A stretch of 59,374 nt of DNA from Chloroflexota bacterium (GTDB lineage Bacteria; Chloroflexota; Dehalococcoidia; Bin125): assembly GCA_009838735.1 (NCBI GenBank), contig VXQZ01000046.1, forward strand, positions 1 through 59,374, in the 5' to 3' direction. The translations under genes were made by a program, and so were the position numbers. The number at the start of each line of letters is the position of its first letter. The stretch's first letter is position 1. Positions 1 to 59,374 of the stretch are shown piece after piece. The notes under the pieces were generated by a model, which was given only the letters and a program-made list of their open reading frames with translations, was not told the DNA's origin and made no database searches.

Positions 1-148
1 TTTTTGTTTTTTTGGTCTCTTGTTTTTTTTTTTTATAACCCCCCCGCGGGTCTCTCCCCCCACGCGGGCGGGGGGGGGCGGGGGGGCCGCCCCCCCCCCC
101 CGCTTCAATTCTCCCCGAACCCATCTCTGCGGCCCCCTCCCTCTCCGG

Positions 149-187
149 ACCCCTCTCCCTGAGGGAGAGGGTTAGGGTGAGGGCCCC
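149..187. repeat. REP-like palindrome, family A
   Basis: The core CCCTCTCCCTGAGGGAGAGG is a near-perfect inverted repeat, followed by GTTAGGGTGAGGGC. The same unit occurs near 2829, 30160, 31561, 34125, 34209 and 35111 to 35263, always between genes or at a gene end. Confidence 0.85.
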
Positions 188-335
188 GCACGCTACCGAA
201 CCCCCTCTTCCCCCCTCCGATGCCCCGCACTTGATGCGGGACCCAGACCGCGATCGCCCTCAACAGCAACCCTGCAACCCCGACAATCATCTCCCGTCAG
301 CGACACCGTCACCCACGCCATACACCCCTCCGACT

Positions 336-433
336 GTTCTCCCCCGCGGAGCGGGGGAAGCCTGCCCCGCACTTGCCTGCCCCTGGCTTGAACAGGGGAT
401 GCGGGGATGTCACGAAGTGACAGAGGGGGTCCT
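336..433. repeat. REP-like composite palindrome
   Basis: It contains CTCCCCCGCGGAGCGGGGGA, then the pair CCCCGCAC and GATGCGGGG, and a short TGTCACGAAGTGACA palindrome. It resembles the unit near 34209 (CCCCGCATCAAGTGCGGGG) and is a mosaic of the dispersed palindromic families. Confidence 0.7.
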
Positions 434-497
434 CCCCTGCACAGCGCTCGCTACCCTCATAAGTGAACGTATGTACGACAAGAAGGGATGCCACCCA

Positions 498-1334
498 ATG
501 AACCCCGCCCAACGAGCCAAACGACTCCAGGCCCACAGCCTCCGCTGCCAGGGCCTCACCTACCGACAGATCGGCGAGCGCATGCACTGCGCCCACTCCA
601 CCGCCGCCAAGTACGTCCGAGACTTCGAGTCCCACCGCTCTGAGATCATCGAATCCCTCGCCGCCGACCTGCTCGTCCACTCCGTCGCCAACCTCCAGCA
701 CCCCGACCCCGACCTGCACCAGCAGCACATCAACGCCGCCCGCGAACTCCGCCTCCTCGTCAACTCCCTTGACCAGGTCGAAGACCGCCGCCAGAAGCGA
801 GCCCGCCGCATCGTCATGGAGCAGGAGGCCGACACGATCAAATACATCGAAGCCCTCGACCAGCTCACCGCGACCATGCGCGAGAGCGGCATCGACGACT
901 TCACCCCCTACCTCACCGACCCCGAAGCCTTCCGCACCGAACACTTCACCCAACCTCTGCCCTCTCCTAACCCAGCTGAACAAGATGCCGCATCCACTCC
1001 GCTCTCCCCCCGCGCAGCGGGGGGAGATGCCGAAGGCAGAGGGGGGTCCCCGGCCTTAGCAAGCCCCACAACGGTCAATCCAACCCCAACCATCTCCGTC
1101 CAGCAACAGCCCAAACCCGACCACCGACCGACCAAACCCGCACAGAATCGTCCAAAATCGAACAAGTCCGAACGCAAATCACACAACCGCCCGCCCGTTC
1201 AGGCCCCGCCGAGGCCGAAGCGCAAGAAAGCCCACACCCAAGTCCTCACACCCGACCCGTTGCCGCCCCCAAACAACCGCCGCGAGCTCGCTCCCGACGA
1301 CCCGCTCGTCCGCAGACTCTTCCGCAACTGGTGA
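498..1334 (+). CDS. HTH-domain protein with Pro/Lys-rich C-terminus
   Basis: The protein has 278 residues. An N-terminal helix-turn-helix of the resolvase or sigma-region-4 kind lies at about residues 10-45 (TYRQIGERM, then STAAKYVRDF), followed by a charged helical region to about residue 155 that could be a coiled coil. The rest is low-complexity and rich in Pro, Lys and Arg. I chose ATG 498 because the HTH starts just after it and the longer frame upstream is repeat DNA; ATG 471 is possible. A REP-like palindrome lies in frame at about residues 168-185, so the tail has probably grown by repeat insertion. It may bind DNA. I cannot assign a pathway, and a phage terminase small subunit cannot be excluded. 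Confidence 0.55.
   Translation: MNPAQRAKRLQAHSLRCQGLTYRQIGERMHCAHSTAAKYVRDFESHRSEIIESLAADLLVHSVANLQHPDPDLHQQHINAARELRLLVNSLDQVEDRRQKRARRIVMEQEADTIKYIEALDQLTATMRESGIDDFTPYLTDPEAFRTEHFTQPLPSPNPAEQDAASTPLSPRAAGGDAEGRGGSPALASPTTVNPTPTISVQQQPKPDHRPTKPAQNRPKSNKSERKSHNRPPVQAPPRPKRKKAHTQVLTPDPLPPPNNRRELAPDDPLVRRLFRNW
1001..1054. repeat. REP-like palindrome inside a coding frame
   Basis: GCTCTCCCCCCGCGCAGCGG followed by GGGGAGATGCCGAAGGCAGA and GGGGGG belongs to the palindrome family seen at 336, 26705, 36493 and 53155. Here it is translated within the HTH protein tail. Confidence 0.7.
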
Positions 1335-1360
1335 ACAACATGCCCCTACGCACTGACCAA

Positions 1361-1366
1361 TACGCT
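1361..1366 (+). promoter_or_regulatory. -10-like box, leaderless pyk
   Basis: TACGCT ends exactly 6 nt before the pyk ATG at 1373, and there is no Shine-Dalgarno. The same spacing occurs before orn, the PAC2 gene and the RibD-like gene. No clear -35 is visible. Confidence 0.45.
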
Positions 1367-1372
1367 TGAGCC

Positions 1373-2863
1373 ATGACCTCACGTCGTCGAGCCAAGATCG
1401 TCGCCACCCTCGGCCCCGCCTCCAGCGATCCGGACACTGTCCTCGAACTCGTCAACGCCGGACTCGATGTCGCCCGGATCAACTTCTCGCACGGCGACGA
1501 AACCTCATGGATGCGCGCCGTCGAGTCCGTCCGCCAGGCCCAGGCGGCAACCGGCAAGCCGGTCGCCATCCTCGGCGACCTCCAGGGCCCCAAGATCCGC
1601 ATCGGCTCAGTCCCCGACGGCACCGAAATCGCGCGCGGCGAACGAGTCGACATCGTCGTCGGCAGCGACGCAGACGCCTCCTACGACGACAACTGCCTCA
1701 CCGTAAGTTGCAGCTACGCCGCCCTCGTCGACGAGCTCGAGGTCGGAGGCCGCGTCTATCTGCGCGACGGCGAACTCGACCTCCTCGTCGAGGAAATCGA
1801 CGGCAATCGAATCCGCACCACGGTGCGTGGGGGAGGACTGCTCACCGCTCGCGCCGGTCTGCACGCGCCCGGAGCGGGCCAGCGTCTGCCCGCTGTGACC
1901 GACCAGGATCGCGAGCACATCGGCTTCGCCGTCCGGCACGGCTTCGATTTCCTCGCCCTCTCCTTCGTCCGCAGCGCCCTCGACCTGGCCGAAGCCGGCG
2001 CCGCCGTGCACGCCGCAGGCGGTGAGGTCCCGTTCATCGCCAAGATCGAAACCATCTCCGCCATCGACGACCTGCAAGAGATCATCGCCGTCTCCGACGG
2101 CGTCATGGTCGCCCGAGGCGACCTGGGAGTCGAAGTTGGCCCGGCCGAAGTGCCCGTGCTCCAGCGACAGATCATCGAAGCCGCCGGACGCGCCCTGCTG
2201 CCCGTCATCATCGCCACCCAGATGCTCGAGTCGATGGTCCAGCGCCAGCGTCCGACCCGCGCCGAAGCCTCCGATGTCGCCAACGCCGTCTGGGACGGCG
2301 CCGACGCCCTCATGCTCTCCGCCGAAACCGCAGTCGGACGCCATCCCGTTGAAGTCGTGGCGATGATGGATGACATCATCCACCGCGCCGAAACCGGTGA
2401 CGCCGGACGCGCCGCCGTCGCCCATTCGATCGAACTCAAGGCCGACGCCGCTCGCACCATTGCCGTCGCGGTCGCCGCTGCCGTCGAACAACACCCTCAG
2501 GTCAAGGCGGTGATCGTCTTCACCATCAGCGGACGATCTGGCCGACTCATCTCCCACGTCCGGCTCCCCGTCCCCGTCCTCGTGCTCGCGCCCGACGACA
2601 CAACCTTGCAGCGCCTCGCCCTCATGTGGGGCGTCACGCCGCGCCACTGCCCACCGCCAACCGACATCGACCGAATGCTCCGGGAAGTCGAACAAGCCGC
2701 CGTCGACGCCCTCGATCTCACCCCCGGCGACCAGATCGTCCTCACCGGAGGCTTCCCCCTCGGCCAGGGAGAACCAACCAACTTCCTCAAACTCCACCAG
2801 ATCCCACCTTCCATTCCCGGTTCTCATCCCTCTCCCTCTCCCTCTGGGAGAGGGCTGGGGTGA
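1373..2863 (+). CDS. pyk: Pyruvate kinase
   Basis: This enzyme transfers phosphate from phosphoenolpyruvate to ADP in the last step of glycolysis. Over 496 residues the family landmarks are in order: KIVATLGPASSD at the N-terminus, ARINFSHG near 34-41, GDLQGPKIRIG near 69-79, MVARGDLGVEVG near 244 and IIATQMLESM near 278. The C-terminal allosteric domain ends normally at about TNFLKLHQI. Roughly 19 further residues, rich in Pro and Ser, are read from a REP palindrome that also provides the TGA stop. There is no PEP-utiliser extension. The gene appears to be leaderless and monocistronic. Confidence 0.97.
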   Translation: MTSRRRAKIVATLGPASSDPDTVLELVNAGLDVARINFSHGDETSWMRAVESVRQAQAATGKPVAILGDLQGPKIRIGSVPDGTEIARGERVDIVVGSDADASYDDNCLTVSCSYAALVDELEVGGRVYLRDGELDLLVEEIDGNRIRTTVRGGGLLTARAGLHAPGAGQRLPAVTDQDREHIGFAVRHGFDFLALSFVRSALDLAEAGAAVHAAGGEVPFIAKIETISAIDDLQEIIAVSDGVMVARGDLGVEVGPAEVPVLQRQIIEAAGRALLPVIIATQMLESMVQRQRPTRAEASDVANAVWDGADALMLSAETAVGRHPVEVVAMMDDIIHRAETGDAGRAAVAHSIELKADAARTIAVAVAAAVEQHPQVKAVIVFTISGRSGRLISHVRLPVPVLVLAPDDTTLQRLALMWGVTPRHCPPPTDIDRMLREVEQAAVDALDLTPGDQIVLTGGFPLGQGEPTNFLKLHQIPPSIPGSHPSPSPSGRGLG

Positions 2864-2872
2864 GGGTCCCCC
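2829..2872. repeat. REP-like palindrome, family A, overlapping pyk stop
   Basis: CCTCTGGGAGAGGGCTGGGG follows a CT-rich arm, then TGAGGGTCCC. The pyk stop codon TGA is part of the repeat, so the terminal residues of pyruvate kinase are repeat-encoded. Confidence 0.85.
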
Positions 2873-2912
2873 AGACCATGCATAATGATCACCACACCCC
2901 AGGAGAGCCCAC

Positions 2913-3299
2913 ATGCCCGACACACCGTCCGAACTCGACATCCAAATCGGCGACGCCTGCGAAATCGACCCCGCCGCCGGCCCCATCCAGGCAACGGACA
3001 ACGTGGGAGAATCCGACCGCGACGTTCTCCTCTACGTCAACGCCTGGTGCGGCGACTGCCGACGCGCCATCCGCTTCCTCGACGAATATGAGATCCCATA
3101 CCGCACCATCGACCTCGACGACCACCCGGAGGCCTCCGACATCGTCGAGGCCCTCAACCGAGGCAGCCGCTCAGTCCCCACCATCCTGGTCGATGGAGAA
3201 CACGTCGCCACCGAACCCAGCCGCACCGAGCTGGCGTCGATCTTCGGCATCCGGGAAGAAGTCTCCGGAGGAGTCCTCGGCCGTTTCCGGCGTTCCTAG
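2913..3299 (+). CDS. Glutaredoxin/mycoredoxin-like protein
   Basis: The protein has 128 residues. A thioredoxin-fold glutaredoxin domain begins near residue 38 with the redox motif C46-G-D-C49 and has the conserved cis-Pro region SVPTILVDG. A polar extension of about 35 residues with no visible signal peptide precedes it. The WCGxC form recalls NrdH or mycoredoxin-type reductases, which use mycothiol or thioredoxin reductase rather than glutathione. The substrate is unknown. A possible SD (CAGGAG) lies upstream. Its stop codon shares CTAG with the stop of the convergent tupC gene. Confidence 0.85.
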   Translation: MPDTPSELDIQIGDACEIDPAAGPIQATDNVGESDRDVLLYVNAWCGDCRRAIRFLDEYEIPYRTIDLDDHPEASDIVEALNRGSRSVPTILVDGEHVATEPSRTELASIFGIREEVSGGVLGRFRRS

Positions 3300-4372
3300 T
3301 CCGAGTCTTCAATCACATGCACATCCGCGGGTGAGATCCTCGCCGTTACCTCGTCGCCAACCGATAGTCTCAGCTCGTCCCAGGTGGCCACCGGAACGTC
3401 GGCCGTCAGCGTTAGGCGCCCGCTCGTCAGGTTGCTCCGTACGACCGGTCCTCGCGGCCTGACTGCCCGAACGGTCGCCTGAAGCTGGTTGCCGCTGCCG
3501 TCACCGTCTCGCGAGAGCACAATCCGTTCAGGACGAACGCACAGCGTCGCCGGCGCCCCGAGCGCGACGGATTTCGACGTTGATGCGAGCCGCACCCCGC
3601 CGGCTCGATAGACGCCGGACTCCGACCGTTGACCCGGCCAGACATTCTCCATCCCCACGAATTCGGCGACGGCGCGGTCTGCCGGTCGCTCGAATACCTC
3701 GGCCGGCGGGCCCGTCTGTCGCAAACCACCGCCGATCAACAGCGCCGCGTGGTCGCCCAGTCGAAGCGCCTCATCGCGATCGTGCGTCACGAGCACCGTC
3801 GTCGGTTTGGTCTCCGAAACGATCTCGGCAAAGTCCTCCAGCAATCCCTCGCGCGTCGGAGCATCCACACCGGCGAACGGCTCGTCGAGCAGGAGCACTT
3901 CAGGCTGCGAGGCAAACGCCCGGGCCAGGCTCACCCGCTGCGCCTCGCCTCCGGAGAGTTGTCGCGCGTGCCGACGGGCCAGCGACGCGATCCCGAAGCG
4001 CTGCAGCCAATGCTCGGCCAGTTCTCGCCGCCGCTGCCGATTGACGCCGCGCAGCCGCAGCGGCAACTCGACATTCGACTGCACCGACATGCTCAGCAAC
4101 AACGGCTCCTGGAACGCCGCCGCCATCCGTCGCCGCGTCCCCACCGGATCAGAATCCATCCGCTCACCGTCGAGCAACAGGCTGCCGCTACTCGGATGCA
4201 GAACCAGCTGCAACGCGCCCAGCAACGTCGACTTGCCCGATCCGTTCGGTCCGATCATCACCGTGACCAGTCCGCGTGGAATGTCGAGCGAGCTGATCTC
4301 CAGCACCGTCACCCCGCCGCGCTGCACGACCAGATCCCGAATCTCCAGGTGGGCATCCGGCGAAGAAGTCAT
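3296..4372 (-). CDS. tupC: Tungstate/molybdate-type ABC transporter ATPase
   Basis: This is the ATPase that powers the TupA-TupB importer. It has 358 residues with Walker A GPNGSGKST at 41-49, signature LSGGEAQRVSLARA near 139, Walker B LLLDEPFAG near 160 and the H-loop VTHDRDEA. A C-terminal extension of about 120 residues looks like a TOBE domain, which binds oxyanions in ModC and CysA. It is the last gene of cysD-cysN-tupA-tupB-tupC and overlaps tupB by the 4-bp ATGA. Molybdate or sulfate specificity is possible from this protein alone. Confidence 0.88.
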   Translation of the reverse strand: MTSSPDAHLEIRDLVVQRGGVTVLEISSLDIPRGLVTVMIGPNGSGKSTLLGALQLVLHPSSGSLLLDGERMDSDPVGTRRRMAAAFQEPLLLSMSVQSNVELPLRLRGVNRQRRRELAEHWLQRFGIASLARRHARQLSGGEAQRVSLARAFASQPEVLLLDEPFAGVDAPTREGLLEDFAEIVSETKPTTVLVTHDRDEALRLGDHAALLIGGGLRQTGPPAEVFERPADRAVAEFVGMENVWPGQRSESGVYRAGGVRLASTSKSVALGAPATLCVRPERIVLSRDGDGSGNQLQATVRAVRPRGPVVRSNLTSGRLTLTADVPVATWDELRLSVGDEVTARISPADVHVIEDSD

Positions 4373-5067
4373 GTGACCGGCCGACGCTGTTGTACCGCGG
4401 TCAGAACCAGGTTGACCAGGAAGGCCAGTACGACCAGCACCAACGACAGAGCGATCGCCACCTCAAAATTGCCGCGCCCCGTTTCGAGCACCGTCGCGGT
4501 GGTCAGGACCCGCGTCTCGCCCGCCAGGTTGCCGCCGACCTGCATCGACGCGCCAACCTCCGAGATCGCCGCCCCGAATCCCGCCATCACCGCCGCTAGC
4601 AGCCCCAATCGTGTCTCACGCACCAGCAGCCAGAGCACCTGCATCCGATTCGCCCCCATCGCCCACATCTGCCCGATCAAGCGCGGATTCACCGACTGGA
4701 TCGAGGCCAGCGAAAACCCCACGACCAGCGGCAAGCTCAGCAGGAACTGAGCCACGACCATCGCGGTCGGCGTGTAGATCAGATTCAAGTCGCCAAGCGG
4801 ACCGGTCCGCCAGAGGATCAGCGCGACCAGCAGGCCGATCACGACGGGCGGCATCCCCATGCCCGTGTTCACCGCAGCGACGATCAGCCCTCGGCCCCAG
4901 AACCGCCTCAATGCCAGCACGGCGCCCGTGGGAATGCCGATCAGCAGCGCAATGGCCGTCGCCGCCGACGAAATCGCCAGAGTCCGCAACGTGATCTCGA
5001 TGATCTCCCTGTCGCCGGCCCACCACAGCCGCGCCGCCTCACGAATCCCGTCCCAGATCAAGTCCAT
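4369..5067 (-). CDS. tupB: Tungstate ABC transporter permease
   Basis: This is the membrane subunit of the oxyanion importer. It has 232 residues with about five to six hydrophobic segments. The cytoplasmic coupling loop is modified from the EAA type (IGQMWAMGANRMQVLWLLVRE) and the GFGAAISEVGASMQVGGN segment is typical of TupB/ModB/CysT permeases. It starts 28 nt downstream of tupA and overlaps tupC by 4 nt, so translation is probably coupled. Confidence 0.9.
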   Translation of the reverse strand: MDLIWDGIREAARLWWAGDREIIEITLRTLAISSAATAIALLIGIPTGAVLALRRFWGRGLIVAAVNTGMGMPPVVIGLLVALILWRTGPLGDLNLIYTPTAMVVAQFLLSLPLVVGFSLASIQSVNPRLIGQMWAMGANRMQVLWLLVRETRLGLLAAVMAGFGAAISEVGASMQVGGNLAGETRVLTTATVLETGRGNFEVAIALSLVLVVLAFLVNLVLTAVQQRRPVT

Positions 5068-5095
5068 GCGGCGATCCTAATGGCGCTCGCCCCGT

Positions 5096-5983
5096 TCAAT
5101 TGGCGGCGCCTCCGCGCGCGGAAATCCCCTCTTCGGTCTCTCCCGCAGCCGGAATGAACAGCGGCTGCCCGTACCGCTCGCGCAGATAGTCGCCGATCAT
5201 CGCCTGGATGTCGTCTCGGGTGAGGAACGCCGAGAAGGCCTGGGCAGCGACAACGTTGATGCGTCCCTTGTCGCCATCCACTTCCATCACGCTGTAGAAG
5301 TTCAATAGCCGCGGGTCACCCTCGACCAGCGGTCTCAGGCCGGCAAGGTCTTCCGACAGTGCCAGGAACGTCCCCCGATCCGTCAGGGCGTAGGCGCCAC
5401 GCTGATTCGCCACCGTCAGCGTTGCCGACATCCCCTGACCGACGTCGAGATACCAATCGTGCGACTCGCTGCTCGGCGACAGTCCAGCGTCCGACCACAG
5501 GATCAGCTCCTTCTTGTGGGTCCCGCTGTCATCACCGCGCGACGCGAAGGTGGCGCCCGACTCGGCAATCGTCCGCAGCGCCGCCGACACGTCCGTCAGC
5601 CCGGCGACACCCGCTGGATCCTCTGCGGGCCCCACGACCACAAAATCGTTATACGCTACAAGTGTTCGACTAATCACATCACCCGCCTGCAGCAGCTGTA
5701 GCTCGGCTGCCGGCGCATGAGTCAGGAGCACATCCGCATTACCTTCGACGCCCATCCGCAACGCAGCGCCCGTGCCTACGGCGATGATCTTTACCGTGAT
5801 CTCGTGCTCCGCTTCGAAGATCGGTACCAATTGATCCAACAGGCCCGAGTCCTTGAGCGAAGTCGTCGTGGCGAGAATCAGTTCGTCTTCGTTGTATCCC
5901 GGATCGCCGCTGCAAGCAGCCGTGAGCCCGAACAGCACGAACCCGACCAGCGCGAACCAGCCCAGCACGAGCGCTCGGCTCAT
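5096..5983 (-). CDS. tupA: Tungstate-binding lipoprotein
   Basis: This extracytoplasmic solute-binding protein has 295 residues. A signal peptide ends in lipobox LTAAC (Cys24). The TupA-type anion motif TTTSLKDSGLLD follows at about residues 39-50, then a GTGAALRMG segment and ADVLLTHAP, both typical of TupA rather than ModA or CysP. The final ~20 residues are loose. It starts 27 nt after cysN in the same direction. Tungstate uptake would feed tungsten or molybdenum enzymes and fits the nearby MOSC protein. Confidence 0.92.
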   Translation of the reverse strand: MSRALVLGWFALVGFVLFGLTAACSGDPGYNEDELILATTTSLKDSGLLDQLVPIFEAEHEITVKIIAVGTGAALRMGVEGNADVLLTHAPAAELQLLQAGDVISRTLVAYNDFVVVGPAEDPAGVAGLTDVSAALRTIAESGATFASRGDDSGTHKKELILWSDAGLSPSSESHDWYLDVGQGMSATLTVANQRGAYALTDRGTFLALSEDLAGLRPLVEGDPRLLNFYSVMEVDGDKGRINVVAAQAFSAFLTRDDIQAMIGDYLRERYGQPLFIPAAGETEEGISARGGAAN

Positions 5984-6010
5984 CGGACCTCCCAGGAGTC
6001 GCTATTCGAC

Positions 6011-7315
6011 CTACTCGCCGGCGGTGATCATTCCCGCGCCAACGGTTGCGGACGTCGCCTCATCGATCAGGATGAATGCGCCGGTTTCTCGCGATTCATC
6101 GTATGGGTCGACCGACAGTGGCGCCATCAGCCGCAGCCGCACACGGCCAATCTCATTCAGCGACAGCTGCGACGCCGTCAGGTCGTACTCGAGCGTGTTG
6201 ACGTCCAGTCGCGCGCCGACCTCTTCGACCAGCGCCCGCGTCGTTTGCGTGGTGTGCTTGACCACCAGCCTGTCTCGCTCGCGAAGCGGGACGCGCTCGC
6301 TCATCCAGCAGACATGCGCATCGATCGAGCTCGCAGCGATCGGCGGGTGATCCGCCGCAACAATCATCGAGCCGCGACGGATGTCCAACTGATCCGTCAA
6401 CCGCACGGTCACCGCCATTGGCGGCGTGGCCTCGGCCAGCTCATGGTCGAACGCGTCAATGCCGGCCACGGTCGTCTCCGCGCCCGAGGGCATCACCTTG
6501 ACCCGGTCGCCAACCCGCAGCACGCCCGACGCCATGGTGCCGGCGTAGCCCCGGTAGTCGTGATACGCCTCTCGCAGAGGCCGGACGACGTACTGCACCG
6601 GAAACCGGGAAGCGTGATGTTGCGGCGGATCGGACGCCTCAAGTGTTTCCAGCAGCTCCAGCAGCGGCGGCCCCGGATACCACGACATGTTCTGAGACGG
6701 TTCCACGACCCAATCACCAAGCTTCGCCGAGATCGGAATTGCCTGCACATCCGTCACGCCCATCCGACCCGCAAAACGCGTCAGCTCTTCCGAGATGGCA
6801 TCGAAGACCGGTCGATCCCAATCAACCAGGTCCATCTTGTTGACGCAAAGCACAAAGTGCCGGATGCCGAGCAGATTGGACAGATATGCGTGACGCCGAG
6901 TCTGTTCCAGAACGCCGCGTCGGGCGTCGACCAGCAGCAGCGCGGCGTCGGCCGTCGACGCACCGGTCACCATGTTGCGCGTGTACTGCACATGACCCGG
7001 CGTGTCGGCAAGGATGAACTTCCGCCGCGGCGTCGAGAAGTAGCGATACGCCACATCGATCGTGATGCCCTGCTCGCGCTCAGAGCGCAGGCCGTCGGTC
7101 AGGTAGGCCAGGTTGACGTCGTCCTCGCCCCGCGTGCGAGAGGACCGTTCAATCGCTTCCATCTGGTCGATGAATGTCTGCTTGGAATCGAACAGCAATC
7201 GGCCAATCAGCGTCGACTTGCCATCGTCGACCGAGCCCGCCGTGGCCAGGCGCAACAGCGTCCGTTGATCGGGACCAAGCGGATCGAGCGGGTCAGCCAA
7301 TGATGCCGTCGTCAC
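6011..7315 (-). CDS. cysN: Sulfate adenylyltransferase subunit 1 (GTPase)
   Basis: CysN is the regulatory GTPase of ATP sulfurylase, driving APS formation by CysD. It has 434 residues. The P-loop GSVDDGKST lies at 27-35, followed by DTPGH, NKMD and EF-Tu-like beta-barrel domains 2 and 3. There is no C-terminal APS kinase domain, so PAPS would need a separate enzyme not seen here. The start is GTG, overlapping the cysD stop by one base (TAGTG), which implies translational coupling. Confidence 0.96.
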   Translation of the reverse strand: MTTASLADPLDPLGPDQRTLLRLATAGSVDDGKSTLIGRLLFDSKQTFIDQMEAIERSSRTRGEDDVNLAYLTDGLRSEREQGITIDVAYRYFSTPRRKFILADTPGHVQYTRNMVTGASTADAALLLVDARRGVLEQTRRHAYLSNLLGIRHFVLCVNKMDLVDWDRPVFDAISEELTRFAGRMGVTDVQAIPISAKLGDWVVEPSQNMSWYPGPPLLELLETLEASDPPQHHASRFPVQYVVRPLREAYHDYRGYAGTMASGVLRVGDRVKVMPSGAETTVAGIDAFDHELAEATPPMAVTVRLTDQLDIRRGSMIVAADHPPIAASSIDAHVCWMSERVPLRERDRLVVKHTTQTTRALVEEVGARLDVNTLEYDLTASQLSLNEIGRVRLRLMAPLSVDPYDESRETGAFILIDEATSATVGAGMITAGE

Positions 7316-8238
7316 TAGAAATACCCCTCGCGCTTCCGATCCTCCATCGCCGCCTCCGAGAAACGGTCATCCGCACGCGTCTCACCCCGCTCGGTGATCC
7401 GTGTCGCCGCAATCTCGGCCACAACCGCCTCAAGCGTCTCCGCCTCCGACAGCACGCCCGCCGTGCAGGTCATGTCACCCACGGTGCGGAATCGCACTCG
7501 AGCGTCGAACGGGTCCTCGCCGGGCAATCGCGGGACGAATTCGGAGACCGGAAACAGCATGCCGTCGCGCTTGAACATCGGTCGGTCATGGGCGAAGTAG
7601 ATCGACGGGATCTCCAGATCTTCGCGCTTGATGTACTGCCAGACATCCAGCTCGGTCCAGTTCGACAGCGGGAACGCGCGAATGTGTTCGCCCCGAGTCA
7701 GCTTCCCGTTGTAGAGATTCCACAACTCGGGGCGCTGGTTGGACGGGTCCCACTGCCCGAATGCGTCGCGGAATGAGAAGATCCGCTCTTTGGCGCGCGC
7801 CTTCTCCTCGTCCCGCCGCGCGCCGCCGAACAGCGCGTCGAAGTCGTGCGCAAGCACAGCATCGAGCAATGTGACGGTTTGCAGCCGATTGCGGGACGCT
7901 CGCGGCCCGGTCTCCTCAACGACGCGACCCTGATCGATCGAGTCCTGCACCGAGGCGACAATCAACTCGACATCCAGCTCAGCGACACGGCGGTCGCGAA
8001 AGTCAATCGCCTCAGGGAAGTTGTGGCCCGTGTCGACGTGCATCACCGGGAACGGAATCCGGGCAGGCCAGAATGCCTTCTCGGCCAGGCGCAGCATCAC
8101 AATCGAGTCCTTGCCGCCCGAGAACAACAGGCAGGGCCGCTCCAGCTCGGCAGCGACCTCGCGGATGATGTGAATGCCCTCAGCCTCAAGCCAGGACAGC
8201 GTGTCCAGTGCCGCCGGTCGTGTCGCCGTCGTGGTCAT
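7315..8238 (-). CDS. cysD: Sulfate adenylyltransferase subunit 2
   Basis: CysD makes adenosine 5'-phosphosulfate from sulfate and ATP. It has 307 residues with the PP-loop SGGKDS at 40-45, the VDTGHNFPE segment and a conserved C-terminus ending in REGYF. I chose ATG 8238, which has GAGGAT 4-9 nt upstream; an upstream TTG at 8265 would add nine residues. It is the first gene of a five-gene oxyanion operon and is divergent from the MOSC gene. Confidence 0.96.
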   Translation of the reverse strand: MTTTATRPAALDTLSWLEAEGIHIIREVAAELERPCLLFSGGKDSIVMLRLAEKAFWPARIPFPVMHVDTGHNFPEAIDFRDRRVAELDVELIVASVQDSIDQGRVVEETGPRASRNRLQTVTLLDAVLAHDFDALFGGARRDEEKARAKERIFSFRDAFGQWDPSNQRPELWNLYNGKLTRGEHIRAFPLSNWTELDVWQYIKREDLEIPSIYFAHDRPMFKRDGMLFPVSEFVPRLPGEDPFDARVRFRTVGDMTCTAGVLSEAETLEAVVAEIAATRITERGETRADDRFSEAAMEDRKREGYF

Positions 8239-8288
8239 TGGATCCTCGCAGCACATCAGCTTCAATCATGACAAACATTACTAGATCA

Positions 8289-8300
8289 CTCATATATGAG
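8289..8300. promoter_or_regulatory. 12-bp palindrome between cysD and MOSC genes
   Basis: CTCATATATGAG is a perfect 12-bp palindrome in the AT-rich divergent intergenic region. It sits 8-19 nt upstream of a possible -10 box, TACCCT at 8308-8313, facing the MOSC gene. It could be an operator or simply part of a promoter. Confidence 0.35.
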
Positions 8301-8371
8301 CATTGGTTACCCTGCGCGCCAGTGCAAGAAAACACACAGGTAACGCAACCTGCGAACGGAGTGGAACCGCC

Positions 8372-9238
8372 ATGTCGGTAGGAACCGTAACTCAGCTCTG
8401 GCGATATCCGGTGAAATCAATGGCGGGCGAGCAGCTCTCGGCTGCCGAGATCGATCAGAACGGAGTTGCCGGCGACCGCGGTTGGGCCGTCCGCGAAATC
8501 GAAGCCGACGTCACGCGTAACGCTCGGGAGATGCCCAAGCTGTTGCAGTTCGCCTCGGCCTACGCCGAATCCCCGAGTTTCGACCAGCGTTCGCCGGCGG
8601 TGACGATCACGACACCCGACAACGTGCAGGTCCAGTCCGCCGACGAGAATCGTGATCAACAGCTCAGCGAGATTCTGGGCCGCCCGGTCACCTTGACTCC
8701 GCTGCATCCTGCCGACGACCTCGCCTGGTACGCGCGTGCGCAGATCCCGGAGGGCGTCGACCCGATGCAGGCCTTGCGCCAGTTGATGGGGATGCAAGAG
8801 GACGATCCGCTACCAGATTTCTCGGGGCTGCCCCCGGATCTGCAAAACTTCTCGTCCCCACCCGGCACGTACTTCGACTGCTACCCGATCCACATCATGA
8901 CGACGTCTTCCCTCAACACCCTGGCCAAGGCCGGGGGCGGCGAAGACGTTGACGTGCGGCGATTCCGGCCCAATGTCCTCATCGACACCGCCAACGCTGA
9001 AGGGTTGCTCGAGGTCGACTGGACCGGAAAGAAGCTGCGTCTGGGTGAGGTCATAATCGAGCTACAGACGACCACCGTGCGCTGCTCGGTCCCCGCCCAT
9101 GCCCAGCGGGACTTCGGCTCCAGCCGCGCCGTCGGCCGGGCGCTGATCGAGAACACCAAACAGCACCTGGGCAGCTACTGCAACGTGCTGCAAGGCGGAA
9201 CGGTCAACGTCGGCGACGATGTCGAGCTGATCGACTAG
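8372..9238 (+). CDS. MOSC-domain protein
   Basis: The protein has 288 residues from ATG 8372; the open frame upstream is intergenic in character. An N-terminal MOSC beta-barrel (VTQLWRYPVKSMAGEQL) leads into GDRGWAVRE, and a C-terminal MOSC domain carries FRPNVLID and RCSVPAHAQRDFG, where the Cys is at the position conserved in the YcbX/mARC family. Such proteins bind molybdenum cofactor or carry sulfur and reduce N-hydroxylated compounds. Placement beside tungstate uptake genes fits a Mo/W role. Its stop shares CTAG with the convergent DUF3179 gene. Confidence 0.9.
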   Translation: MSVGTVTQLWRYPVKSMAGEQLSAAEIDQNGVAGDRGWAVREIEADVTRNAREMPKLLQFASAYAESPSFDQRSPAVTITTPDNVQVQSADENRDQQLSEILGRPVTLTPLHPADDLAWYARAQIPEGVDPMQALRQLMGMQEDDPLPDFSGLPPDLQNFSSPPGTYFDCYPIHIMTTSSLNTLAKAGGGEDVDVRRFRPNVLIDTANAEGLLEVDWTGKKLRLGEVIIELQTTTVRCSVPAHAQRDFGSSRAVGRALIENTKQHLGSYCNVLQGGTVNVGDDVELID

Positions 9239-10785
9239 CCCTCGTCGGCGTCGTTGCCGGCCGGCGGCAGCGCGACCACTTCGGTGTCCGGATGGAACGC
9301 CTGCCAGGCAAACCAGAAGTGATCCGAGTGGATCACCCGCGTCAGTTGCGAACCCGCCAGTTCTCCCTCGACGCCCCGGCCAAAGATGTCCCAGACCGTG
9401 CCCGTCTGCGCGTCGACAAAGGTCTGTCCGGCCTCGTCGGCAGGGTTGACGCTGAACGTCAGAGCCTGGCCGTCCAGCGTCGATTCGAACACAGCGGTGG
9501 TGCCCACTTCCCGCCCGTCTCGCAGGATGCCGGAATCGAGAATCGATAATGCGCCGGGTGTCCAGAAGACCACCAGCTCAATCCCGTCAAACGAGTCATG
9601 CAGCACCATCTCCTGCTCCAGCCGCGACCACGCGTAGGCGATCGCTGCCCCTGATGGACCTTCGATGCTGACGACCCGTTCCGCTGGTGGCAGCCGTTCG
9701 TCGATGGAATCGCGGTCGAAGAAGAAACCATAGGGTCCACCCCGCTCCGGGTTGTCGTAGCCCTGATAAGGATTCTGGCCGTACGCGCGAAACCAGCCGG
9801 TGTCGCGCGACATCACCAGCGCATCCGGATAGGCCGCGCGAAGCTGTCCCACCGTCACCACCGATGCGGGCACATACTTGAGCCTCGCGCCCACCATTGT
9901 CCCCACGATTGCCCGGCCCGACGACTGTTGCCACAGCGATTCCGTTTTGCGGTCGTACATCACCAGATCGGAGTTACGCAGCAGGCCCGAAACGCCGAAT
10001 ATGAGGATGTCCTCGCCAATCTGCGACTCAAACGCGATCGCCGTGTTGCACAGGGGGCAGAACGTCACCGTGACAGGGACTCCGCCAATGGTGTCGTTGA
10101 CGATTTCGTGCCAGGTCAGAATCTCGAGCGGGAATCCTCGCACGTCCCCGTTCAGATTGACCTGCACCAGCGGAACGTTGTCCGTGTAGACCTCCACCGC
10201 TTCTTCCAGCGTCCAGTATCGCGGTCCGTTGATCGCCGGAATCGCGTCGCGACCGGCGCCCTGAGACAGCTCCTCCAGGTCGATCAGCCGAATACCCCAG
10301 ACCGTGCCCCAGTCGAGACCGAAGTATTTTGGCCGCTCTCCGTCGCGGATGATCGGGATTCCCTCTTCGGTTTCAGTTGCGTCGAGCGGCAGGTATGTGA
10401 CGGCGCCGATCGGCAGCGAGAACTCTTGCTCCTCCTGCTCCTGTTGTTGTTCCTGAGCAGTCCTTACCTCCTGCTGAACCCTTTGCTCCTGGGCCTCCTG
10501 CTGCGCCTGTTGTGTCTGTTCCGCCTGGGTGGCGACCGTCGGCTCAGCGGACTCACCTTCTTGCTGTTCGGCCTGCGCGGGTTGGTCCACATCGGACGAT
10601 TGGCCCGCCGTTGTGCGGTCTGCCGACTGCTGAGCTTGCTGCACCTCTTGCTCGGTCGCCGCCGCCGAGGGTTGATCGACCGACTGCTCGGTCTCGTTGC
10701 TGCACGCGGTCAGCAGAAACACGGCCGTGCCGGCAGTGAGCGCCAGCATGCCGACCATTCGCGCCGAGTTTCGTATGATTTTCAT
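9235..10785 (-). CDS. DUF3179 lipoprotein with Q/E-rich linker
   Basis: The protein has 516 residues. A signal peptide ends in a lipobox (LLTAC) and is followed by about 110 residues rich in Gln, Glu and Ala that probably form a disordered stalk. The folded part matches DUF3179: a TWHEIVNDTIGG segment, the TFCPLCNTAI motif, an SLWQQ segment and a YPDALVMSRDTG segment. The CPLC pair suggests a metal or redox site outside the cell. Function is unknown for the family. Three lipoproteins in this window share such Q-rich stalks. Confidence 0.85.
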   Translation of the reverse strand: MKIIRNSARMVGMLALTAGTAVFLLTACSNETEQSVDQPSAAATEQEVQQAQQSADRTTAGQSSDVDQPAQAEQQEGESAEPTVATQAEQTQQAQQEAQEQRVQQEVRTAQEQQQEQEEQEFSLPIGAVTYLPLDATETEEGIPIIRDGERPKYFGLDWGTVWGIRLIDLEELSQGAGRDAIPAINGPRYWTLEEAVEVYTDNVPLVQVNLNGDVRGFPLEILTWHEIVNDTIGGVPVTVTFCPLCNTAIAFESQIGEDILIFGVSGLLRNSDLVMYDRKTESLWQQSSGRAIVGTMVGARLKYVPASVVTVGQLRAAYPDALVMSRDTGWFRAYGQNPYQGYDNPERGGPYGFFFDRDSIDERLPPAERVVSIEGPSGAAIAYAWSRLEQEMVLHDSFDGIELVVFWTPGALSILDSGILRDGREVGTTAVFESTLDGQALTFSVNPADEAGQTFVDAQTGTVWDIFGRGVEGELAGSQLTRVIHSDHFWFAWQAFHPDTEVVALPPAGNDADEG

Positions 10786-10870
10786 AACCCCGAGCATACG
10801 CGTCGATCGGGCGCTGAGTTGCCCAATCCGCGTCGATTTCACGCCGTCGACAGAGCGCTCCGGAGTCGAT

Positions 10871-11305
10871 ATGACCGCCGTCGAATCGAGTGCCGATCCC
10901 CTTGAGGACCGGCAAGCAGTGCTGGAGGCGAATCGCGCCTTCTATGAGGCATTCAATACCCGCGATGTCGAGGCAATGGCCGATCTCTGGCAACGCAGCG
11001 ACGACGTAACCTGCATCCACCCGCATCGCAATGTGAATCGGGGTCACGCTGATGTCCAACGCACCTGGCGCGCGATCCTGACCAACCCCGATCAACCACG
11101 GATCGTCTTCGCCGCCGAGGAGGCACGCGTCGTCGGCGACATTGGCATCGTGGCCGGACGCGAGGTCGTCGCCGGCGTGCCGATCGTGGCGACCAACATC
11201 TACCAGCGCTCTCGAAACGCCGACCTGACCGACAATGCCGACACTCCGGCCAACACCTGGCTGCTGATCCATCATCACGGCAGCCCGGTCCTGCACACCG
11301 AGTAG
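10871..11305 (+). CDS. NTF2/SnoaL-like protein
   Basis: A 144-residue single-domain alpha+beta barrel protein of the nuclear transport factor 2 superfamily. The opening helix contains RAFYEAFNTRDVEAMADLW, followed by VTCIHP and the C-terminal NTWLLIHHHGSPVLHTE, typical of the SnoaL_3 group. Members are small hydrolases, isomerases or ligand-binding proteins, so the substrate cannot be predicted. It is divergent from the DUF3179 gene, with 85 nt between the start codons. Confidence 0.8.
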   Translation: MTAVESSADPLEDRQAVLEANRAFYEAFNTRDVEAMADLWQRSDDVTCIHPHRNVNRGHADVQRTWRAILTNPDQPRIVFAAEEARVVGDIGIVAGREVVAGVPIVATNIYQRSRNADLTDNADTPANTWLLIHHHGSPVLHTE

Positions 11306-11352
11306 ACCCAGCCACCAGGGCCCCACGACTGAGCTAAAGGAAAGCGATCATC

Positions 11353-11826
11353 ATGTCCGTCACGCTTGCCAGGGGCGACCACGCCCCGGATTTTGAACTC
11401 TCCGACCAGGACGGCAAACTCCACCGGCTGGCCGACTACGAAGGTCAGACGGTCGTGCTCTACTTCTACCCGCGCGACGACACGCCGGGTTGTACCAAGC
11501 AGGCCTGCTCGTTCCGTGACGAGATGCAAGAGATCCAGGCCGAGGACGCGGTCGTGCTCGGCGTCTCGACCGACAGCGCCGAGTCGCACCAGAGCTTCCG
11601 CGAGAAGTACGACTTGAACTTCCCGCTGCTGGTCGATAGGGACGCCGATGTAGCGACCCGCTATGGCGCCTGGGGTGAGAAAACGTTGTATGGGCGCAAG
11701 AGCATAGGCATGACGCGTGCTACCTTCGTCATCGGACCGGACGGCGTGCTGACCAAGGTCTGGAAACGCGCCAAGGCCGCCGATCATGGCCAGGCGGTCC
11801 TCAAGGCCCTGCGGACGGGCCGTTAA
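11353..11826 (+). CDS. bcp: Peroxiredoxin, BCP/PrxQ type
   Basis: This thiol peroxidase reduces hydrogen peroxide and organic hydroperoxides using thioredoxin. It has 157 residues with the active site TPGC47TKQAC52, in which C47 is peroxidatic and C52 resolving, the five-residue spacing of atypical 2-Cys PrxQ. Family segments GDHAPDFEL and STDSAESHQSF are present. An SD-like AAAGGAAAG lies upstream. Confidence 0.96.
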   Translation: MSVTLARGDHAPDFELSDQDGKLHRLADYEGQTVVLYFYPRDDTPGCTKQACSFRDEMQEIQAEDAVVLGVSTDSAESHQSFREKYDLNFPLLVDRDADVATRYGAWGEKTLYGRKSIGMTRATFVIGPDGVLTKVWKRAKAADHGQAVLKALRTGR

Positions 11827-11859
11827 CCGATTCACACTGTCCGCCTAGATCGATTCCCC

Positions 11860-14289
11860 ATGACCCGGTTGTTCCGATTGGCGCTCGGCGCCCTTGTTGC
11901 GCTGTCTCTGGCAGCCGCAATGGTCGTCGGCTGCTCTGACGACGACCAGGCACAGCCTCAGCAGCAAGAGCAGGCGGCTGCTGAACAACAGGCCCAGCCT
12001 CAACAACAGCAACAACAAGAGAGCGAGTCGGCCGCGCCGGCCCGATCGAGCTCGACCCAGGAGCAACAAGACCAGCAATCGCAACCTCAGGCGGTATCCG
12101 GCGATCCGTTGAACATCGTCGTGTCGACGCAAGTGATCGCCGACTGGGTCCGCCAGGTCGGCGGCGACCACGTCGAGGTTCGGGCGCTGGTTCCCGCCGG
12201 GGCCGACGCCCACACGCTCGAACTGAGCGTGGCCGACATTCGCGCGGTGGCAGAAGCAGACCTCGTCATCATCAACGGGGCTGGTCTCGAAGCGTCATAT
12301 CAAGACGCGATCCTCGAGAACGCCGAGCACGTCCTCGACCTGGCCGAAGCAATCGAGGAGGCCGGATACGAACTCGCGCCATTCAGTGCAATGGCGGCGG
12401 AGCATGGACACCACGACGAGCATGAAGGCGAAGAGGCCCATGAGGATGAGGATGGGCACGACCACGAAGAGGATGACGCCCACGACGACGAGGAGATGCA
12501 CGACGACGATCACGGCGCGGCCGAGGCCGTTGGTCGTCTGCTCGTCGCCGACGCCGTAGAAGCGCACCTATCCGTCGTCAACCTCTCGGGCGATAGCGTG
12601 AACCGCGGCCTGTTCGAGATTGCGGCCGCCAATGCATCGGTGTACGCCAGTCCGACCCACCGCTACGGCATTGTGTTGGCGCGCGGGCCGGAACCCGACG
12701 ATGACCGCATCCACATCTTCGACGGCGGAACATTCCTTGTCGAGCACGGCGACCACTATGACCTAGTCACAGAGCGGGTCACCCGCCACCCGCTCGAAAT
12801 CGCCGAGGAATGGCCGGTCCACTACGTCAACAGCCACGGCTGGACGGCGATCTTTGCCGATACCAACGGCCATGTGATCCTGATCAACGAGCATGATCTG
12901 ACCAGCTCACCGGGCGACTACGAGCCGATCGTGCTCGAAGCCGGCATTCAGCACGGTGCGGCGTTGGTCATGTCCGATGAACACGTCATCCTCAGTACGA
13001 ACAACCCGGCCTGTACTGAGTTCGTTCCATCAGGAGACTGCCTGCCGATCGGCGTTGAAGTCCGTACGTTCGACAACCAGGTCGTCTACGACGCAGCTAA
13101 CGAATCCTGCCCTGGCCTGCACGGCGAATCGCACAACGCGCACGGCGCGGTCTTTGGCTGCTTCACCGGCGTGCTCTTCGTACAGGCGCACGACGGCGAA
13201 TACGAGCATGAGATCATTCCTTACCCGGCGGAGACTGGCGACCCAGGGGAGTTAGCAATCGGCCAGTACTACGGGCACCATCAAGCCGACAACTTCTTCG
13301 GTCCCGCGACCCTCTTCCCTGACGGTCAGTGTTGCGATCTGGGCGGCGTCTGGCTGGTTGACGTGGCCCACGGCGAGATGCGCGAGATATTCTCTGAGCC
13401 CATTGCGACGGCTGCGTTCTCAAGCGACGGAGAGATCTTCTACCTGCTCGGGGCCGACGGTGTGTTACGCGCATTCGACGCCCACGACGGCGAGCCGGTC
13501 GGGACCGTTCAGTTGGTCGACCCGTTCGAGATCGTGTTCGGTACCCCCACGCCAAAGATGATCGTCGTCGGCGAGTGGCTCTATGTCGCCGACCCGAGCA
13601 GCGGCCACGTGCTTGGGGTCCATCTCGAGCACATGGAGATCGAAGAGGAATGGGAAGTCGGCGGCGCACCGTCGAGCCTGGCCTTTGTCGGCGTCCTCGA
13701 CTCAGGCGGCTCGCCCCACGCAGGCCACGATGAGGACGAACACGGGCACGAGGACGATGGACACGGACATGCCCACCATCACGGTGACGAAGACCCGCAC
13801 TACTGGTTCGACACCGAGCTCGCTTCTGCGGCCATCGTCGCGATCGCTGACGAGCTCAGCCACCTGAGCCCAGGCGCGGCTGACGTCTTCAGCGACCGGC
13901 TTGAGCTCTACCTCGCCGCAATCGAGGAAGCCGATGCTGAGGTGCGAGCGCTGCTTGAGGGCATTAGCGACAGTCAGCGACTACTCGTCACCTTCCACGA
14001 CGCCTTCGGCTACTTCGCCCGGCGTTACGGCCTGGAAGTCGCCGGCTTCGTGGTCGAGGGGCCGGAGCAGGGTGTCAGCGCCGACGCGTTGGCCGACCTG
14101 ATCGAGCTGATCGAGCACGAAGGCGTACAGACGGTCTTCCACGAGCCGCAGTTCGACGCATCGATTCTCGACACGGTCGCTGACGAGAGCGGAGCTGCCA
14201 GGGGCATCATCTGGTCGCAACCAACCGATGACAACCCCACCTATCTGGGCATCCTCATCGGCAATGCGCGGGCAATCGCCGAGCAATAG
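11860..14289 (+). CDS. Zinc-binding lipoprotein with inserted AztD-type metallochaperone domain
   Basis: The protein has 809 residues, against about 300 for normal zinc ABC binding proteins. In order: signal peptide with lipobox VVGC (Cys25); Gln-rich linker 31-80; first half of an AztC/ZnuA fold from 84, with probable ligand His118 in GADAHTLE; His/Asp/Glu-rich loop 181-219; a beta-propeller-like domain from about 221 to 613; a second His-rich stretch 619-643; then the second half of the binding protein with DPH647YWFD and TFH713DAFGYF. The middle region has the hallmarks I associate with AztD, the periplasmic zinc chaperone of the Paracoccus AztABCD system: HRYGIVL, EHGDHYDL, WPVHYVNSHG and CPGLHGE. 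AztD is known to hand zinc to AztC, so donor and acceptor appear joined in one chain. No ATPase lies nearby. Confidence 0.85.
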   Translation: MTRLFRLALGALVALSLAAAMVVGCSDDDQAQPQQQEQAAAEQQAQPQQQQQQESESAAPARSSSTQEQQDQQSQPQAVSGDPLNIVVSTQVIADWVRQVGGDHVEVRALVPAGADAHTLELSVADIRAVAEADLVIINGAGLEASYQDAILENAEHVLDLAEAIEEAGYELAPFSAMAAEHGHHDEHEGEEAHEDEDGHDHEEDDAHDDEEMHDDDHGAAEAVGRLLVADAVEAHLSVVNLSGDSVNRGLFEIAAANASVYASPTHRYGIVLARGPEPDDDRIHIFDGGTFLVEHGDHYDLVTERVTRHPLEIAEEWPVHYVNSHGWTAIFADTNGHVILINEHDLTSSPGDYEPIVLEAGIQHGAALVMSDEHVILSTNNPACTEFVPSGDCLPIGVEVRTFDNQVVYDAANESCPGLHGESHNAHGAVFGCFTGVLFVQAHDGEYEHEIIPYPAETGDPGELAIGQYYGHHQADNFFGPATLFPDGQCCDLGGVWLVDVAHGEMREIFSEPIATAAFSSDGEIFYLLGADGVLRAFDAHDGEPVGTVQLVDPFEIVFGTPTPKMIVVGEWLYVADPSSGHVLGVHLEHMEIEEEWEVGGAPSSLAFVGVLDSGGSPHAGHDEDEHGHEDDGHGHAHHHGDEDPHYWFDTELASAAIVAIADELSHLSPGAADVFSDRLELYLAAIEEADAEVRALLEGISDSQRLLVTFHDAFGYFARRYGLEVAGFVVEGPEQGVSADALADLIELIEHEGVQTVFHEPQFDASILDTVADESGAARGIIWSQPTDDNPTYLGILIGNARAIAEQ

Positions 14290-14324
14290 CCGAGCAATAG
14301 CCGAGAATCCCGCAACGACCACAT

Positions 14325-14354
14325 GGGCGCCCACGGTAATCACCGTGGGCGCCC
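14325..14354. terminator. Perfect 13-bp hairpin after the zinc lipoprotein gene
   Basis: GGGCGCCCACGGT, a four-base loop (AATC), then ACCGTGGGCGCCC forms a perfect stem. The following bases (TGCTTCG) lack a U-tract, so it may be a weak terminator or an mRNA-stabilising structure. It lies 36 nt after the stop codon and upstream of orn. Confidence 0.6.
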
Positions 14355-14379
14355 TGCTTCGTATGTAGACGACTAGCCC

Positions 14380-14385
14380 TAGCCT
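14380..14385 (+). promoter_or_regulatory. -10-like box, leaderless orn
   Basis: TAGCCT ends 6 nt before the orn ATG at 14392 with no Shine-Dalgarno, matching the arrangement at pyk, PAC2 and the RibD-like gene. Confidence 0.45.
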
Positions 14386-14391
14386 GAGCGC

Positions 14392-14946
14392 ATGCCGCCA
14401 CCACCATCGAAGGACAACCTGGTCTGGATCGACCTCGAAATGACGGGGCTTGATCCAGCCAGAGATGTGATTATCGAGGCCGCCGTCCTCATCACGGACT
14501 CTGAACTCAACATCATCGCCGACGGTCCGGACATCGCCATCCACCGCTCGGAAGACGAGCTCCGCGTGATGAACGCCTGGAATCGGCGCACCCACCACGG
14601 TTCTGGACTGATCAAGCGCGTCAGGGCGTCGGATGTCACCATCGATCAAGCCGAAGAGCAGGTCCTGGAGTTCGTCCAGGCTTGGACCGTCGAAGGCCAG
14701 GCGCCCCTGTGCGGCAATTCCGTTCACCAGGACCGGCGATTTCTCTATGCCGAGATGCCGCGCCTGATCGATTGGCTGAACTATCGGATCGTCGATGTCT
14801 CCACGGTCAAAGAGCTGGCCATGCGCTGGTATCCCGAAATGGAACCGTTCGTCAAACAGGAGCGCCACCGGGCGCTCGACGACATTCGTGAGTCAATCGA
14901 CGAACTGCGCTGGTACCGTCAGCAGATCTTCAGGCCCACCGACTAA
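14392..14946 (+). CDS. orn: Oligoribonuclease
   Basis: This DEDDh-type 3'-5' exonuclease degrades short RNA oligonucleotides, including linear di-nucleotides. It has 184 residues; the first catalytic acids are in WIDLEMTGLDP (D14, E16), the third Asp is in CGNSVHQDRRFL, and the last His and Asp are in HRALDDIRESI. Length and motifs match the family. Its TAA stop overlaps the stop of the convergent permease gene by 4 bp. Confidence 0.96.
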   Translation: MPPPPSKDNLVWIDLEMTGLDPARDVIIEAAVLITDSELNIIADGPDIAIHRSEDELRVMNAWNRRTHHGSGLIKRVRASDVTIDQAEEQVLEFVQAWTVEGQAPLCGNSVHQDRRFLYAEMPRLIDWLNYRIVDVSTVKELAMRWYPEMEPFVKQERHRALDDIRESIDELRWYRQQIFRPTD

Positions 14947-15971
14947 TCTGCCCGCCCGCGCAGCGAGAAGCGGTCGCCCACACGGCAGCACGCACCCCAG
15001 CAAACGTCGCCGACCCGGCAGCACGCACCCCAGGAGGCGTCACCGACCAGGCAGCACGCGCCCCAGCAGATCCGGGCTCTTCGCCGCCAGCCGGGCGGTG
15101 GGGGTTCTGCAATATCGGCCAACAGGAACTCAAGCGATGGCAACGTCTCGCGCAGACCATGCGGGCCGAACACGAAGGACAGCACCATCAGTAAGACCGC
15201 CGTCAACACAATCGACGGACCGGCCGCCAGATCGAAGTGAAACGACGCGTACAGACCCAGCACCGTCGAAAGCACGCCGACGAGGATCGCCGTCACCATC
15301 ATCAACTTGAATCGGCGAGTCAGCAGCACAGCGGCCGCTGCCGGCGTCACCAGAATGGCGACCGCCAGAATGACTCCGACGAGTCGGAACGCGACGACGG
15401 TTGCCAGCGCGATAAGAACCAGGAGTCCAACCTGCATGAGGCCGACGGGCACGCCCGAGACGGCGGCCACTTCCGGGTCATAGGCCGAGAAGCGCAGCTC
15501 CGGTAGGAAAGAGAGCACCAGTGCGGTGACGACAACCGCCAGGGCCGCCATCACGATCAGGTCGGTCCAGGAGGCGCCAAGGATGTGCCCAACCAACAGC
15601 GAACCCAGGTCAATTGCGAAGGTGCGTTGCCTCGAAATCAGCACGACGCCGAGCGCGAAGAAGCCCGCGAACATGATCCCGATCGCCGTGTCTTCTCGTA
15701 GCCGCCCGCGCAGAGTGAGCAGGGCCACGCCCAACGCCGTCATTACCGCGGCCACGCCGGCTCCCAGCGTGATCAGGACCGCGCCGCCGCCCAGTACCAA
15801 CGCGACGGCCGCTCCGGCAAGCTGAGTGTGCGCGACAGCGTCGCCGAGAAAGGCCAGGCCCCGCAGGACGACGAATACGCCCACCATCCCCGCAGCCACC
15901 GACACAATGATGCCGGCCAGGAGCGCGCGTTGCATGAACTCGAACGACCAGGGGTCCGTCAGCCAGTCCAC
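14943..15971 (-). CDS. Zinc-type ABC permease with Cys-rich repeat tail
   Basis: This integral membrane subunit belongs to the ZnuB/AztB/MntB (ABC-3) family. About eight hydrophobic segments cover residues 10-280, with GLAFLGDAVAHTQLAG near 38 and RLVGVILAVAILVTPAA typical of the family. A normal member would end near residue 295. Here about 40 extra residues contain three copies of an 11-residue unit, WGACC(R/L)VGD plus two, giving eight cysteines. The tail could bind metal on the cytoplasmic side or be a neutral tandem-repeat expansion. It is the likely membrane partner of the zinc-binding lipoprotein. I see no ATPase gene in the window that clearly belongs with it. Confidence 0.88.
   Translation of the reverse strand: MDWLTDPWSFEFMQRALLAGIIVSVAAGMVGVFVVLRGLAFLGDAVAHTQLAGAAVALVLGGGAVLITLGAGVAAVMTALGVALLTLRGRLREDTAIGIMFAGFFALGVVLISRQRTFAIDLGSLLVGHILGASWTDLIVMAALAVVVTALVLSFLPELRFSAYDPEVAAVSGVPVGLMQVGLLVLIALATVVAFRLVGVILAVAILVTPAAAAVLLTRRFKLMMVTAILVGVLSTVLGLYASFHFDLAAGPSIVLTAVLLMVLSFVFGPHGLRETLPSLEFLLADIAEPPPPGWRRRARICWGACCLVGDASWGACCRVGDVCWGACCRVGDRFSLRGRAD
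14974..15070. repeat. 33-bp tandem repeat, three copies, in permease 3' end
   Basis: GGCAGCACGC(A/G)CCCCAG recurs at 14984, 15017 and 15050, an exact 33-bp period that keeps the reading frame and encodes the Cys-rich 11-residue units of the permease tail. Confidence 0.85.
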
Positions 15972-16053
15972 ACGAACTCTTGCCAGGCCTCTACCGACAG
16001 TGCGCCATTACCATCAGCCAGAACAGGCAAATCAGCAGGGTGGAGGCGCCTCC

Positions 16054-16950
16054 ATGGTACTTCAGCGACAGGTCACTCTCATTACCGGCGCCTCCAGGGG
16101 CTTTGGTCTGGCCGCAGCCGAAGAACTGACCGCGCGCGGGCATCCCGTCATCGCCACGATGCGCAATCCCGACCGGGACGCCCCGAACCTGGCCGACCTG
16201 GACTCGTCGCTCGTCGAGATCGCTCGATGCGATGTCACCGACCGCACCTCAATTGATGCCGCAGTCGAGGCCGGACTGAGCCGATTCGGACGAGTCGACG
16301 CGCTCTTCAACAACGCCGGCTATGGACTCTATGGCCCGGTGGAGGACATGTCCGACGACGAAGTCTCACGTCAGATGGACACGAACTTCAGCGGGCAGAT
16401 CCGCATGGCCCAGGCCGTCCTGCCCGCGATGCGCGAGCAACATCACGGCAAGATCATCAACGTCTCGTCGCTGGCGGGCCGGATTGTCGCCCCGTTGATG
16501 GGTCTCTATGCCGCCTCCAAGTGGGCGGTCGAGGCCATGTCGGAGGCGCTGCGCTACGAGGTCTCGCGCTGGAATGTTGACGTCACCATCCTCGAGCCGG
16601 GCATGTACGCCTCGGACTGGCAGACCACCAACCTCGACGTCGCCGCCGCCGTGCGAGAAGGTCGATCTCCCTATCAGGAATCGGCTGATCACGCGCTCAA
16701 GACATTCCGTACCCGAGCCGCCACCCGGCCGGGTTCACGCTCGGTCGCGACCGCCGTCGCCGACATCGTCGAACTCGAACAGCGATTGCCCATGCGCTGG
16801 CCGATCGGCGAAGACACGATCCAGACCATCCGGCTCAGGGAAGCGATGACCGACCAGGAGTGGGAGGAACGCGTCCGGGGCGACACGAAAATCTACCGCG
16901 GCGCCTTCTTCCGCGGGGTTGAGAATCCGCTGGAGGACAAACCCCGCTAG
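16054..16950 (+). CDS. Short-chain dehydrogenase/reductase
   Basis: An NAD(P)-dependent oxidoreductase of 298 residues. The Rossmann motif TGASRGFG lies at 11-18, NNAG near 89, and the catalytic YxxxK is Y152-AAS-K156. A C-terminal region of about 90 residues resembles classical SDRs that act on keto or hydroxy substrates; the substrate is unknown. I chose ATG 16054, preceded by GGGTGGAGG. A possible -10 (TTACCAT) lies about 40 nt upstream. Its stop shares CTAG with the convergent AhpD-like gene. Confidence 0.93.
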   Translation: MVLQRQVTLITGASRGFGLAAAEELTARGHPVIATMRNPDRDAPNLADLDSSLVEIARCDVTDRTSIDAAVEAGLSRFGRVDALFNNAGYGLYGPVEDMSDDEVSRQMDTNFSGQIRMAQAVLPAMREQHHGKIINVSSLAGRIVAPLMGLYAASKWAVEAMSEALRYEVSRWNVDVTILEPGMYASDWQTTNLDVAAAVREGRSPYQESADHALKTFRTRAATRPGSRSVATAVADIVELEQRLPMRWPIGEDTIQTIRLREAMTDQEWEERVRGDTKIYRGAFFRGVENPLEDKPR

Positions 16951-17537
16951 CCGTGCTTGCCGACCGTCCAGCCCGACTGGGCCAGGTGGGCGTCAGAGAA
17001 TTCGACCGCATCCGGCTCCAGCTCGTTCGCCAGGGTGTCGTTGAAGCGGTTGAGGAAACCGAACATCGAGATCACGCAGACGATCTCGACGATCTCGGAA
17101 TCCGACCAATGCATGCGCAGCTCGTCGAATTGCTCGTCAGTGGCGGCGTTGGGCACGCCGCCCGAGTCGCGGGCGACTCGCAGCGCGGCGCGCTCGGCGT
17201 CCGAGTACAGGTCGGAGGTCTCGAACGACCAGACGGCTTCGACCCGCTCATACGACTCACCGGCCAGCGTGTGCGCGAAATGGCCGGTGTGAGCCTGGCA
17301 ATACAGGCAGCCCGCCGTGCGCGAGACAACGTGCGCAATCAATTGCTTCAGTCCCGCCGGAACGCTGCCCTCGCGCATGATCGAGCCGAAGAACGGCTGG
17401 AACGCCTCCAGCACCCTGGGACGTCGTCCCAGTACATGGAACGACGTCGGTAGCGTGACTCCCGAGTCGCGCAGTTGTGCCAGGTACGGCGCTGCTTCGA
17501 TCAGTTCCTCGGTTGTGAGCGGTGTGACGCGGTTCAT
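16947..17537 (-). CDS. AhpD-like carboxymuconolactone decarboxylase family protein
   Basis: The protein has 196 residues. The alkylhydroperoxidase-D motif C77-LY-C80 with following histidines (QAHTGHFA) marks a peroxidase-like CMD protein with a redox-active dithiol. Members regenerate peroxiredoxins or act in radical defence. ATG 17537 has GGAGGACAAG directly upstream and overlaps the preceding methyltransferase stop by 4 bp, so the two are coupled. Confidence 0.9.
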   Translation of the reverse strand: MNRVTPLTTEELIEAAPYLAQLRDSGVTLPTSFHVLGRRPRVLEAFQPFFGSIMREGSVPAGLKQLIAHVVSRTAGCLYCQAHTGHFAHTLAGESYERVEAVWSFETSDLYSDAERAALRVARDSGGVPNAATDEQFDELRMHWSDSEIVEIVCVISMFGFLNRFNDTLANELEPDAVEFSDAHLAQSGWTVGKHG

Positions 17538-18400
17538 CTTGTCCTCCAGCGAATCAGCATCTGTTTCGGCTGGTCGGGCAGCGACCAGCCGCCATCGTGT
17601 TCTCTCAGCAGCTCGGCCACGGCTTCGCGCAGCGCGTTCAGCTTCTGCGAACCTTCCGACAACCATAGCCGTCTGCGTGCCCACTCCATCGCCTGCTCGG
17701 GCGTCTCGAACACGAAACGTTGTCGATCTCCTCGGCGTTCCAGTTCCCGCGCGTCAACCTGCGCGCCTCGCGACCCCAGAAGCTCGATGAACTCGCTCGC
17801 GCCGGGCAGGTGGACCTGCTCTTCACCGTGAACGGCAGGCCACACCTGCCAGAACAGCGACCCCGGCGAATGGTCGTACTGCAGGGCCACGCATTCGCGC
17901 GATGCCGCGCGCTCCATGGTGTCGAGAAATGCGCCCATCTGCTCGATGTCATAACCGACGTGCGAGATCAATGCGACATCCGCCATGCTCGTGATCTCGG
18001 GATCGTCGGAAGGCCAACGTTGATCGCGCAGGTCGACGTTGGTGATTCCGTGCTCGATCTGCAGGTTCGCCATTTCCGCCCGCATCGCCGGTGATGGCTC
18101 GATCGCAATGACCTTGCGCACATGCAAGGCAAGCGGCAGCGAGAATCGTCCGGCGCCCGCTCCGATGTCGACCCAACAGTCGTCCGCCCTCGAGATGTCG
18201 AGCAGCGCATCCAGCGCCGAATCGCCGATCCGCCGTGGGTCCGCCCGGAATGCCGAAGCCAGCGGACGATAATGGTCGCCGCCATCCCGTTCCTCGCGCA
18301 CGCGCTCCGCCTGTTCACGGTTGGCCGTCACCCGATCGGCCCAGGCTTGCGTCAATTCCTCTGCCGACGATCGGCGTTCGCTGGAGTAAACTTCGCTCAT
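17534..18400 (-). CDS. SAM-dependent methyltransferase
   Basis: The protein has 288 residues with a class I methyltransferase fold. Motif I is VDIGAGAGRFSLPLA near 77-91, an acidic end of strand 2 lies in VIAIEPSPAM, and later strands include DVALISHVGYDIE. The substrate is unknown. The ATG at 18400 has GAGGTGG upstream, located inside the divergent PAC2 gene, whose own ATG starts at 18399 on the other strand. The two start codons thus overlap at CATG. Confidence 0.88.
   Translation of the reverse strand: MSEVYSSERRSSAEELTQAWADRVTANREQAERVREERDGGDHYRPLASAFRADPRRIGDSALDALLDISRADDCWVDIGAGAGRFSLPLALHVRKVIAIEPSPAMRAEMANLQIEHGITNVDLRDQRWPSDDPEITSMADVALISHVGYDIEQMGAFLDTMERAASRECVALQYDHSPGSLFWQVWPAVHGEEQVHLPGASEFIELLGSRGAQVDARELERRGDRQRFVFETPEQAMEWARRRLWLSEGSQKLNALREAVAELLREHDGGWSLPDQPKQMLIRWRTR
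18387..18392 (+). promoter_or_regulatory. -10-like box for PAC2 gene
   Basis: TAAACT ends 6 nt before ATG 18399. It lies inside the start region of the divergent methyltransferase gene. A GGAG is present but 12-13 nt from the ATG, too far for a strong ribosome site. Confidence 0.4.
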
Positions 18401-19283
18401 GACCACCTCACCCGACCTCGAAATCGAGGAACTCCCCAATCTGACCGACCCAGTGCTGATCGTCGCCTGGGAGGGCTGGAACGACGCTGGCGAATCGGCT
18501 TCGACGGCGGCCCAGTACCTGATTCAGCAACTGGGCGCGAGGCCGTTCGCCACGATCGATCCGGAGGAATTCTACGACTTCACGGAAGCACGACCGATGG
18601 CGCGCTATCGCAACGGCGAGCGCTTCATCGCCTGGCCGGCGACCGAGTTTGTGCATCTACAGTCGCCCGAGGGCGGACGCGACGTCGTCGTCGGCATCGG
18701 GATAGAACCGCACTACCGCTGGAAGCGATACATGAGCGCGATGTCGGAGCTCGTTGACGCGATCGGGGCGAAGCTGATTCTCTCGCTTGGAGCGGTCGCG
18801 GCAGGGACTCCCCACACCCAGCCGGTTCACGTTCGCGGATCGGCCAACAACTCGGCGCTGGCCGAGCGCTACAACATGCATCCGTCGCGATTCGAGGGAC
18901 CTTCCGGTATCGTCGGCGTGTTCCACGACCACTGTCGCAGGCAGGGCGTGGGCGGAGTTTCACTCTGGGCGTCGGTGCCGCACTATCTGCCCGGCATCAC
19001 GAATCCGGTTGGCGCGCAGTCGCTGCTACGCGTGGTCAGCGATATGACCGGCCTCAGATTCGACCTGGAACCGCTTGAGCGCGGCATCCAGCGTTTTCAC
19101 GTCCAGCTCGAAGAAGCGCTGCAAGAGAACAGCGAGCTGCGCGACTACGTCGCCCGACTCGAGGCGAACAGCCCGATGCCGCGGGCTGAGCCGCAGCCGG
19201 AGGGTGAACTGCCCAGCGCCGATGCGCTGATCGCCGACCTCGAGGACTTCTTCAGACAAGGCGGCGACAGCAACAACAACTAG
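18399..19283 (+). CDS. PAC2 family protein
   Basis: The protein has 294 residues and belongs to the PAC2 (proteasome assembly chaperone-like) superfamily, as shown by LIVAWEGWNDAGESAS near the N-terminus, LGAVAAGTPHTQPV, and GVSLWASVPHYLPGITNP. Bacterial members sit in actinobacteria and Chloroflexota. Their role is not settled and may involve protein quality control. A C-terminal helical region near 225-250 could be a coiled coil. I see no proteasome gene here. Confidence 0.88.
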   Translation: MTTSPDLEIEELPNLTDPVLIVAWEGWNDAGESASTAAQYLIQQLGARPFATIDPEEFYDFTEARPMARYRNGERFIAWPATEFVHLQSPEGGRDVVVGIGIEPHYRWKRYMSAMSELVDAIGAKLILSLGAVAAGTPHTQPVHVRGSANNSALAERYNMHPSRFEGPSGIVGVFHDHCRRQGVGGVSLWASVPHYLPGITNPVGAQSLLRVVSDMTGLRFDLEPLERGIQRFHVQLEEALQENSELRDYVARLEANSPMPRAEPQPEGELPSADALIADLEDFFRQGGDSNNN

Positions 19284-19361
19284 GTTTCCTCTCGTGTCGG
19301 CACGAGCGCCTACAGTGGAATCCACGAGGCGACCGGGAATCGGATAGAGCGGTGGTGAGCG

Positions 19362-19823
19362 ATGTCGGATGTTGACCAGGTCAGCGACGACGATCGTCAG
19401 CAGGCGTCAGAAAAGAACCTCAACAAGATGTGGAAGTTCGCCCGCAATTTCGCGGAGAAGAGCGGGTCGTACCTGCATCCGCAGGAAGAGATCACCGAGT
19501 TCCTGGTCATCGGACTGGCCAAGCACATCGACGACTACGGCCGTCCGCTCTGTCCCTGCAACTTCTACGAGGACAAGGCAGAAGAGGTCAAGGAGTCGAC
19601 CTGGATCTGCCCCTGCGAGGAGATGCAGCGCTGGAAGTACTGCCATTGACTGCTGTTCTGCGATGAGGAAGGTCTTCCCATCACCGAGTATCTCCCCGAA
19701 GACCACGAGGGAATCCAGATCTACGGCGTACGCAAGGACCCGCACCCGGACAAGGGCCGTGCCCTCGGCCGCCTGGAAGAACAAAGCGGCCGCAAAATCG
19801 ACAAGCGCAAGCGCCGCGACTAG
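19362..19823 (+). CDS. Selenocysteine-containing ferredoxin:thioredoxin reductase-like protein
   Basis: Read to the first TGA this is a 95-residue fragment. Read through the TGA at 19647-19649 as selenocysteine it is a 153-residue protein ending at TAG 19821. The FTR catalytic-subunit signature is exact: C64-P-C66, 16 residues, C83-P-C85, 8 residues, C94-H-U96. In known FTR the first Cys of each CxC pair and related residues bind a [4Fe-4S] cluster, and the second Cys of the first pair plus the last Cys form the redox disulfide; here that pair would be C66-Sec96. After the TGA the frame is clearly coding ([20 protein letters not shown], then GIQIYG and [11 protein letters not shown]), as in FTR-like proteins. 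A SECIS-type hairpin follows at 19662-19682. It would reduce thioredoxin-like partners with ferredoxin electrons. SD GGTGGTGAG precedes the ATG. A possible -10 is TACAGT at 19311. A real nonsense mutation is the alternative. Confidence 0.85.
19662..19682 (+). promoter_or_regulatory. Putative bacterial SECIS hairpin (FTR-like gene)
   Basis: GATG, bulged A, GGAA, loop GGTC, TTCC, CATC folds into two perfect 4-bp helices with a one-base bulge. The loop starts 21 nt after the TGA and opens with GG. A GGUC(U) loop is also found in the E. coli fdhF SECIS recognised by SelB. Confidence 0.8.
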
Positions 19824-19888
19824 CCCGAACCGGCGGACTGCCACTACGCTCAAGAGAACGAATCGAAACCTCAACAACTGGACAGAGC

Positions 19889-20191
19889 ATGGCCCGAACC
19901 TCGAACGTTCACCGCGACCTGAAGCGCCGCAAGATGCACGCGAAGTACCAGGATCGGCGCACGGCGCTCAAGCAGCAGCTCAAAGAGTCGAACAACCCGC
20001 GCGAGAAGCAGAACATCCAGTTTCAGCTTCAGGCGCTGCCCCGCAATAGCTCCCCCACGCGACTCAAGAACCGCTGCGCAGTGACCGGTCGGCCCCGCGC
20101 CTACATGCGCAAGTTCGGCCTCAGCCGAATCACGTTCCGCGAAATGGCATCACTCGGCCTGCTGCCCGGCGTGCGCAAAAGCTCCTGGTAG
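19889..20191 (+). CDS. rpsN: 30S ribosomal protein S14, zinc-independent type
   Basis: A 100-residue long-form S14 with the C-terminal signature [20 protein letters not shown] and ending KSSW. The two-CxxC zinc ribbon of the short form is absent (a single Cys remains), so no zinc is needed. It stands outside any ribosomal protein operon. In several bacteria such stand-alone C-minus S14 copies are induced by zinc shortage; whether a zinc-ribbon copy exists elsewhere is unknown. A possible -10 (TACGCT, 19845-19850) precedes it. Confidence 0.96.
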
Positions 20192-20255
20192 GTCTCCCTC
20201 CAAGGGGCCCTCGGAAGCCATCACCGCTCGATTCATTCCATTGACATCAATGTTG

Positions 20256-20277
20256 CCCGGACACCGCGGTGTCCGGG
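20256..20277. terminator. Palindromic hairpin after rpsN
   Basis: CCCGGACACC-GC-GGTGTCCGGG is a perfect 22-bp palindrome located 65 nt after the rpsN stop. There is no long T-tract after it. Probable terminator. Confidence 0.6.
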
Positions 20278-20308
20278 TTGCTCGCTCGGGACTATTTGAC
20301 ACCATTAC

Positions 20309-20336
20309 TTGCGTATTTTGCAAAGTTGTGTATAAA
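20309..20336 (+). promoter_or_regulatory. Possible promoter of the ferric iron transporter
   Basis: In an AT-rich stretch, TTGCGT and TATAAA are separated by 16 nt, about 70 nt upstream of the binding-protein start. The -35 match is weak. A short inverted pair TTGC and GCAA flanks the spacer and could be part of a regulator site. Confidence 0.35.
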
Positions 20337-20403
20337 CTGCGGCGGTAACGAAAATCCGGCTGTGACACGTTCACGCAGTCGATGATGCGAAAGAGAGTGG
20401 CGA

Positions 20404-21768
20404 ATGCCAACCTCCTACTCACGAGCGGCCAGGCTCCAGCTACCGCGTCTGCTGGTGGCGCTGATCACCCTCACGGCGTTGCTGGCTGGTTCGTTCGCTG
20501 CCCTGGGCCTCGCGAGCGCGCAAAACGCGCCAACCTTCGACGTCCGTGTGCGAGCGCAATTGCACGAAGACGGCCGAATCGAGTTCGGCCTCCGCGCTGA
20601 CGGCGAGGTTCTCACGCCGTCACGCCGTTTCCTGCCCGCCGAGCCGCGGATTGGTCGCGTCTACGTCAGCACGGTCGTCGAAAAGCTCGGCGTCCAGCTG
20701 CAGGTGATTGCGATTCGACGTGCCGACGGGAGCACCGAGTTCGGCATTCGCGCGGATGGCGAAACGGTCCTGCGCGGCCAGATCTTCCCGGCCGCCACTC
20801 GCGAGCTTCTCTGGCTGCAATCGAGCGTGGCCACGGTCGCTTCTCCTGAAGATGCCGGTGATTTGGTCATCTACTCCGGGCGTGGAGAGTCGCTGGTCGG
20901 TGGACTCATCGATCGATTCGAAGAGCAAACCGGCATCGACGTCAAGGTTCGCTACGGCAACACCGCAGCTTTGGCGATTGCGATTTCTGAAGAGGGCAGC
21001 CGTTCGCCTGCGGACGTGTATTACGGACAGGATGCTGGCGCGCTGTCATTCCTGGCTGAGGAAGCACTCGCTGCGCAGCTTCCGCCCGACATCAGGGCAA
21101 TGGTTGATCGCAACTTCCAGGACGACGATGGCCGCTGGATTGCAACCTCTGGCCGTGCACGAGTTCTGATCATTTCTCCGGACCGCGTGCCGAACCCGCC
21201 CGACTCCGTGTTCGATCTCGTCGACCCCGAATGGAAGGGCCGCATTGGCTGGGCGCCGACCAACGGTAGCTTCCAGGCCTTTGTCACCGCCATGCGCCAG
21301 ATTCACGGCGACGCTGCGACCGAAGAGTGGCTGCGCGGCATGATCGCCAACGACGTCAAGGTCTTCCCCAAGAACACACCGCAGGTTCAGGCGGTCGGCG
21401 ACGGGGAACTCGACATCGGCCTGGTCAACCACTATTACCTGTTCCGCTTCGACGACGACTGGCCGGCGGCCAACCACTTCACCGACTCCGGCAATGCCGG
21501 CGCACTGATCAACGTCGCCGGCGTGGCGATGCTCGAGGGCTCCTCGAACCGGGCGAATGCTCTGAGATTTATTCGCTTCCTGCTGTCGGCGGAAGGTCAG
21601 GCCTACTTCCGTGACCAGACAAACGAGTATCCGGTGGCGTCGGAAATTGATGCGAACCCGCGGCTGATCCCGTTGGACGAGCTCAACCCGCCGTCACTCG
21701 CGCTGACCTCCCTGTCGGACCTCGATGGCACGCTCGAGCTGCTCCGTAAGGTCGGTGCGTTGGAGTAA
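20404..21768 (+). CDS. Ferric iron ABC transporter substrate-binding protein with N-terminal repeat domain
   Basis: The protein has 454 residues. A signal peptide reaches about residue 39 (ASA). Two copies of a ~35-residue unit follow at 46-80 and 97-131, with the shared core EFG(L/I)RADGE(V/T)(L/V). The FbpA/FutA-like binding protein starts near 152 (LVIYSGRGESLVGGLIDRFE), with the paired tyrosines Y344-Y345 in NHYYLF that bind Fe(III) in this family. The repeat domain is not part of normal FbpA proteins. It is followed by permease and ATPase genes on the same strand. Confidence 0.9.
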   Translation: MPTSYSRAARLQLPRLLVALITLTALLAGSFAALGLASAQNAPTFDVRVRAQLHEDGRIEFGLRADGEVLTPSRRFLPAEPRIGRVYVSTVVEKLGVQLQVIAIRRADGSTEFGIRADGETVLRGQIFPAATRELLWLQSSVATVASPEDAGDLVIYSGRGESLVGGLIDRFEEQTGIDVKVRYGNTAALAIAISEEGSRSPADVYYGQDAGALSFLAEEALAAQLPPDIRAMVDRNFQDDDGRWIATSGRARVLIISPDRVPNPPDSVFDLVDPEWKGRIGWAPTNGSFQAFVTAMRQIHGDAATEEWLRGMIANDVKVFPKNTPQVQAVGDGELDIGLVNHYYLFRFDDDWPAANHFTDSGNAGALINVAGVAMLEGSSNRANALRFIRFLLSAEGQAYFRDQTNEYPVASEIDANPRLIPLDELNPPSLALTSLSDLDGTLELLRKVGALE

Positions 21769-21940
21769 CTCATCCTCGCCCTGGGAGCGGCAGCAGCGGT
21801 CGATCCAGGCAGTCTTCCAGGCAGCAGAGCGGCAACGATCGTTCCCGAGTGCTACCGCGACCGCGTTCATGACTCAGAGCGAACGCGGCGCCGTCGCGAT
21901 TGTTTCCTTTCATGCTGAAAAAGTCCGATAACCTCCAGCA

Positions 21941-23548
21941 ATGAGCCTGCTCAGCGAATCGGTCTCAGTGCCCTCCTGGCTTCGACTTCGCATTCCTGGA
22001 ATCTGGATCCTCGCGCTAGCCGGAGCGTCGGCAGCGTGTATCCCCCTGATCTACCTGATCGTTCGAGCAGCGGAGGCCGACGCGGAGACCTGGTCGAACG
22101 TGCTGAACGACGGCACCGCCCGTCTCCTGCTCAACACCGCAGGTCTAACGGTCGCCGTGACTGCCGCTTCTGCCGCCCTGGCCTTGCCGATCGCCTACCT
22201 CACGGAGCGCACCGATCTGCCGTTCGCACGCTGGTGGCGATCGATCACGATCATGCCCCTGGCAATCCCTTCCTACGTTGGAGCTTTCGCATTCATCATC
22301 GCGCTGGGACCCAATGGATCATTGCAGGATCTGCTGGCGCCGCTGGGCGTTGAGAGCATCCCGGAAATCTACGGATTCTTCGGCGCCTGGCTGACCCTGA
22401 CGTTGTTCACGTTTCCTTACTTGCTGATCGTAATTCGCGCCGGCCTGCGCGATCTCGATCCGGGGATCGAGGAGACCGCACGCTCCCTCGGCCATTCGGC
22501 TTGGAGCGCATTCTGGCGCGTTACCGTCCCCCAACTGAGGATTCCAATGGCAACTGGAAGCCTGCTGGTCGCCCTCTACGTGATTGCCGACTTCGGGGCC
22601 GTCTCGATGATGCGTTTTGACACCTTCACGCGCGCAATCTACGTCCGGATTGGCACGTCGTTCGACCGATCGAGCATTGCCGTGCTTTGCCTGATTCTGG
22701 TCGCGCTTGTCGCGGTGGTGTTGCTGGTCGACTGGTCGCAGCGGCGCAAGGCTCGCTATCACCGACTCGGCAGCGGCGCCGCTCGGATGCCCAGACTCGT
22801 CAGCCTGCGCCGCTATCGCTGGCCGGCGCTGCTCGCGATCAGCGTCGTTTGCGGTATCGCCCTGCTCGTACCCGTCGCCGTTCTGTTTCACTGGCTTTCG
22901 GTCGGCCTCCAGGGCGGAGAGACGTTCCCGGATATCTGGAGTGAGGCCCTCAACTCGGTGTACGCGTCCGCTCTAGCAGGTGCGGCGACGGTCGCGATTT
23001 CGATTCCGATTGCGATCGTCGTGGTCCGTCGCCCTGGATTCCTGGCTCGCGTCGTCGATCGGGCTTCCTACGTTGGATATGCGTTGCCAGGGGTCGTGGT
23101 CGCGTTCGCCCTGATCTTTTTCACGCTGCGCGTGACCCCCAGCATCTATCAGACAATCATCACGCTGGTCTTTGCTTACGCCGTGCTCTTCTTACCGCAG
23201 GCGATCTCGGGCTTGCGGACCTCACTGGTCAGGGTGCAGCCAGGGCTCGAAGAAGCGTCCCGCTCCTTGAACCGCTCACCGTGGCAGACGTTTTGCAGCG
23301 TCACGTTGCCGTTGATCGCCCCCGGCGTCATGGCGGGGTTCGCTCTGGTCTTTCTGACGACGATGAAGGAACTGCCGGCCACCCTGTTGCTTGCTCCAAT
23401 TGAATTCGACACACTGGCGACCAGCCTGTGGGGACACCAGGAGGATGTCTTCTTTGCCCGCGCTGCCGCGAATGGACTGTTGCTTCTCGGATGCGCGGCA
23501 TTGCCGATGATCATTCTGTTTGGGAACGACCGTGGCCTCCGCACCTGA
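21941..23548 (+). CDS. Ferric iron ABC transporter permease (two-module)
   Basis: The protein has 535 residues with about twelve membrane segments in two homologous halves, as in FbpB/SfuB. Each half has an EAA-type coupling loop: IEETARSLGHSAWSAFW and LEEASRSLNRSPWQTFC. It would move Fe(III) across the membrane. The gene follows the binding-protein gene by 172 nt of noncoding sequence and overlaps the ATPase gene. Confidence 0.92.
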   Translation: MSLLSESVSVPSWLRLRIPGIWILALAGASAACIPLIYLIVRAAEADAETWSNVLNDGTARLLLNTAGLTVAVTAASAALALPIAYLTERTDLPFARWWRSITIMPLAIPSYVGAFAFIIALGPNGSLQDLLAPLGVESIPEIYGFFGAWLTLTLFTFPYLLIVIRAGLRDLDPGIEETARSLGHSAWSAFWRVTVPQLRIPMATGSLLVALYVIADFGAVSMMRFDTFTRAIYVRIGTSFDRSSIAVLCLILVALVAVVLLVDWSQRRKARYHRLGSGAARMPRLVSLRRYRWPALLAISVVCGIALLVPVAVLFHWLSVGLQGGETFPDIWSEALNSVYASALAGAATVAISIPIAIVVVRRPGFLARVVDRASYVGYALPGVVVAFALIFFTLRVTPSIYQTIITLVFAYAVLFLPQAISGLRTSLVRVQPGLEEASRSLNRSPWQTFCSVTLPLIAPGVMAGFALVFLTTMKELPATLLLAPIEFDTLATSLWGHQEDVFFARAAANGLLLLGCAALPMIILFGNDRGLRT

Positions 23549-24641
23549 ATCCGCCGTCGACTCACCAGCGCTGCACGTCGACCGGGTCTCCAAGACCTTC
23601 GGCGACACCGTGGCCGTCCGCGAGGCGTCCTTCGAAGTCGAGCGCGGAGAGATCGTCGCATTGCTGGGACCGAGCGGATGCGGCAAGTCGACGACCCTGC
23701 GCGTCTTGGCCGGATTCGAGCATCCGGACGAGGGGGTGGTTCGGATCAACGGCGAGACCGCCGTCGACGCCTCAGTCTGGCATCCCCCCGAACGCCGACG
23801 GATCGGCATGGTGCCACAGGACTTCGCCCTGTTCCCGCACCTCAGCGTCGCCGACAACATCGGCTTCGGTCTGTCCAGTGGTCACCATGCATGGTGGAGG
23901 CGGCCGCTGCGCCGCTTGCGCGGCGTCGAAGCGCCGCCTCGGGTCCGGGAGATGTTGGAGTTGGTCGGCTTGGAAGACTTTGGCGAGCGGTTCCCCCATG
24001 AACTATCGGGAGGCGAAGCGCAGCGGGTAGCCCTCGCAAGAGCCCTCGCGCCGCAGCCGGCGGCCGTGTTGCTCGACGAGCCATTCAGCAACCTCGACCA
24101 GAACCTGCGCGCGAGCCTCCGCCTGGCGATGCGCAACATTCTCAAATCTGCCAACACGGCCGCGGTCTTCGTCACCCACGACCGCGAGGAGGCGCTCTCG
24201 CTCGCTGACCGTGTCGCCGTGATGCGCGATGGCACGATTGAGCAGATCGGTGCGCCCGACGACATTTACTATCGGCCGGGTACCAGATTCATCGGCACAT
24301 TCGTGGGCGACGCCAACATCCTGCCCGGCCAACGAGTCCGCGGCGGAGCGGAGACTGAGCTGGGATTCGTCATTCTCGGGAATCAGAGCGCGGTTGAGGG
24401 AAGCGACTCATTCGACATCCTGCTCAGGCCGGAACAGCTGGCGCTCAAGCCGACCGACCCCAGTGATCCCGCGAGTGCCAGGGTGATCAGCAGCGAGTAC
24501 TACGGTCACGATCAGGTTGTGCGCGTGCGTCTGCCCTCGGGCGCTGAGGTCGAGACCAGGTTGCGTACCGAAGTGGTCTGGCATCCCGACGATTCAGTCT
24601 CAGTCGTCGTGCTGGACGATGCCGTCGGCTTCCCTCGCTAG
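23532..24641 (+). CDS. Ferric iron ABC transporter ATPase
   Basis: The protein has 369 residues from GTG 23532; TTG 23520 is an alternative. Walker A GPSGCGKST lies at 46-54, the signature ELSGGEAQRVALARAL and Walker B AVLLDEPFSNLD follow, then the H-loop VTHDREEA. The C-terminal ~110 residues are a TOBE-like regulatory domain, as in FbpC. The loop after DNIGFGL has an unusual WWRRPLRRLRG insertion. It overlaps the permease gene, so the two are co-translated. Confidence 0.93.
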   Translation: MASAPESAVDSPALHVDRVSKTFGDTVAVREASFEVERGEIVALLGPSGCGKSTTLRVLAGFEHPDEGVVRINGETAVDASVWHPPERRRIGMVPQDFALFPHLSVADNIGFGLSSGHHAWWRRPLRRLRGVEAPPRVREMLELVGLEDFGERFPHELSGGEAQRVALARALAPQPAAVLLDEPFSNLDQNLRASLRLAMRNILKSANTAAVFVTHDREEALSLADRVAVMRDGTIEQIGAPDDIYYRPGTRFIGTFVGDANILPGQRVRGGAETELGFVILGNQSAVEGSDSFDILLRPEQLALKPTDPSDPASARVISSEYYGHDQVVRVRLPSGAEVETRLRTEVVWHPDDSVSVVVLDDAVGFPR

Positions 24642-24713
24642 CCGACCTGCGAGCATCGAGCCTTACCATGCCAACACCGGTGCGTCCCGGGGGACGCGGT
24701 CAGAGGGGTGCTC

Positions 24714-25691
24714 ATGCGGGTTGCATTGATGGTCGAGGGACAGAACGGACTCACGTGGGAACGTTGGCGTCACATCCTCCGGCTCGCCGACCGGCTTGAG
24801 TTTCCCTCCCTCTTCCGCAGCGACCACTACTTCACCGGCCCGATCGAGACGAGCCAGCAGGACAGCCTCGAGTGCTTCCTCAGCTTTGTCATGGCGGCTG
24901 TAGAGACCTCCAATCTGCGGTTTGGACCGATGGTCACGCCGGTCACGTTCCGCCGCCCGGTCGATGTCGGCCGGATGGCCGCGCAGATCGACCAACTCTC
25001 GGGCGGGCGATTTGTGATGGGCCTCGGCGCCGGCTGGAATCAGCCCGAGCACGACGCCTACGGCCTCGACTTTCCGCCGACCCGAGAGCGCTTCGACCGG
25101 CTCGAAGACGCGATCAACATGATGCGGGCGCTGTGGAGTCCGGGCCGATCCAGCTACCAGGGGCAGTACTACCAGCTCGACCAGGCGGATTGCTTGCCCA
25201 GCCCTGAGCCCGGGCGTCCGCCGATCCTGATTGGCGGAGGCGGTGAGAAGCGCACGATTCCGATGGCGGCGAAGTACGCCTCGGAGTGGAACTGCGTCTC
25301 GCTGACCCCAGAGGCGTACGGTCACAAGCGTGACGTCATGGCCCAGGCGTGCGAGGCAATCGACCGCAGTCCGGACGAGATCGAACACTCGATGATGATG
25401 TTCCACGCCGTCGGCACCCCGGAGCTGGTCGAAGCCGGGGGCAGATTTGCCCAGGGCATGTTCGGCCGGCCGGGACAACCGCTGGACGAGTTCCTGACCG
25501 AGTTCGGCTCGATGGGCCGCCTCGTCGGCGGCGCCGACCAGACCGTCGACGCGCTCGGCCGGCTCGCCGAAGCCGGTGTCGCCGAGGTGCAGTTCCAGCA
25601 CTTCATGTTCGACCGTGATGACGTCCCCGAGTTCCTGGCCCGCGACGTCGCGCCGCAGGTCGCCGGCATCGCCGTGGGCAGTCACAGCTAA
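24714..25691 (+). CDS. LLM-class flavin/F420-dependent oxidoreductase (1)
   Basis: The protein has 325 residues and a luciferase-like TIM-barrel. Family segments are FRSDHYF, MVTPVTFRRPVDVGRMAAQI, LSGGRFVMGLGAGW and PPILIGGGGEKR. It uses FMN or F420 and probably oxidises an organic substrate not identifiable from sequence. ATG 24714 has AGAGGGG upstream. A possible -10 (TTACCATG) lies about 45 nt upstream. It forms a run with the MBL hydrolase and two further LLM genes. Confidence 0.92.
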   Translation: MRVALMVEGQNGLTWERWRHILRLADRLEFPSLFRSDHYFTGPIETSQQDSLECFLSFVMAAVETSNLRFGPMVTPVTFRRPVDVGRMAAQIDQLSGGRFVMGLGAGWNQPEHDAYGLDFPPTRERFDRLEDAINMMRALWSPGRSSYQGQYYQLDQADCLPSPEPGRPPILIGGGGEKRTIPMAAKYASEWNCVSLTPEAYGHKRDVMAQACEAIDRSPDEIEHSMMMFHAVGTPELVEAGGRFAQGMFGRPGQPLDEFLTEFGSMGRLVGGADQTVDALGRLAEAGVAEVQFQHFMFDRDDVPEFLARDVAPQVAGIAVGSHS

Positions 25692-25703
25692 GGAGACCCC
25701 GAC

Positions 25704-26702
25704 ATGAAGATCAGCGACAACGTGCGGATGGTGCCGGTTCCGGAGGATCAGCCGATGCGGCCGACCTCGACCAACATCTACATCATCGGCCAACGAGGCG
25801 GCCAGACTCTGACCATTGACTCGGGCGAAGCGATCGACAAGTTCCGCTGGATGCTGCGCGGCTATCTCGCCGCGATTGATCACTCCGAGATCGGCGTGGC
25901 CGCAATCACACACCACCATTTCGACCACTCCGGCAACCTCAAGCACGTCAACGAACATCTCAAGGCCGAAGTGGCCGTGCCCGAGAACGGCGTCCGCCTG
26001 CTACGCGGTCGCTTGCCCAAGGAGGGCGTCAAGACGTACTCGGACGGCGATGAGATCAACCTCGACGGAGGCATCCGGGTCCAGGTGATGACTAGCCCCG
26101 GCCACTCGGTCGACTCGCTCTGTTACTACATCGAGGAGGAAGGCATCCTCTTCACCGGCGACACGATCCTGGGCAACACGACCACCGTGGTCGGCGACGT
26201 CAACTCCTACATGGCTTCGCTGCGCCGGCTGCTCGAGCTGCCAAACGTCAAGGTGCTCTGCCCGGGTCACGGCCCGCTGATCGCCGATACCGAGGAGGCC
26301 AAAGCCCGCGATCGGCTCGAGATGTATGTCGCTCACCGCCAGATGCGCGAGGACCAGATTCTCGAACAGCTGCAAGACGGTGAGCCGAAGACCTCTTGGC
26401 AGATCATGGAGTCGATCTACGGCGACTCGATCGACAAGCGGCTGCGCCGGGCGGCGGACGGCAACGTCCAGGCTCATCTCAAGAGCCTGCAGAAGTCAGG
26501 CGTGGTGAGGGCGTCGCGTGGAGAGAAGAAGCGGCCCAATCCCGCCACGGTCGCCAAGAACAAGGCCAGGGAGAAGGCCAACCGAAAGATCATTCAGCAG
26601 GGCAAGCGGCTGGACAAGGCCCAGCGAACGAGGATCCTCGCCCAGCAGGAGAATCCGCCGACGGATCTCTGGAAGAAACCACCGACGTATCAGTTGAAGT
26701 AA
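25704..26702 (+). CDS. MBL-fold hydrolase, LACTB2-like
   Basis: The protein has 332 residues with a metallo-beta-lactamase fold. The metal motif H70-H-H72-F-D74-H75 is followed by TSPGHSVDS, FTGDTILG and LCPGHGP. After about residue 215 a winged-helix-like region (SWQIMESIY, LKSLQKSGVVRA), then a Lys/Arg-rich tail of about 50 residues. The LACTB2 group acts on RNA or thioesters. It starts 12 nt after the LLM gene. Confidence 0.88.
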   Translation: MKISDNVRMVPVPEDQPMRPTSTNIYIIGQRGGQTLTIDSGEAIDKFRWMLRGYLAAIDHSEIGVAAITHHHFDHSGNLKHVNEHLKAEVAVPENGVRLLRGRLPKEGVKTYSDGDEINLDGGIRVQVMTSPGHSVDSLCYYIEEEGILFTGDTILGNTTTVVGDVNSYMASLRRLLELPNVKVLCPGHGPLIADTEEAKARDRLEMYVAHRQMREDQILEQLQDGEPKTSWQIMESIYGDSIDKRLRRAADGNVQAHLKSLQKSGVVRASRGEKKRPNPATVAKNKAREKANRKIIQQGKRLDKAQRTRILAQQENPPTDLWKKPPTYQLK

Positions 26703-26704
26703 AG

Positions 26705-26750
26705 CTCCCCCTCTGGGGGAGCTGCCGCGTAGCGGCTGAGGGGGCCGACC
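26705..26750. repeat. REP-like palindrome, family B
   Basis: GCTCCCCCTCTGGGGGAGCT, then GCCGCGTAGCGGC and TGAGGGGGCCGAC. The same composite of two nested palindromes occurs at 36493 and 53155. Confidence 0.85.
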
Positions 26751-26790
26751 GTGGTTCGCGCAGCCCATCAAGCCAACAAAGGAGCCAACT

Positions 26791-27879
26791 ATGCACTACG
26801 GAATCGGAATCCCCAGTTGGATCAACGCCTGGCAGGAGGTCCAACGGGCCGAGGCGGCTGGGTTCACCCACGCCTGGTTCTACGACTCCCAACTGATCTA
26901 CTCCGACGTCTACGCGGCGATGGCGCTGGCCGCGCATCACACATCGACGATCAAGCTGGGCACGCTGGTGGCGATTCCGTCGAACCGGATCGCTCCGGTG
27001 ACCGCCTCGGCAGTCGCGTCGCTGAACAAGCTGGCGCCGGGGCGGATCATTCTCGGCATCGGCACCGGATACACCGGTCGCAACACGATGGGCCTGCCCG
27101 CCTATCCGATTGCCCGCTATCGCGAGTACGCCCAGCAGGTGCGTGGACTGCTCAACGGCGAGGACGTGCTCTATACCGACGACATAACCGGGCAGGAGCG
27201 CTGGATCCGGTTGATCCACGGTCAACACTCGGAGTTCCTCAACCTCGACGATTTCATTCCGATCTACGTGGCGGCAAACGGCCCTCGCGCGATGGAGGTC
27301 GTTGGACAGGTCGGCGACGGCTGGGTCACGACCGGTATGGGGCTGAATGCGCAACAGAGCTTCCCGGTGATTGCCGCTGCTGCCGAGGCGGCCGGTCGTT
27401 CGACCGAGAAGCCGTACACCGTCGGACTTACGACCGGCCTGGTGTTGCAGGACGGCGAAGGGTTCGATTCGGAGCGGGTGACCCGGATTCTGGGTCCAGG
27501 CATGGTCCCCGGAGTTCACGCGATGTGGGAGGCCGCCTACGGTCCCGGCGCCAACCTGGGCATGGACAACCCCGACCTCGCCGGTGAGTACCACAACTAC
27601 ATCCGCGAGTACTCCGCTGCCAAGGGCACGCCCGACGACCGGCTCTACCTCGATGTCCACGAAGGCCACATGGTCTATCTCAAGCCGGGCGAAGAGCGCT
27701 TCATCTTCCCCCAGGTACTGGAGCGCAGCCTGGTGGGGACGGGGCCGGAGATTATCGAGAAGATCGAACACCTGGAATCGATCGGCGTCGACAACATCGC
27801 TCTGACTGCCAACGACCCTGCCGGCGCGCGCGAGATCATCGACGATTTCGCCCGCGAAGTCATCCACAAGCGCGGATAG
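26791..27879 (+). CDS. LLM-class flavin/F420-dependent oxidoreductase (2)
   Basis: The protein has 362 residues and is a TIM-barrel of the methylene-tetrahydromethanopterin-reductase-like group: AEAAGFTHAWFYDSQL, TIKLGTLVAIPSNRIAPVTA, GIGTGYTGRNTMGLP and IPIYVAANGPRAMEVVGQV. SD AAAGGAG precedes the ATG. It is a close paralogue of the next gene, with shared segments across the whole length. Confidence 0.93.
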   Translation: MHYGIGIPSWINAWQEVQRAEAAGFTHAWFYDSQLIYSDVYAAMALAAHHTSTIKLGTLVAIPSNRIAPVTASAVASLNKLAPGRIILGIGTGYTGRNTMGLPAYPIARYREYAQQVRGLLNGEDVLYTDDITGQERWIRLIHGQHSEFLNLDDFIPIYVAANGPRAMEVVGQVGDGWVTTGMGLNAQQSFPVIAAAAEAAGRSTEKPYTVGLTTGLVLQDGEGFDSERVTRILGPGMVPGVHAMWEAAYGPGANLGMDNPDLAGEYHNYIREYSAAKGTPDDRLYLDVHEGHMVYLKPGEERFIFPQVLERSLVGTGPEIIEKIEHLESIGVDNIALTANDPAGAREIIDDFAREVIHKRG

Positions 27880-27889
27880 GAGCGCACTG

Positions 27890-28981
27890 ATGGAGTACGG
27901 ACTGCTCGTTCCCACCTACATCGACATGTGGAAGGAAGTCGTGCGCGCTGAGGAGGCGGGCTTCACCCACGCCTGGTTCCCGGACTCGCAGCTGATCTGG
28001 TCCGACTGCTACGCGGCGATGGCGCTCGCGGCCGAGCGCACGTCGACGATCAAGCTGGGCACGCTGGTCTCGATTCCTTCGAACCGAATTGCGCCGGTCA
28101 CCGCCTCCGCGATCGCAACGATCAACAAGCTCGCGCCGGGCCGCACGATCCTGGCGCTGGGTACGGGCTACACCGGCCGCAACACGATGGGTCTGCCGTC
28201 GTATCCGGTGCGGAGGTTCCGCGAGTACGCGCAGCAGGTCCGCGATCTGCTCGACGGCAAGGACATCCTGCACACCGACGACGTCACCGGTCGTGAGACC
28301 TGGATCCGTTTGATCCATCCCGACCATCCGGATTTCTACAACATCAAGGACCACATCCCGATCTATCTCGCGGCCAACGGTCCAAGGGCGACGGCAGTGG
28401 TTGGCGAAATCGGCGACGGATTCGTCACCGCCGGCACCGGACCGTGGCTCGACTCGGCCTTCCCGATCATCGAGAACGCCGCGCGCTCTGCGGGCCGCTC
28501 GACCGAGAAGCCGTACACGGTTGGACTGGTCGGCGCGTGCGTGCTGGAGGACGGCGAGGACATCATGTCGGAACGTGTCGTCCATCGGGCCGGCGCAGTG
28601 GCGGCGGTCAACAACCACACGATCTGGGAGTCTGAGTACGGCGGCTGGGGCGGCAACCTCAAGGGCGTCAATCCGGACCTCGCGGCTGAGTACAACCAGT
28701 ACATCACTGAGTACGCCGAGGAGCGCGGCCGACCGCTGGATCGGCTGTATCTCGACGTGCATGAAGGCCACTACAGCTACCTCAAGGAGGGCGAAGCGCG
28801 CTTCGTCACCCGCGATCGTCTCGAGGACATGATCATCGGCACGCCCGATCAGATCATCGAGAAGGCGGAGCGAGCGGAGTCTCAGGGGGTCGACCACCTC
28901 GCCATGACCGCCCTCGATCCCGCCGCTGCCAACGACTTGATCGACGAGATGGCCCCGATCATTGCGCGAACGGCCGGTTAG
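27890..28981 (+). CDS. LLM-class flavin/F420-dependent oxidoreductase (3)
   Basis: The protein has 363 residues and is a tandem duplicate of the preceding gene: AEEAGFTHAWFPDSQL, TIKLGTLVSIPSNRIAPVTA and GTGYTGRNTMGLP are nearly the same. Differences cluster in the C-terminal third (EYGGWGGNLKGV in place of AYGPGANLGM), which may reflect a different substrate pocket. It begins 10 nt after gene 2 with SD AGGAG and may form a heterodimer with it. Confidence 0.93.
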   Translation: MEYGLLVPTYIDMWKEVVRAEEAGFTHAWFPDSQLIWSDCYAAMALAAERTSTIKLGTLVSIPSNRIAPVTASAIATINKLAPGRTILALGTGYTGRNTMGLPSYPVRRFREYAQQVRDLLDGKDILHTDDVTGRETWIRLIHPDHPDFYNIKDHIPIYLAANGPRATAVVGEIGDGFVTAGTGPWLDSAFPIIENAARSAGRSTEKPYTVGLVGACVLEDGEDIMSERVVHRAGAVAAVNNHTIWESEYGGWGGNLKGVNPDLAAEYNQYITEYAEERGRPLDRLYLDVHEGHYSYLKEGEARFVTRDRLEDMIIGTPDQIIEKAERAESQGVDHLAMTALDPAAANDLIDEMAPIIARTAG

Positions 28982-28990
28982 GCGTCGTCG

Positions 28991-29629
28991 ATGGAGACGC
29001 CGCTGACCTGGAATCTGCCCGCGTCGCCGCCGGCGCCGACACTGGTGCTGACGCATGGCGCGGGCGCGTCGTCGACGCATCCGAACACGACGGCGCTGGC
29101 AGAGCTGATCGCGGCGCGTGGTGTGCGCGTGGCGCGGTTCGATTTCCCCTACATGCGCCGAGCCATGGAGGCGGGACGCCGGCCGTGGCCCCCGGACCCG
29201 GAGGATGTGCTCGCCGGGGCGTGGGTGCAGGTGATCCAGCAGCTTGCCGAACAGGGCGTGCCGACTTCGAAGCTGTTCTTCGGCGGTCGCAGCATGGGCG
29301 GGCGGATCGCCAGCTACATCGCCGACGCGGTCGAGCCGGCCGGCATGGTCTGCATCAGCTACCCGTTCCATGCTCCGAACAACCCGTCATCGGCGATCAC
29401 CATCCACCTGCAACAACTGGCGACGCCGACCCTGATCGTGCAGGGGGAGCGCGACGAGTATGGGACGCGGGAGGAGGTCGAAGCCTACGATCTCTCGCCG
29501 GCGGTTCAGCTTCGCTGGGTTCCGGACGGCAACCACGGTCTCGTACCTCGGAAGCGGTCCGGGCATACGGAAGCGGGGAATCGGGAGCTGGCGGCGGACG
29601 CGATTGCGGAGTTCATTCACGCCAGATGA
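28991..29629 (+). CDS. Alpha/beta hydrolase, KANL3/Tex30-like
   Basis: The protein has 212 residues. An oxyanion segment LTHGAGASS, the nucleophile elbow GGRS101MGGR, an Asp in GERDEYG and a His in GNHGLVP give a complete Ser-Asp-His triad. The LTHGAGA and GRSMGGR forms are typical of the dienelactone-hydrolase-like KANL3/Tex30 group. It follows the LLM pair by 9 nt. Its 3' end overlaps the convergent nitroreductase gene by 17 bp. Confidence 0.88.
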   Translation: METPLTWNLPASPPAPTLVLTHGAGASSTHPNTTALAELIAARGVRVARFDFPYMRRAMEAGRRPWPPDPEDVLAGAWVQVIQQLAEQGVPTSKLFFGGRSMGGRIASYIADAVEPAGMVCISYPFHAPNNPSSAITIHLQQLATPTLIVQGERDEYGTREEVEAYDLSPAVQLRWVPDGNHGLVPRKRSGHTEAGNRELAADAIAEFIHAR

Positions 29630-30146
29630 CTTCGGCAGGACGGCGTTCGGCGGGCATCTCGCGCATCTCTTCGGGCGCGTAGCCGAGGTAGAGGTAGGCG
29701 ACGATGCGGTCCTGCTCGCCGATGCCGAGCCAGCGCTTGGCGGCGGAATTCTCAGCCAACGCGCCGGTGCTCCACTTCGTGGCGAGGCCTCTGGCGGTTG
29801 CGGCGAGCATCATGTTCTGCACCGCGCAGCAGACGGCGGCGTAGTCTTCCTGGTCGCGGATTGGATCGTCGAGCACCGCCTGCTGGGTGACGGCGACGAA
29901 CAGGGGCGAGCGCATCAGCTTGCCGCGTGGGTCCTTGGCGAGTTCGCCGCCGCCGGCGAGAATCGCGTCGCACATCTGCTCGCGGGCTGTGCCGGAGACG
30001 ACGTGGAAGCGCCAGGGCTCGGTGTGCTTGTGATTGGGAGCCCAGCGGGCCGCCTCGATCAACTCCTCGACGACGCTCTGGGCGACCGGTTGATCCGAGA
30101 ACACACCGATGGTCCGGCGCTCTTTGATTGCGGTGTCGACGTCCAT
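29613..30146 (-). CDS. Nitroreductase family protein
   Basis: The protein has 177 residues with the FMN-binding RRTIGVFSDQPV start, AARWAPNHKHTEPWRFHVV, and the C-terminal YLYLGYAPEE. It uses FMN and NAD(P)H to reduce nitro compounds, quinones or flavins. The substrate is not predictable. Confidence 0.92.
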   Translation of the reverse strand: MDVDTAIKERRTIGVFSDQPVAQSVVEELIEAARWAPNHKHTEPWRFHVVSGTAREQMCDAILAGGGELAKDPRGKLMRSPLFVAVTQQAVLDDPIRDQEDYAAVCCAVQNMMLAATARGLATKWSTGALAENSAAKRWLGIGEQDRIVAYLYLGYAPEEMREMPAERRPAEVIWRE

Positions 30147-30159
30147 TCCACCAGTCTCT

Positions 30160-30200
30160 AACCCCCTCTCCCTGGGGGAGAGGGCTGGGGTGAGGGCCCA
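30160..30200. repeat. REP-like palindrome, family A, between divergent genes
   Basis: ACCCCCTCTCCCTGGGGGAG then AGGGCTGGGGTGAGGGCCCA. It lies in the 92-bp gap between the nitroreductase and MFS start codons, so it is in both 5' regions. Confidence 0.85.
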
Positions 30201-30238
30201 CGCGACCCAGACGCGTGTCCATCATACGATCACGGAAC

Positions 30239-31540
30239 ATGATTCGCGCGGGCATCGGTCAGACGTTTGAGGCCTTTGGCGTTGGTCTCTTCCGGCTGCA
30301 CTGGCTGTTGACCGTGATGGCCTTCATGTCGTTCTCGATGAACTTCACGGTCCTGCCAATCGTCGCCTTCGATCTGGGCGGGACCAACTCGTCGGTGGCG
30401 CTGGCGATGGCAGGGAACGGGATCGCCTGGTTCTTCATCGGGCCCTTCGCCGGGGCGCTGACCGACCGCTTGTCCAAGCGCCGGCTGATCGTGCTGGCGC
30501 AGACGGCGATTGCGATCAACTACGCGCTGATCGGGTTCTTGATCCTGATCGGCCGGATCGAAGTGATCTGGCTGACGGTGAGCACGCTGTTCCTGGGCGC
30601 CTGCTTCGCCTTCACCGGGCCGTCGCGCCGCGCCTACGTGGCCGACATCGTCCCGCCGCGACTGGTCGGCAACGGCGTTGCTCTGCTGCAGACCGGGTTG
30701 ACGTTCCCGCAGTCGGTCGGTCCGGTGTTGGGGTCGCTGCTGCTGTTTGCGCCATTCATTGGCGCCGACGGCGCGTACTTCATCATGGCTGTGATCCTCG
30801 TCGTGACGATTGTCTCGCTCTATCTGATGCCGCCGGGCAGCCCGCGGAACGTGCCGCGCGGATCGGTGACGCGGGAGCTGTTGCTGGGACTGCGGTACGC
30901 CTGGCGACAGCCGAGGTTGAGGGTATTGCTGGCGACGCTGCTGCTGGTCTCGGCGACGGCGGGACCGTACCAGAACGTGCTGCCCGGCCTGCTCGAGAAC
31001 GTCTTCGGGATCGAGTCGAGGAACCTGGGACTGGTGACCTGGCCGATGGGCGTCGGTTCGTTCATCGTCGGACTGTCTGTTGCCGGCGTTGTGGGGACTC
31101 GATGGTCGGGCGGCGTGCTGCTGGTGATGAGCTGCGCCTTCGGGCTCGGCGTGGCGCTGCTGGGGATCACGCCCAACGCGCTGATCATGCTGCCGGTGGT
31201 CTTTCTGCTCGGGTCGGGTTTCTCGGCGTTCCAGACCCTGAATACGGCGGAGGTGATCCGGCAGTCGGAGCGTGAGTATCACGGGCGGGTGACGGCGCTG
31301 ACCTTTCTTCCCTTTGGCGTGCAGTCGTTCACCGGGCTCGGCTTCGGACAGCTCGCCGACATGATCGGCGAGCAGGATGTGTTTCTGCTGATGGGACTGT
31401 CGTCGATCGCGATCAGCATCATCCTGGGCACGGTCTACCTGCGGATGAAGCCGCCCACAATCCAGGTGCAGGAAGCGGCTCAGCGGGTGATTCGCCGGAC
31501 CCTGCGTCCGGTGGCGGCGGTGATGCGTCCGCAGAAGTAG
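30239..31540 (+). CDS. MFS transporter
   Basis: The protein has 433 residues and about 12 membrane segments. The cytoplasmic loop 2-3 motif is GALTDRLSKRRLIVLAQ. It resembles the MFS_3/EntS-like exporters, so it may export a metabolite or siderophore-like compound. ATG 30239 is chosen because a -10-like TACGAT lies 8 nt upstream; GTG 30215 would add eight residues. Confidence 0.9.
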   Translation: MIRAGIGQTFEAFGVGLFRLHWLLTVMAFMSFSMNFTVLPIVAFDLGGTNSSVALAMAGNGIAWFFIGPFAGALTDRLSKRRLIVLAQTAIAINYALIGFLILIGRIEVIWLTVSTLFLGACFAFTGPSRRAYVADIVPPRLVGNGVALLQTGLTFPQSVGPVLGSLLLFAPFIGADGAYFIMAVILVVTIVSLYLMPPGSPRNVPRGSVTRELLLGLRYAWRQPRLRVLLATLLLVSATAGPYQNVLPGLLENVFGIESRNLGLVTWPMGVGSFIVGLSVAGVVGTRWSGGVLLVMSCAFGLGVALLGITPNALIMLPVVFLLGSGFSAFQTLNTAEVIRQSEREYHGRVTALTFLPFGVQSFTGLGFGQLADMIGEQDVFLLMGLSSIAISIILGTVYLRMKPPTIQVQEAAQRVIRRTLRPVAAVMRPQK

Positions 31541-31560
31541 GTGGTTGTTCCGGCGCGCGG

Positions 31561-31605
31561 GGACCCTCACCCTAACCCTCTCCCAGAGGGAGAGGGGATC
31601 GGAGG
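31561..31605. repeat. REP-like palindrome, family A, between convergent genes
   Basis: GGACCCTCACCCTAACCCTC then TCCCAGAGGGAGAGGGGATC. It lies between the 3' ends of the MFS and S9 peptidase genes and may act as a bidirectional terminator. Confidence 0.85.
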
Positions 31606-31614
31606 GGACTCTCG

Positions 31615-33552
31615 CTACAGGTAGCGCTTGAACCACTCGACCATGCGCTCGTAGTACTCCTTGACCAGGGCGGGATCGCCGACGCGCATCATCAGGTGGG
31701 AGCAGCCGGGGAAGCGGACCATTTCGGCGGGTTTGCCCCGGTAGCGGAGGCCGGCGAAGTATTCCTCGCCCTGGGAGATGGGGACTCGCCAGTCGTGCTC
31801 GCCGTGGAGGATGAGGACCGGGCACTGGACATTCTGGACATAGGTGATCGGCGAGCGCTCGCGGTACCAGTCGAAGTTGTCGTCGGGCATGTCGCCCCAC
31901 TGGTAGGAACCCCAGGACGGCCCGATGTCTGAGACGCCCCACATCGACCAGAGGTTGACCACCGGCGCACCGGCGATGGCGGCCTTGAACCGATTGTCGT
32001 GGCCGATCAGCCAGGTGGTCATGTAGCCGCCGTAGGAGTAGCCGTGGACGCCGAGTCGGTTCGCATCGACATACGGTCGCTCGCAGACCGCGTCCAGCGC
32101 ATGCAACAGATCGAGCGAGTCCTCACCGCCCCAGTCGACGGTGACGGCGTCGGTGAACTTGGCGCCGTAGGTTGAGGAGCCGCGCGGATTGACGAAGAGG
32201 ACCAGGTAGCCGGCGCCGGCGATGACCTGGTGCAGAACGTTGAAGCCCTCGCCGAAGAAACCGTTCGGCCCGCCGTGAATCTCCATGACCAGGGGATAGG
32301 ACTGATCGGGGTCGAATCCGGGCGGAAAGATTATGCCGCAGGGAATCTCCCAGCCGTCGCGATCGACGGTGAAGAACTCGACCTCGCCGATGTCGTGGGC
32401 TTCGACGAAGTCCTCCGACGCATTGGTCAGCACGGCCTGCGTGTCAGCGCCGATGGCGACGATCTCCCCCGGAGCGTCAGGAGTCGTGGAGACGATGGCA
32501 ATCGAGCGGCCGTCGGCGGAGATGTCGAAGCCGTTGATCAACTCGGCCTCGGATCGAACCGCCTCAACCGGTTCGGAGCCGTCCGACCTGACCCGGTAGA
32601 CGCCCGAGCGGCCGCGGGCGTCCCCGGCGAAGGTGATCTCGTTGTCGTGCCAGACCATGGTGGGCGGGCCGGCGATGGGAAAGAAGCCGGTCTGCGGATT
32701 GACGGTGTCGTCGGTCAGGCGGGTGCGCTTGCCGCTGTAGCGCTCAATCCGTTCCAGGTACGGCTGGTGACGCTGGGACATGTCGGTCACTGACACGGCC
32801 AGCGCTGAGCCGTCGGGCGACCAGCATGGTTTGCCGGCGGACATCACGCCGGGAGTCAGCCGCTCGATGTGCCCGCCTCCGACTCCCTGGGTTGACATCA
32901 CACAGAGTTCGGAGCCGAACGGCCGACGCTTCTCACGGTCGACGGTTCGGTCGGCCGTGAACGCAACCCAGCGCCCATCGGGCGAGACGACGGGATGGGC
33001 GTGGTTGTAGGTCCCATGCGTGAGTTGCACGGCGTCGCCGGTTACTGCGTCGACGCGGAACAACTGGTGCCAGGCGTCTTCGCGATAGCCGAGCGCATCG
33101 CCCCGGTAGTAGGTGTCGCGCACCGCGGTCGTCTTCGAGCCGTCGCGCTGGCCGCGATGCGGGTCGATGTCGACCGTGGCGATCATCCCGGAGCCGTCGG
33201 GCAGCCAGTCGAAACCTGCGATTGTGTGCGGCAGGTCGGTCAATTGCCTCGCCTCGCCGCCGTCCGTCGGCAGCAGCCAGATCTGGCGCGTGGCGTCGGG
33301 ATCGTCGGAGCCCGGGCGGAGGAACGAGAGCGCCGAGCCGTCGGGCACCCACGAGGGCGACGAATCGGACTTGCCGGAGGTCAGGCGTCGACCGTCGCCG
33401 CCCTCAAATGCTGCGGCTTCGATCCACGACACCCGCTTGCCATCCTCAACCCGGCCGCGCACGTAGGCGACAACGGATCGGTCGGGCGAGATCGCGGGTG
33501 AGCCGACGACCGGCAGTTTGTTGACGATGTCAGGGTCGACGGGAGACTTCAT
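31615..33552 (-). CDS. S9 family serine peptidase (acylaminoacyl-peptidase type)
   Basis: The protein has 645 residues. The N-terminal ~380 residues form a beta-propeller with WD40-like PD40/TolB repeats (SPDGSALAVS and DGRWVAFTADR). The C-terminal alpha/beta hydrolase has the nucleophile GYS506YGGYM, an Asp in GEHDWRVPISQGEE and a His in GCSHLMMR. Such enzymes cleave short peptides or N-acylated amino acids. No signal peptide is visible, so it is cytoplasmic. SD AGGAAG lies just upstream of ATG 33552. Confidence 0.94.
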   Translation of the reverse strand: MKSPVDPDIVNKLPVVGSPAISPDRSVVAYVRGRVEDGKRVSWIEAAAFEGGDGRRLTSGKSDSSPSWVPDGSALSFLRPGSDDPDATRQIWLLPTDGGEARQLTDLPHTIAGFDWLPDGSGMIATVDIDPHRGQRDGSKTTAVRDTYYRGDALGYREDAWHQLFRVDAVTGDAVQLTHGTYNHAHPVVSPDGRWVAFTADRTVDREKRRPFGSELCVMSTQGVGGGHIERLTPGVMSAGKPCWSPDGSALAVSVTDMSQRHQPYLERIERYSGKRTRLTDDTVNPQTGFFPIAGPPTMVWHDNEITFAGDARGRSGVYRVRSDGSEPVEAVRSEAELINGFDISADGRSIAIVSTTPDAPGEIVAIGADTQAVLTNASEDFVEAHDIGEVEFFTVDRDGWEIPCGIIFPPGFDPDQSYPLVMEIHGGPNGFFGEGFNVLHQVIAGAGYLVLFVNPRGSSTYGAKFTDAVTVDWGGEDSLDLLHALDAVCERPYVDANRLGVHGYSYGGYMTTWLIGHDNRFKAAIAGAPVVNLWSMWGVSDIGPSWGSYQWGDMPDDNFDWYRERSPITYVQNVQCPVLILHGEHDWRVPISQGEEYFAGLRYRGKPAEMVRFPGCSHLMMRVGDPALVKEYYERMVEWFKRYL

Positions 33553-33688
33553 GGATACTTCCTACCGAGGTCGTGAATTTTGGGGTTGGACGCGGTGTTC
33601 GCAGTGCGAGGATAGGGTCGGCCGTTGACTGTCGGCGAGTGGCGTTGCGCGAATTTTTTCCTCCGCCGGAAAAACACGAGGAAGTGCA

Positions 33689-33710
33689 GTGTTTTGCTGG
33701 AGATCGTGCG
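33689..33710 (-). promoter_or_regulatory. Shared 22-bp upstream motif, copy 1
   Basis: On the minus strand it reads CGCACGATC, TC, CAGCAAAACAC. It is identical at 20 of 22 positions to 41396-41417. It lies 136 nt upstream of the S9 peptidase start in the same orientation as that gene. Confidence 0.55.
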
Positions 33711-33828
33711 AATGGAGGGTGCAGTTTTGCGCAATTTCGTGATGGTTTTTTCGGTCTGAGACAAGTTCTGAGAGAGTAATGGAGCGCCGGGAATTGCCGA
33801 GATCCAGCATCGGATGGCGGAATCCGGT

Positions 33829-33927
33829 GTTCGGACCCGTTCGGTCCTGTTCGGCTGCGTTCGCAGCATTCGAATGGTTGAGGCGTTCGGAGTGTTCGGT
33901 CCTGTTCGGATACGTTCGGTTCTGGAC
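33829..33927. repeat. 10-bp phased GTTCGG array
   Basis: GTTCGG or close variants start at 33829, 33839, 33849, 33859, 33868, 33885, 33894, 33904 and 33914, then CTGGAC at 33922. The spacing is 9-10 bp with one gap, so copies lie on the same helical face. This suggests a protein-binding or bent-DNA site. Confidence 0.7.
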
Positions 33928-34124
33928 CGGCTGGAGCGAGCAGGTTCGCAAGCTGCGTGGCGAGGTTTGTGCGTTGGCGTTGGCGTTCACGGCGGCAGTT
34001 CGTTGGCGTGGGCCGGGATCTGGTCGGCCGATCGTTGTTGGCACCGTCCACAATATCGCTCTGGCGTTCTATCGCCGAAGATCAGGTGTGTTGAATTGCA
34101 CGCAGGCTCGGGCGGGTGACCTCA

Positions 34125-34165
34125 ACTCCCTCTCCCCCTGGGAGAGGGCTGGGGTGAGGGTCCGA
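34125..34165. repeat. REP-like palindrome, family A
   Basis: ACTCCCTCTCCCCCTGGGAG then AGGGCTGGGGTGAGGGTCCG, in the intergenic region upstream of the alpha/beta hydrolase gene. Confidence 0.8.
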
Positions 34166-34208
34166 CTGATCCTGGCCAGCTGTTCGCGCTCTCACATCGG
34201 CCACAGCA

Positions 34209-34272
34209 GGGCCCTCACCCTAACCCCCCGCATCAAGTGCGGGGCAGGCTTCTCCCGCCGGGAGAGGGGACC
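34209..34272. repeat. REP-like composite palindrome
   Basis: GGGCCCTCACCCTAACCC, then CCCCGCATCAAGTGCGGGG, then CTTCTCCCGCCGGGAGAGGG. It is inverted relative to the unit at 34125, and the two together bracket about 45 bp. Confidence 0.8.
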
Positions 34273-34357
34273 GGAACAGAATCAGCGCATGTCTTCAGGC
34301 GTCAAGGGAGCTGGCAGGCGGCTGGCCTAGACTCAAGCCACGGATTGGAGTTTGACC

Positions 34358-35125
34358 ATGTCCAGCGTGGCGCGTGACGGGGTGAACATTTTCTATGAGG
34401 CCAGCGGCGAGGGGCCGGCGATCTTGCTTTCGCACGGCTACGGCGCGACCTCGCAGATGTGGGCCGGACAGCTCGAGCTGCTTTCGCGCGATCATCGGCT
34501 GATCGTCTGGGACATGCGCGGGCATGGACAGACCGACTCGCCCGATGATCCGTCCTGCTACAGCGAGGCCGAAACGGTCGAGGACATGGCGGCGATTCTC
34601 GATGCCGAGGGCGTGGAGAGCGCGGTGATCGGCGGGCTGTCGCTGGGCGGCTACATGTCGCTGGCGTTCAACGTGGCCTATCCGGAACGGACTCAGGCCC
34701 TGATGCTGTTCGACACCGGCCCCGGCTACAACAACCCCAAGGCTCGCGAGGGCTGGAACACTGGCATGGCGATTCCCCGGGCGGAGGCGCTCGAGCGCGA
34801 CGGGCTTGCCGCGCTCGGCGGCTCAGAGGAGGTTCGCGTCTCCACGCATCGCTCCGCCGGCGGACTGGCCCGGGCGGCGCGCGGGATGCTGGCCCAGTTC
34901 GACAACCGGATCATCCAGTCGCTGACCAGCATTGACAAGCCAACGCTGGTGCTGGTCGGCGAGAACGACGAGCCCTTCCTCGCCGGCACCGACTACATGG
35001 TCAACAAGATCCCGGGCAGCACCAAGGCGGTCATCGCCAACGCCGGGCACGCGGCCAACATCGACAATCCAGCCGACTTCAACGACGCGGTCTCGTCGTT
35101 CCTCACTTCAATCCCCTCTCCCTGA
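34358..35125 (+). CDS. Alpha/beta hydrolase fold protein
   Basis: The protein has 255 residues. Family features are LLSHGYGATSQMW, WDMRGHGQTDSP, the nucleophile GGLS95LGGY, an Asp in VGENDEPF and a His in NAGHAANIDNP. Substrate unknown. ATG 34358 has SD TTGGAG; a possible -10 is TAGACT at 34328. The final residues (IPSP) and the TGA stop lie in a REP palindrome, as in pyk. Confidence 0.92.
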   Translation: MSSVARDGVNIFYEASGEGPAILLSHGYGATSQMWAGQLELLSRDHRLIVWDMRGHGQTDSPDDPSCYSEAETVEDMAAILDAEGVESAVIGGLSLGGYMSLAFNVAYPERTQALMLFDTGPGYNNPKAREGWNTGMAIPRAEALERDGLAALGGSEEVRVSTHRSAGGLARAARGMLAQFDNRIIQSLTSIDKPTLVLVGENDEPFLAGTDYMVNKIPGSTKAVIANAGHAANIDNPADFNDAVSSFLTSIPSP

Positions 35126-35263
35126 GGGAGAGAGCCTGTCCCCGCGCAGGCGGGGAGCCAGGGTGAGGGCCCTGCTGCACCGGAACGGGGGACCCTCACC
35201 CCACCCCTCTCCCAGAGGGAGAGGGAGTCAGAGCCGATCCCTTCTCCGAGAGGGAGAGGGAGC
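35111..35263. repeat. Cluster of REP-like palindromes
   Basis: Three units: 35111-35171 (CCCCTCTCCCTGAGGGAGAG plus CCCCGCGCAGGCGGGG), 35190-35226 (inverted family A) and 35239-35263 (CTTCTCCGAGAGGGAGAGGG). The first contains the stop of the upstream hydrolase and the last ends about 18 nt before the LLM start. Confidence 0.85.
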
Positions 35264-35280
35264 CAACGTTTGGAGCCATC

Positions 35281-36474
35281 ATGCAGGTCAGTCTCTTCTT
35301 CCTTCCCTCGGTCGGAACGCGCGAGGACATTGAAGCCGGTATGGCCGGGAATCGGCCCGAGCTGTACCAGGACATGCTCAACGACCTCTCGGCCTTCGCC
35401 AAGGCCGGCGACGCGCTGGGCTACGACTCGATCGGCTTTACCGAGCATCACTTCCACATTGAGGGTTTCGAGGTCTCGCCCAACCCGATCATGCTCGACC
35501 TCTTCCTCGCCATGCAGACTGAGCGGATCCGGGTCGGGCAGCTTGGACTCGTGTTGCCGGCGCAGAATCCGATCCGCGTGGCCGAGGACATCGCGATGCT
35601 CGATCACATGACCGGCGGCCGGGCGCTGGCCGGGTTCGCTCGCGGGTATCAGCGGCGCTGGGTCGACACGCTGGCTCAGCAGATCCACGGCGTCCACGCG
35701 GCCCATCCTGGCAACCACGACGCGATCGACGCCGCCAACCGCGCCGCCTTCGAGGAGCACTTCAACATCATCCGCACCTGTTGGACCGAGGAGATGGTCG
35801 AGTACAAGGGCCATGCCTGGCAGATTCCGCCTGAGGGCACGCCCTGGGACATCGAAGCGACCAAGATGTACGGCAAGGGCGTCGACGAGAACAACATCGT
35901 CCGCCAGGTCGGCGTCGTGCCCAAGCCGCTGCAGAAGCCGCACCCGCCGCTGTTCCAGCCGTTTGCTTCGTCGGAGAACACGATCCGTTGGTGCGCACGA
36001 GAGGGCATCACGGCGATCCTCCCGCCAATGTATCCGGAGTTGCAGAATCGGCTGTACGAGGTCTACCAGGAGGAGGCGGCCTCGGTCGGCCGAACCCTCA
36101 AGCCGGGAGAGGGTCTGGGGGTTCTCAGGGACGTAATCATCACCGACACCGACGAGGAAGCGATCGAGCTCTGGCACCACTCGGCCGCCTTCGCCGGAGG
36201 AGCCTGGTTTGCCCCCTTCGGCTTCGCCGAAGCCCTGAGACCACCAGGCAAAGAGCTGATGACACTCGAGGAGCAACTGGAGAACGGTCTGACCTTCCTC
36301 GGAACGATCGACACGGTGAAGAAGCAAGTCCAGAACATGCTCGACGTGACCCCGGTGTCCTGGATCTTCATGTGGCAGTACAACGGCCTGCTCAGCCAGG
36401 GTCAGATCCTGAGGACGATCGAGGACTTCTCGGAGAAGGTGCTACCGGAGTTCGGCGGGCTGGGGAACGCCTGA
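35281..36474 (+). CDS. LLM-class flavin-dependent monooxygenase (4)
   Basis: The protein has 397 residues and resembles bacterial luciferase-like FMN monooxygenases: FTEHHFHIEGFEVSPNPIM, GQLGLVLPAQNPIRVAEDIA, LDHMTGGRALAGFARGYQRR, and a C-terminal FLGTIDTVKKQVQNML. It differs from the tandem LLM pair in length and motifs and fits alkanal- or alkane-type monooxygenases. SD TTTGGAG precedes the ATG. Confidence 0.93.
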   Translation: MQVSLFFLPSVGTREDIEAGMAGNRPELYQDMLNDLSAFAKAGDALGYDSIGFTEHHFHIEGFEVSPNPIMLDLFLAMQTERIRVGQLGLVLPAQNPIRVAEDIAMLDHMTGGRALAGFARGYQRRWVDTLAQQIHGVHAAHPGNHDAIDAANRAAFEEHFNIIRTCWTEEMVEYKGHAWQIPPEGTPWDIEATKMYGKGVDENNIVRQVGVVPKPLQKPHPPLFQPFASSENTIRWCAREGITAILPPMYPELQNRLYEVYQEEAASVGRTLKPGEGLGVLRDVIITDTDEEAIELWHHSAAFAGGAWFAPFGFAEALRPPGKELMTLEEQLENGLTFLGTIDTVKKQVQNMLDVTPVSWIFMWQYNGLLSQGQILRTIEDFSEKVLPEFGGLGNA

Positions 36475-36492
36475 GCGAAGCCGACGGAAGGG

Positions 36493-36536
36493 CTCGCCCC
36501 TTCAGGGGAGCTGTCGCGCAGCGACTGAGGGGGCGC
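36493..36536. repeat. REP-like palindrome, family B, between convergent genes
   Basis: CTCGCCCCTTCAGGGGAGCT, then GTCGCGCAGCGAC and TGAGGGGGCGCC. It lies in the 77-bp gap between the LLM and ketopantoate reductase-like 3' ends. Confidence 0.85.
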
Positions 36537-36551
36537 CGGAACTGGCGAGAC

Positions 36552-37583
36552 TCAGGCCAAGCGATCCATGATCCGATCCAGATTCGCCGGGTCCGAGCGC
36601 AACTCGCCGACCGGGAAGCTCCTTACGACCTCGGCGACGGCTTGATTGACCGGGGTTGGGACTTCGACGGACTGGCCCTGGTCGACGACCCAGCCGTTGA
36701 GGGCGTCGATCTCGACTCGGCGGCCTCGGATGACGTCCTGGAGGAAGCTGGGGCGGCCGGCGCCGAGAGCCTGGGCTCCCGCGACCAGCTCGGCGTCGAG
36801 CTCGGTTGAGTCGCCTCCGTTGGCGACGTCGACGAACTTTTGTGAGTCGATGCCCCAGACGGCTTCGATGTTGTGGCCGTAGGCTCGGCCGACCTTGACG
36901 ACCTCGGCCGCGATCCGGATGCAGAGCCAGCGAGTCTCCTCCCGGGCGCGGACTTCTCCTGAGCCGTAGCCGGAGAGACCGGCGATTGGGTTGGCCATGC
37001 AATTGACGGCGAGTTTGCCCCAGCGTTCGCCCCAGAGGTTGGTCGTCGACTCGGCGCCGGCGACGTGGTTGACGATGGCGGCGATGTCGCGGGCGCGGTC
37101 CGAGTCGGAGCCGTCCAGCTCGCCGACCTTGAAGCCCAGCGTGCGCGTGTCGGTACGGATGCAGTGGCCCGGGTCGTACATCCCGCAGCCGATCGTGATC
37201 ACGCAGCCCAGCGTCCGCTCGCGTCCGACCACGGCGGCGACGCGCTCGTCGTTGATCCCGTTCTGGAAGTCGACGATGGCGCCGTCCTCCCGCACCAGCG
37301 GAGAGATGAAGGCGGAGGCCCACTCGGTGTCATAGCTCTTGACGGCGACGAAGCCAAGATCGAAGGGCTCGGAGATCTCCTGTGCCTCATACAAATGCTT
37401 CGCATTGACCGGGATTCGGATGTCACCGATCAGCGGGCCGCTCAGTCGCAGGCCGTTCTGCTTCATCTCATCGACGTGCTCGACCCAGTGGTCGAACAGG
37501 GTCACGTCGTAGCCGGCGCGGGTGAGCAATCCGCCGACGACACCGCCAATGGCGCCGGCTCCGATGATGCCGATTCGAGTCAT
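36552..37583 (-). CDS. Ketopantoate reductase (ApbA/PanE) family protein
   Basis: The protein has 343 residues. The NADPH motif is GIIGAGAIGGVVGGLL at the N-terminus, followed by FVAVKSYDTEWA and DFQNGIND. The C-terminal domain has KLAVNCMANPIAGLSG and RPSFLQDVIRGRRVEIDALNG, typical of PanE. It may make pantoate for CoA or act on another 2-keto acid. It is downstream of two MaoC genes on the same strand, so a catabolic dehydrogenase role is possible. Confidence 0.9.
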   Translation of the reverse strand: MTRIGIIGAGAIGGVVGGLLTRAGYDVTLFDHWVEHVDEMKQNGLRLSGPLIGDIRIPVNAKHLYEAQEISEPFDLGFVAVKSYDTEWASAFISPLVREDGAIVDFQNGINDERVAAVVGRERTLGCVITIGCGMYDPGHCIRTDTRTLGFKVGELDGSDSDRARDIAAIVNHVAGAESTTNLWGERWGKLAVNCMANPIAGLSGYGSGEVRAREETRWLCIRIAAEVVKVGRAYGHNIEAVWGIDSQKFVDVANGGDSTELDAELVAGAQALGAGRPSFLQDVIRGRRVEIDALNGWVVDQGQSVEVPTPVNQAVAEVVRSFPVGELRSDPANLDRIMDRLA

Positions 37584-37610
37584 GTCCGTGTCCTTTGGGT
37601 GAGCTGGCAG

Positions 37611-38075
37611 TTACTTCCGACGCGGCAGTCGTACGGTCGCCCAGCCCGGCGTGGTCACGCCGAGGCGGTCGTTCTCCAGCCAGACCTCGAGTTCGACCAG
37701 GCCGTGCGCGTCGTCGAGGTCGGACTTGCCAACGACCTTGCCGCGCGCGTGGACCTCGTCGTCGGGGATGTTCATCCGCCGCATCTCGAAGCGGAACCTG
37801 GACATCCAGCCGGCTGGCCCGGCCCAGTCGGTGACCACCCGGCAGAGCGCGGCCTGGGTCCAGCCGGTGTTGTAGAAGATCGCCGGGTGGCCAGCCTCGG
37901 CGGCGAACTCGGGGTCGTGGTGGACCGGATAGAAGTCCTGCGAGCCGGAGACCTGCTCGACCATCTTGGTCCAGTCCAGTGTCAGATCGTATCCCTCGAT
38001 CAGGTCGCCGACGCGGACATCGTCCCACCAGGACTGGTCGGTCGAGATGCTGTTCGGTGAGGTACGGGTGGTCAT
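37611..38075 (-). CDS. MaoC-like hydratase/dehydratase
   Basis: The protein has 154 residues with one hot-dog fold. The hydratase-like segment is DFYPVHHDPEFAAEAGHPAIFYNTGW, with Asp and His in the position of the R-specific hydratase pair. It probably acts on an enoyl- or acyl-thioester. Its ATG overlaps the stop of the neighbouring MaoC-N gene (ATGA), suggesting a heterodimer. Confidence 0.88.
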   Translation of the reverse strand: MTTRTSPNSISTDQSWWDDVRVGDLIEGYDLTLDWTKMVEQVSGSQDFYPVHHDPEFAAEAGHPAIFYNTGWTQAALCRVVTDWAGPAGWMSRFRFEMRRMNIPDDEVHARGKVVGKSDLDDAHGLVELEVWLENDRLGVTTPGWATVRLPRRK

Positions 38076-38620
38076 AGCGGTCGCTCGCCTTCTTCTGCTT
38101 CGACTTGTTCGGGAGTCCGGTGCGTGCACAGCGTGTTGGTGCCGACGGCGACCAACTCGCCGTCCTGGTTGGTGATTCGAGTTTCGGTGACCACCCAGAC
38201 CGAGCGCGGGTCGAGCTTGATCGACTTCTCGTAGATGTCGGTCACCTCGGTCTGCGAGGCGAGGTGGTCGCCAACCCTGGCCGGCTGCAGGTATTCCCAC
38301 TCGGTGTTGAGATTGATGTTCCGCTCTCCACGCGTTGGCACCGAAAGCAGCAGGCTGACCTGATTGTCCGAGCTCGGCGGCCAGACGCCCGCGCCGGCGA
38401 AGTAGCGAGTCATCACCGGCGGCGCGATGACTGCGCCGTGCTCTGATTGCCGCCCGTACTCGGGATCGAGGAAGAGCGGGTTCGTGTCTTCGACCATGTG
38501 GCAGTGGCGTCGGATGCTGTCGTACTCGACCGGGTAGCGTCCGGGAACCACGTCGGTTTTGCGTCCGATCCACTCGCTGCGGACGGCCTCGACATCGTAG
38601 GGTCCTGTAACGCGAACCAT
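38072..38620 (-). CDS. MaoC-like N-terminal domain protein
   Basis: The protein has 182 residues and a hot-dog fold of the FAS1-dehydratase/MaoC-N type: YDSIRRHCHMVEDTNPLFLD, APPVMTRYFAGAG and NTEWEYLQPARVGD. Such proteins pair with a MaoC subunit, as encoded immediately downstream, to form a two-subunit hydratase. Substrate unknown. Confidence 0.88.
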   Translation of the reverse strand: MVRVTGPYDVEAVRSEWIGRKTDVVPGRYPVEYDSIRRHCHMVEDTNPLFLDPEYGRQSEHGAVIAPPVMTRYFAGAGVWPPSSDNQVSLLLSVPTRGERNINLNTEWEYLQPARVGDHLASQTEVTDIYEKSIKLDPRSVWVVTETRITNQDGELVAVGTNTLCTHRTPEQVEAEEGERPL

Positions 38621-38700
38621 CAGTGTTCTCCTGTGACAGCGAGCCCTGTCGTGGCTAGGCTGAGGCTAACAGAAGCCGGGGTACGAGCAGACTGGTAGGG

Positions 38701-38934
38701 ATGATCAGCATGTCGGTGATGACTCCAATCCTGCGGATTCGCAAGGTCATTCGGTCAATCGGAGCCAGCGCCGGGCAAGCCGACGAGTTTGCAGATGCGA
38801 TGAACCAGTATCCGACCAAGGATGACTTTCAACAGCGTCTTGATGCGATGTTCGCCCAACAGTTCAACAGACTCATGTTCGGCACCATCGTGATCGTTGG
38901 GCTTGCTGTCGCCATCATCGTCGCATTCAACTAA
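38701..38934 (+). CDS. Small tail-anchored membrane protein
   Basis: The protein has 77 residues. A polar helical region carries KDDFQQRLDAMFAQQFNRLM, followed by one strongly hydrophobic C-terminal segment (TIVIVGLAVAIIVAF), so it is probably tail-anchored. It faintly resembles the C-terminal end of CCDC90/DUF1640 proteins. ATG 38710 or 38719 are possible starts. Its stop overlaps the convergent enoyl-CoA hydratase stop by 4 bp, which supports it as a real gene. Confidence 0.65.
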   Translation: MISMSVMTPILRIRKVIRSIGASAGQADEFADAMNQYPTKDDFQQRLDAMFAQQFNRLMFGTIVIVGLAVAIIVAFN

Positions 38935-39794
38935 CCCTCGCTCCTCGGACCAAACGGCTCCGGGATAAACGGTTCGTCCCGAGCCCGAAGGAATGCGCCG
39001 AAGCCGCCGGCTTCCCGCGCGGCGTCCAGATGCGCAACTTCGGGGCCGTCCGCTGAGGCTTCGACCATCGACGAGAGCATCGAGCCGACGTTGAGCGCGT
39101 TGCGCAGTCCCATCGCCTCGAGGCCTCGCGCAGTGATCAACTTGTTGTAACGAATCGAATGCGACGGTACGAGCGCCAGCCGGCGCGCGAGTGCGTCGGC
39201 GCGTTCCATCAGATCCTCGCTCGGCACGATCTCGTTGATCACGCCGATCCGCAGCGCCTCCTCAGCGTCGAAGTGGTCTCCAGTCAGCGCGTAGCGATGC
39301 GCCGCTTTCCAGCCCGCCAGGGCCGCGAAGAGCACCGAGCTGTTGGAGATCATCCGCACCTCGGGTTGCGCGAACACGGCACGGTCCGAAGCCAGCGTGA
39401 TGTCAGCGGCCAGCGAATACCAGAAGCCGCCGCCGATGCACCAGCCGTTGACAGCGGCGATGATCGGCTTCTCAAGCGTCATCAGGTGCATCATCATGTC
39501 GGGATTCTTGGTCGAAAAGCGGAACCAGCGCTCCAGGTGCTCAGAGACCGGCTGGGTCGGACCGCCAACCTCGCTGTCGATGCCGCCGGCAATGTTGTAG
39601 CCCGACGAGAACGCCCGACCCGCTCCGGTGAAGATGATCGAGCGCGCCGACGGATCGGCGTTGGCCAGGTCGAGCGCGTCGTGGAATTCGCGCTCGAGCG
39701 CCGGCGTGATCGCATTCAGCGTCTCCGGATTGTTCCAGGTGATCGTGACAACCGGGCCGTCCTGCTCGTAAAGGATGTTCTCGTAATCGGGCAT
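38931..39794 (-). CDS. Enoyl-CoA hydratase/isomerase family protein
   Basis: The protein has 287 residues and a crotonase fold. The oxyanion-hole segments are GRAFSSGYNI and NGWCIGGGFWYSLAADI. The residues before EALRIGVINEIVP suggest a hydratase or hydrolase. It fits fatty-acid or aromatic-acid beta-oxidation together with the MaoC pair and CoA-transferases. Confidence 0.93.
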   Translation of the reverse strand: MPDYENILYEQDGPVVTITWNNPETLNAITPALEREFHDALDLANADPSARSIIFTGAGRAFSSGYNIAGGIDSEVGGPTQPVSEHLERWFRFSTKNPDMMMHLMTLEKPIIAAVNGWCIGGGFWYSLAADITLASDRAVFAQPEVRMISNSSVLFAALAGWKAAHRYALTGDHFDAEEALRIGVINEIVPSEDLMERADALARRLALVPSHSIRYNKLITARGLEAMGLRNALNVGSMLSSMVEASADGPEVAHLDAAREAGGFGAFLRARDEPFIPEPFGPRSEG

Positions 39795-39876
39795 GGCAAT
39801 GCTCGTTTCCTGACTCTGGCTTCAGCCTGAGTCTACGCGCCGGGCTCGCCTAACCTGCTCGATTGAGGAGGCGTGC

Positions 39877-41169
39877 ATGCCCGGACCGCTCGAGGGGATC
39901 AAGGTGCTGGAGCTGGCGCAGATCATCGCCGGACCGTTCTGCGGCACGGCGCTCGCCGATCTGGGCGCCGACGTGGTCAAACTCGAATCACCACAGGGAG
40001 ACGCCTCCCGCCGGATCGGACAGTTCGCCCCGGGCGAAAGCAAAGCCTTCCATGGACTGAACCGCGGCAAGCGGGGCATGGTGGTCGACCTCAGCTCTGC
40101 ACAGGGACAGGCAGTCGCTCATCGCTTGATTCCGCAATTCGACGTCTTCGTTACCAACGTACGGCCCGGCGTGGCCGAGCGGATCGCCATGGACTACGAC
40201 ACGCTCATCCGTCTGCGCCCTGACCTGATCTATCTCGAGGTGACCGGCTACGGCACGCGCGGACCAAGCGCCGATCGTGCCGGCTCGGATGTCGTCGTGC
40301 AGGCGTATTCGGGTCTACTTGCCGGAGACATGAAGGTGGACGAGCGTGGAGCGCCGGAGCCGATCACGGCGTCCGCACCTTCGGACTACGTCGCCGCGCT
40401 CGGTGGTGCGATGGGCGTCTGCGCTGCACTGTTTCATCGACAGCGCACCGGCGAAGGTCAGCGCATTGCCACCACGCTCCTGGGCGCCGGGCTCGCCTTG
40501 CAGACCCCATGGGCCGGCGACCTACCTGTGTCTGACGCGATCCTGATCGAGCCGTTGCGTCGGATGATGTCGGAGATGCGCGAAGACGGATCCAGCTATG
40601 CCGAAATGATCGAGGCTCGGCGCAGCCGCCCCAACCAGGGCAAGGCATTCCGCATCTACTATTCCGGCTACCCGGTCAAGGACGGGGCGATCATCCTCGG
40701 AGCGCTGACGCCGCAGAATCGCGATCAGATTCGCGCCGTGCTTGAGATCACGGACGACCCAACCGACAACGACGACTTCAACGCCATCGGTCCGGACGCC
40801 GACGCCATTGTCGCGCGAGTCGAAGAGCAAATCAGATCGACACTGGCAAACGGCACCATGGAGGAGTGGATGGCGAGGCTCGACGCCGCCGGAGCTCCGG
40901 CTTCCCCCGTCAACTGGTTGGAAGACATGGTCAACGATCCCCAGGTAGTCGCCATGAACCTGATGCCGACCATCGATCATCCGCTGTCCGGTCCCGAGCG
41001 ACAGGTCGGCTCGCTGGTCCAGATGTCGAAAACCACGACAGGTTCCGATCGAGCGTCGCCCCCGCTCGACGCCGATACGGACGCAATCCTCCTCGAGCAC
41101 GGCTTCACGGACGAGCAGATCGCGAGCCTGAGGCAATCCGGAGCAGTCGGCGCATCCCCCGGCAGCTAA
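39877..41169 (+). CDS. Class III CoA-transferase (1)
   Basis: The protein has 430 residues of the CaiB/BaiF (Frc) family. The N-terminus contains KVLELAQIIAGPFCGTALADLGADVVKLE in sequence (positions 9-37), and the catalytic Asp is D138 in RAGSDVVVQAYSG. CoA is moved between carboxylic acids without ATP use. SD GAGGAGG lies upstream with a -10-like TAACCT at 39851. It is the first of three related genes. Confidence 0.94.
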   Translation: MPGPLEGIKVLELAQIIAGPFCGTALADLGADVVKLESPQGDASRRIGQFAPGESKAFHGLNRGKRGMVVDLSSAQGQAVAHRLIPQFDVFVTNVRPGVAERIAMDYDTLIRLRPDLIYLEVTGYGTRGPSADRAGSDVVVQAYSGLLAGDMKVDERGAPEPITASAPSDYVAALGGAMGVCAALFHRQRTGEGQRIATTLLGAGLALQTPWAGDLPVSDAILIEPLRRMMSEMREDGSSYAEMIEARRSRPNQGKAFRIYYSGYPVKDGAIILGALTPQNRDQIRAVLEITDDPTDNDDFNAIGPDADAIVARVEEQIRSTLANGTMEEWMARLDAAGAPASPVNWLEDMVNDPQVVAMNLMPTIDHPLSGPERQVGSLVQMSKTTTGSDRASPPLDADTDAILLEHGFTDEQIASLRQSGAVGASPGS

Positions 41170-41342
41170 CCTCTGCCTTCCTCAACCGCCTGGCGCTAAC
41201 CGAAGTACGATGAACTAAGAACATACAAGCGAACATAACTCGTAGGCGGTTTCCATGCTTCACAAAACTCTCAATCGCACCGCGAACAGTCCTGGACTTG
41301 CCCGGATCATTCCTCACATTTCCGCTCATGGCTCAGACATAA

Positions 41343-41382
41343 CTGGACGAATCTGGACAAATCTGGACAGATCTGGACTATT
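41343..41382 (+). repeat. 10-bp phased CTGGAC array
   Basis: CTGGAC starts at 41343, 41353, 41363 and 41373, exactly 10 bp apart, with further near matches in the spacers (CTGGACRAAT). A lone CTGGAC is at 41292. Helical phasing suggests a cooperative binding site. Confidence 0.75.
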
Positions 41383-41395
41383 CCGCTCGCCTGAG

Positions 41396-41417
41396 CGCAC
41401 GATCCTCAGCAAAACAC
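41396..41417 (+). promoter_or_regulatory. Shared 22-bp upstream motif, copy 2
   Basis: Reads CGCACGATC, CT, CAGCAAAACAC. It matches the minus-strand motif at 33689-33710 at 20 of 22 positions and lies 147 nt upstream of CoA-transferase 2, compared with 136 nt for copy 1 and its gene. Confidence 0.55.
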
Positions 41418-41564
41418 CGGAGATCCGCACGAATCTCCCAGAATTTCTTCTCCGGGCGGACTCGCCCCGTTCAATTCGAACTGCCAACGGTTTGGGCGTG
41501 CGTGCGAGCGGAACTCGGTTGCCTATCCTCGTTCCAGTCGAACGACGTATGTGAGGAGGTTCCG

Positions 41565-42866
41565 ATGCCCGGTGCGCTTGATGGAATCAAAGTCCTGGAG
41601 GTCACCCAGATCATCGCAGGACCGATGTGCGGGGTGATGCTCTCCGACCTCGGCGCGGACGTGATCAAGATCGAGTCCGCCGCCGGGGACGGCATGCGGC
41701 TGCTCGGTCAGATCTCACCGGGCGAGAGCAAGGGCTTCCACGTCTTCAATCGCGGCAAACGTGGCATGGTCCTCAATCTGCAGGATTCGGATGGGCAGGC
41801 CGTCGTCCACCGGCTGATCTCGGAGATGGACGTCTTCCTGATCAACGCCCGGCCGGGCGTTCCTGAGCGGCTGGGCATCGACTACGAGAGCCTGCGCTCG
41901 CACAAGTCTGACCTGATCTACCTCGAGAACACCGCCTACGGTCCGACCGGGCCGTCGGCCCACCGGGCCGGCGCCGACATCATCGCCCAGGCATACTCAG
42001 GATTGATGGCCGGCGACGAGAAGGTCGACGAGCACGGCGGGCCGGATCTGATCACCGCCACGACGCCGGCCGATTTCGTCGCCGCGTTCACCAGCGCGAT
42101 CGCGGTCTGCGCGGCGCTGTTCCACCGCGAACGAACCGGCGAAGGCCAGAAGATCGACACCTCGCTACTGGGCGGCGCGATGGTGTTGCAGAACGCCTTC
42201 GCTGCCCGAATGCCGGTCTCCGACGCGGTCCTGCTCGATCCAATCCTGAGCGGCCTCGCGGCGGTTCGAGAGCGGGGCGGCAGTTACCGTGAGCTGCTGG
42301 GCGCCCGCGGTGGGCTGCGAGCGCTGGTCGGCGGCGCCTTCTTCCTCTACTACGGCGGCTACCAGACCTCCGACGGGGCGATCATGCTCGGCTGCGTCAC
42401 GCCGCCGAATCGACAACAGGTGCGCAATGCGCTGGGCCTGGAGCCGGGCGATGATCCGACTGATGAGGGCGACTTCAATGCGCTGGCAGACGGGTCGGAA
42501 GAGATCGTCGCTCGGGTGCGCGGGATGATCTCGGAGCGGTTCGCTTCGGATACCACCGAGAACTGGATCGCCAAGCTGGACGCGGCCGGTGCGCCCGCCT
42601 CGCAGGTCAACATTCCCGAGGAGATGATCGACGATCCACAGGTCCAGGCCCTGGGAATCATGGTCGACCTCGAGCACCGATTGACGGGCCCGGAGACGAT
42701 GGTCGGCCCGCCGTTCAACATGTCGCGCACTCCGCCCGAAGCTGAAGGAGCGTCGCCACCGTTGGACGGCGACACCGACGAGGTGTTGATCGAGTACGGC
42801 TACAGCGCAGAGGAAGTCGCGACACTGCGGTCCTCCGGCGCGGTCGGTTTGCCGGCGGAGGACTAG
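41565..42866 (+). CDS. Class III CoA-transferase (2)
   Basis: The protein has 433 residues, close to gene 3. Catalytic Asp138 is in RAGADIIAQAYSG. It shares KVLEVTQIIAGPMCGVMLSD and FHVFNRGKRGMVL segments. ATG 41565 has TGAGGAGG upstream. It has its own complex upstream region, so it may be the promoter-proximal gene of a two-gene unit with gene 3. Confidence 0.94.
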   Translation: MPGALDGIKVLEVTQIIAGPMCGVMLSDLGADVIKIESAAGDGMRLLGQISPGESKGFHVFNRGKRGMVLNLQDSDGQAVVHRLISEMDVFLINARPGVPERLGIDYESLRSHKSDLIYLENTAYGPTGPSAHRAGADIIAQAYSGLMAGDEKVDEHGGPDLITATTPADFVAAFTSAIAVCAALFHRERTGEGQKIDTSLLGGAMVLQNAFAARMPVSDAVLLDPILSGLAAVRERGGSYRELLGARGGLRALVGGAFFLYYGGYQTSDGAIMLGCVTPPNRQQVRNALGLEPGDDPTDEGDFNALADGSEEIVARVRGMISERFASDTTENWIAKLDAAGAPASQVNIPEEMIDDPQVQALGIMVDLEHRLTGPETMVGPPFNMSRTPPEAEGASPPLDGDTDEVLIEYGYSAEEVATLRSSGAVGLPAED

Positions 42867-42874
42867 GAGCAACC

Positions 42875-44176
42875 ATGCCCGGACCGCTCGACGGGATCAA
42901 GGTCCTCGAACTGACCCAGATCGTCGCGGGGCCGATGTGCGGCGTGATGCTCTCGGACCTCGGTGCGGACGTGGTCAAAATTGAGTCGCCGCAAGGCGAC
43001 GCGGTGCGTCTCGTGGGTCAGTTCATGCCGCATGAGTCCAAGGTGTTTCACGTCATGAATCGAGGCAAGCGGGGGATTGTCCTGAATCTGCAATCCGAAG
43101 CAGGCCGCGCGGTCGTCCGCCGGTTGGTCCGTGACTTCGACGTGTTTGTGATAAATGCCCGTCCCGGCGTCGCCGAGCGGTTGGGAGTGGACTACCAGAG
43201 CCTCAGTGCGGAGAATCCGCAGCTCGTCTACCTGGAAAACAGCGCCTTTGGCCCCGAAGGACCATCGGCCGACCGGGCCGGGGCCGACATTATTGCTCAG
43301 GCCTACTCGGGACTTCTGGCGGCGAACGAGAAGCTGGATGAGCAGGGCGGCCCTGCGGCGAGCTCGGCGACCGTACCCGTCGACTACGGCGCCGCATGGA
43401 CCAGCGCGATGTCAATTTGCGCCGCACTCTTTCACCGTGAACGCACCGGCCGCGGTCAGCGCATTGAAACGTCGTTGCTGGGTGCGGCGCTCACGTTTCA
43501 GAACACCAGCGTTGCCAGAGTGCCCGTCAGCGATGCTGACCTGCTCCAACCGTCAATCGATGCCGTGAATGAGATCCGTTCGCGGGGCGGGACATATCGC
43601 GAGATGCTTGACGCGCGTAACGGCACACGCACAATGCTTGGCGCGGCTTACTTCCTCTACTACGGCGGATATCAAGCGGCCGACGGCGCAATTATGCTGG
43701 GCTGCGTGACCTCGTCGAATCGGCAGCAGGTGCGTAATGCGCTTGGTCTCACCGAGGCTGACGATCCCACGGATTCGGAGCATTTCAATCCGCTCGACCC
43801 TGATTCGGCGGAGATGGTTGAACATGCGCGGAAGAACATCTCAGCCCGATTTCTCAGCGATACGACCGCCAACTGGATTGCCAAGCTGGACGCTGCCGGC
43901 GCGCCCGCCTCCCAGGTCAACCTCCCCGAAGACATGTTCGATGATCCACAGGTCCAGGCGATTGGCGCGATTGCCGAGATCGAGCATCCGCTGACCGGTC
44001 CGGAGCAACTGGTCGGTCCCGTCTACCGAATGTCCGACTCACCGCCCGATGCCAGTGGCCCATCGCCGATCTTCGACGGCGACACCGACGACATCTTGCG
44101 CGAACACGGGTACGCCGAGACTGAGATCTCCGCACTGCGGGAGCTGGGGGCGGTCGGCGTGGAGGCAGGTGACTGA
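42875..44176 (+). CDS. Class III CoA-transferase (3)
   Basis: The protein has 433 residues and is a tandem paralogue of gene 2, 8 nt downstream (KVLELTQIVAGPMCGVMLSD; Asp138 in RAGADIIAQAYSG; FLYYGGYQAADGAIMLG). The variable region around residues 210-250 differs most and may set substrate choice. The pair could be subunits of a heterodimer, since family III enzymes form interlocked dimers. Confidence 0.94.
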   Translation: MPGPLDGIKVLELTQIVAGPMCGVMLSDLGADVVKIESPQGDAVRLVGQFMPHESKVFHVMNRGKRGIVLNLQSEAGRAVVRRLVRDFDVFVINARPGVAERLGVDYQSLSAENPQLVYLENSAFGPEGPSADRAGADIIAQAYSGLLAANEKLDEQGGPAASSATVPVDYGAAWTSAMSICAALFHRERTGRGQRIETSLLGAALTFQNTSVARVPVSDADLLQPSIDAVNEIRSRGGTYREMLDARNGTRTMLGAAYFLYYGGYQAADGAIMLGCVTSSNRQQVRNALGLTEADDPTDSEHFNPLDPDSAEMVEHARKNISARFLSDTTANWIAKLDAAGAPASQVNLPEDMFDDPQVQAIGAIAEIEHPLTGPEQLVGPVYRMSDSPPDASGPSPIFDGDTDDILREHGYAETEISALRELGAVGVEAGD

Positions 44177-44181
44177 GACGG

Positions 44182-44679
44182 TCAACCGCCGCTGACGGGA
44201 TATGGATCCGTCTCACTCAGCTCCCGTTGCGACTCTAATATCGAGAACCCGTCGATCTCTTTGCCCTGCCACAACGTCTTGATGTATTCGAGCACAGCGA
44301 CGATCTCTTCGTGGGACAGCTCATCCTTGAACGACGGCATGTTGCTGCCGAAGCCGATACCGGCGCCACCCTCGCTGACGATGCCGTAGAGCACGCCGTC
44401 GGAGTGATGCCAGGTGTGACCCTCGCCGTTGAGCGGTGGTGGCGGCAGGCGGCCATCCTCGTCGCGCACCATCCAGTCCTCGGCGCCCTCGCCGTTCGCG
44501 CCGTGGCAGGCGGCGCAGGTCGAGGCGAAGACTTGCTCCCCGGTCCGGGGTCCGCTGACGTCCTCTGATTGTTCCGACGACAACACAGCGACCGGTTCGG
44601 GCTCGCCGCAGGCGGCGATCAGGGCGGTCAAGGTGACCAATGCGGCCAGGACGAGCGAGGTCTGAAACCAGCGCCTCAC
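44182..44679 (-). CDS. Cytochrome c lipoprotein
   Basis: The protein has 165 residues from GTG 44679 (SD CGGAGG). Lipobox LIAAC gives Cys24. One heme motif, C55-AA-C58-H59, lies in STCAACHGANGEG, and Met ligand candidates are in GSNMPSFKDELSHEE, as in class I cytochromes. It is anchored outside the cell and could pass electrons to a terminal oxidase. It is divergent from the aminotransferase gene. Confidence 0.92.
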   Translation of the reverse strand: MRRWFQTSLVLAALVTLTALIAACGEPEPVAVLSSEQSEDVSGPRTGEQVFASTCAACHGANGEGAEDWMVRDEDGRLPPPPLNGEGHTWHHSDGVLYGIVSEGGAGIGFGSNMPSFKDELSHEEIVAVLEYIKTLWQGKEIDGFSILESQRELSETDPYPVSGG

Positions 44680-44769
44680 CGCAACCTCCGTGGGCCAATG
44701 GTATCCAGTGGCTGAACGGCAGTGGGCAAGTACCCTCGATGCAGAACGAGGCGAGATCGGAGGTCGATC

Positions 44770-45942
44770 ATGGTGCTCCCCACAGCCGCGGCGCGGAACC
44801 TCGGCACGGAAACGGCATTTGAAGTGCTGGCGCGAGCGAACAAACTCGCCGCCGAGGGACGATCGATCATCAATCTCGGCATCGGACAGCCCGACTTCGC
44901 CACGCCCGACAACATTGTCCGCGCCGGAGAGCAAGCGCTCGCCGACGGCAAGCATGGCTACACGCCCGGCGCCGGCATCCCCGAGCTGCGAGAGTCTGTC
45001 GCCCGCGACCTGCAGCGCCGCCACGGGGCCGAGGTCGACCCGGATTCCGTACTCATCACTCCCGGCGCCAAGCCCGTCATGTTCTTCGCCGCACTGCTGA
45101 TGGGCGAACCCGGCGCAGAGATCATGTACCCAAATCCCGGATTCCCGATCTATGAGTCGGTGATCCGCTTCTCCGGTGCGACCCCGGTTCCGATCGAGCT
45201 GCACGAGTCGAGCGGGTTCACCTTCGATCCGGACCAGGTGCTGAGCCAGATCAACGAGCGCACCCGATTGATCATCCTCAACAGCCCGGCCAATCCGACC
45301 GGAGGCGTCTACTCACGCGAGCAGGTTGAGCGGCTGGTCGAGGGCCTCGAACGATGGCCGGACGTGGTCATCCTCAGTGACGAGATTTATTCCCGCATCC
45401 TTTATGAGGGCCTCGAACACACTTCCTGGCTCAACTATCCGCAGCTCCGCGATCGCCTGATCGTGCTCGACGGCTGGAGCAAGACCTACGCCATGACCGG
45501 ATGGCGGCTGGGCTTCGGCGTCTTCCCGCCGGACCTCTTCCCCTTCGCCGAGCGCCTGGCGATCAACAGCTATTCCTGCCCCAACGCCGCCACGCAGTAC
45601 GCCGCAATTGAAGCGCTGGACGGTCCGCAGGAAGCGGTTGACATCATGACGACCGCCTTCGACGAGCGCCGCCAGGTGATCGTGAAGGAGCTCAACGACG
45701 TCCCCGGCGTGAGTTGCGTCACCCCGCTCGGCGCGTTCTATGCCTTCCCCAACATCTCCGAAACCGGCATCGACGCCCGCACGCTGCAGGAACGCCTGCT
45801 GGAAGAAGCCGGCCTTGCTGTAATCGCGGGTACCAGCTTCGGACACCTCGGCGAGGGCTATCTGCGCTTCAGCTACGCCGCATCGCTCGAGGAAATCGTC
45901 GAAGGCGTCGACAGAATGCGTACCCTGTTGGCCAACAGCTAA
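44770..45942 (+). CDS. Class I/II aminotransferase (aspartate-like)
   Basis: The protein has 390 residues and uses PLP. The PLP lysine is K238 in LDGWSKTYAMTGWRLGFGV. INLGIGQPDFATPDN, NSPANPTGGVYS and LRFSYAASLEE match aminotransferase subgroup Ialpha/AspC-like. Substrates are an amino acid and a 2-oxoacid. ATG 44770 has GATCGGAGG upstream, and a -10-like TACCCT lies at 44731. Confidence 0.93.
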   Translation: MVLPTAAARNLGTETAFEVLARANKLAAEGRSIINLGIGQPDFATPDNIVRAGEQALADGKHGYTPGAGIPELRESVARDLQRRHGAEVDPDSVLITPGAKPVMFFAALLMGEPGAEIMYPNPGFPIYESVIRFSGATPVPIELHESSGFTFDPDQVLSQINERTRLIILNSPANPTGGVYSREQVERLVEGLERWPDVVILSDEIYSRILYEGLEHTSWLNYPQLRDRLIVLDGWSKTYAMTGWRLGFGVFPPDLFPFAERLAINSYSCPNAATQYAAIEALDGPQEAVDIMTTAFDERRQVIVKELNDVPGVSCVTPLGAFYAFPNISETGIDARTLQERLLEEAGLAVIAGTSFGHLGEGYLRFSYAASLEEIVEGVDRMRTLLANS

Positions 45943-45960
45943 GGGACCAAGGAGCCGCAC

Positions 45961-46431
45961 ATGGCCCGCTTCGAATACATCTCACGTAACAAGCTCGAAC
46001 TCAAGGACGGCTTCCGCCACGCGACGCTCGGCGAGGTGCCTGGACAGGTCGTCTACGGCGTCCAGGGCAAACTCAAGGAACACTATGGGGTGCCTGAGGA
46101 CGCGCCGCCGATGACGGCGACGCTCGACCACATCGTCGCCGCGGTCGGCGGTTGAATGTACGGCACGCTGGCGCGGGCAATGTCCGCGCGCAAGGTCGAG
46201 TTCGACCCCAACACCTACAAGGCCGACGTTCTGGGAACGATCGAGGGCGAAGACAACCAGACGATCCGGATCACGAAGATCCACGTCATCTTCAAGATTC
46301 CGGGCATCGCAGAAGAACAGCGAGCCGCCGCCGAGCGCGCGGTCAAGTTCCACGCCCCCGGCTGTCCGGCGCACGAGAGCGTCAAGGACGCGATCGACAT
46401 CACCTGGGAAGCCGACTACGGGGACAACTAG
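45961..46431 (+). CDS. Selenocysteine-containing OsmC-like protein
   Basis: The first frame is only 64 residues. Read through TGA 46153-46155 as selenocysteine it is 156 residues. Before the TGA, TATLDHIVAAVGG matches the OsmC stretch that precedes the peroxidatic Cys, and after it MYGTLARAMSARKVEFDPN continues the family; the second active-site Cys is present in HAPGCPAHESV. So TGA falls exactly on the catalytic Cys (Sec65). OsmC proteins reduce organic hydroperoxides. The gene begins 18 nt after the aminotransferase gene with SD AAGGAG. A SECIS-like hairpin follows. OsmC-like selenoproteins have been reported in other bacteria. A two-gene or mutated reading is the alternative. Confidence 0.85.
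46171..46189 (+). promoter_or_regulatory. Putative bacterial SECIS hairpin (OsmC-like gene)
   Basis: GCGCGG, loop GCAATGT, CCGCGC makes a 6-bp all-GC stem. The loop opens with G and starts 21 nt after the TGA, the same spacing as at the FTR-like gene. A G-U pair could shorten the loop to CAATG. Confidence 0.65.
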
Positions 46432-46670
46432 TCCTCGACCGGTCGGCGCGCGTTCCAGATCACTTCCTTCGGCAGTGGCCCGGGCTGCGGCTGCGGTTCC
46501 GCTCTGGGCCGATTCGAGATGTCGCCGGTGGTGATGTCGATGAAGTCGTCCAACACGAGAGGCTTGCCGCCGATGGTGAATCGGGCGTTCTCGGAGATGG
46601 GAAAGTTCCGGTCGGGCTCTTCCGACGCTTCCTCGTCGACTTCCGGGACATCCTGATCCTGGTCCGACAT
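46428..46670 (-). CDS. Small acidic hypothetical protein
   Basis: The protein has 80 residues, acidic at the N-terminus (DQDQDVPEVDEEASEEPD) and with a central conserved-looking part (IGGKPLVLDDFIDITTGDIS) and a Pro-rich tail. No family recognised. Its stop overlaps the OsmC-like gene stop by CTAG, the arrangement used throughout this window for real convergent genes. Confidence 0.6.
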   Translation of the reverse strand: MSDQDQDVPEVDEEASEEPDRNFPISENARFTIGGKPLVLDDFIDITTGDISNRPRAEPQPQPGPLPKEVIWNARRPVED

Positions 46671-46680
46671 GCCCGCAACC

Positions 46681-46686
46681 TAGCAT
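46681..46686 (+). promoter_or_regulatory. -10-like box, leaderless RibD-like gene
   Basis: TAGCAT ends 6 nt before ATG 46693 without a Shine-Dalgarno, as for pyk, orn and PAC2. Confidence 0.45.
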
Positions 46687-46692
46687 GAGCTC

Positions 46693-47445
46693 ATGCCTCG
46701 ACCCGATCCGGATGAGATCGATTACACCGCGCTGAGCTTTCCCGATCCGCCTCCGGATCGGCCGTTCGTCGCGATCAACATGGTCATGTCGGCCGACGGC
46801 CGCACGGTCGTCGACGGCACCGAACGGGGTCTGGGCTCGAAGCTCGACCAGCGCTTGATGCGCGAGCTGCGCGTCCACTTCGATGTCGTGATGAACGGCG
46901 GCGCAACGTTCCGCGCTTCGGGCACGTCGGCCCGCCTCAACGATCCCGGGCTGGAGCAGTGGCGCCTGGATCGAGGAATGACGCCCTCACCGATCGCCGC
47001 TGTGCTCACTCGCAGCGGAGACCTCCCGCCAGAGCGCAGATTCTTCACCGACGACCGATTTCAGGCCGTGATCTACCTCTCCAGCGCCGCGCCTGCCGCC
47101 GTGAGGCGCGAACTGGAGGCCCACGGCCGGCCGGTGGTCAGCGTGCCAGAGGAAGCCGAGGCGGTCGCCGCACTCGATCACATGAAGCGCGAGCTGGGGG
47201 CAACCCGAGTCCTGGTCGAAGGCGGCGCAACCCTGAACGGGGAGCTGATTCAGCTAGGACTGGTCGACGAATACTTCCTCACCCTCGCGCCCAGAGTCGC
47301 AGGCGGCGACAGCGCGCACCCAGCCGTCCAATGGCCCGGTGAGCCGACCGCGGCGGGCATCAGGCAACTGTCGCTGGTCCACGCCAGGCCCGCGCAGACC
47401 GGTGAACTGTTCCTCCGGTACCGCGTCGAGCCTATGCGCGGCTAG
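46693..47445 (+). CDS. RibD C-terminal domain reductase
   Basis: The protein has 250 residues of the dihydrofolate-reductase-like RibD_C family. FVAINMVMSADGRTVV opens the fold, VVMNGGATFRASGT follows, and VLVEGGATLNGELIQLGLVDEYFLTLAPRV closes it. It is a stand-alone NADPH reductase; it may reduce a pyrimidine in riboflavin synthesis or another substrate, since no deaminase domain is attached. Its stop overlaps the convergent NHL gene by CTAG. Confidence 0.88.
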   Translation: MPRPDPDEIDYTALSFPDPPPDRPFVAINMVMSADGRTVVDGTERGLGSKLDQRLMRELRVHFDVVMNGGATFRASGTSARLNDPGLEQWRLDRGMTPSPIAAVLTRSGDLPPERRFFTDDRFQAVIYLSSAAPAAVRRELEAHGRPVVSVPEEAEAVAALDHMKRELGATRVLVEGGATLNGELIQLGLVDEYFLTLAPRVAGGDSAHPAVQWPGEPTAAGIRQLSLVHARPAQTGELFLRYRVEPMRG

Positions 47446-48386
47446 CCTTCGCGCACGAGCTTGCTCAGCGAGTGCAGCTCGGCGCCGAGGGCTTTGCCGC
47501 GGATCGTGTTGCAGACCTCTCCGACGTAGATGTCTCCCTTTGAGTCGACGGCGATTCCGTGGGGGGCGATGAACTTGCCCGCTTCATCTCCCTCGTCGGG
47601 ATGACCGAGGAGCGCGAGGCGGTTGCCCGAACGGTCGTAGACGCTGACTCGGTGACCCAGGCCGGGTGCGTCCTGCATCCCGCCCATTTCATTCAGTTCG
47701 CCGATGTAGATGTTTCCGTCGGGCGCCAGCGTCAGGCCGTCGGGCCGGTGGATGTTGTTCCACATCGTCACGAACTGGCCCGACTCCGAGAAGATCTGCA
47801 CCCGGTGGCATTCGCGGTCGGCGATGTACAGCAACCCGTCCTCGTCGATCGCGATGTTGTGCGGGCGGATGAACTGACCAGCGTCGATGCCCGGCGTGCC
47901 CCAGGTCTGCTTGTGATTGCCGTCGGCGTCGAAGCGGTGGACGCAACTGTTGCCGTAGCCGTCGGTCACAAAGATGTCGCCCGACTTCGGACTGACGGCC
48001 GCGTGGGTGGGACGGTTGAACGGCTTGCCAGCCCAGGCCGGCGCCGGATTGTACGGGTCGCCCAGTGTCTGCAGCAGTTCGCCGTCGGGCGACCAGCGCG
48101 TGATCGTGTGGGTGCCGTCGTCGGCGCCCCAGACATCGCCCTCGGGGCCGATCCAGATGCCGTGTGACCGATCCGTGAAGTTGCCCTGGCCCCAGCTGCC
48201 CTGCCATGTGCCATCTGCACCGAACACCATCACAGGATGTTCGGTGTTGCGGGTCAGGACGTAGACCGTGTCGTTGGCGTCGACGGCCACACCCGGGCAT
48301 TCGACGAGCGTCACGCCGTCAGGCAGTTGCTCCCATATGTCGAGCGCGGAGTAGGTGTAGTTCCCGTCAGAAAGTTGCGCTGGCAT
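47442..48386 (-). CDS. NHL-repeat beta-propeller protein
   Basis: The protein has 314 residues with repeated beta-propeller blades such as [33 protein letters not shown] and [12 protein letters not shown]. The pattern fits NHL propellers of the peptidylglycine lyase-like group. No signal peptide is visible. The ligand is unknown. SD GGGAG precedes ATG 48386. Confidence 0.85.
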
Positions 48387-48508
48387 CGTTATGCTCCCGT
48401 GATTCGAGGTCCTTTACGAGGTCGGCCAAGAGATGGCCTGCGGACGAGTCTAGCCCGCCAATACGCTGCCTACATGGTGTGGAAGAGGCGCCTGTTCGGG
48501 AGCGTCCG

Positions 48509-50173
48509 ATGACAGACAGCGGCGGAACTCACGAACTCTCTTATCGAATCGACGCATCAACGCCGATTCAATCGACGGTCGATACCGGCTCGGCTGAGTT
48601 CCGCGAGAACGCCGCCTGGATGCGCGGCCTGGTGGAAGAGTTGCGCGGACGTGAGGCCGTCGTCAGGAACGGTGGAGGCCAGCGCAGCGTCGACCGACAC
48701 CACTCTCGGGGCAAACTGGTCGCCCGCGAGCGCATCGAGCGCATGCTTGACCCTGACTCGCCATTCCTCGAGCTCTCCTCCCTCGCGGCGAACGGCATGT
48801 ACGGCGACGAGGCTCCAGGGGCCGGGATCGTCACGGGGATCGGCCGGGTTGCCGGGCGCGAGATCATGGTCGTCGCCAACGACGCGACCGTGAAGGGCGG
48901 CAGCTACTACCCGGTGACGGTGAAGAAACACCTGCGGGCGCAGGAGATCGCCGCACAGAATCGACTGCCCTGCGTCTATCTCGTCGACTCAGGCGGCGCG
49001 TTCTTGCCCATGCAGGCCGACGTCTTCCCCGACCGCGACCACTTCGGCCGCATTTTCTACAACCAGGCCACCATGTCTGCCGCCGGCATCCCCCAGATCG
49101 CCGCAGTCATGGGATCCTGCACGGCCGGCGGCGCGTACGTCCCGGCCATGTCCGATGAAGCAATCATTGTCGACGGCGTCGGCACCATCTTCCTGGGCGG
49201 GCCACCCCTGGTTCGCGCGGCGACCGGCGAGGAGATATCGGCCGAAGAGCTCGGCGGCGGACTGGTCCATACGCAGATCTCGGGCGTCGCCGATCATCTC
49301 GCCGAGGACGACGAGCACGCGCTGGAACTCGTCCGCGCCGCCGTCGCCAATCTGGGCCGCGAGGCCGCCGCCGACTGGCCGGTGTCACCCCCCGAGCAGA
49401 TCGAGCCTCCGTTGTACGACCCGGATGAGATCTACGGCATCGTTCCCCAATCGACGCGCAAGTCGTACGACGTGCGAGAAGTGATTGCGCGAGTCGTGGA
49501 TGGATCGCGATTGCATGAGTTCAAGCCGTCATACGGGAGTACGCTCGTCTGTGGGTTCGCGAGGGTGATGGGTCATCCGGTTGGGATCGTGGCGAACAAC
49601 GGCATTCTGTTTTCCGAGTCGGCCCTCAAAGGGGCGCACTTTATCCAGCTCTGCGCCAAGCGCGGCACTCCGCTGCTCTTCCTGCAGAACATCACCGGAT
49701 TCATGGTTGGCCGCCGCTACGAGCACGAGGGCATCGCCAAGCATGGCGCCAAGATGGTGACGGCCGTCGCCTGCGCCGAGGTGCCGAAGTTCTCGATCGT
49801 GCTGGGCGGGTCCTTCGGCGCGGGCAACTACGCGATGTGCGGACGGGCGTACTCTCCGCGTCTGCTCTGGACCTGGCCCAACGCCCGCGTCTCGGTGATG
49901 GGCGGCGAGCAGGCGGCCAACGTGCTGCTCACGATCCGACAGGACGCGCTCGCCCGGCAGGGCCAGGAGATGACCTCGGAAGAGCAACGAGAGTTCATGG
50001 CGCCCACGCTGGAGAAGTACGAAGAGGAAGGCGCCGCGTACTACGGCTCAGCCCGAATCTGGGACGACGGCATCCTCGATCCGATCGACACCCGACAGGC
50101 TCTCGCCGTTGGTCTGGCGGCCGCGCGCAATGCGCCGGTGCCGGAGTCGAACTTCGGCGTCTTCCGGATGTAG
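48509..50173 (+). CDS. mccB: Methylcrotonyl-CoA carboxylase beta subunit-like carboxyltransferase
   Basis: The protein has 554 residues with two crotonase-like carboxyltransferase domains. The segments [53 protein letters not shown] and [18 protein letters not shown] match MccB closely. It would carboxylate 3-methylcrotonyl-CoA in leucine breakdown using a biotin-carrying alpha subunit, which is not in this window. Geranyl-CoA or another acyl-CoA cannot be excluded. It precedes the acyltransferase gene by 6 nt. Confidence 0.92.
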
Positions 50174-50179
50174 CCGCCG

Positions 50180-52717
50180 ATGTCCGGCGCAGGAACCGAC
50201 CCGCGAACTGATCCGACAGCCGGTGAGCGCGGTCTGCCGCACCTGGCAGGCCTTGACGGGATCCGTGGGCTTGCGGCGCTCGCCGTAGTGCTGTTTCACG
50301 CCGGCGTCGCCTGGCTGCCGGCCGGATTTCTTGGCGTTGATGTCTTCTTCGTCGTCTCGGGATTTCTGATCACCGCACTGTTGATTGCCGAGCGCGAGCG
50401 CTCGTCCGACACTGACCTGGCCCGGTTCTGGCTTCGCCGCGCGCGACGGTTGCTGCCGGTCCTGGCTCTCGTCCTGATTGTGACGACGGCATATGCCGCC
50501 CTGATGCTTCGCGACACGCTGGGGCAGCACCTGCACGACGTATTGATGGCTGCGGTGTACTTCACCAACTGGGATCTGATCCTGCGCGGCGTGTCGTACT
50601 TCGAGATGTTCGAGCGGCCTTCGCAACTGCGGCACCTCTGGTCGCTGGCGGTCGAGGAGCAGTTCTACATCGTCTGGCCGATCGTGTTCGCCCTGGTCAT
50701 GCGCTTCCTCAATCTGCGCTGGTTGTGGTGCATCGTGGCGGCCCTGGCGCTGATGTCGCTGATCTGGATGGTTGTCCTCTTTACGCCGGGGACTGATCCA
50801 TCGCGGGTCTACTTTGGCAGCGATCCGCGAGCGTTCACCATCCTGATCGGCGTCGCGGTCGGTCTGGTCTGGAAACCCTGGCGCTTCACCTGGGATCGGC
50901 CCGTCGGGATCGCCATGGACATCCTTGCCGTGCTCGGTCTGGCAATGATCGTCATCATCATGGTCATCGGCCGCCACTGGAGCGACTGGATGTACCCATG
51001 GGGTCTGTTGGGGATTTCAGCGGCAGCGATCGTGGTCGTGTCATTCGTCGTCCGGCCGGGCTCGCTGGTGGGGCGGGCACTGGAGACTCCACCACTGCGC
51101 TGGATGGGTCAGCGCAGCTACAGCATCTATCTCTGGCACTGGCCGGTGTTGCTGGCGCTGCAATGGGAGTTCAACTTCGTTCCCAACACGATCGCCATCG
51201 TGGCCGCGGCACTCGTGGCCACTTTCCTGTTGTCTGAGATCAGTTACCGATTCGTCGAGACGCCCATGCGCCGGCCGCAATTCTGGGCCAATGCCCGATT
51301 CCGTGCGTTACGAGCGGACCCTCGGGCGGTCGCCGCGGTCGCCGCCTCTGTTTCGTTGGCAGTCTTCCTCGGCTTGCTGATCGGGTTCGCCGTGCTGCCC
51401 GGACGGTCGCCGTCGGATCTGCTCTTCTCCGCCTCGGCCGAACAGGCGGCGGGCAACCAGGCGGTCGAGCCGGATAGCGTGAGCGAGCGTGATTCGGCGC
51501 GGCCTGCCATTCAGCGTGTGATCACCAGCGACAATCCACGGGCTGCCGCAGCTGAGGGCGACTCCCGCCTGCTGCTGGCAGATGACTCCTGGGACCAGAC
51601 GATCTTGAGCTCGAGCGGCGGAGAACCGGGCGGAGATGCGGCGTCGCTCACGGCTGCTCAGCAGGGGGCTCGGTCCGAGGACGGACAGCCCGATCGAGAT
51701 TCACCAGCTCGGTTCGCGGCAGAGCAGTCGTCGATTCAATATCCGCCCGGCGACTACCAGACCCGCTACATCGTCGAGCCCGGCGATTCGCCTTATGGGC
51801 TGATGAATCGCTTCGGAATGAGCCGGCAGCAGTTCATTGAGCTGAACGGCGACAGGGCGCTGCGGATTATCCACCCCGGCGACGTGCTGACCGTGCCGTG
51901 TCCGGGCACTGCTCCGTGCGCGTTTGTGCAGATTCAGCAGCGCGGCCATGGATGTCTGAGCTGGCAGAACGACGGCGTGACCGAACGCGTCTGCCAGTCG
52001 TCGGCGTTTCTGGTCGATTTGCCGATGCGATTCATGGCCGAGCCGGGCGGACCGCTCGACGCCATGCCTACCTGGTCGTGGGGGAGCGGCGACCAGGCCG
52101 AGTCCCTGGGTTTCACGCTGCTGCTTGACCACATCGACCATGAGTTCCTGCGTCCCACGGTGCTGAGCCTGAACTTCGGACTACCTCCGCTGGCGATTGG
52201 CGATTCGGTGATGGTCGGCGCCAGATCGCGCCTGGAACAGGTCGGGATCGAAGTCGACGCCGAGGTCGGACGGCTAGCCCATACCGCGATCTCCATCCTG
52301 AAGGAGGACAGCGCCCGAAACGGCGCCCGCGATACGGTCATTTTCCACGCCGTCGGTACCAGCTTTCTCGATGCCCGAGGATTTCAGAAACTGCTCGAGG
52401 CCGCCGAGGGCGTTCGCCACCTGATCGTTCTGACCCGGCAGTTCCCACCACGCGAGCCGCTGCTGAGCTACGAACGAGATACCAACAAGATGCTGCGCGA
52501 AGAGGCCGCCAAGCACGCCTGGGTGACCCTGGTGGACTGGAATGAAATCACCGACGGGCGGGAGGACGAGGTCTCGTGGGACGGCACGCACCTGAACTCG
52601 TTTGGCCGTCAGCTCTACACGGATAGCATTCTCGCAGCCGTCGTCAGCCGGCCGCCGCCACAGGTTGCGGTCTACTCGGAGGTCACGCAGCCGCTGGATA
52701 GCTGGTCGGGCAACTAG
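50180..52717 (+). CDS. Acyltransferase-3 / LysM / SGNH fusion protein
   Basis: The protein has 845 residues. An OafA/OatA-type acyltransferase-3 membrane domain (about ten segments) covers residues 20-405, with LDGIRGLAALAVVLFHAG, DVFFVVSGFLI, RRARRLLP, and HLWSLAVEEQFY. A disordered linker follows, a LysM domain at 530-573 (YIVEPGDSPYGLMNRFGMS, IIHPGDVLTVP), and a C-terminal SGNH-like domain at about 670-840 with GDSVM and DGTHL. It probably O-acetylates cell-wall or surface glycan; LysM would hold the outer part on peptidoglycan. A LysM between the two usual OatA domains is not a standard arrangement. Confidence 0.9.
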   Translation: MSGAGTDPRTDPTAGERGLPHLAGLDGIRGLAALAVVLFHAGVAWLPAGFLGVDVFFVVSGFLITALLIAERERSSDTDLARFWLRRARRLLPVLALVLIVTTAYAALMLRDTLGQHLHDVLMAAVYFTNWDLILRGVSYFEMFERPSQLRHLWSLAVEEQFYIVWPIVFALVMRFLNLRWLWCIVAALALMSLIWMVVLFTPGTDPSRVYFGSDPRAFTILIGVAVGLVWKPWRFTWDRPVGIAMDILAVLGLAMIVIIMVIGRHWSDWMYPWGLLGISAAAIVVVSFVVRPGSLVGRALETPPLRWMGQRSYSIYLWHWPVLLALQWEFNFVPNTIAIVAAALVATFLLSEISYRFVETPMRRPQFWANARFRALRADPRAVAAVAASVSLAVFLGLLIGFAVLPGRSPSDLLFSASAEQAAGNQAVEPDSVSERDSARPAIQRVITSDNPRAAAAEGDSRLLLADDSWDQTILSSSGGEPGGDAASLTAAQQGARSEDGQPDRDSPARFAAEQSSIQYPPGDYQTRYIVEPGDSPYGLMNRFGMSRQQFIELNGDRALRIIHPGDVLTVPCPGTAPCAFVQIQQRGHGCLSWQNDGVTERVCQSSAFLVDLPMRFMAEPGGPLDAMPTWSWGSGDQAESLGFTLLLDHIDHEFLRPTVLSLNFGLPPLAIGDSVMVGARSRLEQVGIEVDAEVGRLAHTAISILKEDSARNGARDTVIFHAVGTSFLDARGFQKLLEAAEGVRHLIVLTRQFPPREPLLSYERDTNKMLREEAAKHAWVTLVDWNEITDGREDEVSWDGTHLNSFGRQLYTDSILAAVVSRPPPQVAVYSEVTQPLDSWSGN

Positions 52718-53130
52718 TCGGGCAGCGACTGCTGGTAACCGGTCACCGAGACCACATCGCGGCGCTGAAACAGCCACTCACCGTCAACCTTGACGACGAC
52801 ATCCTCGTAGCCGAGCAGCACCGAGGCGACCGACCCGTCCGGCGACGGCACCTTGAAATCGAGGAAGCACTTGTGCTGACAGGTGTCGCCGTCGATCTCG
52901 AAGAGGTGGTTGTCGGTGAAGTGCATGCCGCCGGGAAACGCTTCGGCGAGCTGTCCGCAGAACGCGACCAGCGCCTCGCGGCCCTCGGCCTGACCGGCCG
53001 GCCCGGCGAAGACGCCGTCCTCGGTGAACGTCGCCGCCCAGCCCTCGCCGTCGGCCTGGTCAACGGTGTAGTTGTAGACCGAACACAGATCGATGATCGC
53101 GAATCGGTCCTCAAGCGAAATCTTGCCCAT
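52714..53130 (-). CDS. SnoaL-like (NTF2 superfamily) protein
   Basis: The protein has 138 residues and a cone-shaped alpha+beta fold: LEDRFAIIDLCSVYNYTVDQ, FTEDGVF, MHFTDNHLFEIDGDTCQHKC and VDGEWLFQRRDV. It resembles the SnoaL_4 (aromatic-ring hydroxylase beta-like) group. Function unknown. ATG 53130 is chosen from the fold start; the longer frame upstream is repeat DNA. Its stop overlaps the fusion protein stop by CTAG. Confidence 0.85.
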   Translation of the reverse strand: MGKISLEDRFAIIDLCSVYNYTVDQADGEGWAATFTEDGVFAGPAGQAEGREALVAFCGQLAEAFPGGMHFTDNHLFEIDGDTCQHKCFLDFKVPSPDGSVASVLLGYEDVVVKVDGEWLFQRRDVVSVTGYQQSLPD

Positions 53131-53154
53131 TGTCCGTCTCCTAACTGGTCCGAG

Positions 53155-53202
53155 AGCTCCCCCTCTGGGGGAGCGGCCGCGAAGCGGCTGAGGGGGGGCG
53201 CC
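53155..53202. repeat. REP-like palindrome, family B
   Basis: GCTCCCCCTCTGGGGGAGC, GGCCGCGAAGCGGC, then TGAGGGGGGGCG. It lies between the RidA-family and SnoaL-like genes, which are on the same strand. Confidence 0.85.
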
Positions 53203-53215
53203 GAGATGCCCGTAG

Positions 53216-53614
53216 TCAGTCCAGGACCGCGATCGCCTCGACCTCAATCATGAATTCCGGCGCGGCCAGAGCCTGGACACCGATTAGAGTGCTGGCCGGC
53301 GCGGTGGTGCCCTCGAAGATCGCCTTGCGAGCGTCGTTCAGCGCCCGGCCCATCGACGGGTCGTAGTTGACGATGTAGACGTTCGTTTTGGCCACGTCCG
53401 CCGGCGTTGCCCCGGCCGCCTCGATCGCAACCGCCAGGTTCTCGTATGCCTTCTTCGCCTGAGCGGCGAAATCGCCCTCGCCGACGATTCCACCCTCGAC
53501 GTCCCACGCGACCTGTCCCGAGATGTAGATCGTCTTGCTGCCGGTCGCCGCGACGACCTGTGTGAACGACCTCATGTTGACCAGGCCGTCGGGAAGAATG
53601 TGTTCCAGTGCCAT
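53216..53614 (-). CDS. RidA family protein
   Basis: The protein has 132 residues with the YjgF/RidA fold: TIYISGQVAWDVEG, AAQAKKAYENLAVAIEAAGA, NVYIVNYDPSM, and a GVQALAAPEFMIEVEAIAV end. RidA hydrolyses reactive 2-aminoacrylate and related imines. The canonical Arg (Arg105 in E. coli) is not in place: the substrate segment reads STLIGVQALA, so it may be a divergent RidA subgroup. ATG 53614 has SD AGAGGAG. Confidence 0.88.
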   Translation of the reverse strand: MALEHILPDGLVNMRSFTQVVAATGSKTIYISGQVAWDVEGGIVGEGDFAAQAKKAYENLAVAIEAAGATPADVAKTNVYIVNYDPSMGRALNDARKAIFEGTTAPASTLIGVQALAAPEFMIEVEAIAVLD

Positions 53615-53713
53615 TGATGCTCCTCTGTGGATCTGCCTGAAGAATCGGTCTCGTTGGACGCTTACGATAGCGTCGAATGCAATCGCCCGCCTGATCGACG
53701 AAGGAAGCAGATC

Positions 53714-54346
53714 ATGCCCCGCTACGGACGACTCGGCCTGCCGCTGTACGAAGCGATCTACTCGATGCGCGCCATCCGGCGCATGCGCCCCGACCCGATT
53801 TCTGATCAGGACCTGGAGATCATCCTCGACGCCGCGCGCCAGGCTCCAAACGGCGGCAATGCCCAGCCGTGGCATTTCCTCGTCGTGCGAGACCCGGCCA
53901 AGAAGGCCGAGCTGGGAACCCTCTACCACGAAGCCTGGTGGGCCAAGCGCGCCGACGAAGGGATTGAGGGACCGGACCATCCCGCGTTCGAGAATCCCGT
54001 CCGCCGCTCCGCGATGCGACTCGCCGACGAGATCGGCGATGTTCCCGTCATGATCCTGCTCTGCGCCACCGCGCCCGGTGCTGGCACGGCTCAGTCAGTG
54101 ATTCCCTCCGTCCAGAACATGCTCCTAGCCGCTCGCGGACTCGGCATCGGCGGCACCATCACGACACTGCATCCGGTCGTCGACGAGCGGGCCAGGGCCC
54201 TCTTCGACATTCCCGACGAGGCGCAGATCGTCTACTGCGTCCCCCTCGGCTATCCCCGAGGCCGCTTCGGCCCGCTCAATCGAAAGCCGCTGCGAGACAT
54301 CGTCTCGGAAGACGCCTGGGGCGCGACGCCGGACTGGGTCGAATAG
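53714..54346 (+). CDS. Nitroreductase family protein
   Basis: The protein has 210 residues with an FMN-binding SMRAIRRMRPDPI, AARQAPNGGNAQPWHFLVV and a late VPLGYPRGRFGPLNRKPL segment. It reduces nitro compounds or other substrates with NAD(P)H. SD AAGGAAG lies upstream of ATG 53714. It is different from the nitroreductase at 29.6 kb. Confidence 0.92.
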   Translation: MPRYGRLGLPLYEAIYSMRAIRRMRPDPISDQDLEIILDAARQAPNGGNAQPWHFLVVRDPAKKAELGTLYHEAWWAKRADEGIEGPDHPAFENPVRRSAMRLADEIGDVPVMILLCATAPGAGTAQSVIPSVQNMLLAARGLGIGGTITTLHPVVDERARALFDIPDEAQIVYCVPLGYPRGRFGPLNRKPLRDIVSEDAWGATPDWVE

Positions 54347-54358
54347 GTCGAACAAGAA

Positions 54359-54480
54359 GTCGTCATACCCGCGCTTGCCGCGGGTATCTCGCAGTGGTTC
54401 ACCCCGGCCGCAACCTTTGTGCCCTCGACCTCGAATCGAGGCGTGTACCGGTCGGAGCGAGATTTCCGCGCAGGAGGCGC
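54359..54480. repeat. Palindromic repeat between convergent genes
   Basis: ATACCCGCGCTTGCCGCGGG and, about 90 nt later, TTCCGCGCAGGAGGCGCGGG. These resemble dispersed extragenic GTCATTCCCGCG-type palindromes. It fills the gap between the nitroreductase and alcohol dehydrogenase 3' ends. Confidence 0.6.
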
Positions 54481-54508
54481 GGGAATGACGGCCTGTGGTT
54501 GTTGTTGT

Positions 54509-55618
54509 CTATGGCACCAACATCGAGCGCGACACGTTCGTATCCCGCTCGTGCCATTCGCTGTCTACGAACGCTTGATTGACGTCGGCCAGTGGATAGG
54601 TGTGCGAGACGATCTTGTCGTACGGGATGTCCCTCTGATTCTTGAGCAGCATGTCCATCATCAACGGCAGCAGATGCGGTCGGTACATGACCGAGCCCAT
54701 GATCTTCTTGCCGCTGAGAATCGTGCTCGGATCGATCTCCACGGTGCGCCCGCGCACGATGTCGCCAATCTCCACAAACGTGCCACCGTTGGCCAGATAT
54801 GTCAGACCCTCGGCCAGGAGCTCTGCCCGCCCGACCAGCTCCATCACGATGTTCGCGCCTCGGCCCTCGGTCAGATCCCAGACGGCGCGGCGCCGCGTTT
54901 CCGGCGTGTTGAACTCCTCGATGTTGATCGTGTGGTCGGCGCCGAATTCCTCCGCCAGCGCCAGGCGCTGCGGCAGGCGGTCGAGCACGATCACCTTGTG
55001 CGCGCCCATGTCCTTGGCCATCGCGGTCGCGTTCAGACCGAGCCCGCCGGCGCCCTGGATCACGACGAAATCGTTCTCTTTGCAGCCGGCCCGCATCAGA
55101 CCTTCAGTTGTGGTTCCCATCGCGCAGTTGACGAATCCGAGCACTTCGTCAGGCAACTCGTCCGGCACCTTGAACACGGGATGATTCGGCTTGAGGTAGT
55201 AGTAGTCGGCGTAGGTCCCCGTGAAGTACGGCTCGACGCCCGCCTCCCGCGACCATGCGCCCCGATCCGAGCACCAGTTCGGCTCCCCGCGCGAGCATTG
55301 ATAGCAGCGACCGCAGGGAGTGATCGCCGAGTACATCAGGCGGTCGCCGACCTCGATCTCGCGGCCCAGCGAGTCGGTCGACACGCCATCGCCCAACGCA
55401 TGCACAACGCCGGTGCCCTCATGCCCCATCACGCGTCCGTTCGACGGCAACGGGGTCTCAACCATGTCACCGCGCCAGGTATGCAGGTCCGACCCGCACA
55501 CGCCCGCCTGAGTGATCCGAAGCACGATCGCGCCCGGTTCCGGTTCAGGAACCGGATACTCCTCAATCACAAATGGCTGCTGATACTCCTTGACAACGAC
55601 AACTCGTCCGTTGGCCAT
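54509..55618 (-). CDS. Zinc-dependent alcohol dehydrogenase family protein
   Basis: The protein has 369 residues of the medium-chain dehydrogenase family. Catalytic zinc ligands are in AGVCGSDLHTW and MGHEGTGVV; the structural zinc Cys set is CGRCYQCSRGEPNWC, and the nucleotide motif is GAGGLGLNATAMAKDMGA. It oxidises an alcohol or polyol with NAD(P). It follows dppC on the same strand by 74 nt, so it may be the last gene of the dpp unit. Confidence 0.93.
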   Translation of the reverse strand: MANGRVVVVKEYQQPFVIEEYPVPEPEPGAIVLRITQAGVCGSDLHTWRGDMVETPLPSNGRVMGHEGTGVVHALGDGVSTDSLGREIEVGDRLMYSAITPCGRCYQCSRGEPNWCSDRGAWSREAGVEPYFTGTYADYYYLKPNHPVFKVPDELPDEVLGFVNCAMGTTTEGLMRAGCKENDFVVIQGAGGLGLNATAMAKDMGAHKVIVLDRLPQRLALAEEFGADHTINIEEFNTPETRRRAVWDLTEGRGANIVMELVGRAELLAEGLTYLANGGTFVEIGDIVRGRTVEIDPSTILSGKKIMGSVMYRPHLLPLMMDMLLKNQRDIPYDKIVSHTYPLADVNQAFVDSEWHERDTNVSRSMLVP

Positions 55619-55692
55619 GATCGCGCTCCTCTCCAGACTTCGCGTGCAGGAAGTCTAGGTATTTCGGGACGAGCGCTTCGACCGGAGACCAG

Positions 55693-56598
55693 CTAGCCAG
55701 AGCCTCGAAGTCTGGGGTCGAATGCGTCCCTGAGCGCGTCGCCGATGATGTTGAACGAGAACACCGTCAGGAAAATCGCCAGACCCGGCCAGACCGACAA
55801 CCACGGCTGCTCGATCATGTGGATCCGAGCCTCCGCTCCGAGCATGAATCCCCACGAGGCCGCCGGCGGCTGGATTCCGTAACCCAGGAACGACACCGAC
55901 GCCTCGATCAGGATCGCGACGCCGAGATACGCGGTCGCGATCACCATGATCGGCGGCAACGCGTTCGGCAGAATATGACGCACGATGATTCGCGGCGTCG
56001 TCGCACCGATCGTCCGCGCCGCTTCGATGTATGGCTGCGACCCCACCTGGATCGCCGCCGCCCGCGAGATCCGGATCCCGCCGCCAAGCAACGCAATCGC
56101 GATGACCACCACCAGGAGCGAGACGCTCGTGCCGAAGAAGGCGGTCAGCGAAATCACGATGATCAGCCCCGGGAACGCCATCAGCATGTCGACGATCCGC
56201 TGGACGAGCACATCGAACCAGCCGCCCAGCGCGCCGCTAACCAAGCCGACGGCCGTCGCGATCACCACGCCGAGCGCGACCGAAGTCACGCTGACCCCCA
56301 GTGAAGCCCGCCCGCCGTACAGGACGCGAGTGAACACGTCGCGTCCGAGCGCGTCTGTGCCCATCCAGTACGTCGAGTTCGGACCCTGCAGCCGGTCGGA
56401 CGGATTGATCGCGTTCGGGTCATAGGGCGCGATGAAGTCGGCCAGACCCGAGCCGGCCCCGATCAGGAAGAGCACCAGCGTCACAAGGCACGGAAACGGA
56501 TACCGCCGAACGACCCGGAACACCGCGCCGCCGACGCGACGCGCGTCCAGAGCCCGAGGCTCAGCTACTGACGCGGATGCGTGGGTCGAGGAAGCCAT
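55693..56598 (-). CDS. dppC: Dipeptide/oligopeptide ABC permease DppC-type
   Basis: The protein has 301 residues with an N-terminal hydrophobic segment at about 35-55, then five more segments. The FIAPYDPNAINPSDRLQGPN stretch and GTDALGRDVFTRVLYGGRASL are typical of DppC/OppC, and the coupling loop is EAARTIGATTPRIIVRHILPN. Its ATG lies 38 nt inside the dppB 3' end, so translation is coupled. Confidence 0.93.
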   Translation of the reverse strand: MASSTHASASVAEPRALDARRVGGAVFRVVRRYPFPCLVTLVLFLIGAGSGLADFIAPYDPNAINPSDRLQGPNSTYWMGTDALGRDVFTRVLYGGRASLGVSVTSVALGVVIATAVGLVSGALGGWFDVLVQRIVDMLMAFPGLIIVISLTAFFGTSVSLLVVVIAIALLGGGIRISRAAAIQVGSQPYIEAARTIGATTPRIIVRHILPNALPPIMVIATAYLGVAILIEASVSFLGYGIQPPAASWGFMLGAEARIHMIEQPWLSVWPGLAIFLTVFSFNIIGDALRDAFDPRLRGSG

Positions 56599-57511
56599 AG
56601 GACACGTCCACGATCAGATTCGTCAGGATCACCGCGCCGGCGATCCAGACATTGACGGCCTGCACGACGATGTAGTCGCGGTTCGCAATCCCGTCGAGCA
56701 GATAGATGCCGACACCCGGCAAGGCGAAGATCAACTCAAACACGACCGAACCGCCGAGCACCACCGGAAACTGCACTCCAATCACGGTGATGAACGGGAT
56801 CAACGAGTTGCGCAGCGCGTGGCGGCGCAACAGCATGAGTCGGGACAATCCTTTCGCCCGCGCGGTCAGCATGTAGTCCTGCCGCAGCACGTCGAGCAAT
56901 GCGGTGCGAAGGATCCGCGTCTGCACGCCGGCGAGGATCAGTCCGAACAACAGCGCCGGCAGCCACATCTGCTGCAGATTCGTCAGCGGCGCTTCCCAGA
57001 TCGCCTGGTACCCCAGTGGCGGCGACCAGGTAAACCACTTCGCGCCGAACACGATCGCCAGCGTCGCCAGCCAGAATCCCGGAATTGCGAGCGCAAACAC
57101 GGCAATGCTGCGCGCGGCATAATCCGGCCAGCGGCTGCGCTGCAGCGCAGCCACGATCCCCAGCGGCACCGAAATCACCGTCGCGATGATCAGTCCCAGG
57201 AATGCCAGTTCCAGCGTGACGTCGATCCGATTGACCAGGTCGTTGCCCACACTGCGCTGCGTGCGCAGCGCCTGTCCGAAGTCACCCTGCAACGCATTGA
57301 TCAGCCAGTCGCCGAAATACTCGAGGAATGGCGCCTCAAGTCCAAGCTCCTCACGCAGGCGCTCCTTTTCGGCGTCGTTGTAGAACGCTTCGGCCGCCAG
57401 GACATCAACGACGTCACCCGGCAGCGTGCGCATCACACCGGCGACGATCAGGCTGATCCCAAACAGCGTCAGGGCCGCGAGCAGCAAGCGACGGACGAGG
57501 TAGCCGCGCAT
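56561..57511 (-). CDS. dppB: Dipeptide/oligopeptide ABC permease DppB-type
   Basis: The protein has 316 residues and six membrane segments. The coupling loop is LTARAKGLSRLMLLRRHALRN, a form typical of DppB/OppB. The segment around residues 45-60 (EAFYNDAEKERLREELGL) is the usual periplasmic loop. It follows the binding-protein gene by 64 nt. The ATPase genes of this transporter are not in the window. Confidence 0.94.
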   Translation of the reverse strand: MRGYLVRRLLLAALTLFGISLIVAGVMRTLPGDVVDVLAAEAFYNDAEKERLREELGLEAPFLEYFGDWLINALQGDFGQALRTQRSVGNDLVNRIDVTLELAFLGLIIATVISVPLGIVAALQRSRWPDYAARSIAVFALAIPGFWLATLAIVFGAKWFTWSPPLGYQAIWEAPLTNLQQMWLPALLFGLILAGVQTRILRTALLDVLRQDYMLTARAKGLSRLMLLRRHALRNSLIPFITVIGVQFPVVLGGSVVFELIFALPGVGIYLLDGIANRDYIVVQAVNVWIAGAVILTNLIVDVSYGFLDPRIRVSS

Positions 57512-57575
57512 GTCGCCGCCTCCCCGTCCGTCGCTTGAGTACTCAGGCCGTGTGGCCTACCGCATTAGAACTGCA

Positions 57576-59374
57576 CTAGAGGTCGTTGAACCACATGTCC
57601 TCCAGCGACGGCGACGGGGCGAAGGTCTGGATGAACTGCACGCCCGACAACTCCGGCCGCGCGACCTGCGAGATCGGCGGGTTGACCCAGGGCACTGAGT
57701 ACATCTGGTTGGCGATGTGCAGCTGCAGGTCGTAAAGCAGCTTGCGGCGCGTCTCGACGTCGCCTTCGGTCCGTTGCGCATTGAGCAGGTCCAGCATCTG
57801 CTGGTCCTCGCCCATCAGCTCGCCGTTCGGAATCGGCGAACGCGGACTGTCGGGGATGAAGACATTGCGCAGCGCCTCGTCCGGCTCGATCGACGCCACC
57901 GACAGCGTGTGCCCAATCACGCCGGTGTTGCTGCCGTTGAAGATCGTCGAGTAGTGCACCGTCGGCTCGTTGACGACCAGGTCGACGCTGATCCCGACCT
58001 GGAGCAGATTGGCCTGCACGACCTGCGACTGCTCGGCGAAGATCGGGCCGTAGGCCGTTGTCGTGTGGAACGGCACGCCGTCCAGGCCATCGACGCCCGC
58101 TGCGTCCAGCAGCTGCATCGCCTTCTCGGGGTTATAGCGATAGAACTCGCCCAGCGCGTCGTCCTCCTTCGGATCGACCCACCAGCCGGCCAGCGGCGGC
58201 AATGCCGTTGACCACTGTCCGCGTTCGAGCGCCCCACCGACCGTGAGGATGGCGTCGCGATCGATGGCCACCGACATCGCCTGGCGCACCCGCGGGTCAT
58301 TGAACGGCTCCAGTGCGAGGTCGGGGAACACGCCGCCGATCACGAGGCTGGGCTGGTACTCCCAGGTCGCCCCGGGAATGCCGTTCTCCAGCTCCTCGAC
58401 GATTGGCGGCGCGACGCCGAACCACGTGGTGTTCAGCTCGCCGCTGAGGAAGGCCGCGGCGATAGCCGAGTTGTCGCCGATGAAGTTGATCACCAGCGAG
58501 TCGGCGTACGGCTTGGGCGCGTCGAAGTAGTTCGGGTTGCGCTTGTAGATCACGCGCGACCCCGGCTCGTATTCGTCCAGCAGGAACGGTCCGGCGCTGA
58601 TCATCGTCTGCCGCGACAGCTCGTCGACAAGCAGCTCCGGCGGCATCACATACGGCCCCGCGTGATGTCCGAGATAGAGCAGGAATGGCGCCAGCGGACC
58701 GTTCAGATCGAAGCGCACCGTGCGGTCGTCCGGCGCGTCAACGCCGACCAGGCTGGGCTGGATCGCGCCGCGATTCGGGTAGCCGCCGTAGCGCTCCTCC
58801 TCGAAGGAGAACGCGACATCGGCCGCCGTCACATTGCGTCCGTTGACCGGCTCACGGTCCTCCCAGACGGCGTTCTCCTTGATGTTGAACAACCAGGTCA
58901 CGTCGTCCGGTTGCTCGTACGACTCGGCCAGCCACAGCTCGGGCTGGAAGTCGATCGACGATTGTCCCGGGTTGTTCGAGAACTGGGTCAGCATCGGATA
59001 GCAGTTGTGCCCGTGCAGGAACGCCTTGTATCCAAACGTCAGGAAGCCGTCGAACGAGGCCAGGTCGGAGGTATCCGAGATCTTCAGTTCACCACCGATC
59101 GGCGGCGCTTCCAATTCTTGTTGCGCCTGCGCGGTCGCAGCCTGCTGCTGTTGTTGCTGCTGCGCGGCGTCCTGTTGCGCTGCGGCCTGCTCCTGCTGTT
59201 CAGCCTGGTCCGCCGCTTGCTCAGCCGTCTGCGCCTGTTGCGGTTGGTCTTGTTGCTGCTGCGCGGCCGCCTGCGGCTGATCTTGCTGTTGTTGCTGTTG
59301 CTGTTGAGCAACGGCCTGCGTCTGATCGTCGTCATCGTCGTCGCCGCAGCCCACCAGCGCAATCCCGGCCGCAC
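57576..59374 (-). CDS. dppA: Peptide ABC transporter substrate-binding lipoprotein (5' end missing)
   Basis: The frame is open to the window edge, where AAGIALVGC looks like the end of a signal peptide with lipobox LVGC, so the true start lies beyond 59374. After the Cys come about six Asp, then a Gln/Ala-rich linker of about 75 residues. The rest is an extracellular SBP family 5 protein: FDGFLTFGYKAF, YEQPDDVTWLFNIKENAVWE, RNVTAADVAFSFE, and MSVAIDRDAILTVG. It delivers peptides to DppBC. It shares the Q-rich stalk design with the DUF3179 and zinc lipoproteins. Confidence 0.92.
   Translation of the reverse strand, partial: AAGIALVGCGDDDDDDQTQAVAQQQQQQQQDQPQAAAQQQQDQPQQAQTAEQAADQAEQQEQAAAQQDAAQQQQQQQAATAQAQQELEAPPIGGELKISDTSDLASFDGFLTFGYKAFLHGHNCYPMLTQFSNNPGQSSIDFQPELWLAESYEQPDDVTWLFNIKENAVWEDREPVNGRNVTAADVAFSFEEERYGGYPNRGAIQPSLVGVDAPDDRTVRFDLNGPLAPFLLYLGHHAGPYVMPPELLVDELSRQTMISAGPFLLDEYEPGSRVIYKRNPNYFDAPKPYADSLVINFIGDNSAIAAAFLSGELNTTWFGVAPPIVEELENGIPGATWEYQPSLVIGGVFPDLALEPFNDPRVRQAMSVAIDRDAILTVGGALERGQWSTALPPLAGWWVDPKEDDALGEFYRYNPEKAMQLLDAAGVDGLDGVPFHTTTAYGPIFAEQSQVVQANLLQVGISVDLVVNEPTVHYSTIFNGSNTGVIGHTLSVASIEPDEALRNVFIPDSPRSPIPNGELMGEDQQMLDLLNAQRTEGDVETRRKLLYDLQLHIANQMYSVPWVNPPISQVARPELSGVQFIQTFAPSPSLEDMWFNDL

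Follow-up and report, generated by a model that had tools for sequence, protein, structure and literature searches.

The fused gene and its parts

The window, the whole 59,374-nucleotide stretch of DNA that was analysed, carries a gene in which an AztD-type zinc chaperone domain lies between the two halves of the substrate-binding protein (SBP) of an ABC importer. Its parts and the nearby permease gene are given below, together with the ligands mapped on them.

11860-14289, + strand: whole fused lipoprotein gene, 809 aa, ATG start (Pfam and NCBIfam profiles; structure match)
11860-11934, + strand: signal peptide and lipobox, sequence MTRLFRLALGALVALSLAAAMVVGC
12109-12399, + strand: binding-protein N-terminal half, residues 84-180, including ligand His118 (Pfam ZnuA profile positions 1-98)
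12400-12519, + strand: His/Asp/Glu-rich linker 1, residues 181-220 (pLDDT <50)
12520-13701, + strand: AztD beta-propeller, residues 221-614 (NCBIfam AztD; PDB 6ck1 and 6cmk; Z 45.7 to 6ck1)
12745-12762, + strand: AztD zinc site 2 motif H296-G-D-H299-Y-D301 (aligned to PdAztD His99, His102 and Asp104)
12820-12822, + strand: AztD zinc site 1 ligand His321, equivalent to PdAztD His124 (alignment; 69/69)
12952-12954, + strand: AztD zinc site 1 ligand His365, equivalent to PdAztD His167 (alignment; 68/69)
13120-13122, + strand: AztD zinc site 1 ligand His421, equivalent to PdAztD His218 (alignment; 68/69)
13108-13161, + strand: cysteine pair Cys417 and Cys434, a disulfide in AztD (each 69/69)
13702-13785, + strand: His-rich linker 2, residues 615-642 (pLDDT <50)
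13786-14286, + strand: binding-protein C-terminal half, residues 643-809, with ligands His647 and His713 and the family Glu762 (Pfam ZnuA 86-262)
14943-15971, - strand: ABC-3 permease of the zinc/manganese type, likely partner (Pfam ABC-3, 1.6e-65)

The Pfam ZnuA profile matches the fused protein at 1.3e-68 and 231.8 bits (cut-off 29) in two stretches, the second of which spans residues 628-808. In the genome scan, profile positions 1-98 and 86-262 are covered by the N- and C-terminal halves, respectively. Because the profile breaks between the halves, the insertion point coincides with the site of the His-rich loop of cluster A-I binding proteins, just before the second metal histidine, His647 (motif EDPHYWFD). 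Linker 1 is a remnant of this flexible loop.

The NCBIfam AztD model (NF038015) aligns to residues 290-610 with 119.7 bits and an E-value of 1.2e-34, below its naming cut-off of 400 bits. A PDB sequence search with the middle domain as query recovers both solved AztD proteins, 6ck1 (E about 1e-15) and 6cmk (E about 1e-13). Judged by these sequence matches, the middle domain is an AztD homologue, not a named member of the NF038015 family. The first-pass annotation had proposed an AztC/ZnuA-like fold split at its His-rich loop by an AztD-type domain of about 390 residues, with borders at residues 221-613 and at 84-180 plus 644-809; the profile matches bear out this reading, and the borders are correct to within a few residues. 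Its naming of the host holds for a cluster A-I SBP and fails for AztC specifically. On the host halves, the AztC model NF040870 reaches 168.7 bits against a cut-off of 350, and the NCBIfam MntC model scores nearly the same (171 versus 169 bits), both far under their cut-offs. The host is thus a general cluster A-I (ZnuA, PF01297) binding protein. The lipobox VVGC occupies residues 22-25, and the lipid anchor would sit on Cys25, which is unchanged across 17 close relatives.

Predicted structure

An AlphaFold model built from the 69 fused sequences, in which model residues 142-535 correspond to protein residues 221-614, has a mean pLDDT of 86. Long stretches with pLDDT below 50 are confined to the two His-rich linkers, the stretches that the first-pass annotation had placed on both flanks of the middle domain. 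Residues 221-614 superpose on the AztD of Paracoccus denitrificans (PdAztD) with a Z-score of 45.7 and an rmsd of 2.3 Å over 362 of 372 residues, and Foldseek gives a TMt of 0.87 for an AztD-like propeller. The outer parts jointly match MntC, TroA and AztC with Z-scores of about 33 (32.7-33.1) over about 260 residues. As both fold matches occur in one model, the SBP and AztD folds are each complete within a single chain. The two termini of the propeller lie next to each other and join it to the His loop, beside the metal cleft. The pTM of 0.59 leaves the relative placement of the domains in the model open.

Zinc ligands, cysteines and linkers

The published zinc ligands of PdAztD (PMC6689063) were mapped onto the fused protein through alignment to 6ck1 and compared across 69 distinct fused sequences that reach down to about 29% identity. 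The site 2 ligands H296, H299 and D301 are invariant (69/69), as are Cys417 and Cys434 and, in the SBP, His118, His647, His713 and Glu762. The three site 1 histidines are kept in 68 or all 69 proteins. PdAztD His408, a C-terminal ligand of site 2, has no fixed counterpart; a histidine falls at a median of 8 residues past the domain end, and H620 and H623 of linker 2 lie near the position expected for His408. The linkers range from 18 to 92 residues, with a median His/Asp/Glu content of 64%.

The fourth ligand of AztC, Asp279, has been replaced: the window protein reads IIWSQPT here, and almost every fused relative also lacks the Asp (often SGSLG). A loss of Asp279 caused by the fusion was considered and rejected: the unfused sister at locus L073 also lacks an equivalent, and the matching Asp is present in the fused proteins of L110 and L119. 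The loss is therefore a trait of the lineage rather than an effect of fusion.

Reality and distribution of the fusion

The window genome is a 56-contig draft assembly, which leaves room for an assembly chimera or an annotation artefact of two adjacent genes. Such an origin is, however, close to inconceivable. A second fused gene occurs in the same genome on contig C55, as an 804-residue frame that is 71% identical across AztD and the stretches flanking it. Within the first 60 relatives, 12 of the genus's 14 other genomes carry the fusion, as do two from outside the genus. A search for the architecture across GTDB genome contigs and 393 genomes of the class yielded 69 distinct, complete frames with N half, AztD and C half, each uninterrupted, some of them in chromosome-level records (L073, L094, L109 and L129), and the structure model is confident across both domains. 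The second copy and the recurrence of the fusion in many genomes, chromosome-level assemblies included, led us to reject misassembly, which the first-pass annotation had named as grounds for refutation. Its other ground, a middle domain that does not match AztD, fails as well: profile, sequence, fold and zinc ligands all identify the domain as AztD. The E-values, together with 69 sequences of the same architecture, also exclude a chance match.

Most fused proteins are labelled Dehalococcoidia or Chloroflexota, several Caldilineaceae and a few Acidimicrobiia; the bin names suggest that many of the genomes come from sponge microbiomes. Free-standing AztD genes are found in the class as frames of about 465 residues (L134-L136, L139, L141 and L145), and also in Proteobacteria, Poribacteria and one actinobacterium (L122-L128).

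Several variants accompany these forms. A 994-residue frame (L056:4228-7209, with a cut copy in L057) holds two tandem AztD domains and no binding protein. In Poribacteria (L124:3523-5880 and L126:5815-8175), AztD is followed by about 330 residues with an ending like FlgD-Ig or a sorting tail, and these genes adjoin an ordinary binding-protein gene. At L107 and L111, the N half and the AztD/C half are apart or out of frame, representing frameshifted or decayed copies or sequence errors. Upstream of the C55 copy lies an apparent 3' end of a peroxiredoxin (BCP) gene (L008:11785-11970, AAGGCC..GCGGACGGGCC..GTCCGCCTAGATCGATT). A BCP gene precedes the window copy, and similar relics stand ahead of dispersed fused copies in L029, L034, L035 and L037. 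These relics suggest that the BCP tail and the fused gene were duplicated as one unit.

Probable transporter partners and regulation

Gene neighbourhoods were counted over 63 distinct fused loci with flanks. An ABC ATPase gene directly follows the fused gene in 27 of the 63, at spacings from a 6-base overlap to an 80-base gap, and in 24 of those 27 an ABC-3 permease comes next. A further 8 loci have a permease downstream, with no ATPase directly after the fused gene. No transporter gene lies within reach in 18 of the 63, and the contig ends in 2. The closest operon-type relative of the window locus, L042, has the fused gene, an ATPase overlapping its stop codon and a permease.

In the window genome, the fused gene and the permease do not form an operon; they converge on each other, with orn (14392-14946) in between. 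This order of fused gene, orn and convergent permease recurs in 8 distinct loci, every one in the genus of the window. The C-terminus of the permease (14943-15100, - strand) is a Cys-rich tail with three near-repeats of WGACCxVGD. The best of the unassigned ATPases in this genome, an orphan metal-type ABC ATPase with a His-rich C-terminal tail (DGHDHH...HEHQEGHRHG), is encoded on contig C46 (L052:7628-8518, - strand) and is a possible partner of this permease. A second metal ABC operon, on contig C10 (L009:7807-10503), comprises a binding protein without a His loop, an ATPase and a permease, and is followed by a cation-ATPase-like gene; its metal is probably manganese or iron.

Perfect palindromes of the Fur-family type lie upstream of three operons: AATGAGAATGATTCTCATT (L060), GATAATGATTATCATTATC (L062) and AATAAGAATGGTTCTTATT (L042). 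A search upstream of the window gene found no metal-responsive operator or Fur-type palindrome. One Fur-family gene was detected in the window genome.

AztD as a probable exchangeable cassette

A common vertical history of the AztD part and its host halves is rejected, as their trees disagree. A tree built from the binding-protein halves groups together the 15 proteins from the genus of the window (SH-aLRT 100). The AztD tree scatters the genus and places the window's AztD with L053-L057 and an Acidimicrobiia-labelled set (SH-aLRT 100). Constraining the AztD tree to keep the genus monophyletic comes at a cost of 259 log units (AU p 2.7e-5), and keeping the members of the window's AztD group together in the tree of the halves at a cost of 456 (AU p 8e-4); these p values are somewhat optimistic because the groups were picked after the trees had been seen. 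Pairwise distances correlate at 0.76 between the N and C halves, versus 0.25 between the N half and AztD and -0.03 within the genus. For example, the AztD domains of the window and L053 are 79% identical, and their halves just 39% and 46%. The long DNA match between the two begins and ends at His-rich stretches (residues 181-614).

As far as sequence comparison reaches, AztD has evolved independently of the host halves, as both the trees and the distances show; this amounts to cassette-like behaviour within His-rich loops. The simplest account would be a swap of AztD between host proteins through the repetitive DNA that encodes the loop.

Pairs of binding proteins with and without the insert stand in tandem at L073:1699-7749 and L095:5434-9182. 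On the Caldilineaceae chromosome of L073, an unfused binding protein, an ATPase, a permease and a fused copy are consecutive. Outside the insert, the fused and unfused binding-protein genes match at 89-99% of their DNA, and the junction of the insert lies in the His-rich repeat. L095 has a comparable pair, built on a binding protein very unlike that of L073. The unfused copies of both loci nest within groups of fused ones in the tree, which suggests that they arose by in-frame loss of the insert. The balance tips modestly towards AztD being a cassette that recombination at His/Asp/Glu-coding repeats can swap, insert or remove in frame, giving one-chain relays in many hosts.

Proposed mechanism and alternative functions

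In the Paracoccus studies (PMC6689063, PMC7463823), zinc departs AztD from site 2 only, and the step that limits the rate is the association of AztD with AztC. AztC cannot do without its flexible loop, which has been modelled within the AztD pore, and the transfer site lies close to the AztD termini. With AztD spliced by these termini into the loop, site 2 would stay near the cleft and the slow encounter would be removed. This biochemistry and the architecture together favour the intramolecular transfer that the first-pass annotation had suggested, with zinc moving from site 2 to the three metal histidines of the SBP. We infer that the metal is zinc, that it is donated from site 2 and that transfer occurs within the chain. 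Scarce zinc would be gathered at the cell surface by the His-rich linkers and the AztD sites, and ligand exchange would carry it from AztD site 2 onto the three SBP histidines within that chain. The zinc-loaded binding half would then dock onto the ABC permease, the intramolecular step having taken over from the slow AztC-AztD encounter. The docking geometry of Paracoccus cannot hold unchanged, since the loop is divided into two linkers. The favoured reading, with a probability of roughly 0.68, is that the fused protein serves a zinc ABC importer as its substrate-binding lipoprotein and contains a chaperone of its own that passes zinc intramolecularly. In its favour are the two intact folds in one chain, the conserved zinc ligands and cysteines, the His/Asp/Glu-rich linkers, the operons with ATPase and permease genes, and the Fur-type palindromes. 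Against it count the divided loop; the missing Asp279, thought to complete transfer, which the unfused L073 sister lacks as well; the pTM of 0.59; the permease outside an operon in the window genome; and the 18 of 63 loci without a transporter gene.

The AztD insert might instead act with the linkers as a zinc buffer or antenna, from which zinc reaches the SBP by dissociation without direct hand-off. The linkers together with the two AztD sites would have room for several zinc ions, the transfer-completing Asp of AztC is absent, and binding proteins without AztD persist in the lineage (L073 and L095). However, site 2, the sole Paracoccus site for which transfer has been shown, is among the most strictly conserved features (69/69), and a mere buffering role is unlikely. 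Transfer in trans, with AztD loading neighbouring chains or an unfused paralogue and fusion providing co-expression and membrane anchoring only, would suit the unfused sisters that adjoin fused genes at L073 and L095 and the genomes with two fused copies. It is nevertheless rather improbable: precise, repeated insertion into the very loop that contacts AztD is unnecessary for trans transfer, and close unfused sisters occur at just these two loci.

Some other cluster A-I proteins also act as adhesins. An abandonment of zinc import, with the propeller turned into a surface domain of adhesive or structural function, or with manganese or iron as the imported metal, could accommodate the 18 loci without a nearby transporter gene and an MntC score as high as that of AztC on the SBP halves (NCBIfam). 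The zinc ligands, almost completely conserved in the two domains, and the operons with ATPase and permease argue against such a change, as does the His-rich loop, described as a mark of zinc specificity in PMC7463823, and this reading is very improbable.

Comparison with known systems

The closest known systems are AztC/AztD of Paracoccus denitrificans and AztD of Citrobacter koseri, components of the AztABCD zinc importer (PDB 5w57, 6ck1 and 6cmk). The fused protein shares with AztC/AztD the two folds, the AztD zinc sites, the cysteine pair, the three SBP histidines and an ABC ATPase and permease. AztC and AztD are, however, two separate secreted proteins, whereas here AztD lies within the SBP loop of one lipoprotein. 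In addition, identity to AztD is about 20%, the SBP is equally near AztC and MntC, and the Asp279 ligand is absent.

AdcA of streptococci also combines a ZnuA-like SBP and an accessory zinc domain in one lipoprotein, and its domains meet at an interface that includes the His loop (PMC7858048). Its accessory domain is ZinT, attached C-terminally through an 11-residue linker, in contrast to an AztD inside the loop. Pfam finds no ZinT/YodA match in the fused protein, whose chain terminates in the SBP fold, and the NCBIfam AdcA model aligns to the SBP part alone, with a best stretch of 128-284 of 517. Members of cluster A-I such as ZnuA, TroA and MntC have the host fold and metal histidines in common with it, but their loop is short or His-rich, whereas here it houses a folded domain of 390 residues. 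TIGR03772, the anchored repeat ABC transporter substrate-binding protein, is a cluster A-I match of 156 bits, below its cut-off; we know of no AztD domain in that family. The open-access literature searched, in the passages covered, holds no description of an AztD-in-SBP architecture or of AztD exchange, and none of the papers listed for AztD mentions a fusion of this kind in its title or abstract.

The AztC-AztD complex, in which zinc is handed over, is short-lived and so far known from modelling only. A natural chain of donor and acceptor, joined at the essential loop, may make it possible to capture the transfer state, determine its structure and follow its timing, and the natural pairs with and without the chaperone provide a built-in control. 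More broadly, a low-complexity metal-binding loop may be a place where an entire folded domain can insert and be exchanged.
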